From: Frateuria defendens
GTDB taxonomy: Bacteria > Pseudomonadota > Gammaproteobacteria > Xanthomonadales > Rhodanobacteraceae
Direction: 5' to 3'
Assembly (NCBI RefSeq): GCF_001182895.1
Contig: NZ_LFQR01000048.1
Span: forward strand, 1 to 64,000
DNA: 64,000 bases
A program made the position numbers and the translations under genes. Within the stretch, counting starts at the first letter, position 1; the number at the start of each line of letters is the position of its first letter. Positions 1-64,000 of this stretch are shown piece after piece. The notes beneath the pieces were generated by a model. That model worked only from the letters and a program-made list of their open reading frames with translations, did not search any database and was not told where the DNA came from.

Positions 1-70
1 ATAGATCAGAGCATCCCTAGACACAACGCGCCGCAAGGCGCTTCTGCAGTCGACGCTGAACGGGTTCGGA

Positions 71-568
71 GTGCAGATGGGCGAAGGGGCGGCTCTGGAA
101 GTCAAGGCAACGCCGGAGACATTCGCGTTGCGCAAGCATTCGTTGCTTCAGGCGGTCCTGGCCGTCAACGACCTGTTCTACGTGGCGCGTACCAACGTGG
201 AGAACTTTTTCTTCGAGGATGTAGCGCTGTGGCTCGATGGTGCGGACATTCGCTATATGCCGCGTGTCAGCTTTGTAGGGCACAGTCGGTACACGCACCA
301 GTTTGACTTTGCTATCCCCAAATCGCGAAGCCAGCCAGAACGCATTCTGCGGGTGATCAACAACCCCAACAAGGACAACGCCCAGAACACGGCGTTTGCA
401 TGGGTAGACACGAAGGAGTCACGCCCGGCCGGCTCCATCGCCTATGCGGTGCTCAATGATCGCGACCACTCGATCGGTGAAGCGGTGACCGAGGCGCTAA
501 CAAGCTACGAGATCAACCCGCTACCGTGGTCGAGGAAAGACGAGTTCCGCGAACGGCTAGCGGCGTGA
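71..568 (+). CDS. DUF1828/DUF1829 domain protein, C-terminal part
   Basis: The residues resemble the second half of DUF1828 followed by DUF1829, a pair of unknown function often carried on mobile DNA. The conserved LRKHSLLQAVLAVNDL stretch is DUF1828-like, and FDFAIPK, INNPNKDNA and the final PWSRKDEF region are DUF1829-like. The first available start in frame is GTG at 71. Codons from 5 to 70 already read as domain sequence (RRKALLQSTLNGFGV), and an in-frame TAG sits at 2-4. The true N-terminus therefore lies to the left of the window and is separated from this part by a stop or frameshift. The gene is either broken or expressed only as this fragment. It lies next to an attachment-site-like tRNA fragment and an integrase remnant. 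Confidence 0.55.
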   Translation: MQMGEGAALEVKATPETFALRKHSLLQAVLAVNDLFYVARTNVENFFFEDVALWLDGADIRYMPRVSFVGHSRYTHQFDFAIPKSRSQPERILRVINNPNKDNAQNTAFAWVDTKESRPAGSIAYAVLNDRDHSIGEAVTEALTSYEINPLPWSRKDEFRERLAA

Positions 569-792
569 AACCGCGTGGCTTGCAGAGCATAGGGGGGATG
601 TGGCATTTGGCGTGAGAAGCGCCTCTTTCCAAGGTGATCGAAGCTTGGGATTTCGGTACACCAGCGGTACACCGCTCAGCTCGCCGACCTTTCGTCAGAC
701 TTCGCTAAGCTTATGATTGCAAACTGCTTTCAGCTTCTCGGGCCTTCGGTCAGCTTCGCTAGGCTTTTCCTAACATATTGATTTAGCAGCAA
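569..792. other. Non-coding stretch left of the tRNA fragment
   Basis: No gene is visible. Two copies of GGTACACC lie near 656-674. An imperfect repeat of a TCAG-CTTCGCTA-GGCTT-type unit occurs near 694-714 and again near 748-768. Short direct repeats beside an attachment site can be arm-type integrase sites, but that reading is only an inference. Confidence 0.35.
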
Positions 793-838
793 ACTGTTAA
801 TCAGGGGGTCGTTGGTTCGAGTCCAACATCGGGCGCCA
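793..838 (+). other. 3' fragment of tRNA-Asn (GTT), attachment-site-like
   Basis: The 46 bases match the 3' part of a tRNA-Asn: an anticodon loop with GTT (ACTGTTAATC), a variable loop, a T arm (GTTGG-TTCGAGT-CCAAC), the acceptor 3' strand ATCGGGC, a discriminator base and an encoded CCA. The D arm and the 5' acceptor strand (expected GCCCGAT) are absent upstream, so this cannot be a working tRNA. Integrases of the type found just downstream typically use tRNA 3' ends, so this is probably an att duplication left by a mobile element. Confidence 0.7.
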
Positions 839-885
839 TCTATAGGTTTCAGGGCATCCCAGGAAGTCCCGCAAACCGCACCAAA

Positions 886-907
886 CCCCGCTTCGGCGGG
901 TTTTTTT
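886..907 (+). terminator. Intrinsic terminator after tRNA fragment
   Basis: A GC-rich stem (CCCGC-TTCG-GCGGG) is followed by seven T. It would originally have ended the tRNA transcript and travelled with the fragment. Confidence 0.7.
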
Positions 908-1024
908 GTGTCCAAGGGGTGTCATGTCATCCCGTTCCAGCCCACATGCTGTGCGGGTAACGATGTGGGTAAAGACGGGTTTACCCCGCCGCAGCCGGAT
1001 TCTTTACCCACAGACGGGCGCAAC

Positions 1025-1935
1025 ATGCTGACCGACAAAGCCATTCGGGCACTGCAACCCCGGGACAAGCCTTACCGCGTGGCGGACGGCGATAGCCTGT
1101 TCCTGCTGGTGCAGCCCACAGGTGCCAAGCACTGGATCTACCGCTACCGGTTCGCCGGCAAGGAGACGACGCTCTCCTACGGGCTCTACGGAGAGGTTTC
1201 GGCCGCAGAGGCCCGCCAGCGCCACCGGGAGGCCCGCCGAGTTGTCCAGGAGGGCAGAGGAGGCCCCACGGCGGACCGGCAGGCCGCCAAGGCGCGCGTC
1301 AGGCTGCAGGTGCAGCACACGTTCCAGGCCGTGGTCGAGGAATGGCTGGAGGGGCAGCGCAAGCGGCTGGCGCCTACCACCTTCGCCAAGGCGGAGCGCA
1401 ACTTCCAGGTGCTGGTTTTCCCCTGGTTTGGCAAGTTGCCCATCACGGCGATCGAGCCGCCTGACGTTCTGGCCTGCCTGCGCCGCATCGAGACCGGCGG
1501 CCACCATGAAACCGCCCACCGGCAGAAGCGCTGACCGGCTCGGGACGCTGCCTGTTCCCCGGCGCCCGCACCGCCAGCCGGCCCATGTCGGAGAACACCG
1601 TAAACGCGGCGCTGCGCCGCCTGGGCTATGACAGCCAGACCATGACCGGCCACGGCTTCCGTGCGCTGGCCAGCACGCGCCTCAACGAAATGGGCTGGCC
1701 ACCGGATGTGATCGAGCGCCAGTTGGCCCATGCAGAGCGCAACAAGGTTCGGGCCGCTTACAACCGGGCCAGCTACCTGGGCGACCGGCGGAAGATGATG
1801 CAGGCCTGGGCCGACTACTTTGGATGGCCTACGCGCGGGAACGGGCAACGTGGTGGCGTTGCGGAGTACCTGAAGCCGATGGCAGGGTTCAAATCACCGG
1901 AAAAAGGGGGATTTAGCCGGACGTCGAGGCGCTGA
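1025..1935 (+). pseudogene. Tyrosine recombinase/integrase, internally deleted
   Basis: This is a P4-type integrase remnant. The N-terminal part (ATG 1025 to a stop at 1532-1534) has the DUF4102 arm-binding domain (LTDKAIRAL... ADGDSLFLLV) and the start of the core-binding domain (TFAKAERNF). The reading then breaks near 1520. The C-terminal part continues in another frame from about 1520 (LTGSGRCLFPGARTASRPMS), with the catalytic H-x-x-R box in HGFRALASTRLNE and the tyrosine region KVRAAYNRASYL. Roughly 130 codons of the catalytic domain, including the first catalytic Arg, are missing, and the two halves are out of frame. The enzyme cannot be active. Its place beside the tRNA-Asn fragment fits a decayed integrative element. 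Confidence 0.85.
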
Positions 1936-1950
1936 TGGGTTGATTATTCA

Positions 1951-1994
1951 TTGACCAGTTATTGTTATTGACGTACAGTATCCCGTACATGCGA
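1951..1994 (+). promoter_or_regulatory. Promoter and operator of the toxin-antitoxin pair
   Basis: TTGACC (1951-1956) and TACAGT (1974-1979) are separated by 17 bases and look like -35 and -10 boxes. Two GTAC half-sites (1973-1976 and 1985-1988) flank AGTATCCC and overlap the -10 box. YefM-type antitoxins autorepress through TGTACA-like palindromes, so this is the probable operator. Confidence 0.5.
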
Positions 1995-2010
1995 ACCAAC
2001 TGAGACTGAC

Positions 2011-2265
2011 ATGGATACCATCACCTACACCGCCGTGCGTGCCGCACTGGCCGACACGATGGACCGTGTGACCAACGACCACGAGCCGGTCATCATCACC
2101 CGCAGCGCCAAGCAGCAATCGGTCGTCATGCTGTCCCTGGACGACTACAAGGCGATGGAAGAAACCGCCTACCTGCTGCGCAGCCCGAAGAACGCCCAGC
2201 GTCTGCTGGAATCGATCGCACAGCTTGAGGCCGGGAGGGGCCAAGTGCGGGAACTGGCGGAGTGA
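2011..2265 (+). CDS. yefM: Antitoxin, Phd/YefM family
   Basis: At 84 residues this is the usual length of YefM. The N-terminal half has the Phd/YefM DNA-binding fold signature (TYTAVRAALADTMDRV, HEPVIITR, SVVMLSLDDYKAMEET). The C-terminal half (LLRSPKNAQRLLESI) is the flexible, toxin-wrapping part. In this family the antitoxin binds and neutralises a YoeB toxin and represses its own operon. The toxin gene overlaps its stop codon, which indicates coupled translation. Although the neighbouring integrase is broken, this reading frame is intact. Confidence 0.9.
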   Translation: MDTITYTAVRAALADTMDRVTNDHEPVIITRSAKQQSVVMLSLDDYKAMEETAYLLRSPKNAQRLLESIAQLEAGRGQVRELAE

Positions 2266-2516
2266 TTCTCCAGTTCTCGGATAACGCCTGGGAGGACTAC
2301 CTCTACTGGCAACAGGCCGACAAGAAGCTGTTGAAACGCATCAATGACCTGATCAAAGCGATCCAGCGCGACCCGTTCCAGGGCATCGGCAAGCCCGAGC
2401 CGTTGCGTCATGCCTTGGTCGGCTATTGGTCCCGGCGCATCAATGACGAACATCGCATCGTCTACAAGGCCGAAGGCGACATCCTAATGATTGCCCAACT
2501 GCGCTTGCACTACTGA
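2262..2516 (+). CDS. yoeB: mRNA interferase toxin, YoeB/Txe family
   Basis: At 84 residues it matches YoeB in length. YoeB is a ribosome-dependent mRNA endonuclease. The catalytic residues expected in the family are visible: Glu in GKPEPLRH, Arg in NDEHRIVY, and the C-terminal His-Tyr of LRLHY. The start is GTG at 2262, inside the antitoxin stop (GTGA overlap), which keeps toxin synthesis tied to antitoxin translation. Nothing in the sequence suggests inactivation. Confidence 0.9.
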   Translation: MILQFSDNAWEDYLYWQQADKKLLKRINDLIKAIQRDPFQGIGKPEPLRHALVGYWSRRINDEHRIVYKAEGDILMIAQLRLHY

Positions 2517-2810
2517 TCAAATCTGCGGAAATCACACAATTACCCCGAGTCCGTGGATTTGACTGGTAGTGCAAATAAGCGAAATCAATGGGTTGGGTTT
2601 CACCTTGGCTTGCTCGCGTTTGGAACGGAGGCAGTGGGGTGCGATGGCGATCACCACGGCCAGCAGGCTGTTGAGAGGCACGGTTCCGCACCGCTCTTGA
2701 TAGCCATGATCTATGGCATGGCGGTCGCCGCGATATCCGCAGGGTGTGATTTTCACCCCGGCGGACGCACGTCTCTTGTGATCAGTCAGGTCGGCGACGG
2801 CTCCCATCAC

Positions 2811-2873
2811 TCGCCAATACCACCCAACCGGATCAGGTTGTAGGCAGCGAAGTGAGCGGATGGCTTGTAGGTT
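2811..2873 (-). pseudogene. C-terminal remnant of an IS transposase
   Basis: On the minus strand the codons read SAHFAAYNLIRLGGIGE and then stop. The AAYNLIRL sequence is typical of the extreme C-terminus of IS5/IS1182-group DDE transposases. No catalytic part is present, and the reading degrades upstream of about 2873. The fragment is too short to assign to a named element. Confidence 0.45.
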
Positions 2874-2889
2874 ATGGATGGAGTGACTT

Positions 2890-2906
2890 TTCGAGTCCAA
2901 CATCGG
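2890..2906 (+). repeat. Second copy of the tRNA-Asn 3' sequence (att-like repeat)
   Basis: TTCGAGTCCAACATCGG at 2890-2906 is an exact 17-base copy of 816-832 inside the tRNA-Asn fragment. The two copies are in direct orientation about 2.07 kb apart and enclose the broken integrase and the YefM-YoeB pair, as attL/attR duplicates would. Confidence 0.55.
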
Positions 2907-2931
2907 CCTTGCAGCGATGCAAGGCCTTTTT
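2905..2931 (+). terminator. Intrinsic terminator
   Basis: GGCCTTGCA and TGCAAGGCC form a perfect 9-bp stem with a GCGA loop, followed by five T. It directly follows the second tRNA-like repeat. Confidence 0.75.
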
Positions 2932-3011
2932 CGTATCCGAAGCGGGGTGCCGGTTCTCGCTTATGCCGGCATCGCGGGGCGATGCGGTCGCGCCAGCCCA
3001 TCACCATCCCA

Positions 3012-3230
3012 TCAGAAGATGGCGCCATCCTGCTGCAGCGGACGGGCGCGGCTTCGCGCAAGCTCGTCCTCGCGCCGCGTCCGGGCTTCGGAGGACCAGG
3101 AAACGAGTTGCGACGTGTGGACCGGCGGCGGTGGTTTCCGTCGGTGCCTGATGTGCCTGATGGTCGACCGCATCCCTGCGAGGAAGAGGGAGCCGCATCC
3201 CGTTGCGACACCCGTCAGCAGCCATACCAT
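3012..3230 (-). CDS. Possible small hypothetical protein (72 aa)
   Basis: I do not recognise this frame. It starts at ATG 3230 with a short hydrophobic stretch (VWLLTGVATGCGSLFLAG) that could be one membrane segment. A basic, charged tail follows (RTRREDELARSRAR). No clear ribosome-binding site is seen. It may be a real small membrane protein, a worn remnant or a chance frame. Confidence 0.22.
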   Translation of the reverse strand: MVWLLTGVATGCGSLFLAGMRSTIRHIRHRRKPPPPVHTSQLVSWSSEARTRREDELARSRARPLQQDGAIF

Positions 3231-3331
3231 GACGGGGTACTCCGGACTGCCCCTGCGCAGCCCTTCGCCAAAATCCTAGCAAAATTTGCGAGCGGACTGT
3301 AAAGGCCGGACCGGTTTAGGGAACCGGCTGC

Positions 3332-3889
3332 TCAGGGCGGCCGGCTGGCGCAGTCGCCGGGGGCGGCCGGCGCGGCGCGGACCCGCCCGGCATTGGAGAC
3401 TTTCAGGCTGAGGGCTTGCGCCGCGGCGCCGGAGGACGGGCAGAACAGCAGGGTGAGGTTGCTGCCTTCGGCGCTACCGTCCGGCTGGAAGTGCATGCTG
3501 CGGCGCCCGATCGTGCTGGCGACCCGGATGCGCCGGCCGTGATCCTGGCCGACGCGCAGCGGGGCGCCGTCGGGCTGGTTGTCGCGGTCCTGGTCGGGGC
3601 CGACCAGCCAGCCGGCGGTCCAGTCGGTTTCGTCGCTGCAGCGCCGGCCGTCGCGGCTGGGGCAGAGCAGCATGCGGCGCTGCTGCAGGATGGCGCTGGT
3701 CCGGGCGTATTGCAGCGCGGAGTAGTAGTCCATCTGGGCTGTCCGGAGCTGGGTGCGCACCAGCATGGCGTGCAGCGATGGGGCCGCCATGCAGGCGAGC
3801 ACGGCGGCGACGGCCAGCGCCATGATCTGTTCGACCAGCGTGAATCCGGCCCGGCCGCGGCGTCCGGCGTAGGTGAGCTCCTGCTTCAT
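3332..3889 (-). CDS. GspH/FimT-type pseudopilin
   Basis: This 185-residue minor pilin-like protein has a short basic leader and the prepilin peptidase site G/FTLVE ([26 protein letters not shown]), which forms the hydrophobic N-terminal helix. GspH/FimT family C-terminal features follow: [25 protein letters not shown], then [15 protein letters not shown] and the final G-R-V region. Such proteins prime type IV pilus or type II secretion pseudopilus assembly at the inner membrane. A strong Shine-Dalgarno sequence (AGGGAGGGG) precedes ATG 3889. No other pilin genes are adjacent, so it is an orphan in this window. Confidence 0.85.
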
Positions 3890-3973
3890 GGTCCCCTCCC
3901 TGGGTTGCGGCCATGCTAGTCCGCCGCGGTGGCGAGGCGGGAGCGGAGGGCGGGCTGCGGAAGCGTCGGGGCT

Positions 3974-3994
3974 TGCTGACAGGGGTTGTCAGCA
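3974..3994. promoter_or_regulatory. Perfect inverted repeat upstream of uvrB
   Basis: TGCTGACA-GGGGT-TGTCAGCA has 8-bp perfect arms. It ends beside AGGAG (3994-3998), which would serve an ATG at 4008. It may be an operator or an RNA hairpin beside the ribosome-binding site. It does not match the E. coli CTGT-N8-ACAG LexA box. Confidence 0.4.
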
Positions 3995-4037
3995 GGAGCG
4001 ATTTAAAATGCCCATTCCCGCCCGCATCTCGTCAGCC

Positions 4038-6062
<2,025 letters not shown>

Positions 6063-6074
6063 GCGCCCCGGTGG

Positions 6075-6103
6075 TTGCCGGCCAGCGGCGGCTTGCGTAT
6101 ACT
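6075..6103 (+). promoter_or_regulatory. Promoter of tRNA-Val
   Basis: TTGCCG (6075-6080) and TATACT (6098-6103) are spaced by exactly 17 bases and lie 35 bases before the tRNA. Confidence 0.7.
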
Positions 6104-6137
6104 GCGCGGCTCGCGCGGCTTGCCGTGCGGTTTTCGA

Positions 6138-6212
6138 GGGCGGTTAGCTCAGCGGTAGAGCACTTCCTTGACATGGAAGGGGTCACAAGTTCGATCCTTG
6201 TACCGCCCACCA
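6138..6212 (+). tRNA. tRNA-Val (anticodon GAC)
   Basis: The 75 bases fold as a cloverleaf. The acceptor pairs GGGCGGT with ACCGCCC, the anticodon stem CTTCC/GGAAG carries loop anticodon GAC, the T arm is CAAGT-TCGATCC-TTG-like, and CCA is encoded. It has its own promoter and terminator. Confidence 0.95.
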
Positions 6213-6223
6213 GTTCGAATACG

Positions 6224-6258
6224 CGAAGGCCGTCCCGGAAGGGGCGGCCTTCGTCTTT
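6224..6258 (+). terminator. Intrinsic terminator after tRNA-Val
   Basis: CGAAGGCCG (6224-6232) pairs with CGGCCTTCG (6245-6253), followed by TCTTTGT. Confidence 0.7.
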
Positions 6259-6358
6259 GTGCGCGCAGGGAAGGGGCGCGGGCATGCGTCCGCGGGCCGG
6301 GCGCGCCATTGTCGGTGCATTGCCATGATGGCCATGCGCGCGCGTACTTTCATGGGGA

Positions 6359-6374
6359 TATAACTGTCTAGACA
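6359..6374 (+). promoter_or_regulatory. Possible promoter and palindrome before the outer-membrane protein gene
   Basis: TATAAC (6359-6364) could be a -10 box. It is followed at once by the perfect 10-bp palindrome TGTCTAGACA (6365-6374). No good -35 box is seen at the right distance. Confidence 0.3.
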
Positions 6375-6430
6375 AGGCGGCGCTGCATCACTTACGGTGC
6401 TTTGCACCATCAACGGAAGGAGGCCGTACG

Positions 6431-7261
6431 ATGCGTAAGCCATGCATGCGCAGACCCTCATCCCTGGCCTTGGCCGCCGTCCTCGGCACCACCTGTTTCG
6501 ATGCTTCCGCGCAGAAGTCCCCCGCCCTGGATCGCGTGAGCCTGTGGGTCGGCGGCTATTACGCGAGCAACGACACCGACCTCAACGTGGGCGGCCGCAG
6601 GGCCTACGCCGGGGTCAATGGCAAGCTCGACTTCGAGAGCGACCTCGGGCTGGAACGGCACAGCACCAACCCGCGCCTGCGTGCGGATTTTCTGCTCGGC
6701 GACAGCCAGGGCTTCTCGTTCGACTATTACCAGATCCACCGCAACCGCACCAGCGACTACAGCCAGCCGATTCCCGCGCTGGGCACTGATGCCAGGGCGC
6801 GGATCGAGGGCGACGTGGACTACGACTTCGGTTCGGCCGCCTACAAGTGGTGGTTCGGCCATGCCAGCGACGTGTTCGGCGTGGGCCTGGGCGCGGCCTA
6901 TTACAAGGTCAACTTCCGCGTGCGCGGCGACGCCCGGGCCGCCGGCCAGGACGCATCGGCCTCGGTCGGCTACGACGACAGCGAGTGGGCGCCCGTGCTC
7001 ACCCTCGGCTGGCGGCATGCCTTCAACGACCAGTGGCGCCTGTACGTGGATGCTTCGGGCGTGAAGAAGAGCGGCGGCAACGTCAGCGGCCACATCTGGA
7101 ACGGCTCGCTTGGCGTCGAGTGGTTTCCGTGGCGGAACGTCGGCTTCGGGCTGGAGTACGCCGCTTCGCGCCTGCATCTCACCAAGAACTATCGCAATGC
7201 CAGGGCCAAGTTGAACCTCGACTCCGACGGTCCGGCGTTCTACCTGCGCGCGCGCTTCTGA
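6431..7261 (+). CDS. Outer-membrane beta-barrel protein of unknown role
   Basis: This is a 276-residue secreted protein. The signal peptide has a basic start and a hydrophobic core ending near DASAQ. The mature part has alternating amphipathic strands rich in aromatics (SLWVGGYYASND, SFDYYQIHRNR, YKWWFGHASD, WRLYVDASG, GVEWFPWRNVGFGLEYA) and ends in RARF with a C-terminal Phe, the usual barrel-insertion signal. A strong AAGGAGG precedes ATG 6431. The ligand cannot be read from the sequence. It stands alone between tRNA-Val and the HemJ/CopD-like gene. Confidence 0.8.
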   Translation: MRKPCMRRPSSLALAAVLGTTCFDASAQKSPALDRVSLWVGGYYASNDTDLNVGGRRAYAGVNGKLDFESDLGLERHSTNPRLRADFLLGDSQGFSFDYYQIHRNRTSDYSQPIPALGTDARARIEGDVDYDFGSAAYKWWFGHASDVFGVGLGAAYYKVNFRVRGDARAAGQDASASVGYDDSEWAPVLTLGWRHAFNDQWRLYVDASGVKKSGGNVSGHIWNGSLGVEWFPWRNVGFGLEYAASRLHLTKNYRNARAKLNLDSDGPAFYLRARF

Positions 7262-7397
7262 GCGTTCCGCGAGGGTGCCGCCGCGCTGTGCGCGGGCGGC
7301 GGCATCCCTCGCATGCCGGTGTACCGATGCGGGGTATGCGGTTTGAGCGGCGGGTCTTTGCTGCCACAATCCCGCGATTCCTTTGCCGGACGCCGCC

Positions 7398-7841
7398 ATG
7401 ACCTACGTGTGGATCAAGACCTTCCACCTGCTCTTCGTGATCGCCTGGATGGCGGCGGTGTTCTACCTGCCGCGGATCCTGGTGAACATCGTGGAAGCCG
7501 GTGCGGAGCCGGCAGTGCGGCAGCGGCTCGAGCTGATGGGGCGGCGACTGTACCGCTTCGGCCACATCATGTTCGGGCTGGCCTTCGTGTTCGGCCTGCT
7601 GCTGTGGCAGGGCTGGCGTTTCCTGCCGATGCCCGACGTGATCGGGGCGGGGCATTGGCTGCACGCCAAGCTGGGTCTGGTCGTGCTGCTGCTGGTCTAC
7701 TTCATCGTCACCGGCCGGCTGGTGAAGCGCAGCGGCACGGGCGCGCCGCTGCCGGCCGCGCGCACCCTGCGGATGTTCAACGAGCTGCCGGTGCTGCTGC
7801 TGCTTGCGGTGATCTACCTGGTGATCGCCAGGCCGTTCTGA
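7398..7841 (+). CDS. HemJ/CopD-family membrane protein
   Basis: This 147-residue integral membrane protein has four hydrophobic segments. The first, YVWIKTFHLLFVIAWMAAVFYLPR, carries the His and FYLPR pattern shared by HemJ (protoporphyrinogen IX oxidase of haem synthesis) and CopD-like proteins. HAKLGLVVLLLVYF has the second conserved His. ATG 7398 is preferred over TTG 7383 because it gives the usual short N-terminus. HemJ is the better fit by length, but no haem gene is nearby, so the function stays provisional. Confidence 0.7.
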   Translation: MTYVWIKTFHLLFVIAWMAAVFYLPRILVNIVEAGAEPAVRQRLELMGRRLYRFGHIMFGLAFVFGLLLWQGWRFLPMPDVIGAGHWLHAKLGLVVLLLVYFIVTGRLVKRSGTGAPLPAARTLRMFNELPVLLLLAVIYLVIARPF

Positions 7842-7944
7842 GCGGGCCTCTGGAGCCTGTTCGCGATCTTGACGCGCTGGGACCATGGAGCGGGTCTTGC
7901 GACAGCCATGTGTGCGGGGAAGCGCAGCGACTCCGCCCATGCTT

Positions 7945-7971
7945 GTCATGCCGGCGTAGGCCGGAACCCAG
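7945..7971 (+). repeat. Short dispersed-repeat-like hairpin
   Basis: GTCATGCCGGCGTAGGCCGG followed by AACCCAG resembles the widespread bacterial 'GTCATTCCCGCG...GGAATCCAG' repeat. The CCGGC/GCCGG arms form a small hairpin. It lies in the 266-base gap between two convergent genes, which is otherwise empty. Confidence 0.45.
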
Positions 7972-8107
7972 CGCCGCACGCCCGGGTTTTTGAAGCGAAA
8001 CGTTGGCGCGATCTGGCCGGCCTTTGGCCGGCCAGGGTGCGATGGGGCTTCAACCACACAGCACGCCTTCCCTCGCGGGCACCCGCAGGGAGATCGTGGA
8101 CGGGCTC

Positions 8108-8869
8108 TTACTTCGCGCCGCCGCGCTTGACCACCTGGCCGCCGAAGGACTGGCTGTCCGGCATCATCACCATGTAGTTGATGGTGACGTGGGGCGGGCG
8201 GTCGGCGACCCATTCCACGGCGTCGGCGATGTCCTCGGCGGTCAGCGGCTGCACGTCCTTGTAGACGGCCGCGGCCTTGTCCGCATCGCCGTCGAAGCGC
8301 ACTTGCGAGAACTCCGTGCCTCCCGCCAGCCCCGGCTCCACGCAGGTGGCGTGCACGCCGCTGCCGACCAGGTCCGCGTTGAGGTTGTTGGTGAACTGGT
8401 GCACGAAGGCCTTGGTGGCGCCGTAGACGTTGCCGCCGGCGTAGGGGATGGAGCCGGCGGTGGAGCCGATGTTGATGATCTGGCCGCGCCCGCGCTCGAC
8501 CATGCCCGGCAGCACCAGCCGCGTCACCGTGGCGAGGCCGGCGCAGTTGGTGGCGATCATCGTGTCCCACTGGTCCAGGCTGGCCTGCGGCGCGGGCGCC
8601 AGGCCCAGGGCGAGGCCGGCGTTGTTGACCAGCACGTCGATCGCGCGCCAGTCCTCGGGCAGCGTCTCCAGGGCGGCGGCCACCTGTGCGCGATCGGTGA
8701 CGTCCATGGCGAGGGGGAGCACGTTCGGGTTCTCTGCGGCCAGTTGTTCCAGCCGATCCAGCCGGCGGGCGGTGGCGATCACCTTGTCGCCGCGGCGGGC
8801 GAAGCGTTGAGCGATGGCCAGTCCGAAGCCGCTGCTGGCGCCGGTGACGAGGACGATCTTCTGGGGCAT
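8108..8869 (-). CDS. ydfG: Short-chain dehydrogenase (YdfG-like)
   Basis: This 253-residue classical SDR has a Rossmann glycine motif (VTGASSGFG, start), NNAG for cofactor-fold stability, the catalytic Ser in INIGSTAGSIPY, and YGATKAF with catalytic Tyr and Lys. The long resemblance to E. coli YdfG (NADP-dependent 3-hydroxy acid/serine dehydrogenase) includes GQIINIGSTAGSIPYAGGNVYG and GLAGGTEFS. AGGAG sits six bases before ATG 8869. It is downstream of and co-directional with the sugar epimerase gene (75-base gap). The substrate is inferred from the family only. Confidence 0.8.
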   Translation of the reverse strand: MPQKIVLVTGASSGFGLAIAQRFARRGDKVIATARRLDRLEQLAAENPNVLPLAMDVTDRAQVAAALETLPEDWRAIDVLVNNAGLALGLAPAPQASLDQWDTMIATNCAGLATVTRLVLPGMVERGRGQIINIGSTAGSIPYAGGNVYGATKAFVHQFTNNLNADLVGSGVHATCVEPGLAGGTEFSQVRFDGDADKAAAVYKDVQPLTAEDIADAVEWVADRPPHVTINYMVMMPDSQSFGGQVVKRGGAK

Positions 8870-8944
8870 GCCGAACTCCTGAATCGATATAAAAAGGCGG
8901 TGCGGCGGGGCGTGCGAGGTCCGGCCGACGGGGAAGGGCGGGCG

Positions 8945-9955
8945 TCAGCCCAGGCCGTGGTAGCTGCGATACCAGTCGACGAAGCGCGCCACGCCGTCCT
9001 CGATCGAGGTGTCCGGCGCGTAGCCCACGTCGCGGCGCAGCGCGGAGACGTCGGCCCAGGTGTCGGGCACGTCGCCCGGCTGCATCGGCAGCAGGCGCTT
9101 CTCCACCGTGCGGCCGAGGTGCTGCTCCAGCAGCTCGATGAAGCGCAGCAGCGGCACCGGCTGGTCGTTGCCGATGTTGTAGACGCGGTAGGGCGCCGCG
9201 GACGTGCCGGGGTTCGGGGCTTCGGCGTCGTAGGCGGGGTCGGGCTGGGCGGGGTGATCCAGTGTGCGGATCACGCCTTCGACGATGTCGTCGATGTAGG
9301 TGAAGTCGCGGCTGTGTTGGCCGTGGTTGAACACGTCGATGGGCTCGCCGCGGCTGATGCGGTCGGCGAACAGCATCGGCGACATGTCCGGCCGCCCCCA
9401 CGGCCCGTACACGGTGAAGAAGCGCAGGCCGGTGGTGGGCAGGGCGTAGAGGTGGCTGTAGGCATGCGCCATCAGCTCGTTGGATTTCTTGGTGGCCGCG
9501 TACAGGCTCACCGGGTGGTCTACCGCGTCCTCCACCGCGAACGGCAGCTTGCGGTTGGCGCCGTATACCGAGCTGGAGGAGGCATAGACCAGGTGCTCCA
9601 CGCCGCCGTGGCGGCAGGCCTCGAGGATGTTCACGAAGCCGACCAGGTTGCTCTGCACGTAGGCCTGCGGGTTCTTCAGCGAATAGCGCACGCCGGCCTG
9701 GGCGGCGAGGTTGGCGACGCGCTGCGGCTGGAACTCGGTGAAGGCGGCGTTCACCGCGGCGGCGTTGGCGAGGTCGGCGCGGCGGTGCGTGTAGCGCGGG
9801 TGGTCGGCGAAGCGCGCCAGGCGGGCTTCCTTCAGCGCCGGGTCGTAGTAGTCGTTGTGGTTGTCGATGCCCAGCACCTCGTCGCCACGGGCCAGCAGGC
9901 GCTCGGCCAGGGCGGCGCCGATGAAGCCGGCCGTGCCGGTGACGAGGATGCGCAT
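8945..9955 (-). CDS. NAD-dependent sugar epimerase, UDP-glucuronate 4-epimerase type
   Basis: This 336-residue extended SDR interconverts nucleotide sugars for surface polysaccharides. It has TGTAGFIGAAL for NAD, the DNHNDYYDPALKEARL signature of the UDP-glucuronate 4-epimerase branch, YASSSSVYG with the catalytic Ser, and YAATKKSNE with Tyr and Lys. RFFTVYGPWGRPDM and YNIGN are also family hallmarks. ATG 9955 is chosen because it starts at MRILVTG with AAGGAAA in front. No polysaccharide cluster surrounds it. The UDP-sugar dehydrogenase at 54.1 kb could act in the same kind of pathway. Confidence 0.85.
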   Translation of the reverse strand: MRILVTGTAGFIGAALAERLLARGDEVLGIDNHNDYYDPALKEARLARFADHPRYTHRRADLANAAAVNAAFTEFQPQRVANLAAQAGVRYSLKNPQAYVQSNLVGFVNILEACRHGGVEHLVYASSSSVYGANRKLPFAVEDAVDHPVSLYAATKKSNELMAHAYSHLYALPTTGLRFFTVYGPWGRPDMSPMLFADRISRGEPIDVFNHGQHSRDFTYIDDIVEGVIRTLDHPAQPDPAYDAEAPNPGTSAAPYRVYNIGNDQPVPLLRFIELLEQHLGRTVEKRLLPMQPGDVPDTWADVSALRRDVGYAPDTSIEDGVARFVDWYRSYHGLG

Positions 9956-10022
9956 CGGGTTTCCTTGCAAAAGGGGGAGCAACCGCCATTTTAGCCCCTG
10001 CGCCCGCCGGGGATGGCCCGAA

Positions 10023-10051
10023 TTGACAGTACGTGCCATGCTGGGTAGCGT
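10023..10051 (+). promoter_or_regulatory. Possible thrS promoter
   Basis: TTGACA (10023-10028, consensus) is followed after 17 bases by TAGCGT (10046-10051), a weak -10. Transcription from here would produce a leader of about 220 bases before thrS. Confidence 0.4.
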
Positions 10052-10111
10052 TTCGCCGCCAGGATCCGGAGACGAGGTGGCCCGCGCGAAGGCGCCGGCC
10101 GAGTGTGCGAC

Positions 10112-10138
10112 ATGGCAACTACATCCTTCCATCGCTAG
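10112..10138 (+). CDS. Putative thrS leader peptide, MATTSFHR
   Basis: This eight-codon frame reads ATG GCA ACT ACA TCC TTC CAT CGC TAG. It has two adjacent Thr codons of the A/T-ending kind that is rare in this GC-rich genome. It sits 27 bases before an intrinsic terminator in the threonyl-tRNA synthetase leader. A ribosome stalled at the Thr codons would leave 10142-10147 free to pair with 10174-10179 and prevent the terminator. The ribosome-binding site is weak (GAG six bases upstream), which is the main doubt. Confidence 0.45.
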   Translation: MATTSFHR

Positions 10139-10141
10139 GTC

Positions 10142-10187
10142 GCGCCACGCCTTGCCGTTGCACCGAGGGCGCATGGCGCTCTTTTTT
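10142..10187 (+). promoter_or_regulatory. Candidate transcription attenuator of thrS
   Basis: AGGGCGC (10166-10172) pairs with GCGCTCT (10176-10182) around a three-base loop and runs into six or seven T, forming an intrinsic terminator. GCGCCA (10142-10147) can instead pair with TGGCGC (10174-10179), which would break that stem. The two structures are mutually exclusive. Confidence 0.5.
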
Positions 10188-10218
10188 GTGTCCGCACTCC
10201 CTGCGGACGAAAGCAAAG

Positions 10219-10236
10219 CCGGCCATCCATGGCCGG
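10219..10236. repeat. GGCCAT-NN-ATGGCC palindromic repeat
   Basis: CCGGCCATCCATGGCCGG is one of at least five related palindromes between genes in this window (also 13640, 37935, 39888 and 53928). This copy lies just before thrS, flanked by ACTCTTC. Confidence 0.6.
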
Positions 10237-10279
10237 ACTCTTCACGAAGAACGCGCTCCGCAGAGCGCCTTCCTCAGGT

Positions 10280-12187
10280 ATGGACATGATCGAAATCACG
10301 CTACCCGACGGCAGCAAGCGGCCGTTCGAGCACCCCGTTACCGTGCAGGACCTGGCCGCCTCCATCGGCGCCGGCCTGGCCAAGGCTACCCTGGCCGGCA
10401 AGGTGGACGGCAAACTGGTGGACGCCAGCTTCCCGATCGACCACGACGCCAAGGTCGAGATCGTCACCGAGAAAAGCCCCGACGCGCTGGACATCCTGCG
10501 CCACTCCACCGCGCACCTGCTGGCGCAGGCGGTGCAGCGCCTGTATCCGGGCGCGCAGGTCACCATCGGCCCGGTGATCGACAACGGCTTCTACTACGAC
10601 TTCGCCTACGAGCGCCCGTTCACGCCCGAGGATCTGGAGAAGATCGAGGCGGAGATGCACAAGATCGTCAAGGAGGCGCTGCCGGTCACGCGCAGCGTGA
10701 AGTCGCGCGACGAGGCGGTGGCGTTCTTCCGCGGGCTGGGCGAGGCGTACAAGGCCGAGATCATCGAATCGATCCCGGCCAGCGAGGCGCTCTCGCTCTA
10801 CACCCAGGGCGAGTTCACCGACCTGTGCCGCGGCCCGCACGTGCCCAACACCGGCAGGCTGCGCGCGTTCAAGCTGATGAAGGTGGCCGGTGCCTACTGG
10901 CGCGGCGATTCCAGCAACGCGATGCTCACGCGCATCTACGGTACCGCCTGGCTCAACGACAAGGACCTCAAGGCCTACCTGCACCAGCTGGAAGAGGCCG
11001 AGAAGCGCGACCACCGCAAGATCGGCAAGGCGCAGGACCTCTTCCACCAGCAGGAGGAGGGCCCGGGCATGGTGTTCTGGCACCCCAAGGGCTGGGCGAT
11101 CTGGCAGCAGGTCGAGCAGTACATGCGCGGCGTGTACAAGAAGAGCGGCTACCAGGAGGTGCGCTGCCCGCAGGTGCTGGACGTGTCGCTGTGGAAGAAG
11201 TCCGGCCACTGGGACAACTACCAGGAGAACATGTTCTTCACCGAGTCGGAGAAGCACGAGTACGCGCTCAAGCCGATGAACTGCCCCGGCCACGTGCAGG
11301 TGTACAACGCCGGGCTGCACAGCTACCGCGACCTGCCGATCCGCTACGGCGAGTTCGGCGCCTGCCATCGCAATGAGCCCTCCGGCGCGCTGCACGGCCT
11401 GATGCGCGTGCGCGCCTTCACCCAGGACGACGGCCACGTGTTCTGCACGCCCGAGCAGATCGAGCCGGAGGTGACGGCCTTCCACCGGCAGGCGATGAAG
11501 GTCTACGTCGACTTCGGCTTCGAGGACATCGCGCTCAAGATCGCCCTGCGCCCGGACAAGCGCATCGGCTCCGACGAGGTGTGGGACACGGCCGAAGACG
11601 CGCTGCGCGCCGCGTTGCGCGCCGCCGGCGTACAGTGGGAGGAGCTGCCTGGCGAGGGCGCCTTCTACGGCCCCAAGATCGAGTACCACATGCGCGATTC
11701 GATCGGCCGCGGCTGGCAGGTCGGTACCATGCAGGTGGATTTCATGATGCCCGAGCGCCTCGGCGCCGAGTACGTGGACGAGCACAGCCAGCGCAAGCAC
11801 CCGGTGATGCTGCACCGGGCCATCGTCGGCTCGATGGAGCGTTTCATCGGCATCCTGATCGAGCACCACGCCGGCAACCTGCCGCCCTGGCTGGCCCCGG
11901 TGCAGGCGGCGGTGTTCAGCATCACCGACGCTCAGGCCGACTACGTGCGGCAGGTGGCGCAAACCCTTGTCGACAAAGGCTTCCGTGCGCAGGCGGATTT
12001 GCGCAACGAAAAGGTCGGCTATAAAATCCGCGAGCATACGTTGCAGAAGGTTCCCTACTTGCTCGTGGTTGGTGACCGCGAAAAAGAGGCGGGGACCGTT
12101 TCTGTGCGTACCCGTACCGGTGAAGACCTCGGCAGTGTGCCGTTGGCCGCCTTCATCGAACGTCTGGAGGCCGAGGCGCGGCGCTAA
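10280..12187 (+). CDS. thrS: Threonyl-tRNA synthetase
   Basis: ThrRS charges tRNA-Thr in the cytoplasm. The 635 residues carry the TGS domain (about 1-63), the editing domain ([16 protein letters not shown]), the class II catalytic core with the zinc-binding Cys in MNCPGH (333-338) and motif 2 ([15 protein letters not shown]), then motif 3 ([17 protein letters not shown]) and the anticodon-binding domain. ATG 10280 gives the usual start; ATG 10286 is the alternative. It is the first gene of thrS-infC-rpmI-rplT, and its leader contains a candidate Thr attenuator. Confidence 0.97.
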
Positions 12188-12231
12188 GCGCCGCCCGGCC
12201 GTCATCGAAACTTCTTCTGGAGGATAGTGGT

Positions 12232-12756
12232 ATCGCTACCACCGACAGCAAGGGCAACCGCCGCAACCATGAGATCCGCGTACCGCGTGTGCGCGTGATC
12301 GGACCGGATTCGGAGCAGCTTGGCATTCTTACCCGCGACGAGGCGCTGCGTGTGGCCGAAGAGGCGGGGCTCGACCTGGTCGAGATCCAGCCGAACGGCG
12401 ATCCGCCGGTCTGCCGCATCATGGATTACGGCAAGTTCAAGTTCGAGCAGCAGAAGAAGGCCCAGGCGGCCAAGAAGAAGCAGAAGCAGATCGAGATCAA
12501 GGAAGTGAAGTTCCGTCCGGTGACGGACGTGGGCGACTACCAGATCAAGCTGCGCAACATGCTTCGCTTCCTCGAGGAGGGCGACAAGGTCAAGGTCACC
12601 ATCCGCTTCCGCGGCCGCGAGATGTCGCACCAGGATCTGGGCCAGAACCTGGCCAGGAAGATCCAGGAGGACGTGGGCGAGGCCGGCGTGGTCGAGTCTT
12701 TCCCCCGGCTGGAAGGGCGCCAGATGGTCATGATGATCGGGCCCAAGAAGAAGTGA
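12232..12756 (+). CDS. infC: Translation initiation factor IF-3
   Basis: IF3 binds the 30S subunit, prevents premature joining of subunits and checks the start codon. The frame covers the N-domain ([21 protein letters not shown]), the lysine-rich linker and the C-domain ([20 protein letters not shown]... [16 protein letters not shown]). No ATG, GTG or TTG gives a complete N-terminus. ATC at 12232, eight bases after GGAGGA, starts the protein as [12 protein letters not shown] at 174 residues. IF3 genes classically use AUU or AUC so that IF3 represses its own translation. The frame would otherwise begin at GTG 12289 and lose conserved residues. Confidence 0.93.
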
Positions 12757-12762
12757 TCGGTG

Positions 12763-12797
12763 CGAAACGGCGGCCTTCGGGGCCGCCGTTTCGTTTG
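12763..12797 (+). terminator. Hairpin terminator between infC and rpmI
   Basis: CGAAACGGCGGCC (12763-12775) pairs perfectly with GGCCGCCGTTTCG (12781-12793) and is followed by TTTG. It may end most thrS-infC transcripts, and rpmI has its own candidate promoter downstream. Confidence 0.6.
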
Positions 12798-12841
12798 CGC
12801 GGGGCGAACCCGCCTGGCGGCATGCGTTTCCTTCCCAGCCA

Positions 12842-12851
12842 GGGGGGGGGG
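12842..12851 (+). repeat. Run of ten G
   Basis: A homopolymer of ten G lies between infC and rpmI, about 60 bases upstream of the rpmI -10 box. Such runs can vary in length by slippage, or can be an assembly error. Confidence 0.6.
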
Positions 12852-12910
12852 GAGGGGCGGTCGCCGTTCCGGCCCCGTCGCGGACGCTGGCATCCCGTCA
12901 CGTTTCTCCC

Positions 12911-12960
12911 TATAATCGCCGGTTCGACCCACAAGGAAGGGTCGTGCACCGATCGCGGCA
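12911..12960 (+). promoter_or_regulatory. rpmI-rplT promoter and leader hairpin
   Basis: A consensus TATAAT (12911-12916) has no good -35 box at 16-18 bases. Just downstream CGACCC-ACAAGGA-AGGGTCG forms a short hairpin. In E. coli, L20 represses this operon through leader RNA; whether the roughly 100-base leader here does the same is inference. Confidence 0.5.
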
Positions 12961-13028
12961 GGATGGAAAGCGTGGCCTGCACACGGCCGCCGCCGCATCA
13001 GTCAGAAACCCGAATACGGAGCATTCCC

Positions 13029-13226
13029 ATGCCCAAGATCAAGACCAACCGGGCGGCGGCGAAGCGTTTTCGCAAGACCGCTTCCGGCAAGTTCAAGGCC
13101 GGTCACGCCTTCAAGTCGCACATTCTGACCAAGAAGTCGACCAAGCGTAAGCGCAACCTGCGCGCGACCAACCACGTCAAGGCGTGCGACACCAAGAGTG
13201 TGGCCCGCATGTTGCCGTACGTCTAA
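13029..13226 (+). CDS. rpmI: 50S ribosomal protein L35
   Basis: L35 is a small basic protein of the large ribosomal subunit. The 65 residues begin [17 protein letters not shown] and end RMLPYV, as is usual for the family. The reading frame continues upstream through another ATG (12963), but the conserved N-terminus and the GGAG before 13029 fix the start. It is followed by rplT after 18 bases, the standard order. Confidence 0.97.
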
Positions 13227-13244
13227 GGCGAGGAGGAAACCACC

Positions 13245-13604
13245 ATGGCTCGTGTCAAGCGCGGTGTTACCGCCCGTCGTCGTCACAAGAAGATCATCGG
13301 CCGCGCGAAGGGCTACTACAACGCCCGCCGCAAGGTCTTCCGCGTAGCGAACCAGGCCGTCATCAAGGCCGGCCAGTACGCCTACATCGGCCGCAAGCAG
13401 AAGAAGCGCCAGTTCCGCGCCCTGTGGATCGTGCGCATCAATGCCGCCGCCCGTCAGTTCGGCCTGTCCTACAGTCGCCTGATCAACGGCCTGTCGAAGG
13501 CCGGCATCACCGTCGACCGCAAGGTGCTGGCGGACATCGCCGTGCACGACATCAAGGCGTTCGGCGCGATCGCCGAGAAGGCGAAGGCCAGTCTGGCGGC
13601 GTAA
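13245..13604 (+). CDS. rplT: 50S ribosomal protein L20
   Basis: L20 is an early assembly protein of the large subunit and, in enterobacteria, the translational repressor of its own operon. The 119 residues have the basic N-terminal arm ([36 protein letters not shown]) and the globular C-domain ([14 protein letters not shown]). GGAGGA precedes the ATG. A strong terminator after it separates L20 from pheS. Confidence 0.98.
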
Positions 13605-13639
13605 TTCGTGCGCTCATCCTTGATCGCGAAGATCAAGAG

Positions 13640-13657
13640 GCGGCCATCCTTGGCCGC
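13640..13657. repeat. GGCCAT-type palindromic repeat
   Basis: GCGGCCATCCTTGGCCGC lies 35 bases after rplT and is followed by ACTTCTCGGAAGAG. It is related to the copies at 10219, 37935, 39888 and 53928. Confidence 0.6.
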
Positions 13658-13681
13658 ACTTCTCGGAAGAGCGAACATCCG

Positions 13682-13716
13682 CGGGGAGGAGGCCAACGCC
13701 TCCTCCCCGTTTTATT
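13682..13716 (+). terminator. Intrinsic terminator after rplT
   Basis: CGGGGAGGAGGC (13682-13693) pairs with GCCTCCTCCCCG (13698-13709) over a CAAC loop and is followed by TTTTATTT. Confidence 0.85.
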
Positions 13717-13733
13717 TGGGGCCTACCGGCCCA

Positions 13734-14834
<1,101 letters not shown>

Positions 14835-14846
14835 AGAGCGGGAGCA

Positions 14847-14965
14847 GGGAATCGGGAATGGGGAATTGGAAAGGCGGCGTGCCGCTTGTCCACCCTTTCT
14901 CACGAACTGCCCGAACTCCCGCAACGCGCCGTCCCTAATTCTCTATTCCCGATTCCCTATTCCCG
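14847..14965. repeat. GGGAAT-rich inverted repeat, copy 2
   Basis: GGGAATCGGGAATGGGGAAT on the left matches the reverse of TATTCCCGATTCCCTATTCC on the right. It fills almost the whole pheS-pheT gap. Confidence 0.7.
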
Positions 14966-14974
14966 GACCCAAAC

Positions 14975-17383
14975 ATGAAATTTTCCGAGAACTGGCTGCG
15001 CGAGCTGGTCGAGATCGAGGCCGACCGTGTCGCGCTGGCGCATGCGCTGACCATGGCCGGGCTGGAAGTGGAAGAGCTGACCCCGCTGGGCGAGGGCCTG
15101 ACCGGCGTGGTGGTGGCCGAGATCGTCGCCGCCGAGAAACACCCCGAGGCCGACCGCCTGCAGGTGTGCAAGGTCGACGCGGGGCAGGGCGAGCCGCTGC
15201 AGATCGTGTGCGGCGCGCCGAACGCGCGGGTGGGCATCAAGGTGCCGCTCGCCACCGTCGGCGCGACGCTGCCGGGCGGCATCGCGATCAAGGCGGCCAA
15301 GCTGCGCGGCGTGGAATCGTTCGGCATGCTGTGCTCGGCCAAGGAGCTGGGCCTCGACGCCGACGCTTCCGGCCTGCTCGAACTGCCGGCCGATGCGCCG
15401 GTGGGCCGGCCGCTGGCCGACTACCTGGGCCTGCCCGACGCCAGCATCGAACTCAAGCTCACCCCGAACCGCCCCGACTGCCTGGGCCTGCTCGGCCTCG
15501 CCCACGACGTGGCGGCGCTGTTCGGCAGCGCGGTGAAGGCCCCGGCCCCGCCGTCGATCGCGGTGGAGAGCGCCGCGCGCCGCGGCATCCGTCTCGAAGC
15601 CGGCAAGGACGCGCCGCGCTACCTCGGCCGCATCGTCGAGGGCATCGACCCGGCCGCGCGCACGCCGCTGTGGCTGGCCGAGCGGCTGCGCCGCGCGGGC
15701 CTGCGCCCGGTCAGCGCGGTGGTCGACATCACCAACTACGTGATGCTGGAGCTGGGCCAGCCGCTGCATGCCTTCGACAACGACGCGCTGCACGGCGACA
15801 TCGTGGTGCGCCACGCGCGGACGGGCGAGAAGCTGGACCTGCTCGACGGCAGCAAGGCGGTGCGGCTGGGCGAGGAGTTCCTGGTCATCGCCGACGAGCG
15901 CGAGGCGCTGGCGGTGGCCGGCATCATGGGCGGCTACCACTCGCGCGTCACCGACGCCACCCGCAACGTATTCCTCGAGGCCGCGCACTTCGCGCCGGCG
16001 GCGATCATGGGCCGTGCGCGCAAGCTTGGCCTGCACACCGACGCCTCGCACCGCTTCGAGCGCGGCGTCGACCCCGCGCTGCCGCGCCGGGCGCTGGATC
16101 GCGCCACCGAGCTGCTGCTGGCGATCGCCGGCGGCAAGGCCGGCCCCGCGCTGGTGGCCGAGCGACCGGAGGACCTGCCTGCGCCGCAGCCGGTGGCCTT
16201 GCGCCGCGCGCGCCTGGCGCGCGTACTGGGCGTGACGGTGGCCGATGAGGAGGTCGCGCGCATCTTCACCGCGCTGGGCATGCGGGTGGAGGCCGCGGCG
16301 GACGGCTGGCGCATCACCGCGCCGAGCAGCCGCTTCGACATCGAGCGCGAGGAAGACCTCATCGAAGAGGTCGCCCGCATCCACGGCTACGACCGCATCC
16401 CCACCCATTCGCCGGCCGGCGCGCTGACCCTGGCGACCGAGCCGGAAGCGCGCCTGGGCGAGCTGGCCGTGCGCGAGCAGCTCGCCGCGCGCGGCTACTA
16501 CGAGGCGGTGAACCTGGCCTTCGTCAGCGAGGAGCTGCTGCGGCGCTGGGGGCTCGACGAGGCGTTGGTGCCGCTGGCGAATCCGCTTTCGGCGGACCTG
16601 GCAGTGATGCGGCCCTCGCTGCTGCCGGGCCTGGTGGCAGCGCTCTCGCGCAACCGTGCGCGGCAGCAGGAGCGGGTGCGGCTGTTCGAGTTCGGCCGGG
16701 TCTTCCGCCGCGACGGGCGTCCGGACGTCCAGACGTCCAAGCCGGCGCCGCTGGAAACGCCCAGCCTGGCCATCGTCGCCAGCGGCGCCGCGCGCGCCGA
16801 GCAATGGGGCGAGCCCGCGCGCACGCTCGATTTCTTCGACCTCAAGGGTGACCTCGACGCGCTGATCGCCTGGGGCGGCGAGCCCGGCCGCTGGTCGCTG
16901 CATGCCGACGACCTGCCGGGCTGGCTGCATCCCGGCCGCGGCGCGCGCGTCGTGCGTGACGGCGAGACGGCCGGCTACCTCGGCGCGCTGCATCCGCAGC
17001 TGGCCAAGGCGCTGGACCTGGGGCCGGACGTGCACGTGCTGGAGCTGGCCCTGGAGCCGCTGCTGGCCCGCCGCCTGCCGCGGGCGCAGCCGGTGCCGCG
17101 CTTCCCGTCGGTGCGCCGCGACATCGCGGTGGAGGTGCCGGAAACGGTCGGCTGGTCACAGATCGAGCAGGCCGTGCGCGGCAGTCTCGGCGAGGCGCTG
17201 AAGGAGCTGCGGCTGTTCGATCGCTACAGCGGCAAGGGTGTCGAAGAGGGCCGAAAGAGTCTCGCTATGGGCTTGATTTTGCAGGACGCTTCGCGCACGC
17301 TAACCGACGACGACGCCGACCGCTGCGTGCGCGAGGCGGTCTCTGCGCTGGAGAAGGCATGCAAGGCAAGACTACGAGGGTGA
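14975..17383 (+). CDS. pheT: Phenylalanyl-tRNA synthetase beta subunit
   Basis: This is the large PheRS subunit, used for tRNA binding and editing. The 802 residues have an N-terminal [13 protein letters not shown] start, a tRNA-binding OB fold (about 40-150, [14 protein letters not shown]), the B3/B4 editing domain ([45 protein letters not shown]), B5 ([23 protein letters not shown]), the catalytic-like core and the ferredoxin-fold anticodon-binding domain at the C-terminus ([16 protein letters not shown]... [17 protein letters not shown]). It ends one base before ihfA. Confidence 0.98.
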
Positions 17384-17384
17384 C

Positions 17385-17684
17385 ATGGCGCTGACCAAGG
17401 CGGAAATGGCAGAGCGCCTCTTCCTCGAGGTGGGCCTCAACAAGCGCGAAGCGAAAGAGTTCGTGGACGCCTATTTCGAGGTGGTTCGCGAGGCGCTGGA
17501 AAAGGGTGAGCAGGTGAAGCTGTCCGGCTTCGGCAACTTCGACCTGCGGGAAAAGAACCAGCGACCGGGGCGCAACCCCAAGACCGGCAAGGAGATCCCG
17601 ATCTCGGCGCGCCGGGTGGTGACGTTCCGGCCGGGACAGAAACTCAAGGTGCGGGTCGAGGGCTATGCTGGACCAAGGGAATAA
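17385..17684 (+). CDS. ihfA: Integration host factor alpha subunit
   Basis: IHF alpha pairs with IHF beta to bend DNA sharply at specific sites. The 99 residues show the HU/IHF fold with the DNA-intercalating proline arm ([22 protein letters not shown]) and the alpha-type N-terminus [28 protein letters not shown]. Its ATG follows the pheT stop by one base, the conserved pheT-ihfA arrangement of gammaproteobacteria. Confidence 0.97.
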
Positions 17685-18021
17685 CACCGAACTGCCCGCC
17701 ATTCCGGCCAAGCGCTACTTCACCATCGGTGAAGTGAGCGACCTGTGCGGCGTGAAGCCGCACGTGCTGCGCTACTGGGAGCAGGAGTTCCCGGCGCTGA
17801 ACCCGGTCAAGCGCCGCGGCAACCGCCGCTACTACCAGCGCCACGACGTGCTGATGATCCGTCAGATCCGCGCGCTGCTGTACGACGAGGGCTTCACCAT
17901 CACCGGCGCCCGCGCCCGGCTGGAAGGCCCGCAGGCGCGCATGGAGGCGAGCATCTCGCACCAGATCGTGCGCCAGGTGCGCATGGAGCTGGAAGAGATC
18001 CTCGGCCTGCTGCGCCGCTGA
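17665..18021 (+). CDS. MerR-family transcriptional regulator
   Basis: This 118-residue protein has an N-terminal winged helix typical of MerR ([30 protein letters not shown], then [20 protein letters not shown]) and a short C-terminal helix. It has no metal-binding cysteines, so no effector is suggested. It overlaps the end of ihfA by 20 bases in another frame. The pairing with ihfA is conserved in this group, so it is probably co-transcribed. Its target is unknown. Confidence 0.88.
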
Positions 18022-18088
18022 GGGCGAATGCCTTGCGAGGCTTCCGCCCGCGGGCGGTAAGCTGTTAGACTTCTCGTCTTTCCGGCGT

Positions 18089-18165
18089 CGGGGTGTAGCG
18101 CAGCCTGGTAGCGCATCTGCCTGGGGGGCAGGGGGTCGTGGGTTCGAATCCCGCCACCCCGACCA
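18089..18165 (+). tRNA. tRNA-Pro (anticodon GGG)
   Basis: The 77 bases fold with acceptor CGGGGTG/CACCCCG, anticodon loop CTGGGGG (GGG), T arm GTGGG-TTCGAAT-CCCGC and an encoded CCA. Confidence 0.95.
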
Positions 18166-18180
18166 ATCCGGAAGACACAG

Positions 18181-18209
18181 AAAAAAACGGCGCCGCGGGC
18201 GCCGTTTTT
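18181..18209. terminator. Bidirectional terminator
   Basis: AAAAAACGGCGCC pairs with GGCGCCGTTTTTT. The T run serves the tRNA on the plus strand, and the A run gives a U-tail for serA arriving on the minus strand. Confidence 0.85.
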
Positions 18210-18288
18210 TGCTTTTCGAGCCGTGCGGGCTTCCCGCGGGCCTGCCCGCCGTCCCGGCGAGCGCCGGCGACGGCGGTAAGCGGGGCGC

Positions 18289-19521
18289 TCAGTACAGCAC
18301 GCGCGTACGCAGCGTCCCAGGGATCGCCGCCATCCGCTCCTTGAGCTCCACCGCCTGCGCCTCGTCGGCGGTCACGTCGAGCACCACGTAGCCAAGCTCG
18401 GCGTCGGTCTGCAGGAACTGCGCGTCGATGTTGATGTTGCCGGCCGAGAACAGCTCGTTGATGCGCGAGAGCACGCCGGGCGCGTTCTTGTGGATGTGCA
18501 GCAGGCGACGGCTCTTGAGATGCTCCGGCAGCGACACCTCGGGGAAGTTCACCGCCGACAGGGTGGAGCCGTTGTCGCTGTAGCGCACCAGCTTGTTCGC
18601 CACCTCGATGCCGATGTTGTCCTGCGCCTCCAGCGTGCTGCCGCCGATGTGCGGGGTGAGGATCACGTTGTCCAGGCCGATCAGCGGCGAGACGAAGGCG
18701 TCGCCGTTGCCCTTGGGCTCGACCGGGAACACGTCGATCGCGGCGCCGGCCAGGTGGCCGCTGCGCAGCGCCCCGGCCAGCGCGTCGATGTCCACCACGG
18801 TGCCGCGCGAGGCGTTGATCAGCAGCGCGCCCTGGCGCATCTTCGCCAGCTGCTCGGGGCCGATCATCAGCTTGGTGGAAGGCGTTTGCGGCACGTGCAG
18901 GGTGACCACGTCCGAGCGCGCCAGCAGGTCGTCGAGGTCGATGGCGGCGCGGGCGTTGCCGAGCGCGAGCTTGGCCTCGATGTCGTAGTAGATCACCCGC
19001 ATGCCGAGGCTTTCCGCCAGCACGCCCACCTGGGTGCCGATGTGGCCGTAGCCGACGATGCCGATCACCTTGTCGCGCGCCTCGTAGCTGCCGGCGGCCG
19101 ACTTGGCCCAGCCGCCGCGGTGGCACAGCGCGCTCTTCTGCGGGATGCCGCGCAACAGCATGATGGCCTCCGCGATCACCAGCTCGGCCACGCTGCGCGT
19201 GTTGGAGTAGGGCGCGTTGAACACCGGGATGCCGAGCTTCTCCGCGGCCTCGAGGTCGACCTGGTTGGTGCCGATGCAGAAGCAGCCCACCGTGATCAAC
19301 CGGCGCGCATGCGCGAACACGTCGGCGGTGAGGTGCGTGCGCGAGCGGATGCCGACGATGTGCGCGTCGGCGATGCGCGCCTTCAGCTCGTCCTCGGGCA
19401 GCGATTTCTCGTGGAATTCGATCTGGGTGTAGCCGGCGCGCTGGAAGCTCTCCAGGGCGCTCTGGCTGACGCCCTCCAGCAGCAGCACCTTGATGTCTTG
19501 CTTGGGAAACGAGGTTTTCAT
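18289..19521 (-). CDS. serA: D-3-phosphoglycerate dehydrogenase
   Basis: SerA catalyses the first step of serine synthesis, 3-phosphoglycerate to 3-phosphohydroxypyruvate with NAD. The 410 residues equal the E. coli length. The NAD motif GIVGYGHIGTQ, catalytic Arg (INASRGTVVD), Glu (IDVFPVEP) and His (LTPHIGGST) are present, and a C-terminal ACT domain (about 335-410, HKNAPGVLSRINELF) is the usual serine-feedback site. ATG 19521 gives MKTSFPKQDIKVLLLEG. A divergent D-2-hydroxyglutarate dehydrogenase gene starts 130 bases away. SerA is known to reduce 2-oxoglutarate to D-2-hydroxyglutarate as well, so the pairing is meaningful. Confidence 0.96.
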   Translation of the reverse strand: MKTSFPKQDIKVLLLEGVSQSALESFQRAGYTQIEFHEKSLPEDELKARIADAHIVGIRSRTHLTADVFAHARRLITVGCFCIGTNQVDLEAAEKLGIPVFNAPYSNTRSVAELVIAEAIMLLRGIPQKSALCHRGGWAKSAAGSYEARDKVIGIVGYGHIGTQVGVLAESLGMRVIYYDIEAKLALGNARAAIDLDDLLARSDVVTLHVPQTPSTKLMIGPEQLAKMRQGALLINASRGTVVDIDALAGALRSGHLAGAAIDVFPVEPKGNGDAFVSPLIGLDNVILTPHIGGSTLEAQDNIGIEVANKLVRYSDNGSTLSAVNFPEVSLPEHLKSRRLLHIHKNAPGVLSRINELFSAGNINIDAQFLQTDAELGYVVLDVTADEAQAVELKERMAAIPGTLRTRVLY

Positions 19522-19651
19522 TTGGAAGGCCAAACGGCGGTGGAAAACGGAAGAATGCGAACTATAGCCAGATATGGCGCGATGTGCTGCGTGCGGTACT
19601 GGACCCGGCCCGCGCCCGCTGGCAGTCTGGATGGCCCGATCCGGAGCCGCC

Positions 19652-21037
19652 ATGACCGACCCCCGCCTCGCCTCGCTCGCCGAGCAGCTCCCCGGACTGC
19701 GACTTTTCACCGCGCCCGCCGAACTCGAGCACTACGGTCGCGACTGGACCCGCCGCTGGACGCCCGCGCCGCTGGCGGTCGCGCTGCCCACTAGCGTGGA
19801 GGAGGTGCAGGGCATCGTGCGCTGGGCCAACGAACATGGCGTGGCCCTGGTGCCCTCGGGTGGCCGCACCGGCCTCTCCGGCGGCGCGGTGGCGGCCAAC
19901 GGCGAGCTGGTGTTGAGCCTGGAGCGGATGAACCGCGTGCTCGGCTTCGACCCGGCCGACCGCACGCTCACCGTGGAGGCGGGCATGCCGCTGCAGGCGG
20001 TGCAGGAGGCGGCGAAGGCGCAGGGCCTGATCTACCCGGTGGACTTCGCCGCGCGTGGCTCCTGCTCCATCGGCGGCAACATCGCCACCAACGCCGGCGG
20101 CATCCGGGTGATCCGCTACGGCAACACCCGCGAGTGGATCGCCGGGCTCAAGGTGGTGGCCGGCAACGGTGAGTTGCTGGAGCTCAACCGTGCGCTGGTG
20201 AAGAACTCCAGCGGCTATGACTTCCGCCAGCTGCTGATCGGCTCGGAAGGCACGCTGGGCGTGGTGGTGGAGGCCACGCTCCGGCTCACCGACCCGCCGC
20301 CGCCCTCGCAGGTGATGCTGCTGGCGCTGCCGCACATGGACGCGCTGATGGAGGTGTTCGCGCTGTTCCGTTCGCGCCTGTCGTTGCAGGCGTTCGAGTT
20401 CTTCACCGACGTGGCGCTGCGCCACGTGCTCGCGCACGGCGCTCAGCGCGCGCTGGACGGCGAGCATCCCTACTACGTGGTGACCGAGTTCGACGCCGCC
20501 GACGAGCGCGCGCAGGAGGCCGCGCTGGCCGCGTTCGAGCACGCCGTGGAGCAGGGCTGGATCGAGGACGGCGCGATCGCGCAGAGCGAGGCCCAGGCCG
20601 CCGCGCTGTGGCGGTTGCGCGAGGGCATCACCGAGAGCCTGGCCGCACACAAGCCGTACAAGAACGACGTGTCGGTGCGCATCGGCGCGGTGCCGGCCTT
20701 CCTCCATGAAATGCAGGCGCTGCTGGGGCGCGAGTACCCGCACTTCGAGGTGGTGTGGTTCGGCCACATCGGCGACGGCAACCTGCACATCAACGTGCTC
20801 AAGCCCGCCGACCTCGCCGATGCCGACTTCATCGCGCAGTGCGAGCACGTCACCAAGCTGCTCGCCGCGACCCTCAAGGCGCACGGCGGCAGCATCTCCG
20901 CCGAGCACGGCATCGGCCTGGTGAAGAAGCCCTACCTGGGCAGCACGCGCAGCGAGGCGGAGGTGGCGCTGATGCGCGGCGTGCGCCAGGTGTTCGATCC
21001 CAAGGGCCTGCTCAATCCGGGCAAGCTGTTCGACTAG
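19652..21037 (+). CDS. FAD-linked D-2-hydroxyglutarate dehydrogenase (probable)
   Basis: This 461-residue VAO/GlcD-type flavoenzyme has the FAD-binding domain with PSGGRTGLSGGAV and GNIATNAGG, and the C-terminal FAD-oxidase domain with HIGDGNLHINV (metal-binding histidines), SAEHGIGLVKKPYL and the ending DPKGLLNPGKLFD. GlcD-like enzymes oxidise D-2-hydroxy acids. D-2-hydroxyglutarate is favoured because the gene is divergent from serA, the same association described in Pseudomonas, where it recycles the D-2-hydroxyglutarate made by SerA. GGAG precedes ATG 19652. D-lactate or glycolate remain possible. Confidence 0.8.
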   Translation: MTDPRLASLAEQLPGLRLFTAPAELEHYGRDWTRRWTPAPLAVALPTSVEEVQGIVRWANEHGVALVPSGGRTGLSGGAVAANGELVLSLERMNRVLGFDPADRTLTVEAGMPLQAVQEAAKAQGLIYPVDFAARGSCSIGGNIATNAGGIRVIRYGNTREWIAGLKVVAGNGELLELNRALVKNSSGYDFRQLLIGSEGTLGVVVEATLRLTDPPPPSQVMLLALPHMDALMEVFALFRSRLSLQAFEFFTDVALRHVLAHGAQRALDGEHPYYVVTEFDAADERAQEAALAAFEHAVEQGWIEDGAIAQSEAQAAALWRLREGITESLAAHKPYKNDVSVRIGAVPAFLHEMQALLGREYPHFEVVWFGHIGDGNLHINVLKPADLADADFIAQCEHVTKLLAATLKAHGGSISAEHGIGLVKKPYLGSTRSEAEVALMRGVRQVFDPKGLLNPGKLFD

Positions 21038-21049
21038 CCGGCGGCGTGT

Positions 21050-21130
21050 GTGCAGGAGCGCGCCGGCGCGCGAAAAGCCTGCGCAGCGGTGACGCCGCCG
21101 GCCCGCGGTCGCGCGCAAGGCGCGCTCCCG
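21050..21130. repeat. REP-like inverted pair, copy 1
   Basis: GCAGGAGCGCGCC at the left faces GTCGCGCGCAAGGCGCGCTC at the right. The left arm is degenerate compared with the other copies at 35717, 45806 and 63406. It lies between two co-directional genes. Confidence 0.75.
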
Positions 21131-21173
21131 CATGCCCCCGCGCGCATTGGCGGCAGGGACGCTCTTACACTAG

Positions 21174-22166
<993 letters not shown>

Positions 22167-22196
22167 GTCGCGCCAGCGCAAGCCGCGCGCCGGCAA

Positions 22197-22232
22197 GAAA
22201 AAAGGCCGCGTCCTGGGACGCGGCCTTCTTCG
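22197..22232. terminator. Bidirectional terminator between convergent genes
   Basis: AAGGCCGCGTC (22202-22212) pairs with GACGCGGCCTT (22217-22227), with A-rich and T-rich flanks. It serves pip and the convergent nuclease gene. Confidence 0.8.
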
Positions 22233-22251
22233 TTTGTCGGGCGGCTGGCGC

Positions 22252-25056
22252 TCAGTGCCGCTTGTTCGGCACGTCGTCGTCGCGGCCCTGCCCGTGGCCG
22301 AAGTCGGCGCCGCCGTGCCAGCCGTGCAGTGCCGGCACCAGCAGGTCGACCACGAAGCCGTCGTGGTCGGAGACGCCGACGGCGCGGGTCCAGTCCGCGG
22401 CGCTGGCGGCGTCGGCCTCGGTCTGCGCCGGGGCGTCGAGGTCGGCGCGGCCGTACTGCATGCGGATGAAGCGGCGCTGCGCGGCGCGGTTGAGCAGGGC
22501 GTGGTCGAGCACCTGCACGGTGGGCACCGTGCGGCCGGGATTACCGGTGCCGGCCTTGGTGTAGCCCTGGATCTCGCCGAAGTTCTCGGTGTAGAGGAAC
22601 GAGTAGCGGTCGTTCGCCGGCACCGATTCCACCGCGTTCCACAGCGCCGGATGCACGATGTTGTCGCCGAGCTTGAGCAGGTTCTGGCTGTCCTGGTAGC
22701 GGCCGGAGATCAGCCCCACCACGTCGGTCCAGCCGTCGCTGAACTGGTAGGCGTTGAAATCGCCCACCACCAGCAGCGGCACCGAGGGACGGGCGCTCTG
22801 CAGCGCCTGCACCTGGGCGGCGATCGACTTGGCCTGCACGAAGCGCTTCTGGCGGTCGCGGTCGGCGCTGGCGTCGTTCTTGTCGACGTTGGTGCGGGCC
22901 TTCGGATGCACCGCGATCACCTCGAAGCGCTGCGGGCCGGCCTGCGCCGTGAGCCGCAGCGGCGGGTGGTCGTGCACGTAGGCGCTCTGGCCGTTGTCCA
23001 GCCAGGTTTCCTCGGCGGCGAGCTGCTGCACGGCGAGCACGTGCACGCGGTCGGTACGCACGAGGAAGCCCACGTTGATGCCGCTCGGGTCGTGGCCGGG
23101 CACGAGGTAGGCCTCGTACTTCGCCGGGTAGTCGTCGCCGAGCTGCTTGGCGAGGCCCTGCAGGATCGGCAGCGTCTCCACCTCTTCCACCGACAGCACG
23201 TCGGGCAGCTTGAGCACGCTGCCGATGTAGCTGGCGAGCCGCCGGGTCTTGAGCGCCACCTCGTCTGCCGTGGGCTCCTTGCTGTCGCCGCTGCAGGTGT
23301 AGGTGGTGTCGAACACGCTGTCGCAGAAGCGCTCGGTGTTGAAGGCGCCGATGCGCAGCGCCGCGGGCGGCACCGGCGCGACCGGGCGCGGGATCGGTGC
23401 GGCGTCCGTCACCTCGAACGCGGTGGGGATGAAGGTGTAGGCGCCGAAGTCGTAGGAGACGATGCCTTCGGCGCGGAAGCTGGTGCCGGCGTTGAACGGC
23501 GTGTTGAGCGGCACGGCGCCGAAGTCGGCGGTGTTCATCTTGAACACTTCCGGGTTGCCGCTCCAGTTGGGCAGCTCCACGCCCGCGGGCACCGGCACGC
23601 CGTAGCGCACGCCGGGCAGGCGCAGCGAGCGGCGGCCGCTGGCGGTGATGCTCACCTCGGCGTAGGGCAGGCTGCTGAAGCGCTTGTTGCCGGTGTTGAC
23701 CAGGCCGTGCTCGATCTTCACCCGCATGCCCACGAAGCACTGGAAGTTGGTGGCGCCGCAGGAGAGCTGCGCGGGGTCGGGCGAGGGCGTGCGCGCGTCG
23801 AACACCACCGGCGCGGGCAGCGCGGCGCCGCTGGCGGTCACGCTGACGGTGGGGTTCTTGAGTTCGGTGAGGTGGTAGTAGTCGTCCACCTTGGCGGCCA
23901 CGTCCACCACGTCGCCCACGCGCACCGCCGGCGCGCCGCCGGTGAACACGTAGATGCCGTTGGAGGTGAGCGGGTCGGCATCGGCCCTGGCGTCCGGCGA
24001 CTGCATGGTGAAGCCGGCGGGGCCGACCGCGGTGACCACGTTGCCGTGGGTGAGCACGGATTTGCCCAGCAGCGGCGAGGTCTGGCCGGTGCCGGTGATC
24101 TGCCAGATCTCGGCGGCCACCGGGATGTCGTAGAGGATGGCGCCGATGGCGTCGCCGTCGGCCAGCGTGGCGCCGCCGGTGGGGGCGCTCAGGTGAACCA
24201 GGAAGGTCTTGTCCGCGCTGGCGGTGGTGCGCCCGTGCACGGTCACGCTGACCTGCGCCTGGGTGGCGCCGGCGGCGAAGTCGAGGGTGGTGTCGAGCGC
24301 CTCGTAGTCGCCCGCGGCGGCGCTGGCGGTGTCATCCTCGGTGCGCACGTGCACGCTCACCCCGCCGGAGGGTGCCGGCTGGCTGAGCGTGACGGTGAAG
24401 GGCAGCGCCACGTCGGCGGCGCCGTGCACGGTGGCGGTGGCGTCGGCGATGGCGAGCGAGAGGTTCTGCACCGCGCAGGCGCCGGCGCTGTTGCGCGGAG
24501 CGGTGGGGCTCACCGGCACGAAGTCGGCGCTGTTGTCGCCGCTGTTCTGCGGCACGCCGGCGGCGTTCTCGCGCCGCGCGTAGCCCTTGTCCGCATTGGT
24601 GCCGCCCAGCGAGGCCAGGGGCGTGCCGGCCTTGTAGGCCGAGTCGGCGCCGAGGCCCACCTGGTCGACGACGGCGCCGCCGGCATCGAGGATGGCCAGG
24701 CCGCCGTCGTCGGTGACGCCGGTGGCATATTTCAGGTCGCCCGCCACGCTGCCGGAGTAGCCGCCGCTGGCGCCGTTGGTCAGCAGCAGGTGGCAGCCCG
24801 GCGCTATGCGCGTGCCGGCAGGGAAGCTCAGGCGCGTGCCGGTGGTGCCGCTGGCGTTGGATGCGTTGAACTTGTAGCCGGCGAGGTCGAGCGCCGCGGC
24901 GCCGCCGTTGTACAGCTCGACGAATTCGTCGTTGCCGCCGGACGGGCCGCGCACGCGGAGCTGGCTGATCGAGAGGTCGGCGGCCTGGGCCGCGAAAGAC
25001 GAGAAGAGACCGAGCAGCGCGAGCCAGCGGCCGCGCCGTGAGAGCGTTCCGAGCAT
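22252..25056 (-). CDS. Secreted multidomain nuclease (lamin-tail + Calx-beta + endonuclease/exonuclease/phosphatase)
   Basis: This 934-residue extracellular protein has a signal peptide ending SFAAQA, then a lamin-tail domain (about 25-150; SGGNDEFVELYNGGAAALDLAGYK). A Calx-beta-like repeat (about 205-305; DDTASAAAGDYEALDTTLDFAAGAT) and OB-fold-like regions (GKSVLTHGNVVTAVGPAGFTMQ) follow. The C-terminal EEP nuclease runs from about 575 to 915, with metal and catalytic residues in GAFNTERF, LSVEEVE, VVGDFNAY and SDHDGFVVDL. The layout resembles ExeM/NucH extracellular nucleases used to digest environmental or biofilm DNA. ATG 25056 follows GGAAAGG. Membrane-anchor or sorting signals are not obvious at the C-terminus, which is His/Asp/Gly rich. 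Confidence 0.85.
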   Translation of the reverse strand: MLGTLSRRGRWLALLGLFSSFAAQAADLSISQLRVRGPSGGNDEFVELYNGGAAALDLAGYKFNASNASGTTGTRLSFPAGTRIAPGCHLLLTNGASGGYSGSVAGDLKYATGVTDDGGLAILDAGGAVVDQVGLGADSAYKAGTPLASLGGTNADKGYARRENAAGVPQNSGDNSADFVPVSPTAPRNSAGACAVQNLSLAIADATATVHGAADVALPFTVTLSQPAPSGGVSVHVRTEDDTASAAAGDYEALDTTLDFAAGATQAQVSVTVHGRTTASADKTFLVHLSAPTGGATLADGDAIGAILYDIPVAAEIWQITGTGQTSPLLGKSVLTHGNVVTAVGPAGFTMQSPDARADADPLTSNGIYVFTGGAPAVRVGDVVDVAAKVDDYYHLTELKNPTVSVTASGAALPAPVVFDARTPSPDPAQLSCGATNFQCFVGMRVKIEHGLVNTGNKRFSSLPYAEVSITASGRRSLRLPGVRYGVPVPAGVELPNWSGNPEVFKMNTADFGAVPLNTPFNAGTSFRAEGIVSYDFGAYTFIPTAFEVTDAAPIPRPVAPVPPAALRIGAFNTERFCDSVFDTTYTCSGDSKEPTADEVALKTRRLASYIGSVLKLPDVLSVEEVETLPILQGLAKQLGDDYPAKYEAYLVPGHDPSGINVGFLVRTDRVHVLAVQQLAAEETWLDNGQSAYVHDHPPLRLTAQAGPQRFEVIAVHPKARTNVDKNDASADRDRQKRFVQAKSIAAQVQALQSARPSVPLLVVGDFNAYQFSDGWTDVVGLISGRYQDSQNLLKLGDNIVHPALWNAVESVPANDRYSFLYTENFGEIQGYTKAGTGNPGRTVPTVQVLDHALLNRAAQRRFIRMQYGRADLDAPAQTEADAASAADWTRAVGVSDHDGFVVDLLVPALHGWHGGADFGHGQGRDDDVPNKRH

Positions 25057-25304
25057 GATCCTTTCCCCAGGATGGTTGGCGATCCAACCCCCGCACGCTA
25101 ACAGGAATTTGCGACAGTTTTGCGAAGCGGCGCGCAGTGTCGGGGACGCCTCGCGCTGTGCCGAGAAGCCGGGCATGACAGGAGCGCGCCAGAGCGCAAT
25201 GACGCATGAATCAGGGCGTGTTTGGCGCGCCAGCTGCGCGGGCAGCATGCTGCACGCAGACGCGCGGCTATGGGCTGGCATCCGTCTTGCGGGGAGGCGT
25301 CGCG

Positions 25305-25946
25305 TCAGTCCGTCGGCAGCTGCTTGGTGCCGAAGATCTTGTCGCCGGCGTCACCCAGGCCGGGCAGGATGTAGCCCTGCGCGTTGAGCCCCTGGTCGAT
25401 CGAGGCGGTGTAGATCTCGATGTCCGGGTGGGTGGCCTCCACGTGCGCCAGGCCCTCCGGCGCCGCCACCAGGAACAGCCCCTTGATGCGCTTGCAGCCG
25501 GCCGCCTTGAGCATGTCCACGGTGGCGACCAGGGTGCCGGCGGTGGCGAGCATGGGGTCCACGATCAGCGCGATGCGCTCGTCCATGCGGCCGGTGAGCT
25601 TCTCGTAGTAGGCGATGGGCTTGAGCGTCTCCTCGTCGCGCTGCAGGCCAACCACGCTTACCTTGGCCGCCGGAATCATGTCCAGCACGCCGGGCAACAT
25701 GCCCAGGCCCGCGCGCAGCACCGGCACGATGGTGACCTTCTTGCCCTTGATCCGCCGCACCTCGATCGGGCCGGCCCAGCCCTGGATCTGCTCCTCGACG
25801 GTCTCCAGGTCGGAGGTGGCCTCGTAGGTGAGCAGCGCGGCGACCTCGGAGGCCAGCTCGCGGAATTCCTTGGTGCTGATGCCGGCGCGGCGCATCAGGC
25901 CGAGCTTGTGCTGAATGAGCGGGTGGCGGACTTCGACGATCTTCAT
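25305..25946 (-). CDS. upp: Uracil phosphoribosyltransferase
   Basis: This enzyme salvages uracil to UMP using PRPP. The 213 residues begin [19 protein letters not shown] and show the PRPP loop ([21 protein letters not shown]), the uracil-binding [29 protein letters not shown] segment and [13 protein letters not shown], all standard for Upp. It stands alone with no uraA permease gene next to it. Confidence 0.97.
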
Positions 25947-26138
25947 GCCTGGGTGCCTGCGGAGGGGGCGGCGCGTGATGCGTCGCGGCAGGCTCGAAGC
26001 TTAGGGCCTGGGACGGGGTTCCCGGTAGCCCGCGTCGTCCATGTGCGTTGGTGCGAAGGAGGCGCTGCGCGCCCGGTGGTCCCGGGGCGTTGCGCGGATG
26101 CCGGGTCGCGCCGGCATCCGCGGCAGGGGCGAGGCGCG

Positions 26139-26474
26139 TTACGGCGACGGGCTGCCCTTCAGACAATTGCTCATGAAGCTCTTGCGCGCATCGCCGGTGA
26201 GCGCCTTGGTCTTGGCGTCGACGTTGCAGCTCTTCATCTTCTCCTGCTGGGTCTGCTTGGCGGCCGGTGCGGCGGCGGCCTCGCCCTTGAGGCAGCTGCT
26301 CACGAACGCCTTGTGCTCGGCGCCCTTCTTGCCGGCGGACTGCTTGCTGCAGTCGGCCATGCGCTGCTGCTGGGCGGTGAGCGGCTTCTTCGGCGCGGTG
26401 TCCGCGGCCATCGCGGCGTTGGCGGCCAGGACCAGCGCCGCGCCGGCGGCCAGCAGGCGGAATCGAAGCGACAT
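26139..26474 (-). CDS. psiF: PsiF repeat protein, secreted
   Basis: This 111-residue small protein has a signal peptide (RLLAAGAALVLAANAAMAA) and two PsiF repeats (QQRMADCSKQSAGKKGAEHKAFVSSCLKG and QEKMKSCNVDAKTKALTGDARKSFMSNCLKG), each with a paired-cysteine pattern. E. coli psiF is phosphate-starvation inducible, but the biochemical role is unknown. AAGGAGGG precedes ATG 26474. I see no clear Pho box in front of it here. Confidence 0.88.
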   Translation of the reverse strand: MSLRFRLLAAGAALVLAANAAMAADTAPKKPLTAQQQRMADCSKQSAGKKGAEHKAFVSSCLKGEAAAAPAAKQTQQEKMKSCNVDAKTKALTGDARKSFMSNCLKGSPSP

Positions 26475-26585
26475 AGGGTTACCCTCCTTGAAGTGACCGG
26501 CGGTCGCCGGCGCCTGGAGTCTACCGTTGCCGCCGGCCGGCGCGGGGACGCAGGTTGTCGCGTGCGGGCCGGCATTCATGCAACG

Positions 26586-26610
26586 AAAAAGGCGCACCCG
26601 AGGGGGCGCC
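26586..26610 (-). terminator. Terminator of the aminotransferase gene
   Basis: Read on the minus strand, GGCGC...GCGCC forms the stem and TTTTTCG follows, 20 bases after the aminotransferase stop. Confidence 0.65.
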
Positions 26611-26629
26611 CTATCGCGGAGCGGAAGGC

Positions 26630-28129
26630 TCAAGCCGCCTCGGCGGCCTGCTTGCGGGGGCCTTCGAGCAGGGCCCGGCGCACGTGGGCGATCACCAGCT
26701 CCACCTCGTCCGCGCCCACGCGGAAGTGCGGGGTGAAGCGCAGCGAGTTGGCGCCGCCGTGGATCACCCCCACGCCGTGCTCGCGCAGGTATTCCTCGGT
26801 GGAGCCGCGCCCGTAGCACTTGAACTGCGGCGCCAGCTCGCAGGAGAACAAGAGGCCCGTGCCCTGCACCTTGGTGATCAGTCCGCCGAGTTCCGCCTTC
26901 AGCGCGTTGAGCCGGTCCACGAACTCGCGGCCGCGCTCGCGGATGTTGCGGCGCACGTCCTCGGTGAGCAGGCCGAGCGTGGCGCAGGCCACTTCCAGCG
27001 CGCGCGGGTTGGCGGTCATGGTGTTGCCGTAGATGCCCTTGCGGTAGAGCGCGGCGGTGCGCTCGTTCACCGCCAGCACCGAGAGCGGGTACTGGCCGGC
27101 GTTGAGTGCCTTGGAGTAGGTCTCCATGTCCGGCGCCTCGAAGCGCTCGAAGCCCGGGTAGTCCATGATCGACAGCACGCCGTGCGCGCGCAGCCCGGCC
27201 TGGATCGAGTCGACCAGCAGCAGGGTGCCGTGGGCGCGGGTGAGTTCGCGCGCGGCGGCGTAGAACTCGGGCGTCACCGCGCGGCCGGGGTCCCCTTCGC
27301 CCATCACGGGCTCGAGGAACATCGCCTCGATGTGCCAGCCCTGGCGCTCGGCCTCGGCGAAGGCCTGCCTGAGCTGCTCGACGTTGTACGGCTCGACGAT
27401 GATCAGCGCCTCGTTGTGCTGCCGGAAGCTGGCGAGGTATTGCAGGTAGGTCTTGCGGGTGGAATCCGAATACAGCGCCGGCAGCTCGGTGCGGCCGTGG
27501 AAGGCGCCGCGCACGGCGATGCGCTTGATCCGGCGCCCCGCGTGGGCGCCGCCCTCGTCGGTCATCAGCTTGGCGTTCACGTCGGCGAAGCGCCCGGCCA
27601 GGCTCACCGCCTCGGAGCCGGAGTTGAGGCACAGGAAGCGCGCATACGGACAGCCGCCGCGCGTGTGGCCCACCTCGCGCCGGAGCGCCTCGGTGAAGCG
27701 CAGCTGCGCCACGCTCGGCGTCATCACGTTGGCCATCACCTGCGGCCGCGCCAGCGCGTCGAGGATGGCCGGCTCGTTGTGGCCGAAGCCGAGCATGCCG
27801 TAGCCGCCGTTGTCGTGCACCACCGCGCCCTTCAGCGTCACGACCCACGGCCCGCGCGCGGCGGCCGGCAGGTAGGGGTTGATCGCATCGTCGGGATAGA
27901 AATTGACGAAACCCGCCTGCGCCTGCGCGAGCTGTTCCGCCTCGTCCAGCTTGAGGAATGCGCCCAGCTCCGCGCGCAGCGCGTGGTGGCGCTCCGCCGC
28001 CTCGGCGACGGCCTGCCCGAGCTCGGGATGGCGCGCGGCCAGGCGCTCGATAGTGGCGTCGTCCAGGCCCACGGTGAGCGGCTTGCCGCCGAAGGTGCGC
28101 AGTTCGCGCAGCTGTTCGATCACGCCCAT
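26630..28129 (-). CDS. Class III aminotransferase, PLP-dependent
   Basis: This 499-residue fold-type I aminotransferase belongs to the ornithine/acetylornithine/lysine-aminotransferase group. It has a PLP-binding Lys in YSKALNAGQYPLS, LNSGSEAVSLAGR for the phosphate site, RGAFHGRTELPALY, and the Asp of LLLVDSIQAGLRAHG. In most relatives the last motif is DEVQ; here the Glu is Ser. An N-terminal extension of about 90 residues precedes the core. GAGGAGG precedes ATG 28129. The substrate cannot be assigned. The divergent neighbour is the ABC/two-component operon, 260 bases away. Confidence 0.85.
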   Translation of the reverse strand: MGVIEQLRELRTFGGKPLTVGLDDATIERLAARHPELGQAVAEAAERHHALRAELGAFLKLDEAEQLAQAQAGFVNFYPDDAINPYLPAAARGPWVVTLKGAVVHDNGGYGMLGFGHNEPAILDALARPQVMANVMTPSVAQLRFTEALRREVGHTRGGCPYARFLCLNSGSEAVSLAGRFADVNAKLMTDEGGAHAGRRIKRIAVRGAFHGRTELPALYSDSTRKTYLQYLASFRQHNEALIIVEPYNVEQLRQAFAEAERQGWHIEAMFLEPVMGEGDPGRAVTPEFYAAARELTRAHGTLLLVDSIQAGLRAHGVLSIMDYPGFERFEAPDMETYSKALNAGQYPLSVLAVNERTAALYRKGIYGNTMTANPRALEVACATLGLLTEDVRRNIRERGREFVDRLNALKAELGGLITKVQGTGLLFSCELAPQFKCYGRGSTEEYLREHGVGVIHGGANSLRFTPHFRVGADEVELVIAHVRRALLEGPRKQAAEAA

Positions 28130-28298
28130 GACATCCTCCTCGGGCCGTCTGCGTGGCCACAGGAGCACGGCAGCGGCGGTTGCGACGATGCGCATCGTCC
28201 GGCGACACGCAGGATTCCATGCGGGCCCCGGTGCCGCGGCGGCGCGAAGGGCCTTGAATGCCCCGAGCATACCCGTGCCGTCCGGCCCCCGTAACCCC

Positions 28299-28318
28299 CG
28301 CATGACGGCTGTCATGCG
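28299..28318. promoter_or_regulatory. Perfect palindrome upstream of the ABC/two-component operon
   Basis: CGCATGACGGCTGTCATGCG has 8-bp perfect arms around GGCT and lies 72 bases before the first start codon of the operon. NarL/DesR-family regulators commonly bind such inverted repeats, and the operon ends in a regulator of that family. The assignment is inferred from position. Confidence 0.5.
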
Positions 28319-28389
28319 CGGCCGCTGACGGCGGAAACTGCCGCCGCCGCCGACGCTTGCCTACGCTGCGGTGCAAGGAGGAGCCCATC

Positions 28390-29289
28390 ATGCCCGATCC
28401 GTCCGCCGCCGTCGCCCGGCTCGCCGGCGCCGTGAAACGCTACGGTCCGCAGCGCGCCCTGGACGGCCTCGATCTCGCGCTGCAGCGCGGCGAAATACTT
28501 GCCTTGCTGGGGCCCAACGGCGCGGGCAAGAGCACCAGCATCGGGCTGTTGCTGGGATTGATCCGCGCGGATGCCGGGCGGGTCGAATTGTTCGGCCGCG
28601 ACCCGCAGCAGTTGGCGGCGCGCCGGCACATCGGCGTGATGCTGCAGAGCGCCGCGCTGCCGGCCACCCTGCGCGTGGGCGAATTGCTGCGGCTGGCCGC
28701 GAGCTACTACCCCCACCCGCGGCCGCTGGCCGAAAGCGCGGAACTTGCCGGCATCGCCGACCTGCTCGGGCGCCGCTACGGCAACCTCTCCGGCGGCCAG
28801 CAGCGGCGCGTGCAGTTCGCGCTGGCGCTGTGCGGGCGGCCGCGGCTGCTGTTCCTCGACGAGCCCACCGTGGGCATGGACATCGAGGCGCGGCAGAAGC
28901 TGTGGGCGGCGATCCGCCGCCTGCGCACGGAGGAGGGTTGCGCGATCGTGCTCACCACGCACTACCTCGAAGAGGCCGAGGCGCTGGCCGACCGCGTGTG
29001 CGTGCTGGCGCGCGGGCGCCTGGTCGGCGAGGGCAGCGTGGACGCGCTGCGCGCGCAGGTCGCCCGAACGCGCATTCGCTGCCTCAGCGACCTCGACGCC
29101 ACGGCCGTCGCGGCCTGGAGCCAGGTGAGCGTCGCCGAGCGCGACGGCGATCGCCTGCGCATCGTCACCACGGCGGCGGAGCAGGTCGTGCGCCGCCTGC
29201 TCGATGCCGACCCGGCCCTGCGCGAACTGGAAGTGCAGCGCGCCGGCCTGGCCGAAGCCTTCACCGAACTCACCCGCGAGGTCGCCTGA
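28390..29289 (+). CDS. ABC transporter ATP-binding protein
   Basis: This 299-residue ABC-2-type ATPase has Walker A GPNGAGKST, the Q-loop near GVMLQSAALPATLRV, signature LSGGQQRRVQFAL, Walker B LLFLDEPTVGMD, and the H-loop TTHYLEEAEALADRV. A C-terminal extension of about 75 residues is typical of drug or antibiotic exporters (CcmA/DrrA-like). CAAGGAGG precedes ATG 28390. It is the first gene of a tight operon with a permease, two kinases and a regulator. The substrate is unknown; systems of this kind often export antimicrobial compounds or respond to membrane stress. Confidence 0.92.
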   Translation: MPDPSAAVARLAGAVKRYGPQRALDGLDLALQRGEILALLGPNGAGKSTSIGLLLGLIRADAGRVELFGRDPQQLAARRHIGVMLQSAALPATLRVGELLRLAASYYPHPRPLAESAELAGIADLLGRRYGNLSGGQQRRVQFALALCGRPRLLFLDEPTVGMDIEARQKLWAAIRRLRTEEGCAIVLTTHYLEEAEALADRVCVLARGRLVGEGSVDALRAQVARTRIRCLSDLDATAVAAWSQVSVAERDGDRLRIVTTAAEQVVRRLLDADPALRELEVQRAGLAEAFTELTREVA

Positions 29290-29292
29290 GCG

Positions 29293-30099
29293 ATGAACAC
29301 CACCGTGTCCCAGGCATCTGCCATCGGCCACGCGGCGGCCGCCGCAGCCATGCCCTGGCGCCGCGTGCTCGGCGCCTACCGGGAGGAGGCGCGCGCCGAG
29401 ATCCTGCGTTACCTGCGCATGCCGAACTTCATGCTGCCGCTGCTGCTCATGCCGTGCCTGTTCTACCTGCTGTTCGGCATCGTGCTCGCCCATGCCAACG
29501 GACCGGATGCGCCGCGCTACCTGCTCGCCAGCTACGCCACCTTCGGGGTGATGGCGCCGGGCTTGTTCGGCTTCGGTGTCTCGCTGGCAATGGAGCGGGG
29601 CGACGGCCTGCTCATGCTCAAGCGCGCCATGCCGATGCCGCCGCTGGCCTACCTGCTCGGCAAGATGGCGATGGCGCTGCTGATGGCGGCCGTGGTTTCG
29701 CTGCTATTGCTGGCAATGGCCGGCTGCCTGGCCCATGCCGGCTTGCACCCATCGCAGATGGTGCGGCTGCTCGTCACCGGCACGCTGGGCGTGCTGCCGT
29801 TCGGCGCGCTGGGCATGCTGATCGGCAGCCTGGCCAAGGGGCAGGGCGGTCCGGGCACGGTCAACCTGGTCTACCTGCCGATGGCCTTCCTGTCGGGGCT
29901 GTGGTTTCCGTTGTCGATCCTGCCGGGCGTGCTGCAGCGGCTCGCGCCGGTGTGGCCCAGCTATCACCTCGACCAGTTGGCGTTGCAGGCGGTGGGCCTA
30001 GGCCATGCGGGCAGCGCATGGGGCCACGTCGCCGCCCTGGCCGGCTTCACCGCGGCGTGCCTGCTGGTGGCCGCGCGGCGCTTGCGCCGCTATGGTTGA
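29293..30099 (+). CDS. ABC-2 type transporter permease
   Basis: This 268-residue inner-membrane protein has six hydrophobic segments, starting with NFMLPLLLMPCLFYLLFGIVLA and ending with LAGFTAACLLVAARRLRRYG. The ABC-2 signature is around LVYLPMAFLSGLWFPLSILPGVLQRLAPVWPSYHLDQL. It follows the ATPase by three bases and would form the membrane half of the exporter. An ATG (30092) at its end offers an alternative overlapping start for the next gene. Confidence 0.9.
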   Translation: MNTTVSQASAIGHAAAAAAMPWRRVLGAYREEARAEILRYLRMPNFMLPLLLMPCLFYLLFGIVLAHANGPDAPRYLLASYATFGVMAPGLFGFGVSLAMERGDGLLMLKRAMPMPPLAYLLGKMAMALLMAAVVSLLLLAMAGCLAHAGLHPSQMVRLLVTGTLGVLPFGALGMLIGSLAKGQGGPGTVNLVYLPMAFLSGLWFPLSILPGVLQRLAPVWPSYHLDQLALQAVGLGHAGSAWGHVAALAGFTAACLLVAARRLRRYG

Positions 30100-30130
30100 G
30101 CGGCCCGCCACGCCCCCGGGAACCGCCGCC

Positions 30131-31372
30131 ATGGAAACCCTGCGCCAGTTGCCCGCCCGTTGGTTCAAGCCTGCGCCGGACTCGGCCATGACGCGCAGCG
30201 TGCATCGCGGGCGCTCAATGTGGACCGAGTCGGCGCATTTGCTGTGGTCGTTCTGGGTGTTCGTGGTGCCGGTGTTCAACAGCGAGGGCTGGAGCCTGCG
30301 CTGGGCGGTGCTCACCGCGACGAGCTATCCGCTGTTCCTGTGGCTGTTCTTCAAGGCCCTGGCCGCGCCGCGCCGCTACGTGATCCGCTACGCGCTCGTG
30401 CTGGTGCTGCTCGGCATGCTGCTGGCGCCCTGGTATCCCAGCGCCTTGACCTACTTCGTCTACGGCTGCGTGCTGCTGTGCTCGTGCAGCGTGCCGTTGT
30501 GGCGCTACATGGCGTGGCTGCTGGTGCTGAACACCGCGATGTGGGCGGAGTGCATGCTGCTGCACTACGCCTGGCAGTCGCTGGTCTCGATCCCGATCAC
30601 TACCGTCATCGTCGGCCTGATCGTCAACGCCGAGCGCCTGAGCAACGACAAGGAGGTCGAACTGCGGCTCTCCCAGGAAGAGGTGCGCCGCCTCGCCGCC
30701 ACTGCCGAGCGCGAGCGCATCGGCCGCGACCTGCACGACCTGCTCGGCCACACGCTGTCGCTGATCACCCTGAAGCTGGAACTCTCGCGCCGGCTGTTCG
30801 ACCGCGACAGCGAGGCGGCCCGGCGCGAGATGGAGGAGGCGGAGCAGGTGGCGCGCCATGCGCTGGCCGAGGTGCGCGCCGCAGTTACCGGTATCCGCGC
30901 CACCGACCTCGCCGCCGAGCTGGCCTCCGCGCGCCTGCTGCTCGGCGCCTCCGGTGTGCACCTGGACTACGCGCCGCCGCCGCCCGGCCTGCCCGCCGAC
31001 ACCGAGCGCGCACTGGCGCTGCTGCTGCGCGAGGCGGTGACCAACGTGGCGCGGCATGCCGAGGCGAGCCGCGCCTGGGTGCACTGGGCGCGCGAGGGCG
31101 CCGCGCTGCGCGTGACGGTGGCGGACGACGGGCGCGGCGGCATCACGCAGGACGGCAACGGCTTGTGCGGCATGCGCGAGCGCGTGCGGGCGCTGGGCGG
31201 CATGCTGGAGATCGACTCGCCGCGGGGGCAGGGCACGCGGTTGCGCATCCAGATGCCGGTGCCCGTCACGGTGATGCGGGAGCAGGCGGCGCAGAATGCG
31301 TCGCCGAAGCCTGCGGACGACATCGCAGGCAAGGCGATTCCCTGGCCGTCCCAGGAGGGGCAGGCGCTATGA
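30131..31372 (+). CDS. Sensor histidine kinase 1 (DesK type)
   Basis: This 413-residue protein has five or six N-terminal membrane helices with no large periplasmic sensor. A coiled linker (KEVELRLSQEEVRRLAATAERERIG) leads to the HisKA_3 phosphoacceptor in RDLHDLLGHTLSL and an ATPase domain (LLREAVTNVARHAEASRA, VADDGRGG, GLCGMRERVRALGG). Intramembrane-sensing kinases of this kind usually watch membrane state or their partner ABC transporter. The start may be ATG 30131 or the in-frame ATG 30092 that overlaps the permease stop. The last four bases (ATGA) overlap the second kinase. Confidence 0.9.
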   Translation: METLRQLPARWFKPAPDSAMTRSVHRGRSMWTESAHLLWSFWVFVVPVFNSEGWSLRWAVLTATSYPLFLWLFFKALAAPRRYVIRYALVLVLLGMLLAPWYPSALTYFVYGCVLLCSCSVPLWRYMAWLLVLNTAMWAECMLLHYAWQSLVSIPITTVIVGLIVNAERLSNDKEVELRLSQEEVRRLAATAERERIGRDLHDLLGHTLSLITLKLELSRRLFDRDSEAARREMEEAEQVARHALAEVRAAVTGIRATDLAAELASARLLLGASGVHLDYAPPPPGLPADTERALALLLREAVTNVARHAEASRAWVHWAREGAALRVTVADDGRGGITQDGNGLCGMRERVRALGGMLEIDSPRGQGTRLRIQMPVPVTVMREQAAQNASPKPADDIAGKAIPWPSQEGQAL

Positions 31373-32556
31373 AACGCTTGACGGACTATGTGTCGACACC
31401 GCGGCCGGATTCGCTGATGGGGCAGCTCGGCTCACCGCTGCCCTTGCGCTGGCAGATGAGGATGCTCGTGCTGATGCCGGGCATGGCGATCTATATGCCG
31501 CTGCTGGCAAAAGGCTTTGCGTGGGCGTGGTTCGGCCCCACGCTGCTGTCGCTGCCGTTCTTCCTCTATTTCCATGCGCAGGCCTACCTCGGGCCACTGT
31601 CCCGGCTGGGATGGTATGCGGCCGGCATGACGGTCCTGGGGCTGGTCTTGCTGCGCGTCAATGCAGCGGCCTTCTTCTATCCGATCATGGCCTGCATGGT
31701 CCTGGGGCATCTGCCCTCATGGCGACAGGGGCTGGCGTCGTCCGCGCTCATCATGCTGGTTTCCGTGGTAGTGGCCGGGTTCGGGGCTTTGCCGTCAGGC
31801 ATCATCGCGATACTCGCAACGGTCGGCTTTTTTTGCTGGCTGGGCAGCACCATCGGCATCCACGCCCTGCGGCGCGACGCGGCCCTGCGCCTGTCGCAGG
31901 AGGAAGTGCGCCGGCTCGCCACGCTGGCCGAACGCGAGCGCATCGGCCGCGACCTGCACGACCTGCTCGGCCACACGCTGTCGCTGGTGACGATCAAGTC
32001 GGAACTGGCGCGCCGGCTGGCGCTCGCCGACCCGCCGCGTGCCCAGCGCGAGATGGAGGAGGTGGAGCGCGTGGCGCGGCACGCCCTGGCCGAAGTCCGC
32101 ACGGCCGTCACCGGCATGCGCCGCAGCGACCTGGCGGCGGAACTGATGTCCGCGCGGCTGATGCTGGAAGCCTCCGGCGTGCAGTTCGACGGCGCGCTGC
32201 CGGACAACCTGCACCTGCCCGAGGCGATCGAGGCGGCGCTGGCGCTGGTGTTGCGGGAGGCCGTCACCAATATCCATCGCCATGCCAGGGCCACGGTGGC
32301 CCAAGTACAAAGCTCCATTGACGAGGGAAGCTTCCAGATGCGCATCAGCGACAACGGGCGCGGCGGCCTGTCCGCGCACGGCAACGGCGTCGGCGGCATG
32401 CGCGAGCGCGTGCGCACGCTGGGCGGCACGCTGCGCATCGACTCGCCGCCGCGGCGCGGCACGGTGTTGTCGCTGTGCGTGCCGCTGCCTGCGCAGGCCG
32501 CCGCGCCGGCGAGAGGGGAATCCATGTCGCTGCATGTTGCCGGGAGCCGCGCATGA
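31369..32556 (+). CDS. Sensor histidine kinase 2 (DesK type), paralogue of kinase 1
   Basis: This 395-residue protein has the same layout as the preceding gene. The membrane region differs (MRMLVLMPGMAIYMPLLAKG and four more segments), but the linker and H-box are nearly identical to kinase 1 (RLSQEEVRRLA, ERERIGRDLHDLLGHTLSL). The ATPase domain has REAVTNIHRHARATVA, ISDNGRGG and GVGGMRERVRTLGG. Its ATG overlaps the stop of kinase 1, and its own stop overlaps the regulator (ATGA), so the three are translationally coupled. It is a tandem duplication with a diverged input region. Confidence 0.9.
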   Translation: MKRLTDYVSTPRPDSLMGQLGSPLPLRWQMRMLVLMPGMAIYMPLLAKGFAWAWFGPTLLSLPFFLYFHAQAYLGPLSRLGWYAAGMTVLGLVLLRVNAAAFFYPIMACMVLGHLPSWRQGLASSALIMLVSVVVAGFGALPSGIIAILATVGFFCWLGSTIGIHALRRDAALRLSQEEVRRLATLAERERIGRDLHDLLGHTLSLVTIKSELARRLALADPPRAQREMEEVERVARHALAEVRTAVTGMRRSDLAAELMSARLMLEASGVQFDGALPDNLHLPEAIEAALALVLREAVTNIHRHARATVAQVQSSIDEGSFQMRISDNGRGGLSAHGNGVGGMRERVRTLGGTLRIDSPPRRGTVLSLCVPLPAQAAAPARGESMSLHVAGSRA

Positions 32557-33155
32557 TCCGCGTGCTGCTGGCCGAGGACCAGGCGATGGTGCGCGGCGCA
32601 CTGTCCGCGCTGCTCAACCTGGAGAGCGACATCGAGGTGCTGGGCTCGGCCGCCGACGGCGAGGCGGCCTGGCGCGAGCTGCAGCGGCTCAAGCCCGACG
32701 TGCTGGTCACCGACATCGAGATGCCCGGCCTCACCGGGCTGGAGCTGGCGCAGCGCGCGCAACGGCACGAGTTGCCGGTGAAGGTGGTCATCGTCACCAC
32801 CTTCGCGCGGCCGGGCTTCCTGCGTCGCGCGCTCGATGCCGGCGTGGCCGGCTATCTGCTCAAGGACGCGCCGGCGGAGAACCTCGCCGAGGCGCTGCGC
32901 AAGGTGCACCGCGGCGGCCGCGCGATCGACCCGCAACTGGCGCTGGAGGCGTGGTCCGAGGCCGACCCGCTCAACGACCGCGAACGCCAGGTGCTGCGCC
33001 TCGCCGGCGAGGGCCTCCCCGCCGGCGACATCGCCGTCCGCCTCAAACTCTCCCACGGCACCGTGCGCAACTACCTCTCCGAGGCCATCGGCAAGCTCGG
33101 CGTGGCCAACCGCATCGAGGCGTACCGGCTGGCGCGGCAGAAGGGGTGGCTCTAG
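32553..33155 (+). CDS. Response regulator, NarL/DesR family
   Basis: This 200-residue protein has a receiver domain with acidic residues in LLAEDQ, phosphoacceptor Asp in VLVTDIEMPG, Thr in VIVTTF and Lys in YLLKDAP. A C-terminal LuxR-type helix-turn-helix follows (LNDRERQVLRLAGEGLPAGDIAVRLKLSHGTVRNYLSEAI). It is the only regulator after two kinase genes and probably takes phosphate from both. The palindrome at 28299-28318 is the best candidate target. Confidence 0.93.
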   Translation: MIRVLLAEDQAMVRGALSALLNLESDIEVLGSAADGEAAWRELQRLKPDVLVTDIEMPGLTGLELAQRAQRHELPVKVVIVTTFARPGFLRRALDAGVAGYLLKDAPAENLAEALRKVHRGGRAIDPQLALEAWSEADPLNDRERQVLRLAGEGLPAGDIAVRLKLSHGTVRNYLSEAIGKLGVANRIEAYRLARQKGWL

Positions 33156-33158
33156 GGC

Positions 33159-33237
33159 TGGGAATCGGGAGTTGGGAATAGGTAAAGAGCGGGGCGGCGC
33201 TTTGTGGGGGCGCCGCTTTACGCTTTCCCGATTCCCG
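33159..33237. repeat. GGGAAT-type inverted repeat, copy 3
   Basis: GGGAATCGGGAGTTGGGAAT on the left is answered by TTTCCCGATTCCCGAA on the right, enclosing an inner GGCGGCGC/GCGCCGC hairpin. It lies between the response regulator gene and queA. Confidence 0.65.
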
Positions 33238-33307
33238 AACTTCGCGCTCCACGCCACGCTGCGGGATAATGCTTCGCTGACTGTTCCCGAGCCGCGAAGC
33301 GCCCGTC

Positions 33308-34339
33308 TTGAAGAAATCCGATTTCGATTACGAACTGCCGCCCGAGCTGATCGCGCAGGCGCCGTTGGCCGAGCGTTCGGCCAGCCGGCTGCTGGTGCTC
33401 GACGTGCCCGGGCAGGCGCTGGCCGACCGCCGGTTCCGCGAGTTGCCGCAGTTCCTGCGCGCGGGCGACCTGCTGGTGTTCAACGACACCCGCGTGCTGC
33501 CGGCGCGCCTCTACGGGCGCAAGGAGAGCGGCGGGGCGGTGGAGATCCTGATCGAGCGGGTCACCGGCGCGCACGAGGCGACGGTGCAGTTGGGCGTGAG
33601 CAAGAAGCCGAAGGCGGGCGGGCGGATCGAGCTGGCCGACGGCAGCATGGCGGTGGTGCTGGGACGCGAGGGCGCCTTCTTCCAGCTGCGCTTCGCCTCG
33701 CCCGAGCCGCTGGAGAAGCTGCTGCCGAAGCTCGGCGAGATGCCGCTGCCGCCGTACATCGCGCGCCATGCCGACCACAGCGACGAGGAGCGCTACCAGA
33801 CCGTGTTCGCGCGCGAGCCGGGCGCGGTGGCGGCGCCCACCGCGGGCCTGCACTTCGACGAAGGGATGCTGGCCGAGTTGCGCGAACGCGGCGTGGACTT
33901 CGGCTACGTGACCCTGCACGTAGGCGCCGGCACCTTCCAGCCGGTGCGCGCGGACGACATCAAGAACCACCAGATGCACCGCGAGTGGCTCAACGTGGGC
34001 GCGGGGCTGGTCGAGCAGATCCGCCGCACGCGCGCCGCCGGCGGGCGGGTGGTCGCGGTGGGCACCACGGTGGTGCGCGCGCTGGAGAGCGCCACGGTGG
34101 ACGGCGAGTTGAAGCCTTTCGCCGGCGAGACGCAGATCTTCATCTTCCCCGGCTACCGCATCACCAGCATCGACGCGCTGATCACCAACTTCCACCTGCC
34201 GCAGTCGACGCTGCTGATGCTGGTCTCGGCGCTGGCCGGGCGCGACTTCATCCTGGAGGCCTACCGCCACGCGGTGGCCGGGCGCTACCGCTTCTTCTCC
34301 TACGGCGATGCGATGCTGATCCTGCCGCAAGGCGGCTGA
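33308..34339 (+). CDS. queA: S-adenosylmethionine:tRNA ribosyltransferase-isomerase
   Basis: QueA transfers the ribosyl part of SAM to the modified base in tRNA to make epoxyqueuosine. The 343 residues begin KKSDFDYELPPELIAQAPLAERSASRLL and contain FNDTRVLPARLYG, RYQTVFAREPGAVAAPTAGLHFD and TLHVGAGTFQPVR, all QueA hallmarks. The only start that keeps the conserved N-terminus is TTG at 33308; no ATG or GTG lies suitably near. tgt, the preceding step of queuosine insertion, follows 209 bases later. Confidence 0.97.
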   Translation: MKKSDFDYELPPELIAQAPLAERSASRLLVLDVPGQALADRRFRELPQFLRAGDLLVFNDTRVLPARLYGRKESGGAVEILIERVTGAHEATVQLGVSKKPKAGGRIELADGSMAVVLGREGAFFQLRFASPEPLEKLLPKLGEMPLPPYIARHADHSDEERYQTVFAREPGAVAAPTAGLHFDEGMLAELRERGVDFGYVTLHVGAGTFQPVRADDIKNHQMHREWLNVGAGLVEQIRRTRAAGGRVVAVGTTVVRALESATVDGELKPFAGETQIFIFPGYRITSIDALITNFHLPQSTLLMLVSALAGRDFILEAYRHAVAGRYRFFSYGDAMLILPQGG

Positions 34340-34429
34340 GAACCTGTTCAAAAGTCTTCTTCGTTGACGTCGCATGACTCATCACGCCTGCTTACAGGGG
34401 GATGCCGGGAGGGTGCTAGCCGCGAGGCA

Positions 34430-34474
34430 AGGGTTCACCCCTCCCCAACCCTCCCCTACACGCAGGGGAGGGTC
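34430..34474. repeat. CCCTCCCC-type inverted repeat, copy 1
   Basis: CCCTCCCC-TACACGC-AGGGGAGGG forms a hairpin between queA and tgt, preceded by a second CCCCTCCCC run. Similar hairpins are at 53807-53843, 55456-55484 and 62085-62104. Confidence 0.55.
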
Positions 34475-34488
34475 TTGGCAGGTTCTGA

Positions 34489-35673
<1,185 letters not shown>

Positions 35674-35716
35674 CGGCCCCGCGCCCACCCCGGTTCCTTG
35701 CGGGGTGCGCCGCTGC

Positions 35717-35796
35717 TGTAGGAGGCGCGCTTGCGCGCGACCGGCCGGCGCGATGGGCTTGCAGCGCCACGGTCGCGCGCAAGCGCGCTCCTTACA
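35717..35796. repeat. REP-like inverted pair, copy 2
   Basis: TGTAGGAGGCGCGCTTGCGC on the left and GTCGCGCGCAAGCGCGCTCC plus TTACA on the right face each other over about 30 bases, between convergent tgt and the porin gene. Confidence 0.85.
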
Positions 35797-35819
35797 TTCG
35801 GAGGCGGGAGGGTGGGTTT

Positions 35820-37229
35820 TCAGTAGTTCACTTGCAGCTGCAACCGCAGCAGGTCGCCGTCGACCTGCCGGTACGGCGCCGCCGTGGTGTTGGTGCGGCG
35901 CATGTTGGCGTAGGCGAGGGCGATCTCCAGCGCGCTGGAGGGTTGCCATTCCACGCCGGCCTCGATCTCGTCCACCTTCATGCGCGGCGCGTTGTTGTCG
36001 AATTTCGAGGCGCCGCGGTAGGTCTGCCACTTGAGGTAGGGCATCAGCGAGCCGAACGCGCCGTCGACCTTGTACATGGCCTGCACGTAGCCGCCGCGCA
36101 GCGACCTGGTGCGAATGCGGCGCCGGGCCACGTCCAGTTCCGGCCCGCGGCCCACCGTCCACTCGGCCTGCACGCCGAACGGCTGCGGGTAGTAGATGAC
36201 GTGGGCGGCCACGCGCTGGTCCTTGGAGCCTTCGGCCGAGGCGGGCACGGCGGGCGTGAAGCTGCGCCCGTCGAGGCTGACCGGCGCGGTGCCGACCACG
36301 AAGCGGCCGGTGTAGGCGTCGGCGCCCACCTCCAGGTACTGCCCGTTGTCGAACTTGAACGGGTAGGTGGCGTGCAGCACGGTGTGCAGGCTGTTGTTGC
36401 GCTCGGCGCGGTTGGCGCCCTGGCCGTTGTAGAAGCCCAGGCCCAGCACGCCGTAGTCGCCCGAGCCCTTCAGGCCAGACTTCACCAGGTCCTGGAAGCG
36501 CTCGTGGGCCACCTGCGGCGTGTAGTAGAACAGCGCGCCGATGTCGCGCTCGTCGCGCAGGCCCGAGTTGAGCGCGTCGGCGCGGTCGGGCGAGAGGCGG
36601 TTCTGGCTGGACTGCAGGTTTTCCCAGCCGTAGGGGATCTTGGACTGGCCGGCGCGGATGCGGAACTCGCGCTGCCTGTCCAGGTAGATGTCGGCGTAGG
36701 CGTCGCGCAGCTGGGCGAAGTTGGAGGTGGTGGAGCCGGTGGGCGTGCTGCCGAAGTCGGGCTGGAAGTACAGCGAGACGTAGTCGTTGAGGTCGCCGCT
36801 CAGCACCACGCGGGCGCGGCGGATGCCGAAGCCCTGGTTGCCGCCCACGAAGCGGTCGCCCGGGGTGCGGAGGTCGTAGGCGTCGCCACCCACCTCGTGG
36901 TTGTAGCGGATCTGCATGTAGCCGCGCAGGCCGATGCGGTCGTACCACTTCCTGGCGGCCGGCTTGGCCGGTTCGGCACGGGCGAGCTGGGGCGCGGCGG
37001 GCGCGACCGGGGCCGTCGCGGGTGGCACAGGCAGGGCCGACTGGGGCAGCTTGCCGTGCTCGTCCACCTGCACGAAGGTGCCGAGCTTGACGCGGCCGGG
37101 GCCGGGCTCGGCGAAGAGCTGCTTGGTCTTCTTGTCGACGTAGAGGTCGAGCTCGGTGGCTTCGGCCAGGTCGCCGCCGGTGGCGGCGCCGAGGGTGCAA
37201 AGGAGTGCTGCGAGGGCGCGTTTCTTCAT
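35820..37229 (-). CDS. Phosphate-selective porin, OprO/OprP type
   Basis: This 469-residue outer-membrane porin has a signal peptide (RALAALLCTLGAATGG), a Pro/Ala-rich segment (about 60-95), then a barrel beginning WYDRIGLRGYMQIRYNHEVGG. Family features are FGIRRARVVLSGDLNDYVSLYFQPDFG and RIRAGQSKIPYGWENLQSSQNRL, and the protein ends LQLQVNY with an aromatic C-terminus. The family takes up phosphate or polyphosphate. A candidate Pho box lies about 195 bases upstream on its strand. The gene sits, in opposite orientation, inside the usually compact queA-tgt-yajC-secDF cluster. Confidence 0.88.
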   Translation of the reverse strand: MKKRALAALLCTLGAATGGDLAEATELDLYVDKKTKQLFAEPGPGRVKLGTFVQVDEHGKLPQSALPVPPATAPVAPAAPQLARAEPAKPAARKWYDRIGLRGYMQIRYNHEVGGDAYDLRTPGDRFVGGNQGFGIRRARVVLSGDLNDYVSLYFQPDFGSTPTGSTTSNFAQLRDAYADIYLDRQREFRIRAGQSKIPYGWENLQSSQNRLSPDRADALNSGLRDERDIGALFYYTPQVAHERFQDLVKSGLKGSGDYGVLGLGFYNGQGANRAERNNSLHTVLHATYPFKFDNGQYLEVGADAYTGRFVVGTAPVSLDGRSFTPAVPASAEGSKDQRVAAHVIYYPQPFGVQAEWTVGRGPELDVARRRIRTRSLRGGYVQAMYKVDGAFGSLMPYLKWQTYRGASKFDNNAPRMKVDEIEAGVEWQPSSALEIALAYANMRRTNTTAAPYRQVDGDLLRLQLQVNY

Positions 37230-37580
37230 GGGTGGTCCGCTGGGTGGCAGTGGCAGGGGGGGCGCGTTGCGCGGGCTTTCCTGCGGGGCGGCCGCATGGA
37301 TGCGGTGCGCGGCCGGGATGCGTCCGTGTCTTTTCCCGGTGCCTTGGCGCGTGTGGCGAGCCCCTTCGCCGGATTCGTAAAATCTTGCGCAGCCGTGGCG
37401 AGCGGCACCCTACGCAGGCCGCGTGTCGGTTTCGTGACAGGCGTGGCGCTTCGGCGAGGGCGCCGGCGCCGGGGCGCGGTTCGGTGCGTTTCCCGCGAAC
37501 CGCATGGCATAATCGGAGGTCTTTTACTGGATGCTGGGCGGACTTTCCCGCCTAAGCCATTGCTTGCGAGACAAAAATCT
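37230..37580. other. Divergent gap between porin and yajC
   Basis: No gene is seen in these 351 bases. They hold a Pho-box-like sequence for the porin (listed separately) and, on the plus strand, CATAAT at 37508-37513, a possible -10 for yajC-secDF without a clear -35. Confidence 0.4.
37423..37440 (-). promoter_or_regulatory. Candidate Pho box for the porin
   Basis: On the minus strand the sequence is CTGTCACGAAACCGACAC. Two heptamers (CTGTCAC and CCGACAC) are spaced by four bases, matching the PhoB layout CTGTCAT-N4-CTGTCAC at 11 of 14 positions. Confidence 0.45.
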
Positions 37581-37913
37581 ATGAGTTCTCAGCTTCCCAT
37601 CGTGATCGCCCAGGCGGCCCCGGCCGCCGGCCAGGGCAATCCGCTGCTGACCTTCCTGCCGCTGATCGTGCTGTTCGGCCTGATGTATTTCCTGATGATC
37701 CGCCCGCAGATGAAGCGGCAGAAGGAGCATCGCAACATGGTCGCCGCGCTCTCCAAGGGCGACGAGGTGGTCACCAACGGCGGCATCGCCGGCCGCGTGG
37801 AAGAAGTGGGCGAGAGCTTCATCACGGTGGAAATCGCGCCGAACGTGAAGGTCAAGCTGCAGAAGGGCGCCGTGTCGCAGGTGCTGCCCAAGGGCACGCT
37901 GAAGGCCTCCTGA
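37581..37913 (+). CDS. yajC: Preprotein translocase subunit YajC
   Basis: YajC is a small accessory of the SecDF complex in the inner membrane. The 110 residues have an N-terminal Ala/Pro linker, one membrane helix (PLLTFLPLIVLFGLMYFLMIRPQMKRQKEH) and the conserved cytoplasmic domain LSKGDEVVTNGGIAGRVEEV. It is followed by secD and secF. Confidence 0.96.
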   Translation: MSSQLPIVIAQAAPAAGQGNPLLTFLPLIVLFGLMYFLMIRPQMKRQKEHRNMVAALSKGDEVVTNGGIAGRVEEVGESFITVEIAPNVKVKLQKGAVSQVLPKGTLKAS

Positions 37914-37934
37914 CGGGGATCCTCATCGAAGAGT

Positions 37935-37952
37935 GCGGCCATGGACGGCCGC
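37935..37952. repeat. GGCCAT-type palindromic repeat
   Basis: GCGGCCATGGACGGCCGC, preceded by GAAGAGT, lies in the yajC-secD gap. It is the same family as 10219, 13640, 39888 and 53928. Confidence 0.65.
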
Positions 37953-37995
37953 CCGCTGGCTCGCGCGATCACGGACGGTCGCCCAAGGATCGAAC

Positions 37996-39876
37996 ATGAC
38001 TGATTTCCCACGCTGGAAGTACGCGCTGGTCGCGCTGGTGTTGCTGTTCGGCATCGTCTACGCGCTGCCCAATGCGTTTCCGCCGGTGCCCTCGGTGCAG
38101 GTGGCCGCCATCCATGGTGCCGTCGTCGATACGGCGTTGCAGCAGAAGGTGGCCGCCGCGCTCAAGCAGCAGAACGTCGCCTATAGCGACCTCGCCCTCG
38201 ACGGCGACCGCCTGGTGGCGGACTTCGCCAACGCGGATGTGCAGGCGCATGCCTCCGACGTGATCCGCACCGCGGTCGGCGACAACTACACGGTGGCGCT
38301 CAACCTCGCCTCCACCGTGCCGGGCTGGCTGCGCGCGATCGGCGCCAAGTCGATGCCGCTCGGCCTCGACCTGCAGGGCGGCGTGCACTTCCTGATGGCG
38401 GTGGACCAGAACGCGGTCATCGACAAGCAGGAGGACCGCTACACGGACGACATCCGCAGCCTGCTGCGCCAGAAGAACATCCGCTACGACTCGGTGGCCC
38501 GCAACAGCCAGCGCGGGCAGGGCGTGGCGGTGGTGCTGCGCGCGGCCGCGGACCGCAACGCGGCTTCCGCGGCGATTGCCGCCGAATACCCCGACCTCAA
38601 CGTGCAGGACGGCGCCACCACCGGCGACCGCTTCGTGCTCAACGCGGCGGTGAAGCCGGAGAAGCTGCGCGACCTCGCGCTCGGCGCCATCTCGCAGAAC
38701 GTGGGCACGCTGCGCAACCGCATCAATGCGCTGGGCGTGTCCGAGCCGGTGATCCAGCAGCAGGGCGACAACCAGATCGTGGTGGAGCTGGCCGGCGTGC
38801 AGGACCCGGCCGAGGCCAAGCGCATCATCGGCGCCACCGCCACGCTCGAATACCACCCCGGCATCGGCTTCCCCGGCGACCCGCGCGCGGTCGAGGCCGC
38901 CCGCAGCGGCAACGTGCCGCCGGACGCGCGCCTGTACTACGAGCGCGGCAGCCGCCGGCCGGTGCTGGTGAGCAAGCGCATCATCGTCACCGGCGACGAG
39001 CTGGCCGACGCGGCATCGGGCGTGGACCAGCAGAGCGGCGCGCCCAAGGTGGACGTGACGCTCTCCGCCGCCGGCGCGCGCAAGATGCTCGACTACACCA
39101 CCGCCAACGTCGGCAAGCCGATGGCCGTGGTGTACGTGGAGACGCTCTACGACACCAAGATCGTGGACGGCAAGGAGACCCGCGTGCCGCGCGTGTCGGA
39201 GGAGGTGATCTCCGACGCCACCGTGCAGGGCGTGTTCGGCAAGAACTTCCAGACCACGGGCCTTGCCACCACCAAGGAGGCCTCCGAGCTTGCGCTGCTG
39301 CTCAAGGGCGGTTCGCTGGCGGCGCCGGTGGACATCGTCGAGCAGCGGGTGATTGGCCCCAGCCTCGGCCAGGACAACATCCGCAAGGGCTTCCGCGCGG
39401 TGCTGCTGGGCCTGGGCCTGGTGCTGCTGGCGGCGGCGGTGTACTACAAGCTGTTCGGCCTGGTGGCGGACATCGCGCTGTTCTTCAACCTGGTGGTGCT
39501 GCTGGCGGTGATGTCGCTGATCGGGGTGACGCTGACCATGCCTGGCATCGCCGGCATCGTGCTCACGCTGGGCATGGCGATCGACGCCAACGTACTGATC
39601 TGCGAGCGCATCCGCGAGGAGTTGCGCAACGGCTCGACGCCGCACGCGGCGATCCGCGCCGGCTACGAGAAGGCGTGGGCCACCATCCTGGACGCCAACG
39701 TCACCCACCTGATCGCCGCGCTGGCGCTGACCACGATGGGCTCGGGCCCGATCAAGGGCTTCGGCGTGACGCTGCTGATCGGCATCCTCACCTCGATGTT
39801 CACCTCGGTGACCGTGACGCACGCGATCACCGCGCTGATCCACGGCCACCGCAAGCTCAAGACGCTGTCGGTCTGA
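37996..39876 (+). CDS. secD: Protein translocase subunit SecD
   Basis: SecD is the large RND-type subunit of SecDF, which uses the proton gradient to help exported proteins leave the translocon. The 626 residues start with a membrane helix (YALVALVLLFGIVYALPNAFP), followed by GLDLQGGVHFLM, a large periplasmic domain (GTLRNRINALGVSEPVIQQQG) and five C-terminal helices with GMAIDANVLICERIREEL, the proton-path region. ATG 37996 gives MTDFPRWKYALV. Confidence 0.97.
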   Translation: MTDFPRWKYALVALVLLFGIVYALPNAFPPVPSVQVAAIHGAVVDTALQQKVAAALKQQNVAYSDLALDGDRLVADFANADVQAHASDVIRTAVGDNYTVALNLASTVPGWLRAIGAKSMPLGLDLQGGVHFLMAVDQNAVIDKQEDRYTDDIRSLLRQKNIRYDSVARNSQRGQGVAVVLRAAADRNAASAAIAAEYPDLNVQDGATTGDRFVLNAAVKPEKLRDLALGAISQNVGTLRNRINALGVSEPVIQQQGDNQIVVELAGVQDPAEAKRIIGATATLEYHPGIGFPGDPRAVEAARSGNVPPDARLYYERGSRRPVLVSKRIIVTGDELADAASGVDQQSGAPKVDVTLSAAGARKMLDYTTANVGKPMAVVYVETLYDTKIVDGKETRVPRVSEEVISDATVQGVFGKNFQTTGLATTKEASELALLLKGGSLAAPVDIVEQRVIGPSLGQDNIRKGFRAVLLGLGLVLLAAAVYYKLFGLVADIALFFNLVVLLAVMSLIGVTLTMPGIAGIVLTLGMAIDANVLICERIREELRNGSTPHAAIRAGYEKAWATILDANVTHLIAALALTTMGSGPIKGFGVTLLIGILTSMFTSVTVTHAITALIHGHRKLKTLSV

Positions 39877-39887
39877 TTTTCAGAAGT

Positions 39888-39904
39888 GCGGCCAGGATGG
39901 CCGC
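39888..39904. repeat. GGCCAT-type palindromic repeat
   Basis: GCGGCCAGGATGGCCGC, preceded by AGAAGT, lies in the secD-secF gap. It is one base shorter at the centre than the yajC-secD copy. Confidence 0.65.
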
Positions 39905-39943
39905 TTTTCTCCGAAAAGGGACTTTCGCAAAGAGAACCCATAG

Positions 39944-40900
39944 ATGGAAATTTTCAACCACAACGCCAACGTCAACTTCCTGGGCATGCGCCGCCTCAGC
40001 ATCGGCATCGCCGTGCTGCTGGTGCTGGCCTCGCTGGCGCTGATCTTCACCCGCGGCCTCAACTACGGCCTGGACTTCACCGGCGGCGTGCTGGTGGAGG
40101 TGCAGTACCAGCAGCCGGCGGACGTGGGGCAGGTGCGCGAGGCGCTGGCCCAGGGCGGCATGGAAACCGCCGTGGTGCAGAGCCTGGGCGGCACCCGCGA
40201 CATGTCCATCCGCATGCAGCCCACGCCCGCGATGCGCGACGTGGACGGCAAGGTGGACCTGGACCGGGTGGCCGCCGTGATCGGCAAGGCGTTGCAGGCC
40301 TCGCGCCCAGACGCGGTGCTGAAGAGCCGCTCCTCGGTCAGTTCCCAGGTCGGCGCGGAACTGCGCAGCGACGGCAGCATCGCCGCGGTGTTCGTGATCC
40401 TCGGCATCGGCATCTACCTGTGGGTGCGCTTCGAGCGCCGCTTCGCCATCGCGGCGATCGTCACCGAGGTGCACGACGTGCTGGTGACGCTGGGCGTGAT
40501 CGCGCTGGTGCAGCGCGAGTTCGACCTCACCGTGCTGGCCTCGGTGCTGGCGGTGATCGGCTACTCGATCAACGACAAGGTGGTGGTGTTCGACCGCATC
40601 CGCGAGCTGTTCCGCCTGGCCCGCAAGGCCGAGCCGGAGGAAGTGCTCAACCGCTCGATCAACAACACGCTGTCGCGAACCATCATCACCTCGCTGTTCA
40701 CCGGCATCACCATGCTGGCGCTCTACCTGATCGGCGGCCCGGTGGTCCACGGCTTCGCCATCACCATGCTGATCGGCATCGTGGTGGGCACGCTGTCCTC
40801 GATCTTCGTGGCGAGCCCGATCCTGCTGTGGCTGGGCGTGTCCAAGCAGGACCTGATGCCGCGCAGCAAGGAAGACCCGGAGCTGGCGCGGCGCCCCTGA
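39944..40900 (+). CDS. secF: Protein translocase subunit SecF
   Basis: SecF is the partner of SecD. The 318 residues contain the first helix (RLSIGIAVLLVLASLALIFTRG), LDFTGGVLVEVQY, a periplasmic domain, and helices with VGAELRSDGSIAAVFVILGIGIYLWVRFE and VIGYSINDKVVVFDRIREL, as expected. A terminator closes the operon. Confidence 0.97.
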   Translation: MEIFNHNANVNFLGMRRLSIGIAVLLVLASLALIFTRGLNYGLDFTGGVLVEVQYQQPADVGQVREALAQGGMETAVVQSLGGTRDMSIRMQPTPAMRDVDGKVDLDRVAAVIGKALQASRPDAVLKSRSSVSSQVGAELRSDGSIAAVFVILGIGIYLWVRFERRFAIAAIVTEVHDVLVTLGVIALVQREFDLTVLASVLAVIGYSINDKVVVFDRIRELFRLARKAEPEEVLNRSINNTLSRTIITSLFTGITMLALYLIGGPVVHGFAITMLIGIVVGTLSSIFVASPILLWLGVSKQDLMPRSKEDPELARRP

Positions 40901-40938
40901 GGCGCTTCGCCGCAGGACAGCGAACGCAAGCACCATCA

Positions 40939-40965
40939 CGGGCCGCACAAGCGGCCCGTTTTTTT
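40939..40965 (+). terminator. Intrinsic terminator after secF
   Basis: CGGGCCGC (40939-40946) pairs with GCGGCCCG (40951-40958) and is followed by seven T. Confidence 0.88.
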
Positions 40966-41192
40966 ACCCGCCGCCGCGACACTTTGTTGACGGCATTTGC
41001 CGAATAGTCGTCTTGCGTTGGATCAATTCCGGGGGGCGTGCAGGGGCGGGCGCAATGTCGCAGGCGAGCTTCACGGTGAAGCGCCTTCACTAACATTTAA
41101 GCGTTGGCCGTCGAAGCGACTCGGCTCCGGCGACTTCCTTCCCGCCCATGATTCGTCCGCCGGCGTCAGCCGTGCAGCGACAGAGGTTAGCC

Positions 41193-42626
41193 ATGTCCAC
41201 CCTGGATGCACTTCATCTGGCGCGATTGCAGTTCGCGTTCACCGTTTCCTTCCACATCATTTTCCCGGCCATCAGCATCGGCCTGGCGAGCTTCCTCGCC
41301 GTGCTCGAGGGGCTGTGGCTGAAGACCGGCAAGCCGGTCTACCGCGAGCTGTTCTTCTTCTGGTCGAAGATCTTCGCCGTCGGCTTCGGCATGGGCGTGG
41401 TGTCGGGCGTGGTGATGAGCTACGAGTTCGGCACCAACTGGTCGGGCTTCTCCAACTTCGCCGGCGCGATCACCGGCCCGCTGCTCACCTACGAGGTGCT
41501 GACGGCGTTCTTCCTGGAGGCCGGCTTTCTCGGCATCATGCTGTTCGGCTGGCACAAGGTGGGCCCCAAGGCGCACTTCTTCGCCACCCTGATGGTGGCC
41601 ATCGGCACACTGATCTCGACCTTCTGGATCCTCTCCTCCAACAGCTGGATGCAGACCCCGCAGGGCTTCGCCATCGAGAACGGCAAGGTGATCCCGGTGG
41701 ACTGGCTGAAGATCGTGTTCAACCCGTCCTTCCCCTACCGCCTCGCCCACATGGCGATCGCCGCCTTCATCGTGGCCGGCTTCCTGGTCGCCGCCTGCGG
41801 CGCCTGGCACCTGCTCAAGGGGCGCCGCGACGAGGGCGTGAAGAAGACCTTCTCGATGGCGCTGTGGATCCTGCTGCTGCTTACCCCGATCCAGATCATC
41901 GTGGGCGACGCGCACGGCCTGAACACGCGCGAGCACCAGCCGGCCAAGATCGCCGCGATCGAGGGCCTGTGGGAGACCGAGAAGGGCGGCACCGCGCTCA
42001 ACCTCGTCGGCTGGCCCGACATGGAAGCGGAGGAGACCAAGTACGCGGTGAAGATTCCGCACCTGGGCAGCCTGATCCTGGCCCACAGCTGGGACGGCGA
42101 GATCAAGGGCCTGAAGGAGTTCGCGCCGGAAGACCGCCCCTATTCGCCCATCGTGTTCTGGTCGTTCCGCGTGATGGCGGGCCTGGGCATGCTGATGCTG
42201 CTGATGTCGCTGCTGGGCGTGCTGCTGCGCCGCGGGCAGAAGCTCTATGAGGCGCGCTGGTTCCAGCGTTTCGTGCTGTGCATGGGCCCGTCCGGCCTGG
42301 TGGCGCTGCTGGCCGGCTGGATCACCACCGAGGTGGGCCGCCAGCCGTGGGTGGTGTACGGCGTGATGCGCACCGCCGACGGCGTGGCGCCGCTGAGCGC
42401 GCAGCAGCTCGGCACCTCGCTGCTGATCTTCGTGGTGATCTACTTCGCGGTGTTCGGCACCGGCATCTACTACATGCTCAAGCTGATGCGCAAAGGCCCG
42501 CAGCTCGAAGGCGAGGACGTGAGCCACGCCGACGCGCACGGCGGGCACGAGGCCGTTGCGGCCGGCCATCCGGCGCTGGAGCACCGCATGCTGATCTCGC
42601 GCCCCAACGACGCCATCGACGACTGA
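41193..42626 (+). CDS. cydA: Cytochrome bd-type quinol oxidase subunit I (CIO type)
   Basis: This is the haem-bearing subunit of a terminal quinol oxidase in the inner membrane. Its 477 residues are shorter than E. coli CydA (522). The N-terminal haem ligand region HLARLQFAFTVSFHIIFPA, the quinol-site residues around KIAAIEGLWETEKGG and the GRQPW motif are present. The Q-loop is short, as in the cyanide-insensitive (CioA) branch. GAGG-like bases precede ATG 41193; ATG 41148 is unlikely. It is followed by cydB and a tiny third subunit. Confidence 0.95.
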   Translation: MSTLDALHLARLQFAFTVSFHIIFPAISIGLASFLAVLEGLWLKTGKPVYRELFFFWSKIFAVGFGMGVVSGVVMSYEFGTNWSGFSNFAGAITGPLLTYEVLTAFFLEAGFLGIMLFGWHKVGPKAHFFATLMVAIGTLISTFWILSSNSWMQTPQGFAIENGKVIPVDWLKIVFNPSFPYRLAHMAIAAFIVAGFLVAACGAWHLLKGRRDEGVKKTFSMALWILLLLTPIQIIVGDAHGLNTREHQPAKIAAIEGLWETEKGGTALNLVGWPDMEAEETKYAVKIPHLGSLILAHSWDGEIKGLKEFAPEDRPYSPIVFWSFRVMAGLGMLMLLMSLLGVLLRRGQKLYEARWFQRFVLCMGPSGLVALLAGWITTEVGRQPWVVYGVMRTADGVAPLSAQQLGTSLLIFVVIYFAVFGTGIYYMLKLMRKGPQLEGEDVSHADAHGGHEAVAAGHPALEHRMLISRPNDAIDD

Positions 42627-42636
42627 GGATCCACAC

Positions 42637-43641
42637 ATGCATATCGATCTACCTATCGTCTGGGCGGCGATCATTGCGCTGGGCGTGTTCATCTACGTGC
42701 TGCTCGACGGCTTCGATCTTGGCATCGGCCTGCTGTTCCCGTTCTTCGACGACGACCGCGAGCGGCAGTTGATGATCAACACCGTCGCCCCCGTGTGGGA
42801 CGGCAACGAGACCTGGATGGTGCTCGGCGGCGCGGGCCTGTACGCCGCCTTCCCGGTGGTCTACTCGACCCTGCTGCCAGCCACCTACCTGCCGCTGATC
42901 TTCATGCTGGCCGGCCTGATCTTCCGCGGCGTGGCCTTCGAGCTGCGTTCCAAGGCGACGCGTACGCGCCATCTGTGGGACATCGCCTTCATGGGCGGCT
43001 CGGCTCTGGCCACCTTCTGCCAGGGCATGGTGGTGGGCACGCTGCTGCAGGGCATCCACATCGTCGACGAGCGCTTCGCCGGTGGCGAGTTCGACTGGGT
43101 CTCGCCGTTCAGCCTGTTCTGCGGCCTGGGCCTCCTGGTCACCTACGCCACGCTGGGCTGCGGCTGGCTGATCATGAAGGTCGAGGGCGAGCTGCAGCGC
43201 AAGATGTTCGCGCTGATGAAGCCGCTGGCGGCGGTGCTGCTGGGCGTGATCGGCGTGGTCAGCCTGTGGACCGTGCTCGGCCAGCCGAGCGTGGCCGCGC
43301 GCTGGTTCGGCCCGCTGTTCTACGCCTTCCTGCCGGTGCCGGTGCTGGTGCTGGCCTGCGTGTGGGGCGTGTTCCGCGCGGTGCGCCTGCGCCATGAGTA
43401 CCAGCCGTTCCTGCTCACCCTGGGCCTGCTGTTCCTCGGCTTCAGCGGCCTGGTGATCAGCATCTTCCCGAACATCATCCCGCCGTCGCTGGACATCTGG
43501 TCGGCCTCCTCACCGCACACCAGCCAGCTGTTCGCGCTGGTGGGCGTGGCCATCGTGCTGCCGGTCATCCTGTGCTACAGCGCCATGTCGTACTGGGTGT
43601 TCCGCGGCAAGGTGCGCCACGACGACCCGGGGTACCACTGA
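42637..43641 (+). CDS. cydB: Cytochrome bd-type quinol oxidase subunit II
   Basis: This 334-residue integral membrane subunit has about eight or nine helices. It begins MHIDLPIVWAAIIALGVFIYVLLDGFDLGIGLLFPF, with the family signature NTVAPVWDGNETWMVLGGAGLYAAFP and EGELQRKMF. Its stop shares two bases with the start of the next, very small gene (TGATG). Confidence 0.96.
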   Translation: MHIDLPIVWAAIIALGVFIYVLLDGFDLGIGLLFPFFDDDRERQLMINTVAPVWDGNETWMVLGGAGLYAAFPVVYSTLLPATYLPLIFMLAGLIFRGVAFELRSKATRTRHLWDIAFMGGSALATFCQGMVVGTLLQGIHIVDERFAGGEFDWVSPFSLFCGLGLLVTYATLGCGWLIMKVEGELQRKMFALMKPLAAVLLGVIGVVSLWTVLGQPSVAARWFGPLFYAFLPVPVLVLACVWGVFRAVRLRHEYQPFLLTLGLLFLGFSGLVISIFPNIIPPSLDIWSASSPHTSQLFALVGVAIVLPVILCYSAMSYWVFRGKVRHDDPGYH

Positions 43642-43775
43642 TGAGCGCGCCGGCCGGACCTTCGCGCTGGCGCAAGGCCGGCTGGTTCGTGCTGCTGTGG
43701 ATCGGTGGCGTGGTGGCGGCGATCGTGCTGGCCGCCGTGTTCAAGGTGCTGATGCTGGGCGCGGTGAAGCAGTAG
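43641..43775 (+). CDS. CydX-like small subunit (DUF2474 type)
   Basis: This 44-residue protein has a basic start (SRWRKAG) and one membrane helix (WFVLLWIGGVVAAIVLAAVFKVLML). It overlaps the cydB stop by one base, so it is probably translated together with it. Single-helix proteins of this kind (CydX, DUF2474) associate with subunit I of bd oxidases and stabilise the haems. Small size makes it easy to miss. Confidence 0.85.
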   Translation: MSAPAGPSRWRKAGWFVLLWIGGVVAAIVLAAVFKVLMLGAVKQ

Positions 43776-43805
43776 CGATCCGCCGTCCGCGACGCCGGCG
43801 CAAGA

Positions 43806-43831
43806 AGGGCTGCCCTCGGGCGGCCCTTTTT
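43806..43831 (+). terminator. Intrinsic terminator after the cyd operon
   Basis: AGGGCTGCC pairs with GGCGGCCCT (one G-T pair) over CTCG and is followed by five T. Confidence 0.8.
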
Positions 43832-43911
43832 GCGTCCGGCGCTCAATATCCGCCCCGTGCGGCCGTTACAACGGTCCGGATGGGAGTACAGGTACGGGGG
43901 CGGACGTCCGC

Positions 43912-44775
43912 ATGCTTATCGTGATCGGTTTTTTGCTGGTGCTGGCCTGCGTGTTCGGCGGCTTTTTGCTGGCGCACGGCCAGGCGCTGGCGCTGTGGCA
44001 GCCCTACGAGCTGATGATCATCGGCGGCGGCGCGCTGGGCGCCTTCCTGAGCGCCACGCCGGGCAAGGTCGTGCGCCAGGTGCTGCGCGAGGCGCTCGGC
44101 CTCCTCAAGGGGCCGGCCTACCGCAAGCAGGACTACGTGGACCTGCTGGCGCTGCTCTACGGCATCTTCGGCGTGATGCGCAAGGAAGGCGTGCTGGGCC
44201 TGGAGGCGCACATCGAGGACCCGGCCGCGAGCAGGCTGTTCTCCGCCTACCCGCGGCTGCTCAAGGACCAGCACCTGGTCGAGTTCATCACCGACTGCCT
44301 GCGCCTGATCGTCGGCGGCAGCATCAACCCGCACGAGCTCGAGCAACTGCTCGACGTGGAACTGGAGGCGCACCGCGAGGAGGCCGAGGCGCCGGCGCTG
44401 GCGGTGATGAAGGTGGCCGACTCGCTGCCCGGCTTCGGCATCGTGGCGGCGGTGCTCGGCATCGTCACCACCATGTCGCAGCTCGACGGCGACACCAGCC
44501 GCATCGGCGAGCACATCGCCGGCGCGCTGGTGGGCACCTTCCTCGGCATCCTGCTCTGCTACGGCTTCGTCGGCCCGCTGGCGGCGGCGATGGAGAGCCG
44601 CGTGCAGGAGGATGGCCGCGCCTACGAATGCGTGAAGGTGGCGCTGCTCGCCAGCCTGCGCGGCTACAACCCGAAGGTGGCGGTGGAGTTCGCCCGCAAG
44701 TCGCTCTCGGCGCAGCAGCGGCCGAGCTTCCAGGACCTGGAGGCGCACCTGGACGGCGCCCGGGCGGGCGCATGA
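43912..44775 (+). CDS. motA: Flagellar motor stator protein MotA
   Basis: MotA forms the proton-driven stator ring with MotB. The 287 residues have four membrane helices, ELMIIGGGALGAFLSATPGKV early, and the conserved third and fourth helix region PALAVMKVADSLPGFGIVAAVLGIVTTM and AGALVGTFLGILLCYGFVGPLA. It overlaps motB by four bases (ATGA). No other flagellar gene is in the window; stator genes are often placed apart. Confidence 0.95.
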   Translation: MLIVIGFLLVLACVFGGFLLAHGQALALWQPYELMIIGGGALGAFLSATPGKVVRQVLREALGLLKGPAYRKQDYVDLLALLYGIFGVMRKEGVLGLEAHIEDPAASRLFSAYPRLLKDQHLVEFITDCLRLIVGGSINPHELEQLLDVELEAHREEAEAPALAVMKVADSLPGFGIVAAVLGIVTTMSQLDGDTSRIGEHIAGALVGTFLGILLCYGFVGPLAAAMESRVQEDGRAYECVKVALLASLRGYNPKVAVEFARKSLSAQQRPSFQDLEAHLDGARAGA

Positions 44776-45791
44776 GCGCAGGCGGCAAGGAGGGCGGCGA
44801 GCCGCCACTGATCGTGGTGCGCCGCGCGCGGCGGTCGCGCCGCGGCGGGCATCACGGCGGCGCGTGGAAGGTGGCCTATGCCGACTTCGTCACCGCGATG
44901 ATGGCCTTCTTCCTGGTGATGTGGCTGCTCGGCGTGGGCACCCGCGAGCAGCGTGCGGCGATCTCCGAATACTTCAAGAACCCCAGCATGACGCCGGGCC
45001 AGTCCACCGTGGCGCCGCCGGGCAGGATGGGGCCGGGCGGCGCCAGCGACAGCCTGATCCAGCTCAACGGCGCGATGAGCCCGCCGCGCGGGCCGGGGCA
45101 GGACACCCGCAACGCCGTGGCCGCCGCGAGGGAGCGCCGCGAGGTCGAGAAAGAGGCGCGCCAGCGGGAGCGCACGCGGCTGGAGGAGCTGATGCAGCAG
45201 CTCAAGGCGGCGATCCAGCACAGCCAGGCGCTGGCGCCGTTCAAGGACCAGCTGCTGCTCGACATCACCCCGGAAGGGCTGCGCATCCAGGTGGTGGACA
45301 AGCTCAACCGCCCGATGTTCGACCTCGGCAGCGCGCAGCTCAAGCCCTACACGGCCGAGATCCTGCACGAGCTGGCCGGCTTCATCGCCAGCGTGCCGAA
45401 CAAGATCAGCCTCTCCGGCCACACCGACGACGCGCCCTACGGCGGCGGCCGCGGCTACGGCAACTGGGAACTCTCGGCCGACCGCGCCAACGCGGCGCGC
45501 CGCGCGCTGCTCGACGGCGGCCTGCGCGACGACAAGGTGGCGCGGGTGGTGGGCCTGGCCGCCTCGGTGCCGTTCGACAAGGCGCACCCGGGCGACCCGG
45601 TGAACCGCCGCATCAGCATCATCGTGATGACCCGCCAGGCGGAGGATGCGGCGTTGTCGCAGGAGCTGGTGCGGGCAGACGCGCCGGCGGCCGGCCTGCC
45701 GACGCCGCCCGCCATCCGTCCGGCCGATGCCGGGCCGGCTTCGCCGGCGCCCGAGGCCGGTCCGCCGGGGCTGCCGCCCGCCTCGCCCTGA
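44772..45791 (+). CDS. motB: Flagellar motor stator protein MotB
   Basis: MotB anchors the stator to peptidoglycan. The 339 residues have a basic cytoplasmic N-terminus, the single helix with the proton-carrying Asp (WKVAYADFVTAMMAFFLVMWLL), a plug and linker region, and the OmpA-like peptidoglycan-binding domain (ISLSGHTDDAPY, NWELSADRANAARRAL, NRRISIIVM). The C-terminal 50 residues are Pro/Ala rich and variable. Confidence 0.95.
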   Translation: MSAGGKEGGEPPLIVVRRARRSRRGGHHGGAWKVAYADFVTAMMAFFLVMWLLGVGTREQRAAISEYFKNPSMTPGQSTVAPPGRMGPGGASDSLIQLNGAMSPPRGPGQDTRNAVAAARERREVEKEARQRERTRLEELMQQLKAAIQHSQALAPFKDQLLLDITPEGLRIQVVDKLNRPMFDLGSAQLKPYTAEILHELAGFIASVPNKISLSGHTDDAPYGGGRGYGNWELSADRANAARRALLDGGLRDDKVARVVGLAASVPFDKAHPGDPVNRRISIIVMTRQAEDAALSQELVRADAPAAGLPTPPAIRPADAGPASPAPEAGPPGLPPASP

Positions 45792-45805
45792 TCCGCGCCG
45801 GCTGT

Positions 45806-45876
45806 TGTAGCGCGCCTTGCGCGCGACCCGGCCCGTCACCGTGATGGTCGGTCGCGCGCAAGGCGCGCTCCTTACA
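45806..45876. repeat. REP-like inverted pair, copy 3
   Basis: TGTAGCGCGCCTTGCGCGCG on the left and GTCGCGCGCAAGGCGCGCTC plus CTTACA on the right, between convergent motB and murU. Confidence 0.85.
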
Positions 45877-45888
45877 ATTTGGTGGGGT

Positions 45889-46602
45889 TCAATGCGCCGG
45901 CGCGCGCAGCCGGGCATCCAGTGCACGCAGGCGCTCGACCGTGCCCACGTCGGTCCACTCGCCGCGATGGTGCGTGCCTGCGACTTCGCCCCGCGCCATC
46001 GCCGCGCGCAGCAGCGGTACCGTGCTGAAGCGCGGTCGCGCGCCGCCCTCGGCGGCCCGGTTGCCGAGCACCTCGCGCCAGCCGTCCAGCAGTTCGCGCC
46101 GGTACACGCCGATGCCGGCGAAGGTGAGCTTCGGCTCGCCCTCGCCGTGCACGCGGCCGTGCGGGTCGAGATGGAAGTCGCCGCCGGGATGCTGGGGCGG
46201 GTTGTCCACCAGCAGCAGGTGGGCGAGGTCGGCCGGTTCGGCGGGCAGGGCGGCGAAGTCGGCGTCGGTCCACACGTCGCCGTTGACGGCGAGGAAGGGC
46301 TCGGGGCCGAGCAGGGGCAGGGCGTTGAGCAGGCCGCCGCCGGTTTCCAGCGGCGTCGGGCCTTCGTAGGCGTAGCGGATGCGCAGGCCCCAGCGGCTGC
46401 CGTCGCCCAGCGTGTCGGGGAACTGCTCGGCCAGGTGCGAGGTGTTGATCACCACGTAGTGCACGCCGATGGCGGCGAGTTTCTCCAGGTGCCAGGCGAT
46501 CAGCGGCTTGCCGCCCACCTCGAGCAGCGGCTTGGGCGTGCGCTCGGTGAGCGGGCGCATGCGCTCGCCGAGGCCGGCGGCGAAGATCAGGGCGTGCCTC
46601 AT
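45889..46602 (-). CDS. murU: N-acetylmuramate 1-phosphate uridylyltransferase
   Basis: MurU makes UDP-MurNAc from MurNAc-1-phosphate in the peptidoglycan recycling route that bypasses MurA. The 237 residues show the nucleotidyltransferase start MRHALIFAAGLGERMRPLTERTPKPLLEVGGKPL, ETGGGLLNALPLLG, the metal site FLAVNGDVWTD and FAGIGVYRRELL. Its ATG overlaps the stop of the kinase gene that precedes it (ATGA), the same order as amgK-murU in Pseudomonas. Confidence 0.92.
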   Translation of the reverse strand: MRHALIFAAGLGERMRPLTERTPKPLLEVGGKPLIAWHLEKLAAIGVHYVVINTSHLAEQFPDTLGDGSRWGLRIRYAYEGPTPLETGGGLLNALPLLGPEPFLAVNGDVWTDADFAALPAEPADLAHLLLVDNPPQHPGGDFHLDPHGRVHGEGEPKLTFAGIGVYRRELLDGWREVLGNRAAEGGARPRFSTVPLLRAAMARGEVAGTHHRGEWTDVGTVERLRALDARLRAPAH

Positions 46603-47612
46603 GCGAGGTCGGGCCGGCCGAGGTCGCGGCCGGCCACGCGCCGCTTCAGCAGTTCGACGAAGGCGCCCAGCTCGTGGTGGCGGCTGGCCACGCGGACCAC
46701 GTAGTCGTACACGCGCGGCAGGTCGGCCAGGTAGCCGAGCTTGCCGTCGCGGTAGTACAGGCGGCAGAAGAGGCCGAGCACCTTGATGTGGCGCTGCAGG
46801 CCGGCGAGGTCGAACCAGCGCATGAAGCGCGCGTGGTCCACTTCGGTGCCGATCAGGTGGGTGGCCTTCAGGCGCAGCCGGTAGCTCTCGACCCAGCCGT
46901 CGATACGTTCCTCGTCCCAGGCGACGTAGGCGTCGCGCAGCAGCGAGGCGAGGTCGTAGGTGAGCGGCCCGACCAACGCACCCTGGAAGTCGATGATGCC
47001 CGGGCCGCCGCGCTCCAGCACCAGCAGGTTGCGGCTGTGGTAGTCGCGGTGCACGAAGCCCTGCGGCTGTTCCAGCGCGTTGTCCAGCAGCACGCGGAAG
47101 GCGGCCTCCAGCACGTCCCACTCGCCGGCGTCCGGCAGCCGGCCGAGGTGCCGGCCGAGGAACCACTCCGGCATGATCTCCAGCTCGCGGCTGAGGAAGG
47201 CGTAGTCGTAGGGCGGCAGGCCGCGCACGTCCGCGTGCGCCTGCATGCGCAGCAGCGCGTCCATGGCCTCGCCGTAGAGGCGGTCCGCGCTGTGGGCGTC
47301 GAGCGCGGACAGGTACAGCCGCGAACCCAGGTCCTCGATCAGCAGGAAGCCTTGTTCCAGGTCCTGCGCGTAGATCGCCGGCACGTGCAGCCCGGCGGCG
47401 GCCAGGCGCGCGCCGATCTCCACCCACGGGCGCGGGTCCTCCTGCGCGGGCGGGGAGTCCATCACGATCAGGCTGCGGCCCTGGCTGGCGCCGCGCCAGT
47501 AGCTGCGGAAGCTGGCGTCGCTGGAGGCCGGCTCGAGGGCCAGCGCCGGGTCGCCGGTGGCGGTGCGGGCCCAGGCCAGGCGGGCCGTGGCGCGTTCGTT
47601 GGCAGCTTGCAT
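46599..47612 (-). CDS. amgK: N-acetylmuramate/N-acetylglucosamine anomeric kinase
   Basis: AmgK phosphorylates MurNAc or GlcNAc at C1, feeding MurU. The 337-residue aminoglycoside-phosphotransferase fold has the catalytic loop FVHRDYHSRNLLV, metal-binding GIIDFQGALVGPLTYDLASLL and FRSYWRG near the N-terminus, as in AmgK. Gene order and overlap with murU support the assignment over an antibiotic kinase. The start ATG is at 47612. Confidence 0.92.
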   Translation of the reverse strand: MQAANERATARLAWARTATGDPALALEPASSDASFRSYWRGASQGRSLIVMDSPPAQEDPRPWVEIGARLAAAGLHVPAIYAQDLEQGFLLIEDLGSRLYLSALDAHSADRLYGEAMDALLRMQAHADVRGLPPYDYAFLSRELEIMPEWFLGRHLGRLPDAGEWDVLEAAFRVLLDNALEQPQGFVHRDYHSRNLLVLERGGPGIIDFQGALVGPLTYDLASLLRDAYVAWDEERIDGWVESYRLRLKATHLIGTEVDHARFMRWFDLAGLQRHIKVLGLFCRLYYRDGKLGYLADLPRVYDYVVRVASRHHELGAFVELLKRRVAGRDLGRPDLA

Positions 47613-48417
47613 GCGGTCGGGAGCGGGGACGATACGATCAAGCTTAGTACGACGGCCGAAGCCCCGTCATGCCGGTCTGGCCGCTGTCCGGCAGGCCGCG
47701 CGCCGGATGGGCGGCAGTGCCGCGAGGCCGGGCGTGCGTCGGGGGCCGGGGGCCTCGCCGGCGGCGCGGACATGTGCGCATCGGCATCGGCATCGGTGTC
47801 GCGGATCGCACATTCCTTCAGGGCGTCGCGCGGGGTCTTTCCGGGGCTTGGTCCGCGACCCGGTTATAGCTGTGATGACAAGCATTGGCGCAGCCTCGCA
47901 GGATGTTGCGTGGTGATTTGTCGCATCGGCTCGACAGTCGTTAGGTAAATGTGGTGATCTCGCTATCGAGACGTTGACAAGTTTGGCCGTCCATTTCGCG
48001 GCCGGGCTTGCTCATGGGGCGCCTTGAATCCTGCGTTTTTCCAGTCATGGAACGAGTCCGATCGGCGGAGCAAGGCCGGTCGCGGGCGCGTGCGCCTTCG
48101 TGTCCGCGAGTGCGAAGCGCCGGTGAGGAGCCGCCCCGTGCCGGCGGCGCCGGGGCGCAGGGCGCGGCAAGGCATCGGAACAACCGTCCTGGGTTGGACA
48201 AGCGAGACGACCCGTCCGGGCCAGCGTGGGGACGCGGCGGATGGGGACGGGGCAGGCGGTCGGACGAACCTGCCCAAGAGGCGCGGAGCGCTCCGGAGGG
48301 AATCGGGTGTTCGTGCCATGGCCGTCCAGACGGCCAGTCGAAACTGGTGAACAGAACGCTTGCGAGGGGAATTTTTGAATGCCTGGTTTCAGTGGAATCA
48401 ACGTGGTGGGGAGCGAG
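47613..48417. other. Long non-coding gap before the TonB receptor
   Basis: I see no convincing gene in these 805 bases; possible frames on both strands lack protein character. TTGACA at 47974-47979 has no good -10 partner. The gap should contain the divergent promoters of amgK and of the receptor operon, and possibly a long leader, but no riboswitch-like fold was recognisable by eye. Confidence 0.4.
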
Positions 48418-51027
48418 ATGAAGAAACGTCCGACTTTTTCGCAGTTGTCGGCGGCGGTGCTGCTGGCGCTGTCGCAGTGGGCCGTCGCGGGGAGCGCGCT
48501 GGCGGATGACAAGGCCGACGTGGCGGCCGACCCGAAGAAGACCAGCAACATGCAGACGGTGACGGTGACCACCGGCACGCACTCGAGCGAGCGCACCGCC
48601 AGCACCTCGCTGGCACCGGTGGACGTGCTCTCCGCCGAGGCGCTCAAGAGCACCGGTGCCACCGACGTGGCCACCGCGCTGTCGCGCCTGGAGCCGTCGC
48701 TGAACTTCCCGCTCTACGCGGGCTCGGACGCCTCCGGCTCGCAGCGCCCGATGTCCATGCGCGGCCTGTCGCCGGACCTGGTGCTGGTGCTGGTGGACGG
48801 CAAGCGCTACCACACCCCTTCCTACATCAACACCAGCGGCCAGGGCTACGGCACCGCGCCGGTGGACTTCCAGACCCTGCCGCTGTCGGCGGTGGACCAC
48901 ATCGAGGTGCTGCGCGACGGCGCCGCCGCGCTGTACGGCTCCGACGCCATCGCCGGCGTGGTCAACGTGGTGCTGAAGAAGGGCGCCAAGGGCGGCGCGC
49001 TCGACTTCACCGGCGGCCAGTACAGCGCCGGCGACGGCCGCAAGTACCTCGGTTCGGCCAACTTCGGCCTGCCGCTGGGCGACAAGGGCTGGGTGCGCTT
49101 CGACGCCGAGAAGGGCTACGACGGCCGCATCAGCCGCAGCCAGCCGAACATCTTCGCGCCCGAGATCGGCTCGCCGGGCCAGGGCAGCACGCCGAGCGTG
49201 CAGCACAAGAGCTTCAACCTCAACGGCAGCTACAACATCACCTCGAACCTCGAACTGTACTTCATGGCGGTGAACACCTGGCGCGACAGCGTGGCCAAGA
49301 TGAACTACCGCTACCCCTACCTGCGCTACCGGGACTACAGCAGCAGGCAGATCGGCTCCCCGGCCAACGGCTACGTGGGCTACCCGGAGTGGGCGCTGTA
49401 CCCGCAGGGCTACAACCCGGCGCTGGAGAACAAGACCCAGGACAACGAACTGGTGCTCGGCCTGCGCGGCGAGATCGGCGACGGCTGGCGCTGGGACGTG
49501 GGCGCCAACTATGGCCGCAACAAGCTCTCCATGTACACCGTGGGCAGCATCAACCGCGCCTACTACCAGGACTTCGGCACCAACCCCAACGGCGGCGACT
49601 TCTACGACGGCACCTTCCGCAACAAGCAGCAGGTGCTGACGGCCGACATCACCAAGGACTTCAGCCTCTCCTGGCTGCCCAACTCGGTGACGTTGGCCTT
49701 CGGCGCCCAGTACCTGCGCGAGACCTATAGCCTGGATGCGGGCGACGTGGCCTCCTACTACGCCACCACCACCCGCGGCACCGCGCCCAACTCGGGCGTG
49801 CCACAGGCCGGCGCCCAGGGCTACTCGGGCTACAGCCCGCAGTCGGCCGGTGACTGGGGCCGCCACAGCGTGGCCGGCTACGTGAGCCTGGAGACCAACC
49901 TCACCGACAAGCTGGGCGTATCGCTGGCCGGCCGCCACGAGAAGTACTCCGACTTCGGACGCACCACCAACGGCGCGCTGTCGCTGCGCTACGACTTCAC
50001 CGACAACTTCGCGCTGCGCGGGTCGGTGTCCTCGGGCTTCAAGGCGCCGTCGCTGGCGCAGTCCTACTACTCGGTGGTGGTGTCCACCAGCTACACGGTG
50101 GAGCAGGGCGTGCCGGTGGCCGGCCTCTACAACGGCGGCATCTTCCCGGTCACCAACGCGCTGGCGCAGACCCTGGGCGCGCGGCCGCTCAAGCCCGAGA
50201 AGTCGAACAACTACTCCCTCGGCATGGTGTGGAGCCCGATCGACAACCTCAACCTGACCCTGGACGTGTACCAGATCGACATCAGCGACCGCATCACGCT
50301 ATCCGGCTCGATCCCCACGGTGTCGGCGAGCTACCCGGGCTACAGCAGCTACATCCAGAACATCCTGGCCCAGCACGGCGACTACGCCAGCTACGCCTCG
50401 GTGCAGTACATGATGAACGGCTTCGACACCCGCACCCGCGGCGCGGACCTGGTGGCCGACTACGACTACGCCTTCGCCAACGGCGGCAACCTGCGCAGCA
50501 CGCTGAGCTTCAACGTCACCGGCAACAAGGTCACCGGCTACAACTCCATCCCGCCGAGCCTGGCGGCGGTGCAGGCGCAGTTCCCCAACGTGCCCTTGAC
50601 CAGCCGGCTGTATTCGCGTTCCCTTATCAAAGGGGTGTACGAACACGGCGGGCCGAACAGCAAGCTGGTTCTCAACGAGAACTACAGCCAGGGGCCCTGG
50701 TCGTTCAACGCCACGCTGACCCGTTACGGCGCGGTGACCCGCTACGCCGATGCCGGCCACGCGGGCAGGACGACCACGCCGCTGTATCCGAACGGACTCA
50801 ACACCACGTTCGACCAGCGCTATGGCGCGCGCTGGCTGCTGGACCTGGCGGCCACGTACAACCACGACCGCTGGAGCTTCACGCTGGGCGCGGACAACGT
50901 GTTCAACACCTACCCGGAGAAGAACAGCTACTACAACAACCAGACCAACCAGATGCCGTACCCGACCATGTCGCCGTTCGGCTTCTTCGGCGCCTACGTG
51001 TATGGCAAGGTGGGCTACCACTGGTAA
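48418..51027 (+). CDS. TonB-dependent receptor
   Basis: This 869-residue outer-membrane active transporter has a signal peptide (SAAVLLALSQWAVAGSALA), then a possible TonB box near MQTVTVTTG. The plug domain has RPMSMRGLSPDLVLVLVDGKRY and IEVLRDGAAALYGSDAIAGVVNVVLKKG. A 22-strand-type barrel follows, with SSGFKAPSLAQ and LKPEKSNNYSLGMVW. It ends VYGKVGYHW with an aromatic C-terminus. ATG 48418 follows GGGGAGCGAG. Substrate is unknown; its place in front of an amine oxidase, cytochrome c and RidA suggests uptake of the amine-containing compound or peptide they act on. Confidence 0.93.
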   Translation: MKKRPTFSQLSAAVLLALSQWAVAGSALADDKADVAADPKKTSNMQTVTVTTGTHSSERTASTSLAPVDVLSAEALKSTGATDVATALSRLEPSLNFPLYAGSDASGSQRPMSMRGLSPDLVLVLVDGKRYHTPSYINTSGQGYGTAPVDFQTLPLSAVDHIEVLRDGAAALYGSDAIAGVVNVVLKKGAKGGALDFTGGQYSAGDGRKYLGSANFGLPLGDKGWVRFDAEKGYDGRISRSQPNIFAPEIGSPGQGSTPSVQHKSFNLNGSYNITSNLELYFMAVNTWRDSVAKMNYRYPYLRYRDYSSRQIGSPANGYVGYPEWALYPQGYNPALENKTQDNELVLGLRGEIGDGWRWDVGANYGRNKLSMYTVGSINRAYYQDFGTNPNGGDFYDGTFRNKQQVLTADITKDFSLSWLPNSVTLAFGAQYLRETYSLDAGDVASYYATTTRGTAPNSGVPQAGAQGYSGYSPQSAGDWGRHSVAGYVSLETNLTDKLGVSLAGRHEKYSDFGRTTNGALSLRYDFTDNFALRGSVSSGFKAPSLAQSYYSVVVSTSYTVEQGVPVAGLYNGGIFPVTNALAQTLGARPLKPEKSNNYSLGMVWSPIDNLNLTLDVYQIDISDRITLSGSIPTVSASYPGYSSYIQNILAQHGDYASYASVQYMMNGFDTRTRGADLVADYDYAFANGGNLRSTLSFNVTGNKVTGYNSIPPSLAAVQAQFPNVPLTSRLYSRSLIKGVYEHGGPNSKLVLNENYSQGPWSFNATLTRYGAVTRYADAGHAGRTTTPLYPNGLNTTFDQRYGARWLLDLAATYNHDRWSFTLGADNVFNTYPEKNSYYNNQTNQMPYPTMSPFGFFGAYVYGKVGYHW

Positions 51028-51126
51028 GGGGGGCGACAGCAGTATCGTTCCAGCGCAGCCCCGGCCCTGCCGGGGCTGCTTCAACACAAAAAGGGGTTCA
51101 AAAGTGGCACGTTTGAAACGGGGCGC

Positions 51127-52740
51127 ATGTTGATGGGTACGGATGGCTGTCGTTCGATGACGCGCCGCGACCTGCTGAGGATGATCGGCGTCACGGCAGG
51201 CAGCGCGGCGATGTACCAGGCGATGAGCAGCCTGGGTTTTGCGGCGGAATCCACCTTCCGCCAGCCGGCCGGATTGCAGGGCGCGCCCAAGGGCGCCTCG
51301 GTACTGGTCCTCGGCGCCGGCATCGCCGGCATGGTGGCGGCCTACGAGCTGCGCAAGGCCGGCTACAAGGTGCAGGTGCTCGAGTACAACGCCCGCGCCG
51401 GCGGCCGCAACTGGACCATCCACAGCGGCGATACCTATACCGAGCTGGGCGGCTTCACCCAGCACTGCAAGTTCGATCCGGGCCTGTACATCAACCCCGG
51501 TCCGTGGCGGCTCCCCTACCACCACCACGGCATCCTCCATTACTGCAAGGTGCTCGGCGTACCGCTCGAGGCCTTCGTGCAGGTCAACTACAACGCCTAC
51601 GTGCACAGCAGCAAGGCGTTCGGCGGCAAGCCGCAGCGCTTCCGCAACATGCGCGCGGACTACCACGGCCACGTGGCCGAGCTGCTCGCCAAGGCCACCA
51701 ACACCCGCAAGCTCGACCAGCTGGTCGACAAGGAAGACCAGGAGAAGCTGCTCGCCTCGCTGCGCGAGTGGGGCGCGCTCGACAAGAACTACGCCTACGT
51801 GAAGGGCGAGACCAGCAGCAACCGCCGCGGCTACGAGAAGGAGCCGGGCGGCGGCCTCACCGCGCGGCCGGTGACATCCGAGCCGATGTCCTTCAAGGAC
51901 GTGCTCGGCTCGGGCCTGTGGGCGATGCTGCCGGTGGGCGACAACTACGAGATGCAGACCACGCTGTTCCAGCCGGTGGGCGGCATGGGGCAGATCGGCC
52001 AGGCCTTCGCGCGTGAGCTGGGGCCGCTGATCCGCTACAACGCCAAGGTCATCGACATCCACCAGGACGAGAGCGGCGTCACCGCCACCTACGAGGACAC
52101 CACCAAGCCGGGCAGCAAGCTCACCGCCCGCGCCGACTGGTGCGTGAACACCATCCCGCTCTCCATCCTCGGCCAGATCCCGATGAACGTGGGCCAGCCG
52201 ATGGTGGACGCGATCAACGCGGTGCCGTACGCGGCCTCGATCAAGGTCGGCCTGCAGTTCAAGCGCCGCTTCTGGGAAGAGGACGAGCACATCTACGGCG
52301 GCATCAGCTACACCGACCTGCCGATCACCAACATCAGCTACCCGAGCACCGGCTACCACAGCCGCGGCAAGGGCGTGCTGCTGGGCGCCTACATCTGGGG
52401 CCTGGACGCAATGGAGTTCACCGCCATGCCGCCCGAGGAGCGCGTGCAGCGGGCGGTGGAGTACGGCAGCCAGATCCACCCGCAGTACAAGCAGGAGTTC
52501 GACAACGGCGTGGCCATGGCCTGGCACCGCTCGCCCTTCACCCTGGGCTGCTTCGGCCTGTGGTCGGAGGAGGCGCGCGCCAAGCACTACGACAACCTGT
52601 GCGCGGTCGACGGGCGCATCGTGCTCGCCGGCGAGCATGCGTCGTATATTCCTGCCTGGCAGGAGGGTGCGGTGACTTCCGCGCTGGACGCCATCGGCCG
52701 GCTGCACCAGCGCGCGCTCGCGGGAGGGGCCAAGGCATGA
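51127..52740 (+). CDS. Tat-exported flavin amine oxidase/dehydrogenase
   Basis: This 537-residue FAD enzyme is of the monoamine oxidase/L-amino-acid oxidase family. The N-terminus has a twin-arginine signal (TRRDLLRMIG and a hydrophobic Ala/Gly stretch), so it is folded with FAD before export to the periplasm. The dinucleotide motif VLVLGAGIAGMVAAYELRKAGY and the downstream ARAGGRN are classic. The C-terminal FAD motif is IVLAGEHASYIPAWQEGAVTSALDAI. The start is ATG 51127, or 51133. The next gene, a c-type cytochrome, overlaps its stop, which suggests electrons pass to cytochrome c rather than O2, as shown for the related NicA2. The substrate is unknown. Confidence 0.87.
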   Translation: MLMGTDGCRSMTRRDLLRMIGVTAGSAAMYQAMSSLGFAAESTFRQPAGLQGAPKGASVLVLGAGIAGMVAAYELRKAGYKVQVLEYNARAGGRNWTIHSGDTYTELGGFTQHCKFDPGLYINPGPWRLPYHHHGILHYCKVLGVPLEAFVQVNYNAYVHSSKAFGGKPQRFRNMRADYHGHVAELLAKATNTRKLDQLVDKEDQEKLLASLREWGALDKNYAYVKGETSSNRRGYEKEPGGGLTARPVTSEPMSFKDVLGSGLWAMLPVGDNYEMQTTLFQPVGGMGQIGQAFARELGPLIRYNAKVIDIHQDESGVTATYEDTTKPGSKLTARADWCVNTIPLSILGQIPMNVGQPMVDAINAVPYAASIKVGLQFKRRFWEEDEHIYGGISYTDLPITNISYPSTGYHSRGKGVLLGAYIWGLDAMEFTAMPPEERVQRAVEYGSQIHPQYKQEFDNGVAMAWHRSPFTLGCFGLWSEEARAKHYDNLCAVDGRIVLAGEHASYIPAWQEGAVTSALDAIGRLHQRALAGGAKA

Positions 52741-53207
52741 AGACGAACCGTTCACTCGCAGGGCGTGCCGCGCTGGCGCTCGGCCTGGCGTTCGGCCTCG
52801 GCGCGGCCGGGGCGGCGCAGGCGGACAGCGCCGGCATCTACAACGCCTCCACCCTCAAGACCGCCAACGGCGAGCAGATCTACACCCACATCTGCCAGGG
52901 CTGCCACATGCCCGACGGCAAGGGCGCGGTGGGCGCGGGGCGCTACCCCAACTTCGCCGGCAACCCGGCGGTGGTCTCCGCGCCGTACCTGGCGCTCACC
53001 GTGCTGCACGGGCGCCGCGACATGCCCGCCTTCGCCGAGCGCCCGGGTACGGGCGGCAAGGCCTTCGGCATCGTCACGCTGACCGACGAGCAGGTGGCGA
53101 GCGTGGTCAACTACATCCGCTCGCACTTCGGCAACAGCTACACGGACAGCATCAGCACGGCGGACGTCACGGCGGACGTCACGGCGCTGCGCCAGCCGCC
53201 GCACTGA
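52737..53207 (+). CDS. Periplasmic c-type cytochrome
   Basis: This 156-residue class I cytochrome c has a signal peptide (ALALGLAFGLGAAGAAQA), a single haem-binding CQGCH (53-57), and a likely axial Met in RRDMPAF (about 96). NYIRSHFG is the typical C-terminal helix. Its ATG overlaps the stop of the amine oxidase gene (ATGA), the strongest sign of a working pair. It would take electrons from the flavoenzyme and deliver them to the respiratory chain. Confidence 0.9.
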   Translation: MKTNRSLAGRAALALGLAFGLGAAGAAQADSAGIYNASTLKTANGEQIYTHICQGCHMPDGKGAVGAGRYPNFAGNPAVVSAPYLALTVLHGRRDMPAFAERPGTGGKAFGIVTLTDEQVASVVNYIRSHFGNSYTDSISTADVTADVTALRQPPH

Positions 53208-53255
53208 CCGCCGCACCGGCCGGTTTCCACCCCCAACCCACACAAGGAATTTCCC

Positions 53256-53750
53256 ATGCGCAAGCTCGCCTTCCCCGCCCTCTCGCTGCTGATGCTCGCG
53301 CCGCTCGCCGCCGGCGCGGCGGACGTGACCCGCTACAAGATCCCCAACAGCAAGTACCCGATCGCCGCCGCCGTCGAAGTGCCGGCGGGCAAGGCCGTGG
53401 TCTACCTGAGCGGCCAGATGGCCTCCATGCCGAAGGACGCCAAGGGCGCCAACGCCCCGGCCGAGGTGCTCGACACCAAGGCGCAGACCGTCGGCGCGCT
53501 CAACAACATCAAGAAGCAGCTGGAAGCCATGCACCTCACCATGGGTGACGTGGTGAAGATGCAGGTGTTCCTGGTGGCCGACAAGAACAAGGAAGGCAAG
53601 CTCGACTTCGCCGGCTTCATGGAAGGCTACAGCCAGTTCTTCGGCACCAAGGAACAGCCCAACCTGCCGTCGCGCTCGGCCATGCAGGTGGCCGCGCTGG
53701 TGAACCCGTCGGCGCTGGTGGAGATCGAGGTGATGGCGGTTCGTCCGTAA
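53256..53750 (+). CDS. RidA-family protein with signal peptide
   Basis: RidA proteins hydrolyse reactive imines and enamines to ketones and ammonia. The 164 residues have an N-terminal signal (LAFPALSLLMLAPLAAGA), so this one is exported; ordinary RidA is cytoplasmic. The RidA core has VVYLSGQMA, TKAQTVGALNNIKKQL, VKMQVFL and the C-terminal PSRSAMQVAALVNPSALVEIEVMAV, with Arg140 at the position of the catalytic Arg105. It follows the cytochrome gene by 48 bases. Amine oxidation yields an imine, so it may finish the reaction in the periplasm. Confidence 0.87.
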   Translation: MRKLAFPALSLLMLAPLAAGAADVTRYKIPNSKYPIAAAVEVPAGKAVVYLSGQMASMPKDAKGANAPAEVLDTKAQTVGALNNIKKQLEAMHLTMGDVVKMQVFLVADKNKEGKLDFAGFMEGYSQFFGTKEQPNLPSRSAMQVAALVNPSALVEIEVMAVRP

Positions 53751-53806
53751 GCCTCGCCTGATCGCGGCGGCGGAGCGCGGCCTGGCCTGCGCTTCGCCAC
53801 CTGACG

Positions 53807-53843
53807 CCCTCTCCCCGCCGGGGAGAGGGTTGGGGTGAGGGGA
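53807..53843. repeat. CCCTCTCCCC inverted repeat, copy 2
   Basis: CCCTCTCCCC and GGGGAGAGGG form a 10-bp stem over GCC, followed by TTGGGGTGAGGGG, a layout common in GC-rich proteobacterial intergenic repeats. Related hairpins occur at 34430, 55456 and 62085. Confidence 0.6.
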
Positions 53844-53927
53844 CGCGGTCGCCATGCCCCAGCTTCGGGCGAGCTTCATCGCGAGCACCGGTTTCTCACC
53901 CCGGTCTTCTCTTCGCTCTTCAAAGCC

Positions 53928-53945
53928 GGCGCCATCCATGGCGCC
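53928..53945. repeat. GGCCAT-like palindromic repeat
   Basis: GGCGCCATCCATGGCGCC is a perfect-arm palindrome resembling the copies at 10219, 13640, 37935 and 39888 but with GGCGCC ends. Confidence 0.5.
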
Positions 53946-54114
53946 CCCGCGTGCTCTGGAGGGGAGAGGAAGCAAAGCTCGTACTTCCCCCGAAGCGCTG
54001 CTGCCAAAGTCGAAATACGGCCCTCCTGCAGCGGCGCATTTCATCCCCTCCGATCGGCGCAGCCGCGCTCCGCAGCGTGTACGCTTGCCGCTTTGGCCTG
54101 CATCGGATCGCGCA

Positions 54115-55392
54115 ATGGACCTTTCCCCAGACCCCCACCTCGGCGTCATCGGCCTGGGCTACGTGGGGTTGCCGCTGGCGGTGGAGTTCGGCCGCCATTT
54201 CGACACCGTCGGCTTCGACATCCAGATCGCCCGCGTGGCCGAGCTGCGCGAAGGGCGCGACCATACGCTGGAGACGTCGGCCGAGCAGCTTGCCGCCGCC
54301 ACGCGCCTGCGCTTCAGCGACCGGGTGGAAGACCTCGCCGGCTGCAATGTCTATATCGTCACCGTGCCCACGCCGATCGACGAGGCGCAGCGGCCGGACC
54401 TCAAGCCCTTGGAAGCGGCCTGCCGCATGCTGGGCGGCCTGCTCAAGCGCGGCGACGTGGTGGTGTTCGAGTCCACCGTGTATCCCGGCACCACCGAGGA
54501 GGTGTGCGTGCCGATCCTGGAGGCCGGCTCGGGGCTGGCCTTCAATACCGATTTCTTCTGCGGCTACAGCCCGGAGCGCATCAACCCGGGCGAGCACGCG
54601 CGCCGCGTCACCGATATCGTCAAGCTCACCTCCGGCTCCACGCCCGAGACGGCCGAGCGGGTGGACGCGCTCTACCGCACCATCATCCGCGCCGGCACGC
54701 ACAAGACCTCCTCGATCCGCGTGGCCGAGTCGGCCAAGGTGATCGAGAACGTGCAGCGCGACGTCAACATCGCCCTGGTCAACGAGCTGGCGCTGATCTT
54801 CCACCGCCTGGGGATAGACACCGAGGAAGTGCTGGCCGCCGCCGGCACCAAGTGGAACTTCCTGCGCTTCCGGCCCGGCCTGGTGGGCGGGCACTGCATC
54901 GGCGTGGACCCGTACTACCTCACCCACAAGGCCGAGGTCACCGGCTACCACCCGGAGCTGATCCTGGCCGCGCGGCGCATCAACAGCCGCATGGGCACCT
55001 ACGTGGCCGACCGGGTGATCCGCCTGATGAGCGAGCGGCGCCTGCACATCGTGGACGCGCGCGTGCTGGTGCTCGGCTTCGCCTTCAAGGAGAACTGCCC
55101 GGACCTGCGCAACACGCGCGTGGTGGACATCGTGCGCGAGCTGGAATCCTCGCGCGCGCAGGTGGACGTGTACGACCCGTGGATCGACGCGGGCGAGGCC
55201 GAGCGCGAGTACCGCGTGCGGCCGGTCGCCGAGATCCCCGCGGGCGTCTACGACGCCGTGATCGTGGCGGTGGCCCACCGCGAGTTCGAGCGGTGGGGGC
55301 CCGAAAAAATCCGCGCCTACGGCAAGCCGGGCGCGGTCTTGTACGACGTGAAGTCGGTGCTGCCGCAGGACGCGGTGGACGGGCGCCTGTAG
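54115..55392 (+). CDS. UDP-N-acetyl-hexosamine 6-dehydrogenase (WbpO/TviB/VipA-like)
   Basis: This 425-residue nucleotide-sugar dehydrogenase oxidises a UDP-HexNAc to the uronic acid with NAD, for surface polysaccharide. It has GVIGLGYVGLPLAVEFG for NAD, TVPTPIDEAQRPDL, FESTVYPGTTEEVC, CGYSPERINPG and the catalytic Cys in LVGGHCIGVDPYYLTH, with LGFAFKENCPDLRNTRV in the C-domain. WbpO-type resemblance favours UDP-GalNAc/GlcNAc over UDP-glucose. No glycosyltransferase genes are adjacent. Confidence 0.88.
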   Translation: MDLSPDPHLGVIGLGYVGLPLAVEFGRHFDTVGFDIQIARVAELREGRDHTLETSAEQLAAATRLRFSDRVEDLAGCNVYIVTVPTPIDEAQRPDLKPLEAACRMLGGLLKRGDVVVFESTVYPGTTEEVCVPILEAGSGLAFNTDFFCGYSPERINPGEHARRVTDIVKLTSGSTPETAERVDALYRTIIRAGTHKTSSIRVAESAKVIENVQRDVNIALVNELALIFHRLGIDTEEVLAAAGTKWNFLRFRPGLVGGHCIGVDPYYLTHKAEVTGYHPELILAARRINSRMGTYVADRVIRLMSERRLHIVDARVLVLGFAFKENCPDLRNTRVVDIVRELESSRAQVDVYDPWIDAGEAEREYRVRPVAEIPAGVYDAVIVAVAHREFERWGPEKIRAYGKPGAVLYDVKSVLPQDAVDGRL

Positions 55393-55455
55393 CGCGCCGC
55401 ATGCCTCCCGCCGCGGATGGGGCGAAGCCTTGCGGTGGCGCTCCATCCCATCCGG

Positions 55456-55484
55456 CCCTCCCCGGCTACACGCCGGGGAGGGCC
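55456..55484. repeat. CCCTCCCC inverted repeat, copy 3
   Basis: CCCTCCCCGGC-TACAC-GCCGGGGAGGG is a strong hairpin with the TACA loop also seen at 34430. It lies between convergent genes and could act as a terminator. Confidence 0.6.
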
Positions 55485-55490
55485 TTGTCG

Positions 55491-57165
<1,675 letters not shown>

Positions 57166-57180
57166 CTAAAAACGTCGGCG

Positions 57181-57209
57181 GATGCTGCGCTACAGCATCT
57201 TGCGTGCCA
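57181..57209 (-). promoter_or_regulatory. Sigma-54 promoter of glnK-amtB
   Basis: On the minus strand TGGCACG-CAAG-ATGC matches the -24/-12 consensus TGGCACG-N4-TTGC at all but one base, with correct GG-GC spacing. GATGCTG-CGCTA-CAGCATC (57181-57199), a perfect inverted repeat, overlaps the -12 box and probable start. An NtrC half-site (TGGTGC, 57306-57311) lies about 100 bases upstream. Confidence 0.75.
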
Positions 57210-57362
57210 GCCGGCGCAGTCGGCCGCCAAGGCAGGCGCCAGGCGGTTTCCGGGGCCTTGCCGGTCACCGTATTGCATGGATGAGGTGCGCCGCTTGTTC
57301 GCTGGTGGTGCAATGGGAGGGCGTGCCCCCGGGGCTTCATTGACCGCCCCCGGCGCAATCTG

Positions 57363-57374
57363 TACCATTTTGGT
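57363..57374 (+). promoter_or_regulatory. Possible Rrf2-type operator in front of suf
   Basis: TACCATTTTGGT has ACCA/TGGT half-sites and lies 30 bases before the start of the Rrf2-family regulator gene. Self-repression through an IscR-like site would be expected, but the match is weak. Confidence 0.3.
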
Positions 57375-57403
57375 CTGGATTAAGCCCGCCTCCTCCACCG
57401 CCC

Positions 57404-57858
57404 ATGTTCCGCGTCAGCCGCCTCACCGATTACGCCACCGTGGTGATGACCTGCATCGCCGCGCACCCGGCGTCGGTGCTGAGCACCGCGCAGATCGCCG
57501 ACGAGACGCACCTGGAGCTGCCCACCGTCAGCAAGCTGCTGAAGTCGCTCGGCCACGCCGGGCTGGTGGACTCCTTCCGCGGCGTCAACGGCGGTTACCG
57601 GCTGGCGCGGCCGGCCGAGGCGATCAGCCTGGCCGAGATCGTGGAGGCGATGGAAGGGCCGCTCGGCATGACCGAGTGCAGCGTGGCCGAGGGCCAGTGC
57701 GAGCGCGAGGGCCTGTGCAACGTGCGCGGCAGCTGGCGGCGCATCAACAGCGTGCTCGACGGCGCGCTGCGCACCATGAGCCTGGCCGACATGCTGCCCG
57801 CCCCGCGCCCGGCCGTCGCCACCGTGCCACTCACCGAATTGAAAGGCAGGACCGCACC

Positions 57859-57862
<4 letters not shown>
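57404..57862 (+). CDS. Rrf2-family Fe-S regulator of the suf operon
   Basis: This 152-residue regulator resembles IscR. It has a winged helix with [50 protein letters not shown]. Three cysteines at 92, 99 and 105 ([16 protein letters not shown]) match the cluster ligands of IscR. Such proteins repress suf genes when they carry an Fe-S cluster. It is the first gene of the operon and overlaps sufB by four bases. Confidence 0.92.
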
Positions 57863-59324
<1,462 letters not shown>

Positions 59325-59328
<4 letters not shown>

Positions 59329-59966
59329 ACGCGATGCGCCAGGCGCATTGGGATGCGGTGTACAGCGCGAAGAGCGAGGCGCAGACCAGCTGGTTTCGCC
59401 CGCACCTCGAAGCGTCGCTGCGCCTGATCGACGCGCTGGATCTGCCACGCGACCTGCCCGTGCTGGACGTCGGCGGCGGCCGCTCCACCCTGGTCGACGA
59501 CCTGCTCGCGCGCGGCTTCACCGACGTGAGCGTGCTGGACCTCTCCGCCGTGGCGCTGGCCGAGGCGAAGCGGCACCTCGGCGCGCGGGCGCAGACCGTG
59601 CGCTGGATCGTCGGCGATGTCACCGAGGTCGCGCTGCCGGCCGCGCATTTCGCGCTGTGGCACGACCGTGCGACGTTCCATTTCCTCTCCGAGGCCGGCG
59701 ACCGCGCGCGCTACGTGGCCTCGGCCGTGCGCGCCGTCCGCCCCGGTGGTTTCGCCGTCGTCGGCACGTTCGCCGCGGACGGGCCGGAGCGTTGCACCGG
59801 GCTGCCGGTCGTGCGTTATGACGCGCTTTCGCCGGCGGCCGTTTTCGCGCCGGCCTACGAGCCGGTGACCGAGCATCGCGACGTGCATCGCACGCCCTCG
59901 GGCAATGAGCAAGCTTTCACCTATGTCGTGCTCCGCCGCTGCGGCGGAGACGCCGGATTCCACTGA
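59325..59966 (+). CDS. Class I SAM-dependent methyltransferase inside the suf operon
   Basis: This 213-residue Rossmann methyltransferase has motif [19 protein letters not shown], post-I Asp (VSVLDLS), motif II ([22 protein letters not shown]) and motif III ([20 protein letters not shown]). It resembles small trans-acting methyltransferases of thiopurine/tellurite-like type. It overlaps sufB by four bases (ATGA), and sufC begins right at its stop, so it is a fully integrated operon member. It is not a standard suf component, and its substrate is unknown. Confidence 0.85.
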
Positions 59967-59975
59967 GTGACCACC

Positions 59976-60757
<782 letters not shown>

Positions 60758-60761
<4 letters not shown>

Positions 60762-62074
60762 GCGAGGCCGCGCGAACCCCGTTCGTCGAGTCGCTGCGCG
60801 AGGCCGCGGCGGCCGCCGCGCTGCCCGGCCGCGGCATCGGCTGGCTGGACGCCGCGCGGTGCGAGAATCTCGACGCCTTCCTCGCCGCGGGCCTGCCCGA
60901 CACCCGCAACGAGGCGTGGAAGTACACCGCGCTGCGCGCGCTGGCACAGCGCCCGTTCGCGCTGGGCGACGCGCAGGCCGCCTCGCGCCCGGTCGAGGCG
61001 GCCGCGCTGGCGCTGGCGGGCATCGACGGCCCGGCGCTGGTGTTCGTCAACGGCGCCTTTCGCGCCGATCTCTCCCGGCTGGACGACCTGCCCGCGGGCC
61101 TCAGCCTCGAACCGCTGTCACAGGTGCTGGCCGGCGAGCCCGAGCCGCTGCGCTTCGCGCTGGCGCGGCTCTACCGCGACGGCGGCGAGGCCTTCGCCCG
61201 CCTCAACGCGGCGCTGGCCGGCGACGGCGCGGTGCTGCGCGTGGCGGCCGGCGCGAAGATCGCGCAGCCGGTGCGGCTGCTCATCGTCGGTGCGCCGGCG
61301 GAGGGCGAGCTGGCCTGGCACGCGCGCCACGTGGTCGAGCTGGGCGAGGGCGCGGAGCTGGAGCTGATCGAACAGCACCTCGCCACCGGCGAGCAGCGCC
61401 ACCTCGGCACCCAGGTGTCCGACTTCGTGCTGCGCGAGGGCGCGCAGCTGCGCCACGTGCTGCTGCAGCGCGCGGCCGCCGGCGCCACCCTGGTCCGCCG
61501 CAGCGGCTACCGGCTGGAGGCGCGGGCGCAGGCCACGCTGCACGCGCTGGAGCTGGGCGGCGCGTTGGTGCGCCACGACCTGGCGGCGGAGCTTGCCGGC
61601 GACGGCGCGCGCTTCGTCACCCGCGGCGTGTTCATGCCCACGGGGCGCCAGCACATCGACACCCAGCTCGCGATCCGCCACCAGGCGCTCGGCACCGCCT
61701 CCGAATCCATCTGGCGCGGCGTGGCCGACCAGCGCGGGCGCGGCGTGTTCCGCGGCGCCATCGTGGTGGCGCCGGGCGCCGACGGCAGCGACGCCAGCCT
61801 CAGCAACAAGAACCTGCTGCTCTCCGGCCAGGCCGAGATCGACACCAAGCCGGAACTGGAGATCTACGCCGACGAGGTGAAGGCCGCGCACGGCGCCACC
61901 GTGGGCCAGCTCGACGAGCGCGCGCTGTTCTACCTGCGCTCGCGCGGCCTGCCGCAGACCCAGGCGCGGGCGCTGCTCACCGCCGCCTTCTGCCGCGCGG
62001 TGTTCGACGACCTGCCGGACGCCGCGCTGCGCGAGCACCTGGACACGCTGCTGATCGGCCAGCTGCCGTCGTAA
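60758..62074 (+). CDS. sufD: Fe-S cluster assembly protein SufD
   Basis: SufD pairs with SufB on the ATPase. The 438 residues are divergent at the N-terminus (GLPDTRNEAWKYTALRAL is the typical early segment) and conserved toward the C-terminus: TQLAIRHQALGTASESIWRGVADQRGRGVFRG, NKNLLLSGQAEIDTKPELEIYADEVKAAHGATVGQLDERALFYLRSRG. The start overlaps the sufC stop. Confidence 0.95.
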
Positions 62075-62084
62075 GCCTCTCGCC

Positions 62085-62104
62085 CCTCCCGCCCGCCGGG
62101 AGGG
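62085..62104. repeat. CCCTCCCG hairpin, copy 4
   Basis: CCCCTCCCG-CCCG-CCGGGAGGG-like arms form a short hairpin in the sufD-sufS gap, the weakest member of this family. Confidence 0.4.
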
Positions 62105-62122
62105 CGCCAACGGAGTTCCGCC

Positions 62123-63385
62123 ATGACCGCCAAGCCCGCCACCACCGCCTCCGCCGCCTCCGCCGCGACGTTCGACGTCGAGCGCGTGCGCGAGGACTTC
62201 CCGCTGCTCGCCCGCCGCGTGCATGACAAGCCGCTGGTGTACTTCGACAACGCCAACACCAGCCAGAAGCCGCGCCAGGTGATCGACGCGGTGGACGCGC
62301 ACTACCGCGAGCACAACGCCAACGTGGCGCGCGCGGTGCACCAGCTGGGCGAGGAGGCCACCGCCGCCTACGAGGGCGCGCGCGACCAGCTGGCGAAGTT
62401 CATCAACGCGCCCTCGCGCGACGAAGTGGTGCTCACCTCCGGCACCACGCAGTCGATCAACCTGGTGGCCTACAGCTACGCGCTGCCGCGTCTCAAGCCC
62501 GGCGACGCCATCCTCACCACGGTGATGGAGCACCACGCCAACATCGTGCCGTGGCAGATCGTGGCCGCGCGCGCCGGCGCCACGGTGAAGGCGGCGCCGA
62601 TCGACGAGCGCGGCGAGCTGATCGTGGAGAAGTTCGTCGAGCTGCTCACGCCGGAGGTGAAGCTGGCCTGCGTGGCGCACGTCTCCAACGTGCTCGGCAC
62701 CGTCAACCCGGTGCGCGAGCTTGCGCGCGAGTGCAGGCGGCGCGGCATCCCGCTGCTGGTGGACGGCTCGCAGGCGGTGCCGCACCGCCCGGTGGACGTG
62801 CAGGCGCTGGGCTGCGATTTCTACGCCGTCACCGGCCACAAGATGCTCGCGCCCACCGGTACGGGCCTGCTGTGGGCCAGGCGCGAACACCTCGATGCGA
62901 TGCCGCCGTTCTTCGGCGGCGGCGAGATGATCCGCGAGGTGAAGTTCTCCGGCACCACCTTCGCCGAGGCCCCGCACAAGTTCGAGGCCGGCACGCCCAA
63001 CATCGCCGGCTTCGCCGGCATGGGCGCGGCCATCGGCTACTACCGCACGCTCGGCTTCGACGCCATCCGCGCGTGGGAGGGCGAGCTGCTCGCCTACGCC
63101 ACCGAACGCCTGCGCGAGATCCCCGGCCTGCGCCTGGTCGGCGAGGCGGCGGAGAAGGAGCCGGTGATCTCCTTCCTGGTCGAGGGCGCCCAGGCCACCG
63201 ACCTCGCCACCCTGCTCGACCTCGAGGGCGTGGCCGTGCGCTCGGGTCACCACTGCGCCCATCCGCTGATGCAGTTCTACGGCGTGCCCGCCACGCTGCG
63301 CGCCTCGCTGGCCTTCTACAACACGCGCGAGGAAGTGGACGCCTTCGTCGCCGCGCTGCTCAAGGTGCGCAAGCTGCTGATGTAG
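62123..63385 (+). CDS. sufS: Cysteine desulfurase SufS
   Basis: SufS takes sulfur from cysteine for Fe-S assembly. This 420-residue PLP enzyme has FDNANTSQKPRQVIDAV, LTSGTTQSINLVAYSYA, the PLP Lys in VTGHKMLAPTGTGLLW and the catalytic Cys in RSGHHCAHPLMQF. The N-terminus has an extra Ala/Thr-rich stretch of about 15 residues. No sufE or sufU sulfur-acceptor gene follows within the window; a REP element and an unrelated regulator come next. Confidence 0.96.
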   Translation: MTAKPATTASAASAATFDVERVREDFPLLARRVHDKPLVYFDNANTSQKPRQVIDAVDAHYREHNANVARAVHQLGEEATAAYEGARDQLAKFINAPSRDEVVLTSGTTQSINLVAYSYALPRLKPGDAILTTVMEHHANIVPWQIVAARAGATVKAAPIDERGELIVEKFVELLTPEVKLACVAHVSNVLGTVNPVRELARECRRRGIPLLVDGSQAVPHRPVDVQALGCDFYAVTGHKMLAPTGTGLLWARREHLDAMPPFFGGGEMIREVKFSGTTFAEAPHKFEAGTPNIAGFAGMGAAIGYYRTLGFDAIRAWEGELLAYATERLREIPGLRLVGEAAEKEPVISFLVEGAQATDLATLLDLEGVAVRSGHHCAHPLMQFYGVPATLRASLAFYNTREEVDAFVAALLKVRKLLM

Positions 63386-63405
63386 GCGCCGGCCACGGAA
63401 CGAAC

Positions 63406-63488
63406 TGTAGGAGCGCGCCTTGCGCGCGACCGGGGCACCATGCCGTCGCCGCTGCGTAGGCTTGTCGCGCGCAAGGCGCGCTCCTTAT
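63406..63488. repeat. REP-like inverted pair, copy 4
   Basis: TGTAGGAGCGCGCCTTGCGC on the left and GTCGCGCGCAAGGCGCGCTC plus CTTAT on the right, the best-preserved copy, located between convergent sufS and the HxlR gene. Confidence 0.88.
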
Positions 63489-63533
63489 GTCTACAGCGGC
63501 GGTGCGCCGTGATGAGAAGAGCTGGACAGGCTT

Positions 63534-63992
63534 TCAGGCACGGCCATCGGGCAGCTTCCTGACGCGGGTGTTGGCGGGTGTCAGCGGGCGGCCGTCGGCC
63601 GCGGCCGGGCGCATGCGCGGGATGGGCTTGCCGCTGGCCTCATCGATCAGCAGCGAGTGGCGCTCCTGCCTGCCGTACAGGTGCTTCTCGCCCCACTGGC
63701 GCAGGCCCACCACCACGGGGAAGAGATCCATGCCCTTGCGGGTGAGGCGGTATTCGCCGTAGGCCGAGCCGTCGGAGGCGGCGGCCTCCTCGAGGATGCC
63801 GGCCTCCACCAGTTTGCGCAGGCGGCCGGACAGGATGTTGCGGGCGATGCCCAAGCTGTCGAGGAATTCGCCGAAGCGGCGCTTGCCGTCGTAGGCGTCG
63901 CGCACGATCAGCAGCGACCAGGCGTCGCCCACCGCGTCCAGCGCGCGCGCCACGGGGCAGGGCGCATGCTTGAGTTGTTCCCTGGCGGCCAT
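63534..63992 (-). CDS. HxlR-family transcriptional regulator
   Basis: This 152-residue winged-helix regulator has the HxlR start CPVARALDAVGDAWSLLIVRDAYDGKRRFGEFLDSLGIARNILSGRLRKLVEAGIL and the wing EYRLTRKGMDLFPVV. The single Cys near the N-terminus (CPVARAL) is the conserved redox or electrophile-sensing position in many relatives. It is not part of the suf operon. Its target is unknown; HxlR proteins often control a divergent gene, which here would lie outside the window. Confidence 0.9.
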   Translation of the reverse strand: MAAREQLKHAPCPVARALDAVGDAWSLLIVRDAYDGKRRFGEFLDSLGIARNILSGRLRKLVEAGILEEAAASDGSAYGEYRLTRKGMDLFPVVVGLRQWGEKHLYGRQERHSLLIDEASGKPIPRMRPAAADGRPLTPANTRVRKLPDGRA

Positions 63993-64000
63993 GGCGGTCC

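Follow-up and report, generated by a model that had tools for sequence, protein, structure and literature searches.

A probable periplasmic L-amino-acid:cytochrome c dehydrogenase encoded beside an exported Rid3-like protein in Frateuria defendens

Gene clusters that bring together an L-amino acid oxidase gene, a cytochrome c gene and a gene of the Rid family have been known since 2016, when lao-cccA-ridA was described in Gluconacetobacter diazotrophicus. The enzyme of that cluster carries a twin-arginine (Tat) signal and was given a model like that of the Rhodococcus opacus L-amino acid oxidase, the cytochrome and the Rid protein were suggested to be its helpers, and the cluster was reported to be conserved in Xanthomonas and Caulobacter (PMC5053998). 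NicA2 / Pnao / CycN of Pseudomonas putida S16 likewise combines a Tat flavin enzyme and an operonic Sec-exported cytochrome c with a proposed flow of electrons (PMC9396064, PMC12224317). In 2025 a Tat signal together with an operonic Sec cytochrome was shown by experiment to predict which members of this superfamily are dehydrogenases that use a cytochrome, and the Tat FAOs with operonic cytochrome tested to date react poorly with O2, in a survey that was seeded by NicA2 BLAST hits and that perhaps left the L-amino acid oxidase branch unsampled (PMC12224317). The Chlamydomonas system LAO1-LAO2(RidA) also pairs an extracytoplasmic (periplasmic) L-amino acid oxidase with a Rid protein, but it is eukaryotic, produces H2O2 and lacks a cytochrome c (PMC10805672). 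As for the Rid proteins, RidA and Rid3 genes were reported in 2015 to cluster with those of FAD amine oxidases (PMC4433059). PSPTO_3006 and PFL_1385 are classed as Rid3, whose members hydrolyse the imines that arise from the action of L-amino acid oxidase and D-arginine dehydrogenase; those tested with the former enzyme derive from Leu, Gln, Phe, Met and His (PMC5619798).

Here we examine a four-gene cluster of this type in a stretch of 64,000 nucleotides from Frateuria defendens (hereafter the window). The cluster contains the same three genes as G. diazotrophicus PAL5, namely an R. opacus-type lao with a Tat signal and adjacent cytochrome c and RidA genes, and differs in having a TonB receptor gene in addition; the auxin role is one proposed for G. 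diazotrophicus. Its kinship to GDI2456 rests on the published description (PMC5053998) and on the Xanthomonas loci that we examined, which show the order lao-cytochrome-rid. The type of cluster is thus already known, similar clusters are widespread, and the present one is a good example of them. We add to this how widely and how strictly enzyme and cytochrome are paired, the predicted export of nearly all linked Rid proteins and the conservation of their Arg, and natural variants that test the model. The following were all computed in this study: the order of the genes, the families and export signals of their products, the conservation of catalytic residues, and the association of enzyme and cytochrome across Proteobacteria.

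Gene order and protein families

The four reading frames are open and co-oriented at 48418-53750 (+), and a profile search assigned them, in order, to the Pfam families TonB plug and barrel, Amino_oxidase, Cytochrom_C and Ribonuc_L-PSP, which confirmed the four adjacent genes described in an earlier note on this DNA. A search against NCBIfam gave no equivalog above its cut-off. The first gene (48418-51027, +) encodes a TonB-dependent outer-membrane receptor of 869 amino acids (Plug 77 bits, TonB barrel 126 bits), and the second (lao, 51127-52740, +) encodes the flavin enzyme. The third (52737-53207, +) encodes a secreted monoheme cytochrome c with the motif CQGCH at 52893-52907 and Met96 at 53022-53024, and the fourth (53256-53750, +) a predicted Rid3-like imine deaminase with Arg140 at 53673-53675. 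The stop codon of lao and the start codon of the cytochrome gene share ATGA at 52737-52740, so that the four-base overlap claimed previously is indeed there. The flanking genes are unrelated to the cluster: upstream lies an APH-family kinase gene on the opposite strand, and downstream a nucleotide-sugar dehydrogenase gene and amtB/glnK.

The flavoenzyme and its cytochrome

The top solved relative of the enzyme was 2jae, the L-amino acid oxidase of R. opacus (295 bits, the second-best match reaching 149 bits), with 37% identity over 471 aligned residues. Comparison of folds using the predicted model of the enzyme (mean pLDDT 87) also placed 2jae first (Z 55, rmsd 1.6 over 474 residues), followed by snake L-amino acid oxidases (Z 38) and monoamine oxidases (Z near 34). 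Residues R128 and Y422 of the enzyme align with R83 and Y370 of 2jae, given here as chain indices, and with the equivalent Arg and Tyr in enzymes of the vertebrate type; in the snake L-amino acid oxidase the carboxylate of the substrate is bound by Arg90 and Tyr372 (numbering and function from PMC6149928). Examination of 36 diverse homologues showed R128, K373, Y422 and W511 to be conserved, with R128 invariant and Y422 conserved in at least 90% of them. By sequence and by predicted fold, the enzyme is assigned to the R. opacus L-amino acid oxidase family. Because it has this affiliation and its carboxylate-binding Arg and Tyr are aligned, L-amino acids are its likely class of substrates, instead of an open-ended amine.

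These results refine the earlier note, which had proposed an amine oxidase acting on an unknown amine and comparable to NicA2. Membership in the flavin amine oxidase superfamily stood, while the unknown amine gave way to L-amino acids. The parallel with NicA2 holds for a mechanistic analogue of the same superfamily, but not for the nearest relative; a NicA2-like identity of the enzyme is disfavoured, as L-amino acid oxidases are closest to it by both sequence and fold. The cluster also differs from NicA2 / Pnao in adding a Rid partner that is predicted to be exported.

The substrate could be narrower than this class. Following the proposal made for G. diazotrophicus, the unit would be directed to tryptophan and would supply indole-3-pyruvate for auxin (IAA) and plant signalling, instead of being a general dehydrogenase. 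Transposon mutants in the lao of the lao-cccA-ridA cluster of G. diazotrophicus lose IAA and its ccm mutants make 5% of it (PMC5053998), and many of the hosts of such clusters are plant-associated (Xanthomonas, Bradyrhizobium, Mesorhizobium). The loss of IAA on added tryptophan does not, however, prove that the enzyme is specific for it, and the R. opacus enzyme has a wide range, accepting 39 of 43 L-amino acids (as cited in PMC5053998). Moreover, the cluster contains no decarboxylase and also occurs in genomes from soil, water and bog in which a plant link is not obvious. We therefore regard a tryptophan-directed unit as quite improbable, and retain L-amino acids in general as the likely substrates.

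A scan of named genomes yielded 80 loci, in Rhodanobacter, Dyella, Luteibacter, Xanthomonas, Stenotrophomonas, Nevskia, Pseudomonas, Bradyrhizobium, Mesorhizobium, Methylobacterium, Azospirillum and others. In all 80 the next gene on the same strand encodes a homologous cytochrome c, and in 45 of them ATGA is found at the lao stop; as the loci were selected by similarity and are related by descent, these counts do not represent independent events. From Xanthomonadales to Bradyrhizobium, enzyme and cytochrome are essentially inseparable. The earlier note had asked for co-occurrence elsewhere, and besides the constant pair we found Rid as the next gene in 45/80 loci and the complete order of receptor, enzyme, cytochrome and Rid in 6/80 as well as in further Rhodanobacteraceae genomes; with the pair and the full order recurring in this way, the gene order is not a matter of chance.

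The cytochromes are equally uniform, the CxxCH motif and the Met ligand being invariant in 105 of 105, and the nearest solved relatives of the window protein are the heme domains of the cytochrome subunits of fructose and alcohol dehydrogenases. In a tree of the enzymes, every monoheme-linked enzyme falls on one side of a single branch (the outgroup was a long branch and NicA2 was absent, and we used group membership only, ignoring the root). A sister branch (L064, L065 and L069) has a diheme cytochrome c in the slot between lao and Rid, and a third branch (L066 and L070) retains the Tat signal and the exported Rid with no local cytochrome. Since the cytochrome is inseparable from the enzyme, is swapped for a diheme protein in the sister branch, resembles the heme domains that work with periplasmic dehydrogenases and fits the predictor of 2025, we infer that it is the electron acceptor of the enzyme. 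The suggestion of the cytochrome as likely acceptor is in this way supported by the 80 loci and by the sister branch.

The family to which the enzyme belongs nonetheless invites another interpretation. The R. opacus L-amino acid oxidase uses O2, and the snake enzymes do so too. The window protein shares with the R. opacus enzyme its fold, 37% of its residues, the carboxylate Arg and Tyr and the flavin-side Lys, and differs from that O2-using oxidase in its Tat signal and its constant cytochrome neighbour. The flavin-side Lys (K373), typical of oxidases, is kept superfamily-wide and does not discriminate oxidases from dehydrogenases. A periplasmic L-amino acid oxidase could work mainly on O2 and make H2O2, so as to scavenge nitrogen or to hold back competitors, and the cytochrome would then be no more than an electron carrier connected with peroxide or stress. 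Such a function would agree with these relatives, with the periplasmic, H2O2-producing LAO1 of Chlamydomonas and its Rid partner (PMC10805672), and with L066 and L070, where Tat signal and Rid occur without a local cytochrome. It is hard to reconcile, however, with the retention of the cytochrome in 80/80 loci and its diheme replacement in the same slot. The invariant Met ligand is typical of electron carriers and not of peroxidases, and the Tat FAOs with operonic cytochrome tested to date were poor with O2. Taking both sides together, we consider a mainly O2-dependent oxidase unlikely, and the cytochrome remains the preferred acceptor. A search of the literature found no kinetics for members of the branch to which the window enzyme belongs.

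The same genome holds a second lao-cytochrome pair (G000:C18:17320-18927, -; L011:7884-9928), whose enzyme is 73% and cytochrome 53% identical to those of the window. It groups with a Stenotrophomonas copy and not with the window copy, has no Rid gene nearby, and adjoins genes for an alpha/beta-hydrolase (proline iminopeptidase-like) and a LysR regulator.

The Rid protein and the shared compartment

The nearest characterised matches of the window Rid are PSPTO3006 (111 bits) and PFL1385 (94 bits), with which it shares the catalytic Arg. It is on these grounds a predicted Rid3-like imine deaminase, in support of the imine-hydrolysing role first suggested for it. It appears to differ from these two proteins in being predicted to be exported and in lying beside its oxidase. 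All 77 lao-linked Rid proteins have the catalytic Arg, and by a hydropathy test, as opposed to a trained predictor, 75 of the 77 have a signal-like hydrophobic N-terminus, some with lipoprotein-type cysteines. Export thus appears to be the rule for lao-linked Rid proteins, and the earlier view that an exported RidA with an intact Arg140 is unusual does not hold in this setting; an oddity restricted to this genome is ruled out. The Rid gene is found anywhere in the locus in 48/80 cases, and its presence on the enzyme tree requires about 19 changes. Because about 40% of the pairs have no adjacent Rid gene, Rid is helpful and not required. Another Rid paralogue of this genome (L169:1405-1854, G000:C57) has a signal-like N-terminus, carries PPAST in place of P-x-R-S and lacks the catalytic Arg.

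All three soluble proteins of the cluster have an N-terminus suited to export. That of the enzyme is of the Tat type (51127-51246, +; SMTRRDLLRMIG), with the motif TRRDLLRMIG and the twin Arg at residues 13-14 (51163-51168); the genome encodes TatC, and the twin Arg is present in 118 of 119 homologues of the enzyme, with KR in the remaining one. The cytochrome has a Sec-type signal, and the Rid protein a Sec-like one covering residues 1 to about 21, MRKLAFPALSLLMLAPLAAGA/ADV (LAAGA/ADV). By its Tat flavoenzyme and its operonic Sec-exported cytochrome c, the cluster displays the trait of the NicA2/Pnao kind. Two sister genomes provide a natural variant: in L071 and L072, which represent one lineage and count as one evolutionary case, the core of the lao signal is broken by charged residues, the cytochrome is missing and the Rid protein has no signal. 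The system has apparently been relocated to the cytoplasm there, and this joint loss is the outcome that co-localisation predicts. The twin Arg, the Rid signals and this case together support the earlier placement of the enzyme, the cytochrome and Rid in one compartment.

Considering these results as a whole, the best reading of the cluster, and one that we hold to be probable, is a periplasmic L-amino-acid:cytochrome c dehydrogenase accompanied by an exported Rid3 imine deaminase. Tat would export the folded FAD enzyme, which would oxidise an L-amino acid and so yield the imino acid; the monoheme cytochrome c encoded beside the enzyme would re-oxidise the reduced flavin and pass the electrons to the respiratory chain, so that little or no H2O2 would be made. 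In the same compartment the exported Rid3 would hydrolyse the imino acid to the keto acid and ammonium, and the TonB receptor, an optional member, may bring in an amino-acid-containing substrate. In this scheme the electron acceptor, the substrate, the low reactivity with O2 and the role of the receptor are what we infer. Counting against this reading are the use of O2 by the R. opacus relative, the non-discriminating K373, the confinement of the relocation to a single lineage, and the absence of Rid at about 40% of the pairs.

If this reading is true, the annotated "L-amino acid oxidases" of many soil- and plant-associated Proteobacteria would need renaming as dehydrogenases, which would change what is predicted of their H2O2 production, their release of ammonium and their synthesis of auxin. 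For the Rid3 subfamily it would define the partner, the compartment and the class of substrates. The enzyme set is small and soluble, consisting of three proteins.

The receptor and the non-coding elements

A TonB receptor gene lies directly upstream of lao, in the same orientation, in 10/80 named loci. The window receptor is 49-53% identical to receptors of its relatives that are sited elsewhere and about 46% identical to their lao-linked ones, and the closest receptors in other genomes have a conserved neighbourhood away from lao, from which no clue to the substrate was gained. It therefore appears to be the weakest and least certain member of the cluster, an optional add-on and not the usual lao-linked copy. 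The receptor of the module proposed earlier is accordingly found upstream, here and in those ten loci, but a fixed membership is unsupported. One may still ask whether it imports a specific amine- or amino-acid-bearing compound, such as a peptide, a siderophore fragment or an alkaloid, in a dedicated pathway of uptake and oxidation that would be a compatible addition to the dehydrogenase. The 5' position on the same strand in ten loci, the four-gene order in six and its occurrence in several Rhodanobacteraceae genomes speak for it. Most loci, however, have no upstream receptor, the window copy is nearest to receptors located elsewhere, and a hairpin separates the receptor and enzyme genes, so that we view dedicated uptake as a doubtful addition.

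That hairpin is a strong GC-rich one at 51055-51079 (+) in the 99-bp gap between the two genes, without a T run and with a fold z of -1.3 over shuffles. A terminator scan called none at this hairpin, which is possibly an attenuator or partial terminator, and given its presence in the gap a single transcript over all four genes stays putative. A promoter scan gave no sigma-70-like sites and was uninformative. After the cluster, positions 53807-53829 form a palindrome, perfect and rich in GC (CCCTCTCCCC-N-GGGGAGAGGG), which occurs 22 times in the genome and never in the reversed control; we take it for a dispersed REP-like or terminator-like element that likely marks the end of the unit. Farther on, 1.7 kb 3' of the cluster, amtB-glnK (ammonium transporter and PII) occupies 55491-57153 (-) of the window; the cluster would free periplasmic ammonium, and the nearness of the two is perhaps due to chance.
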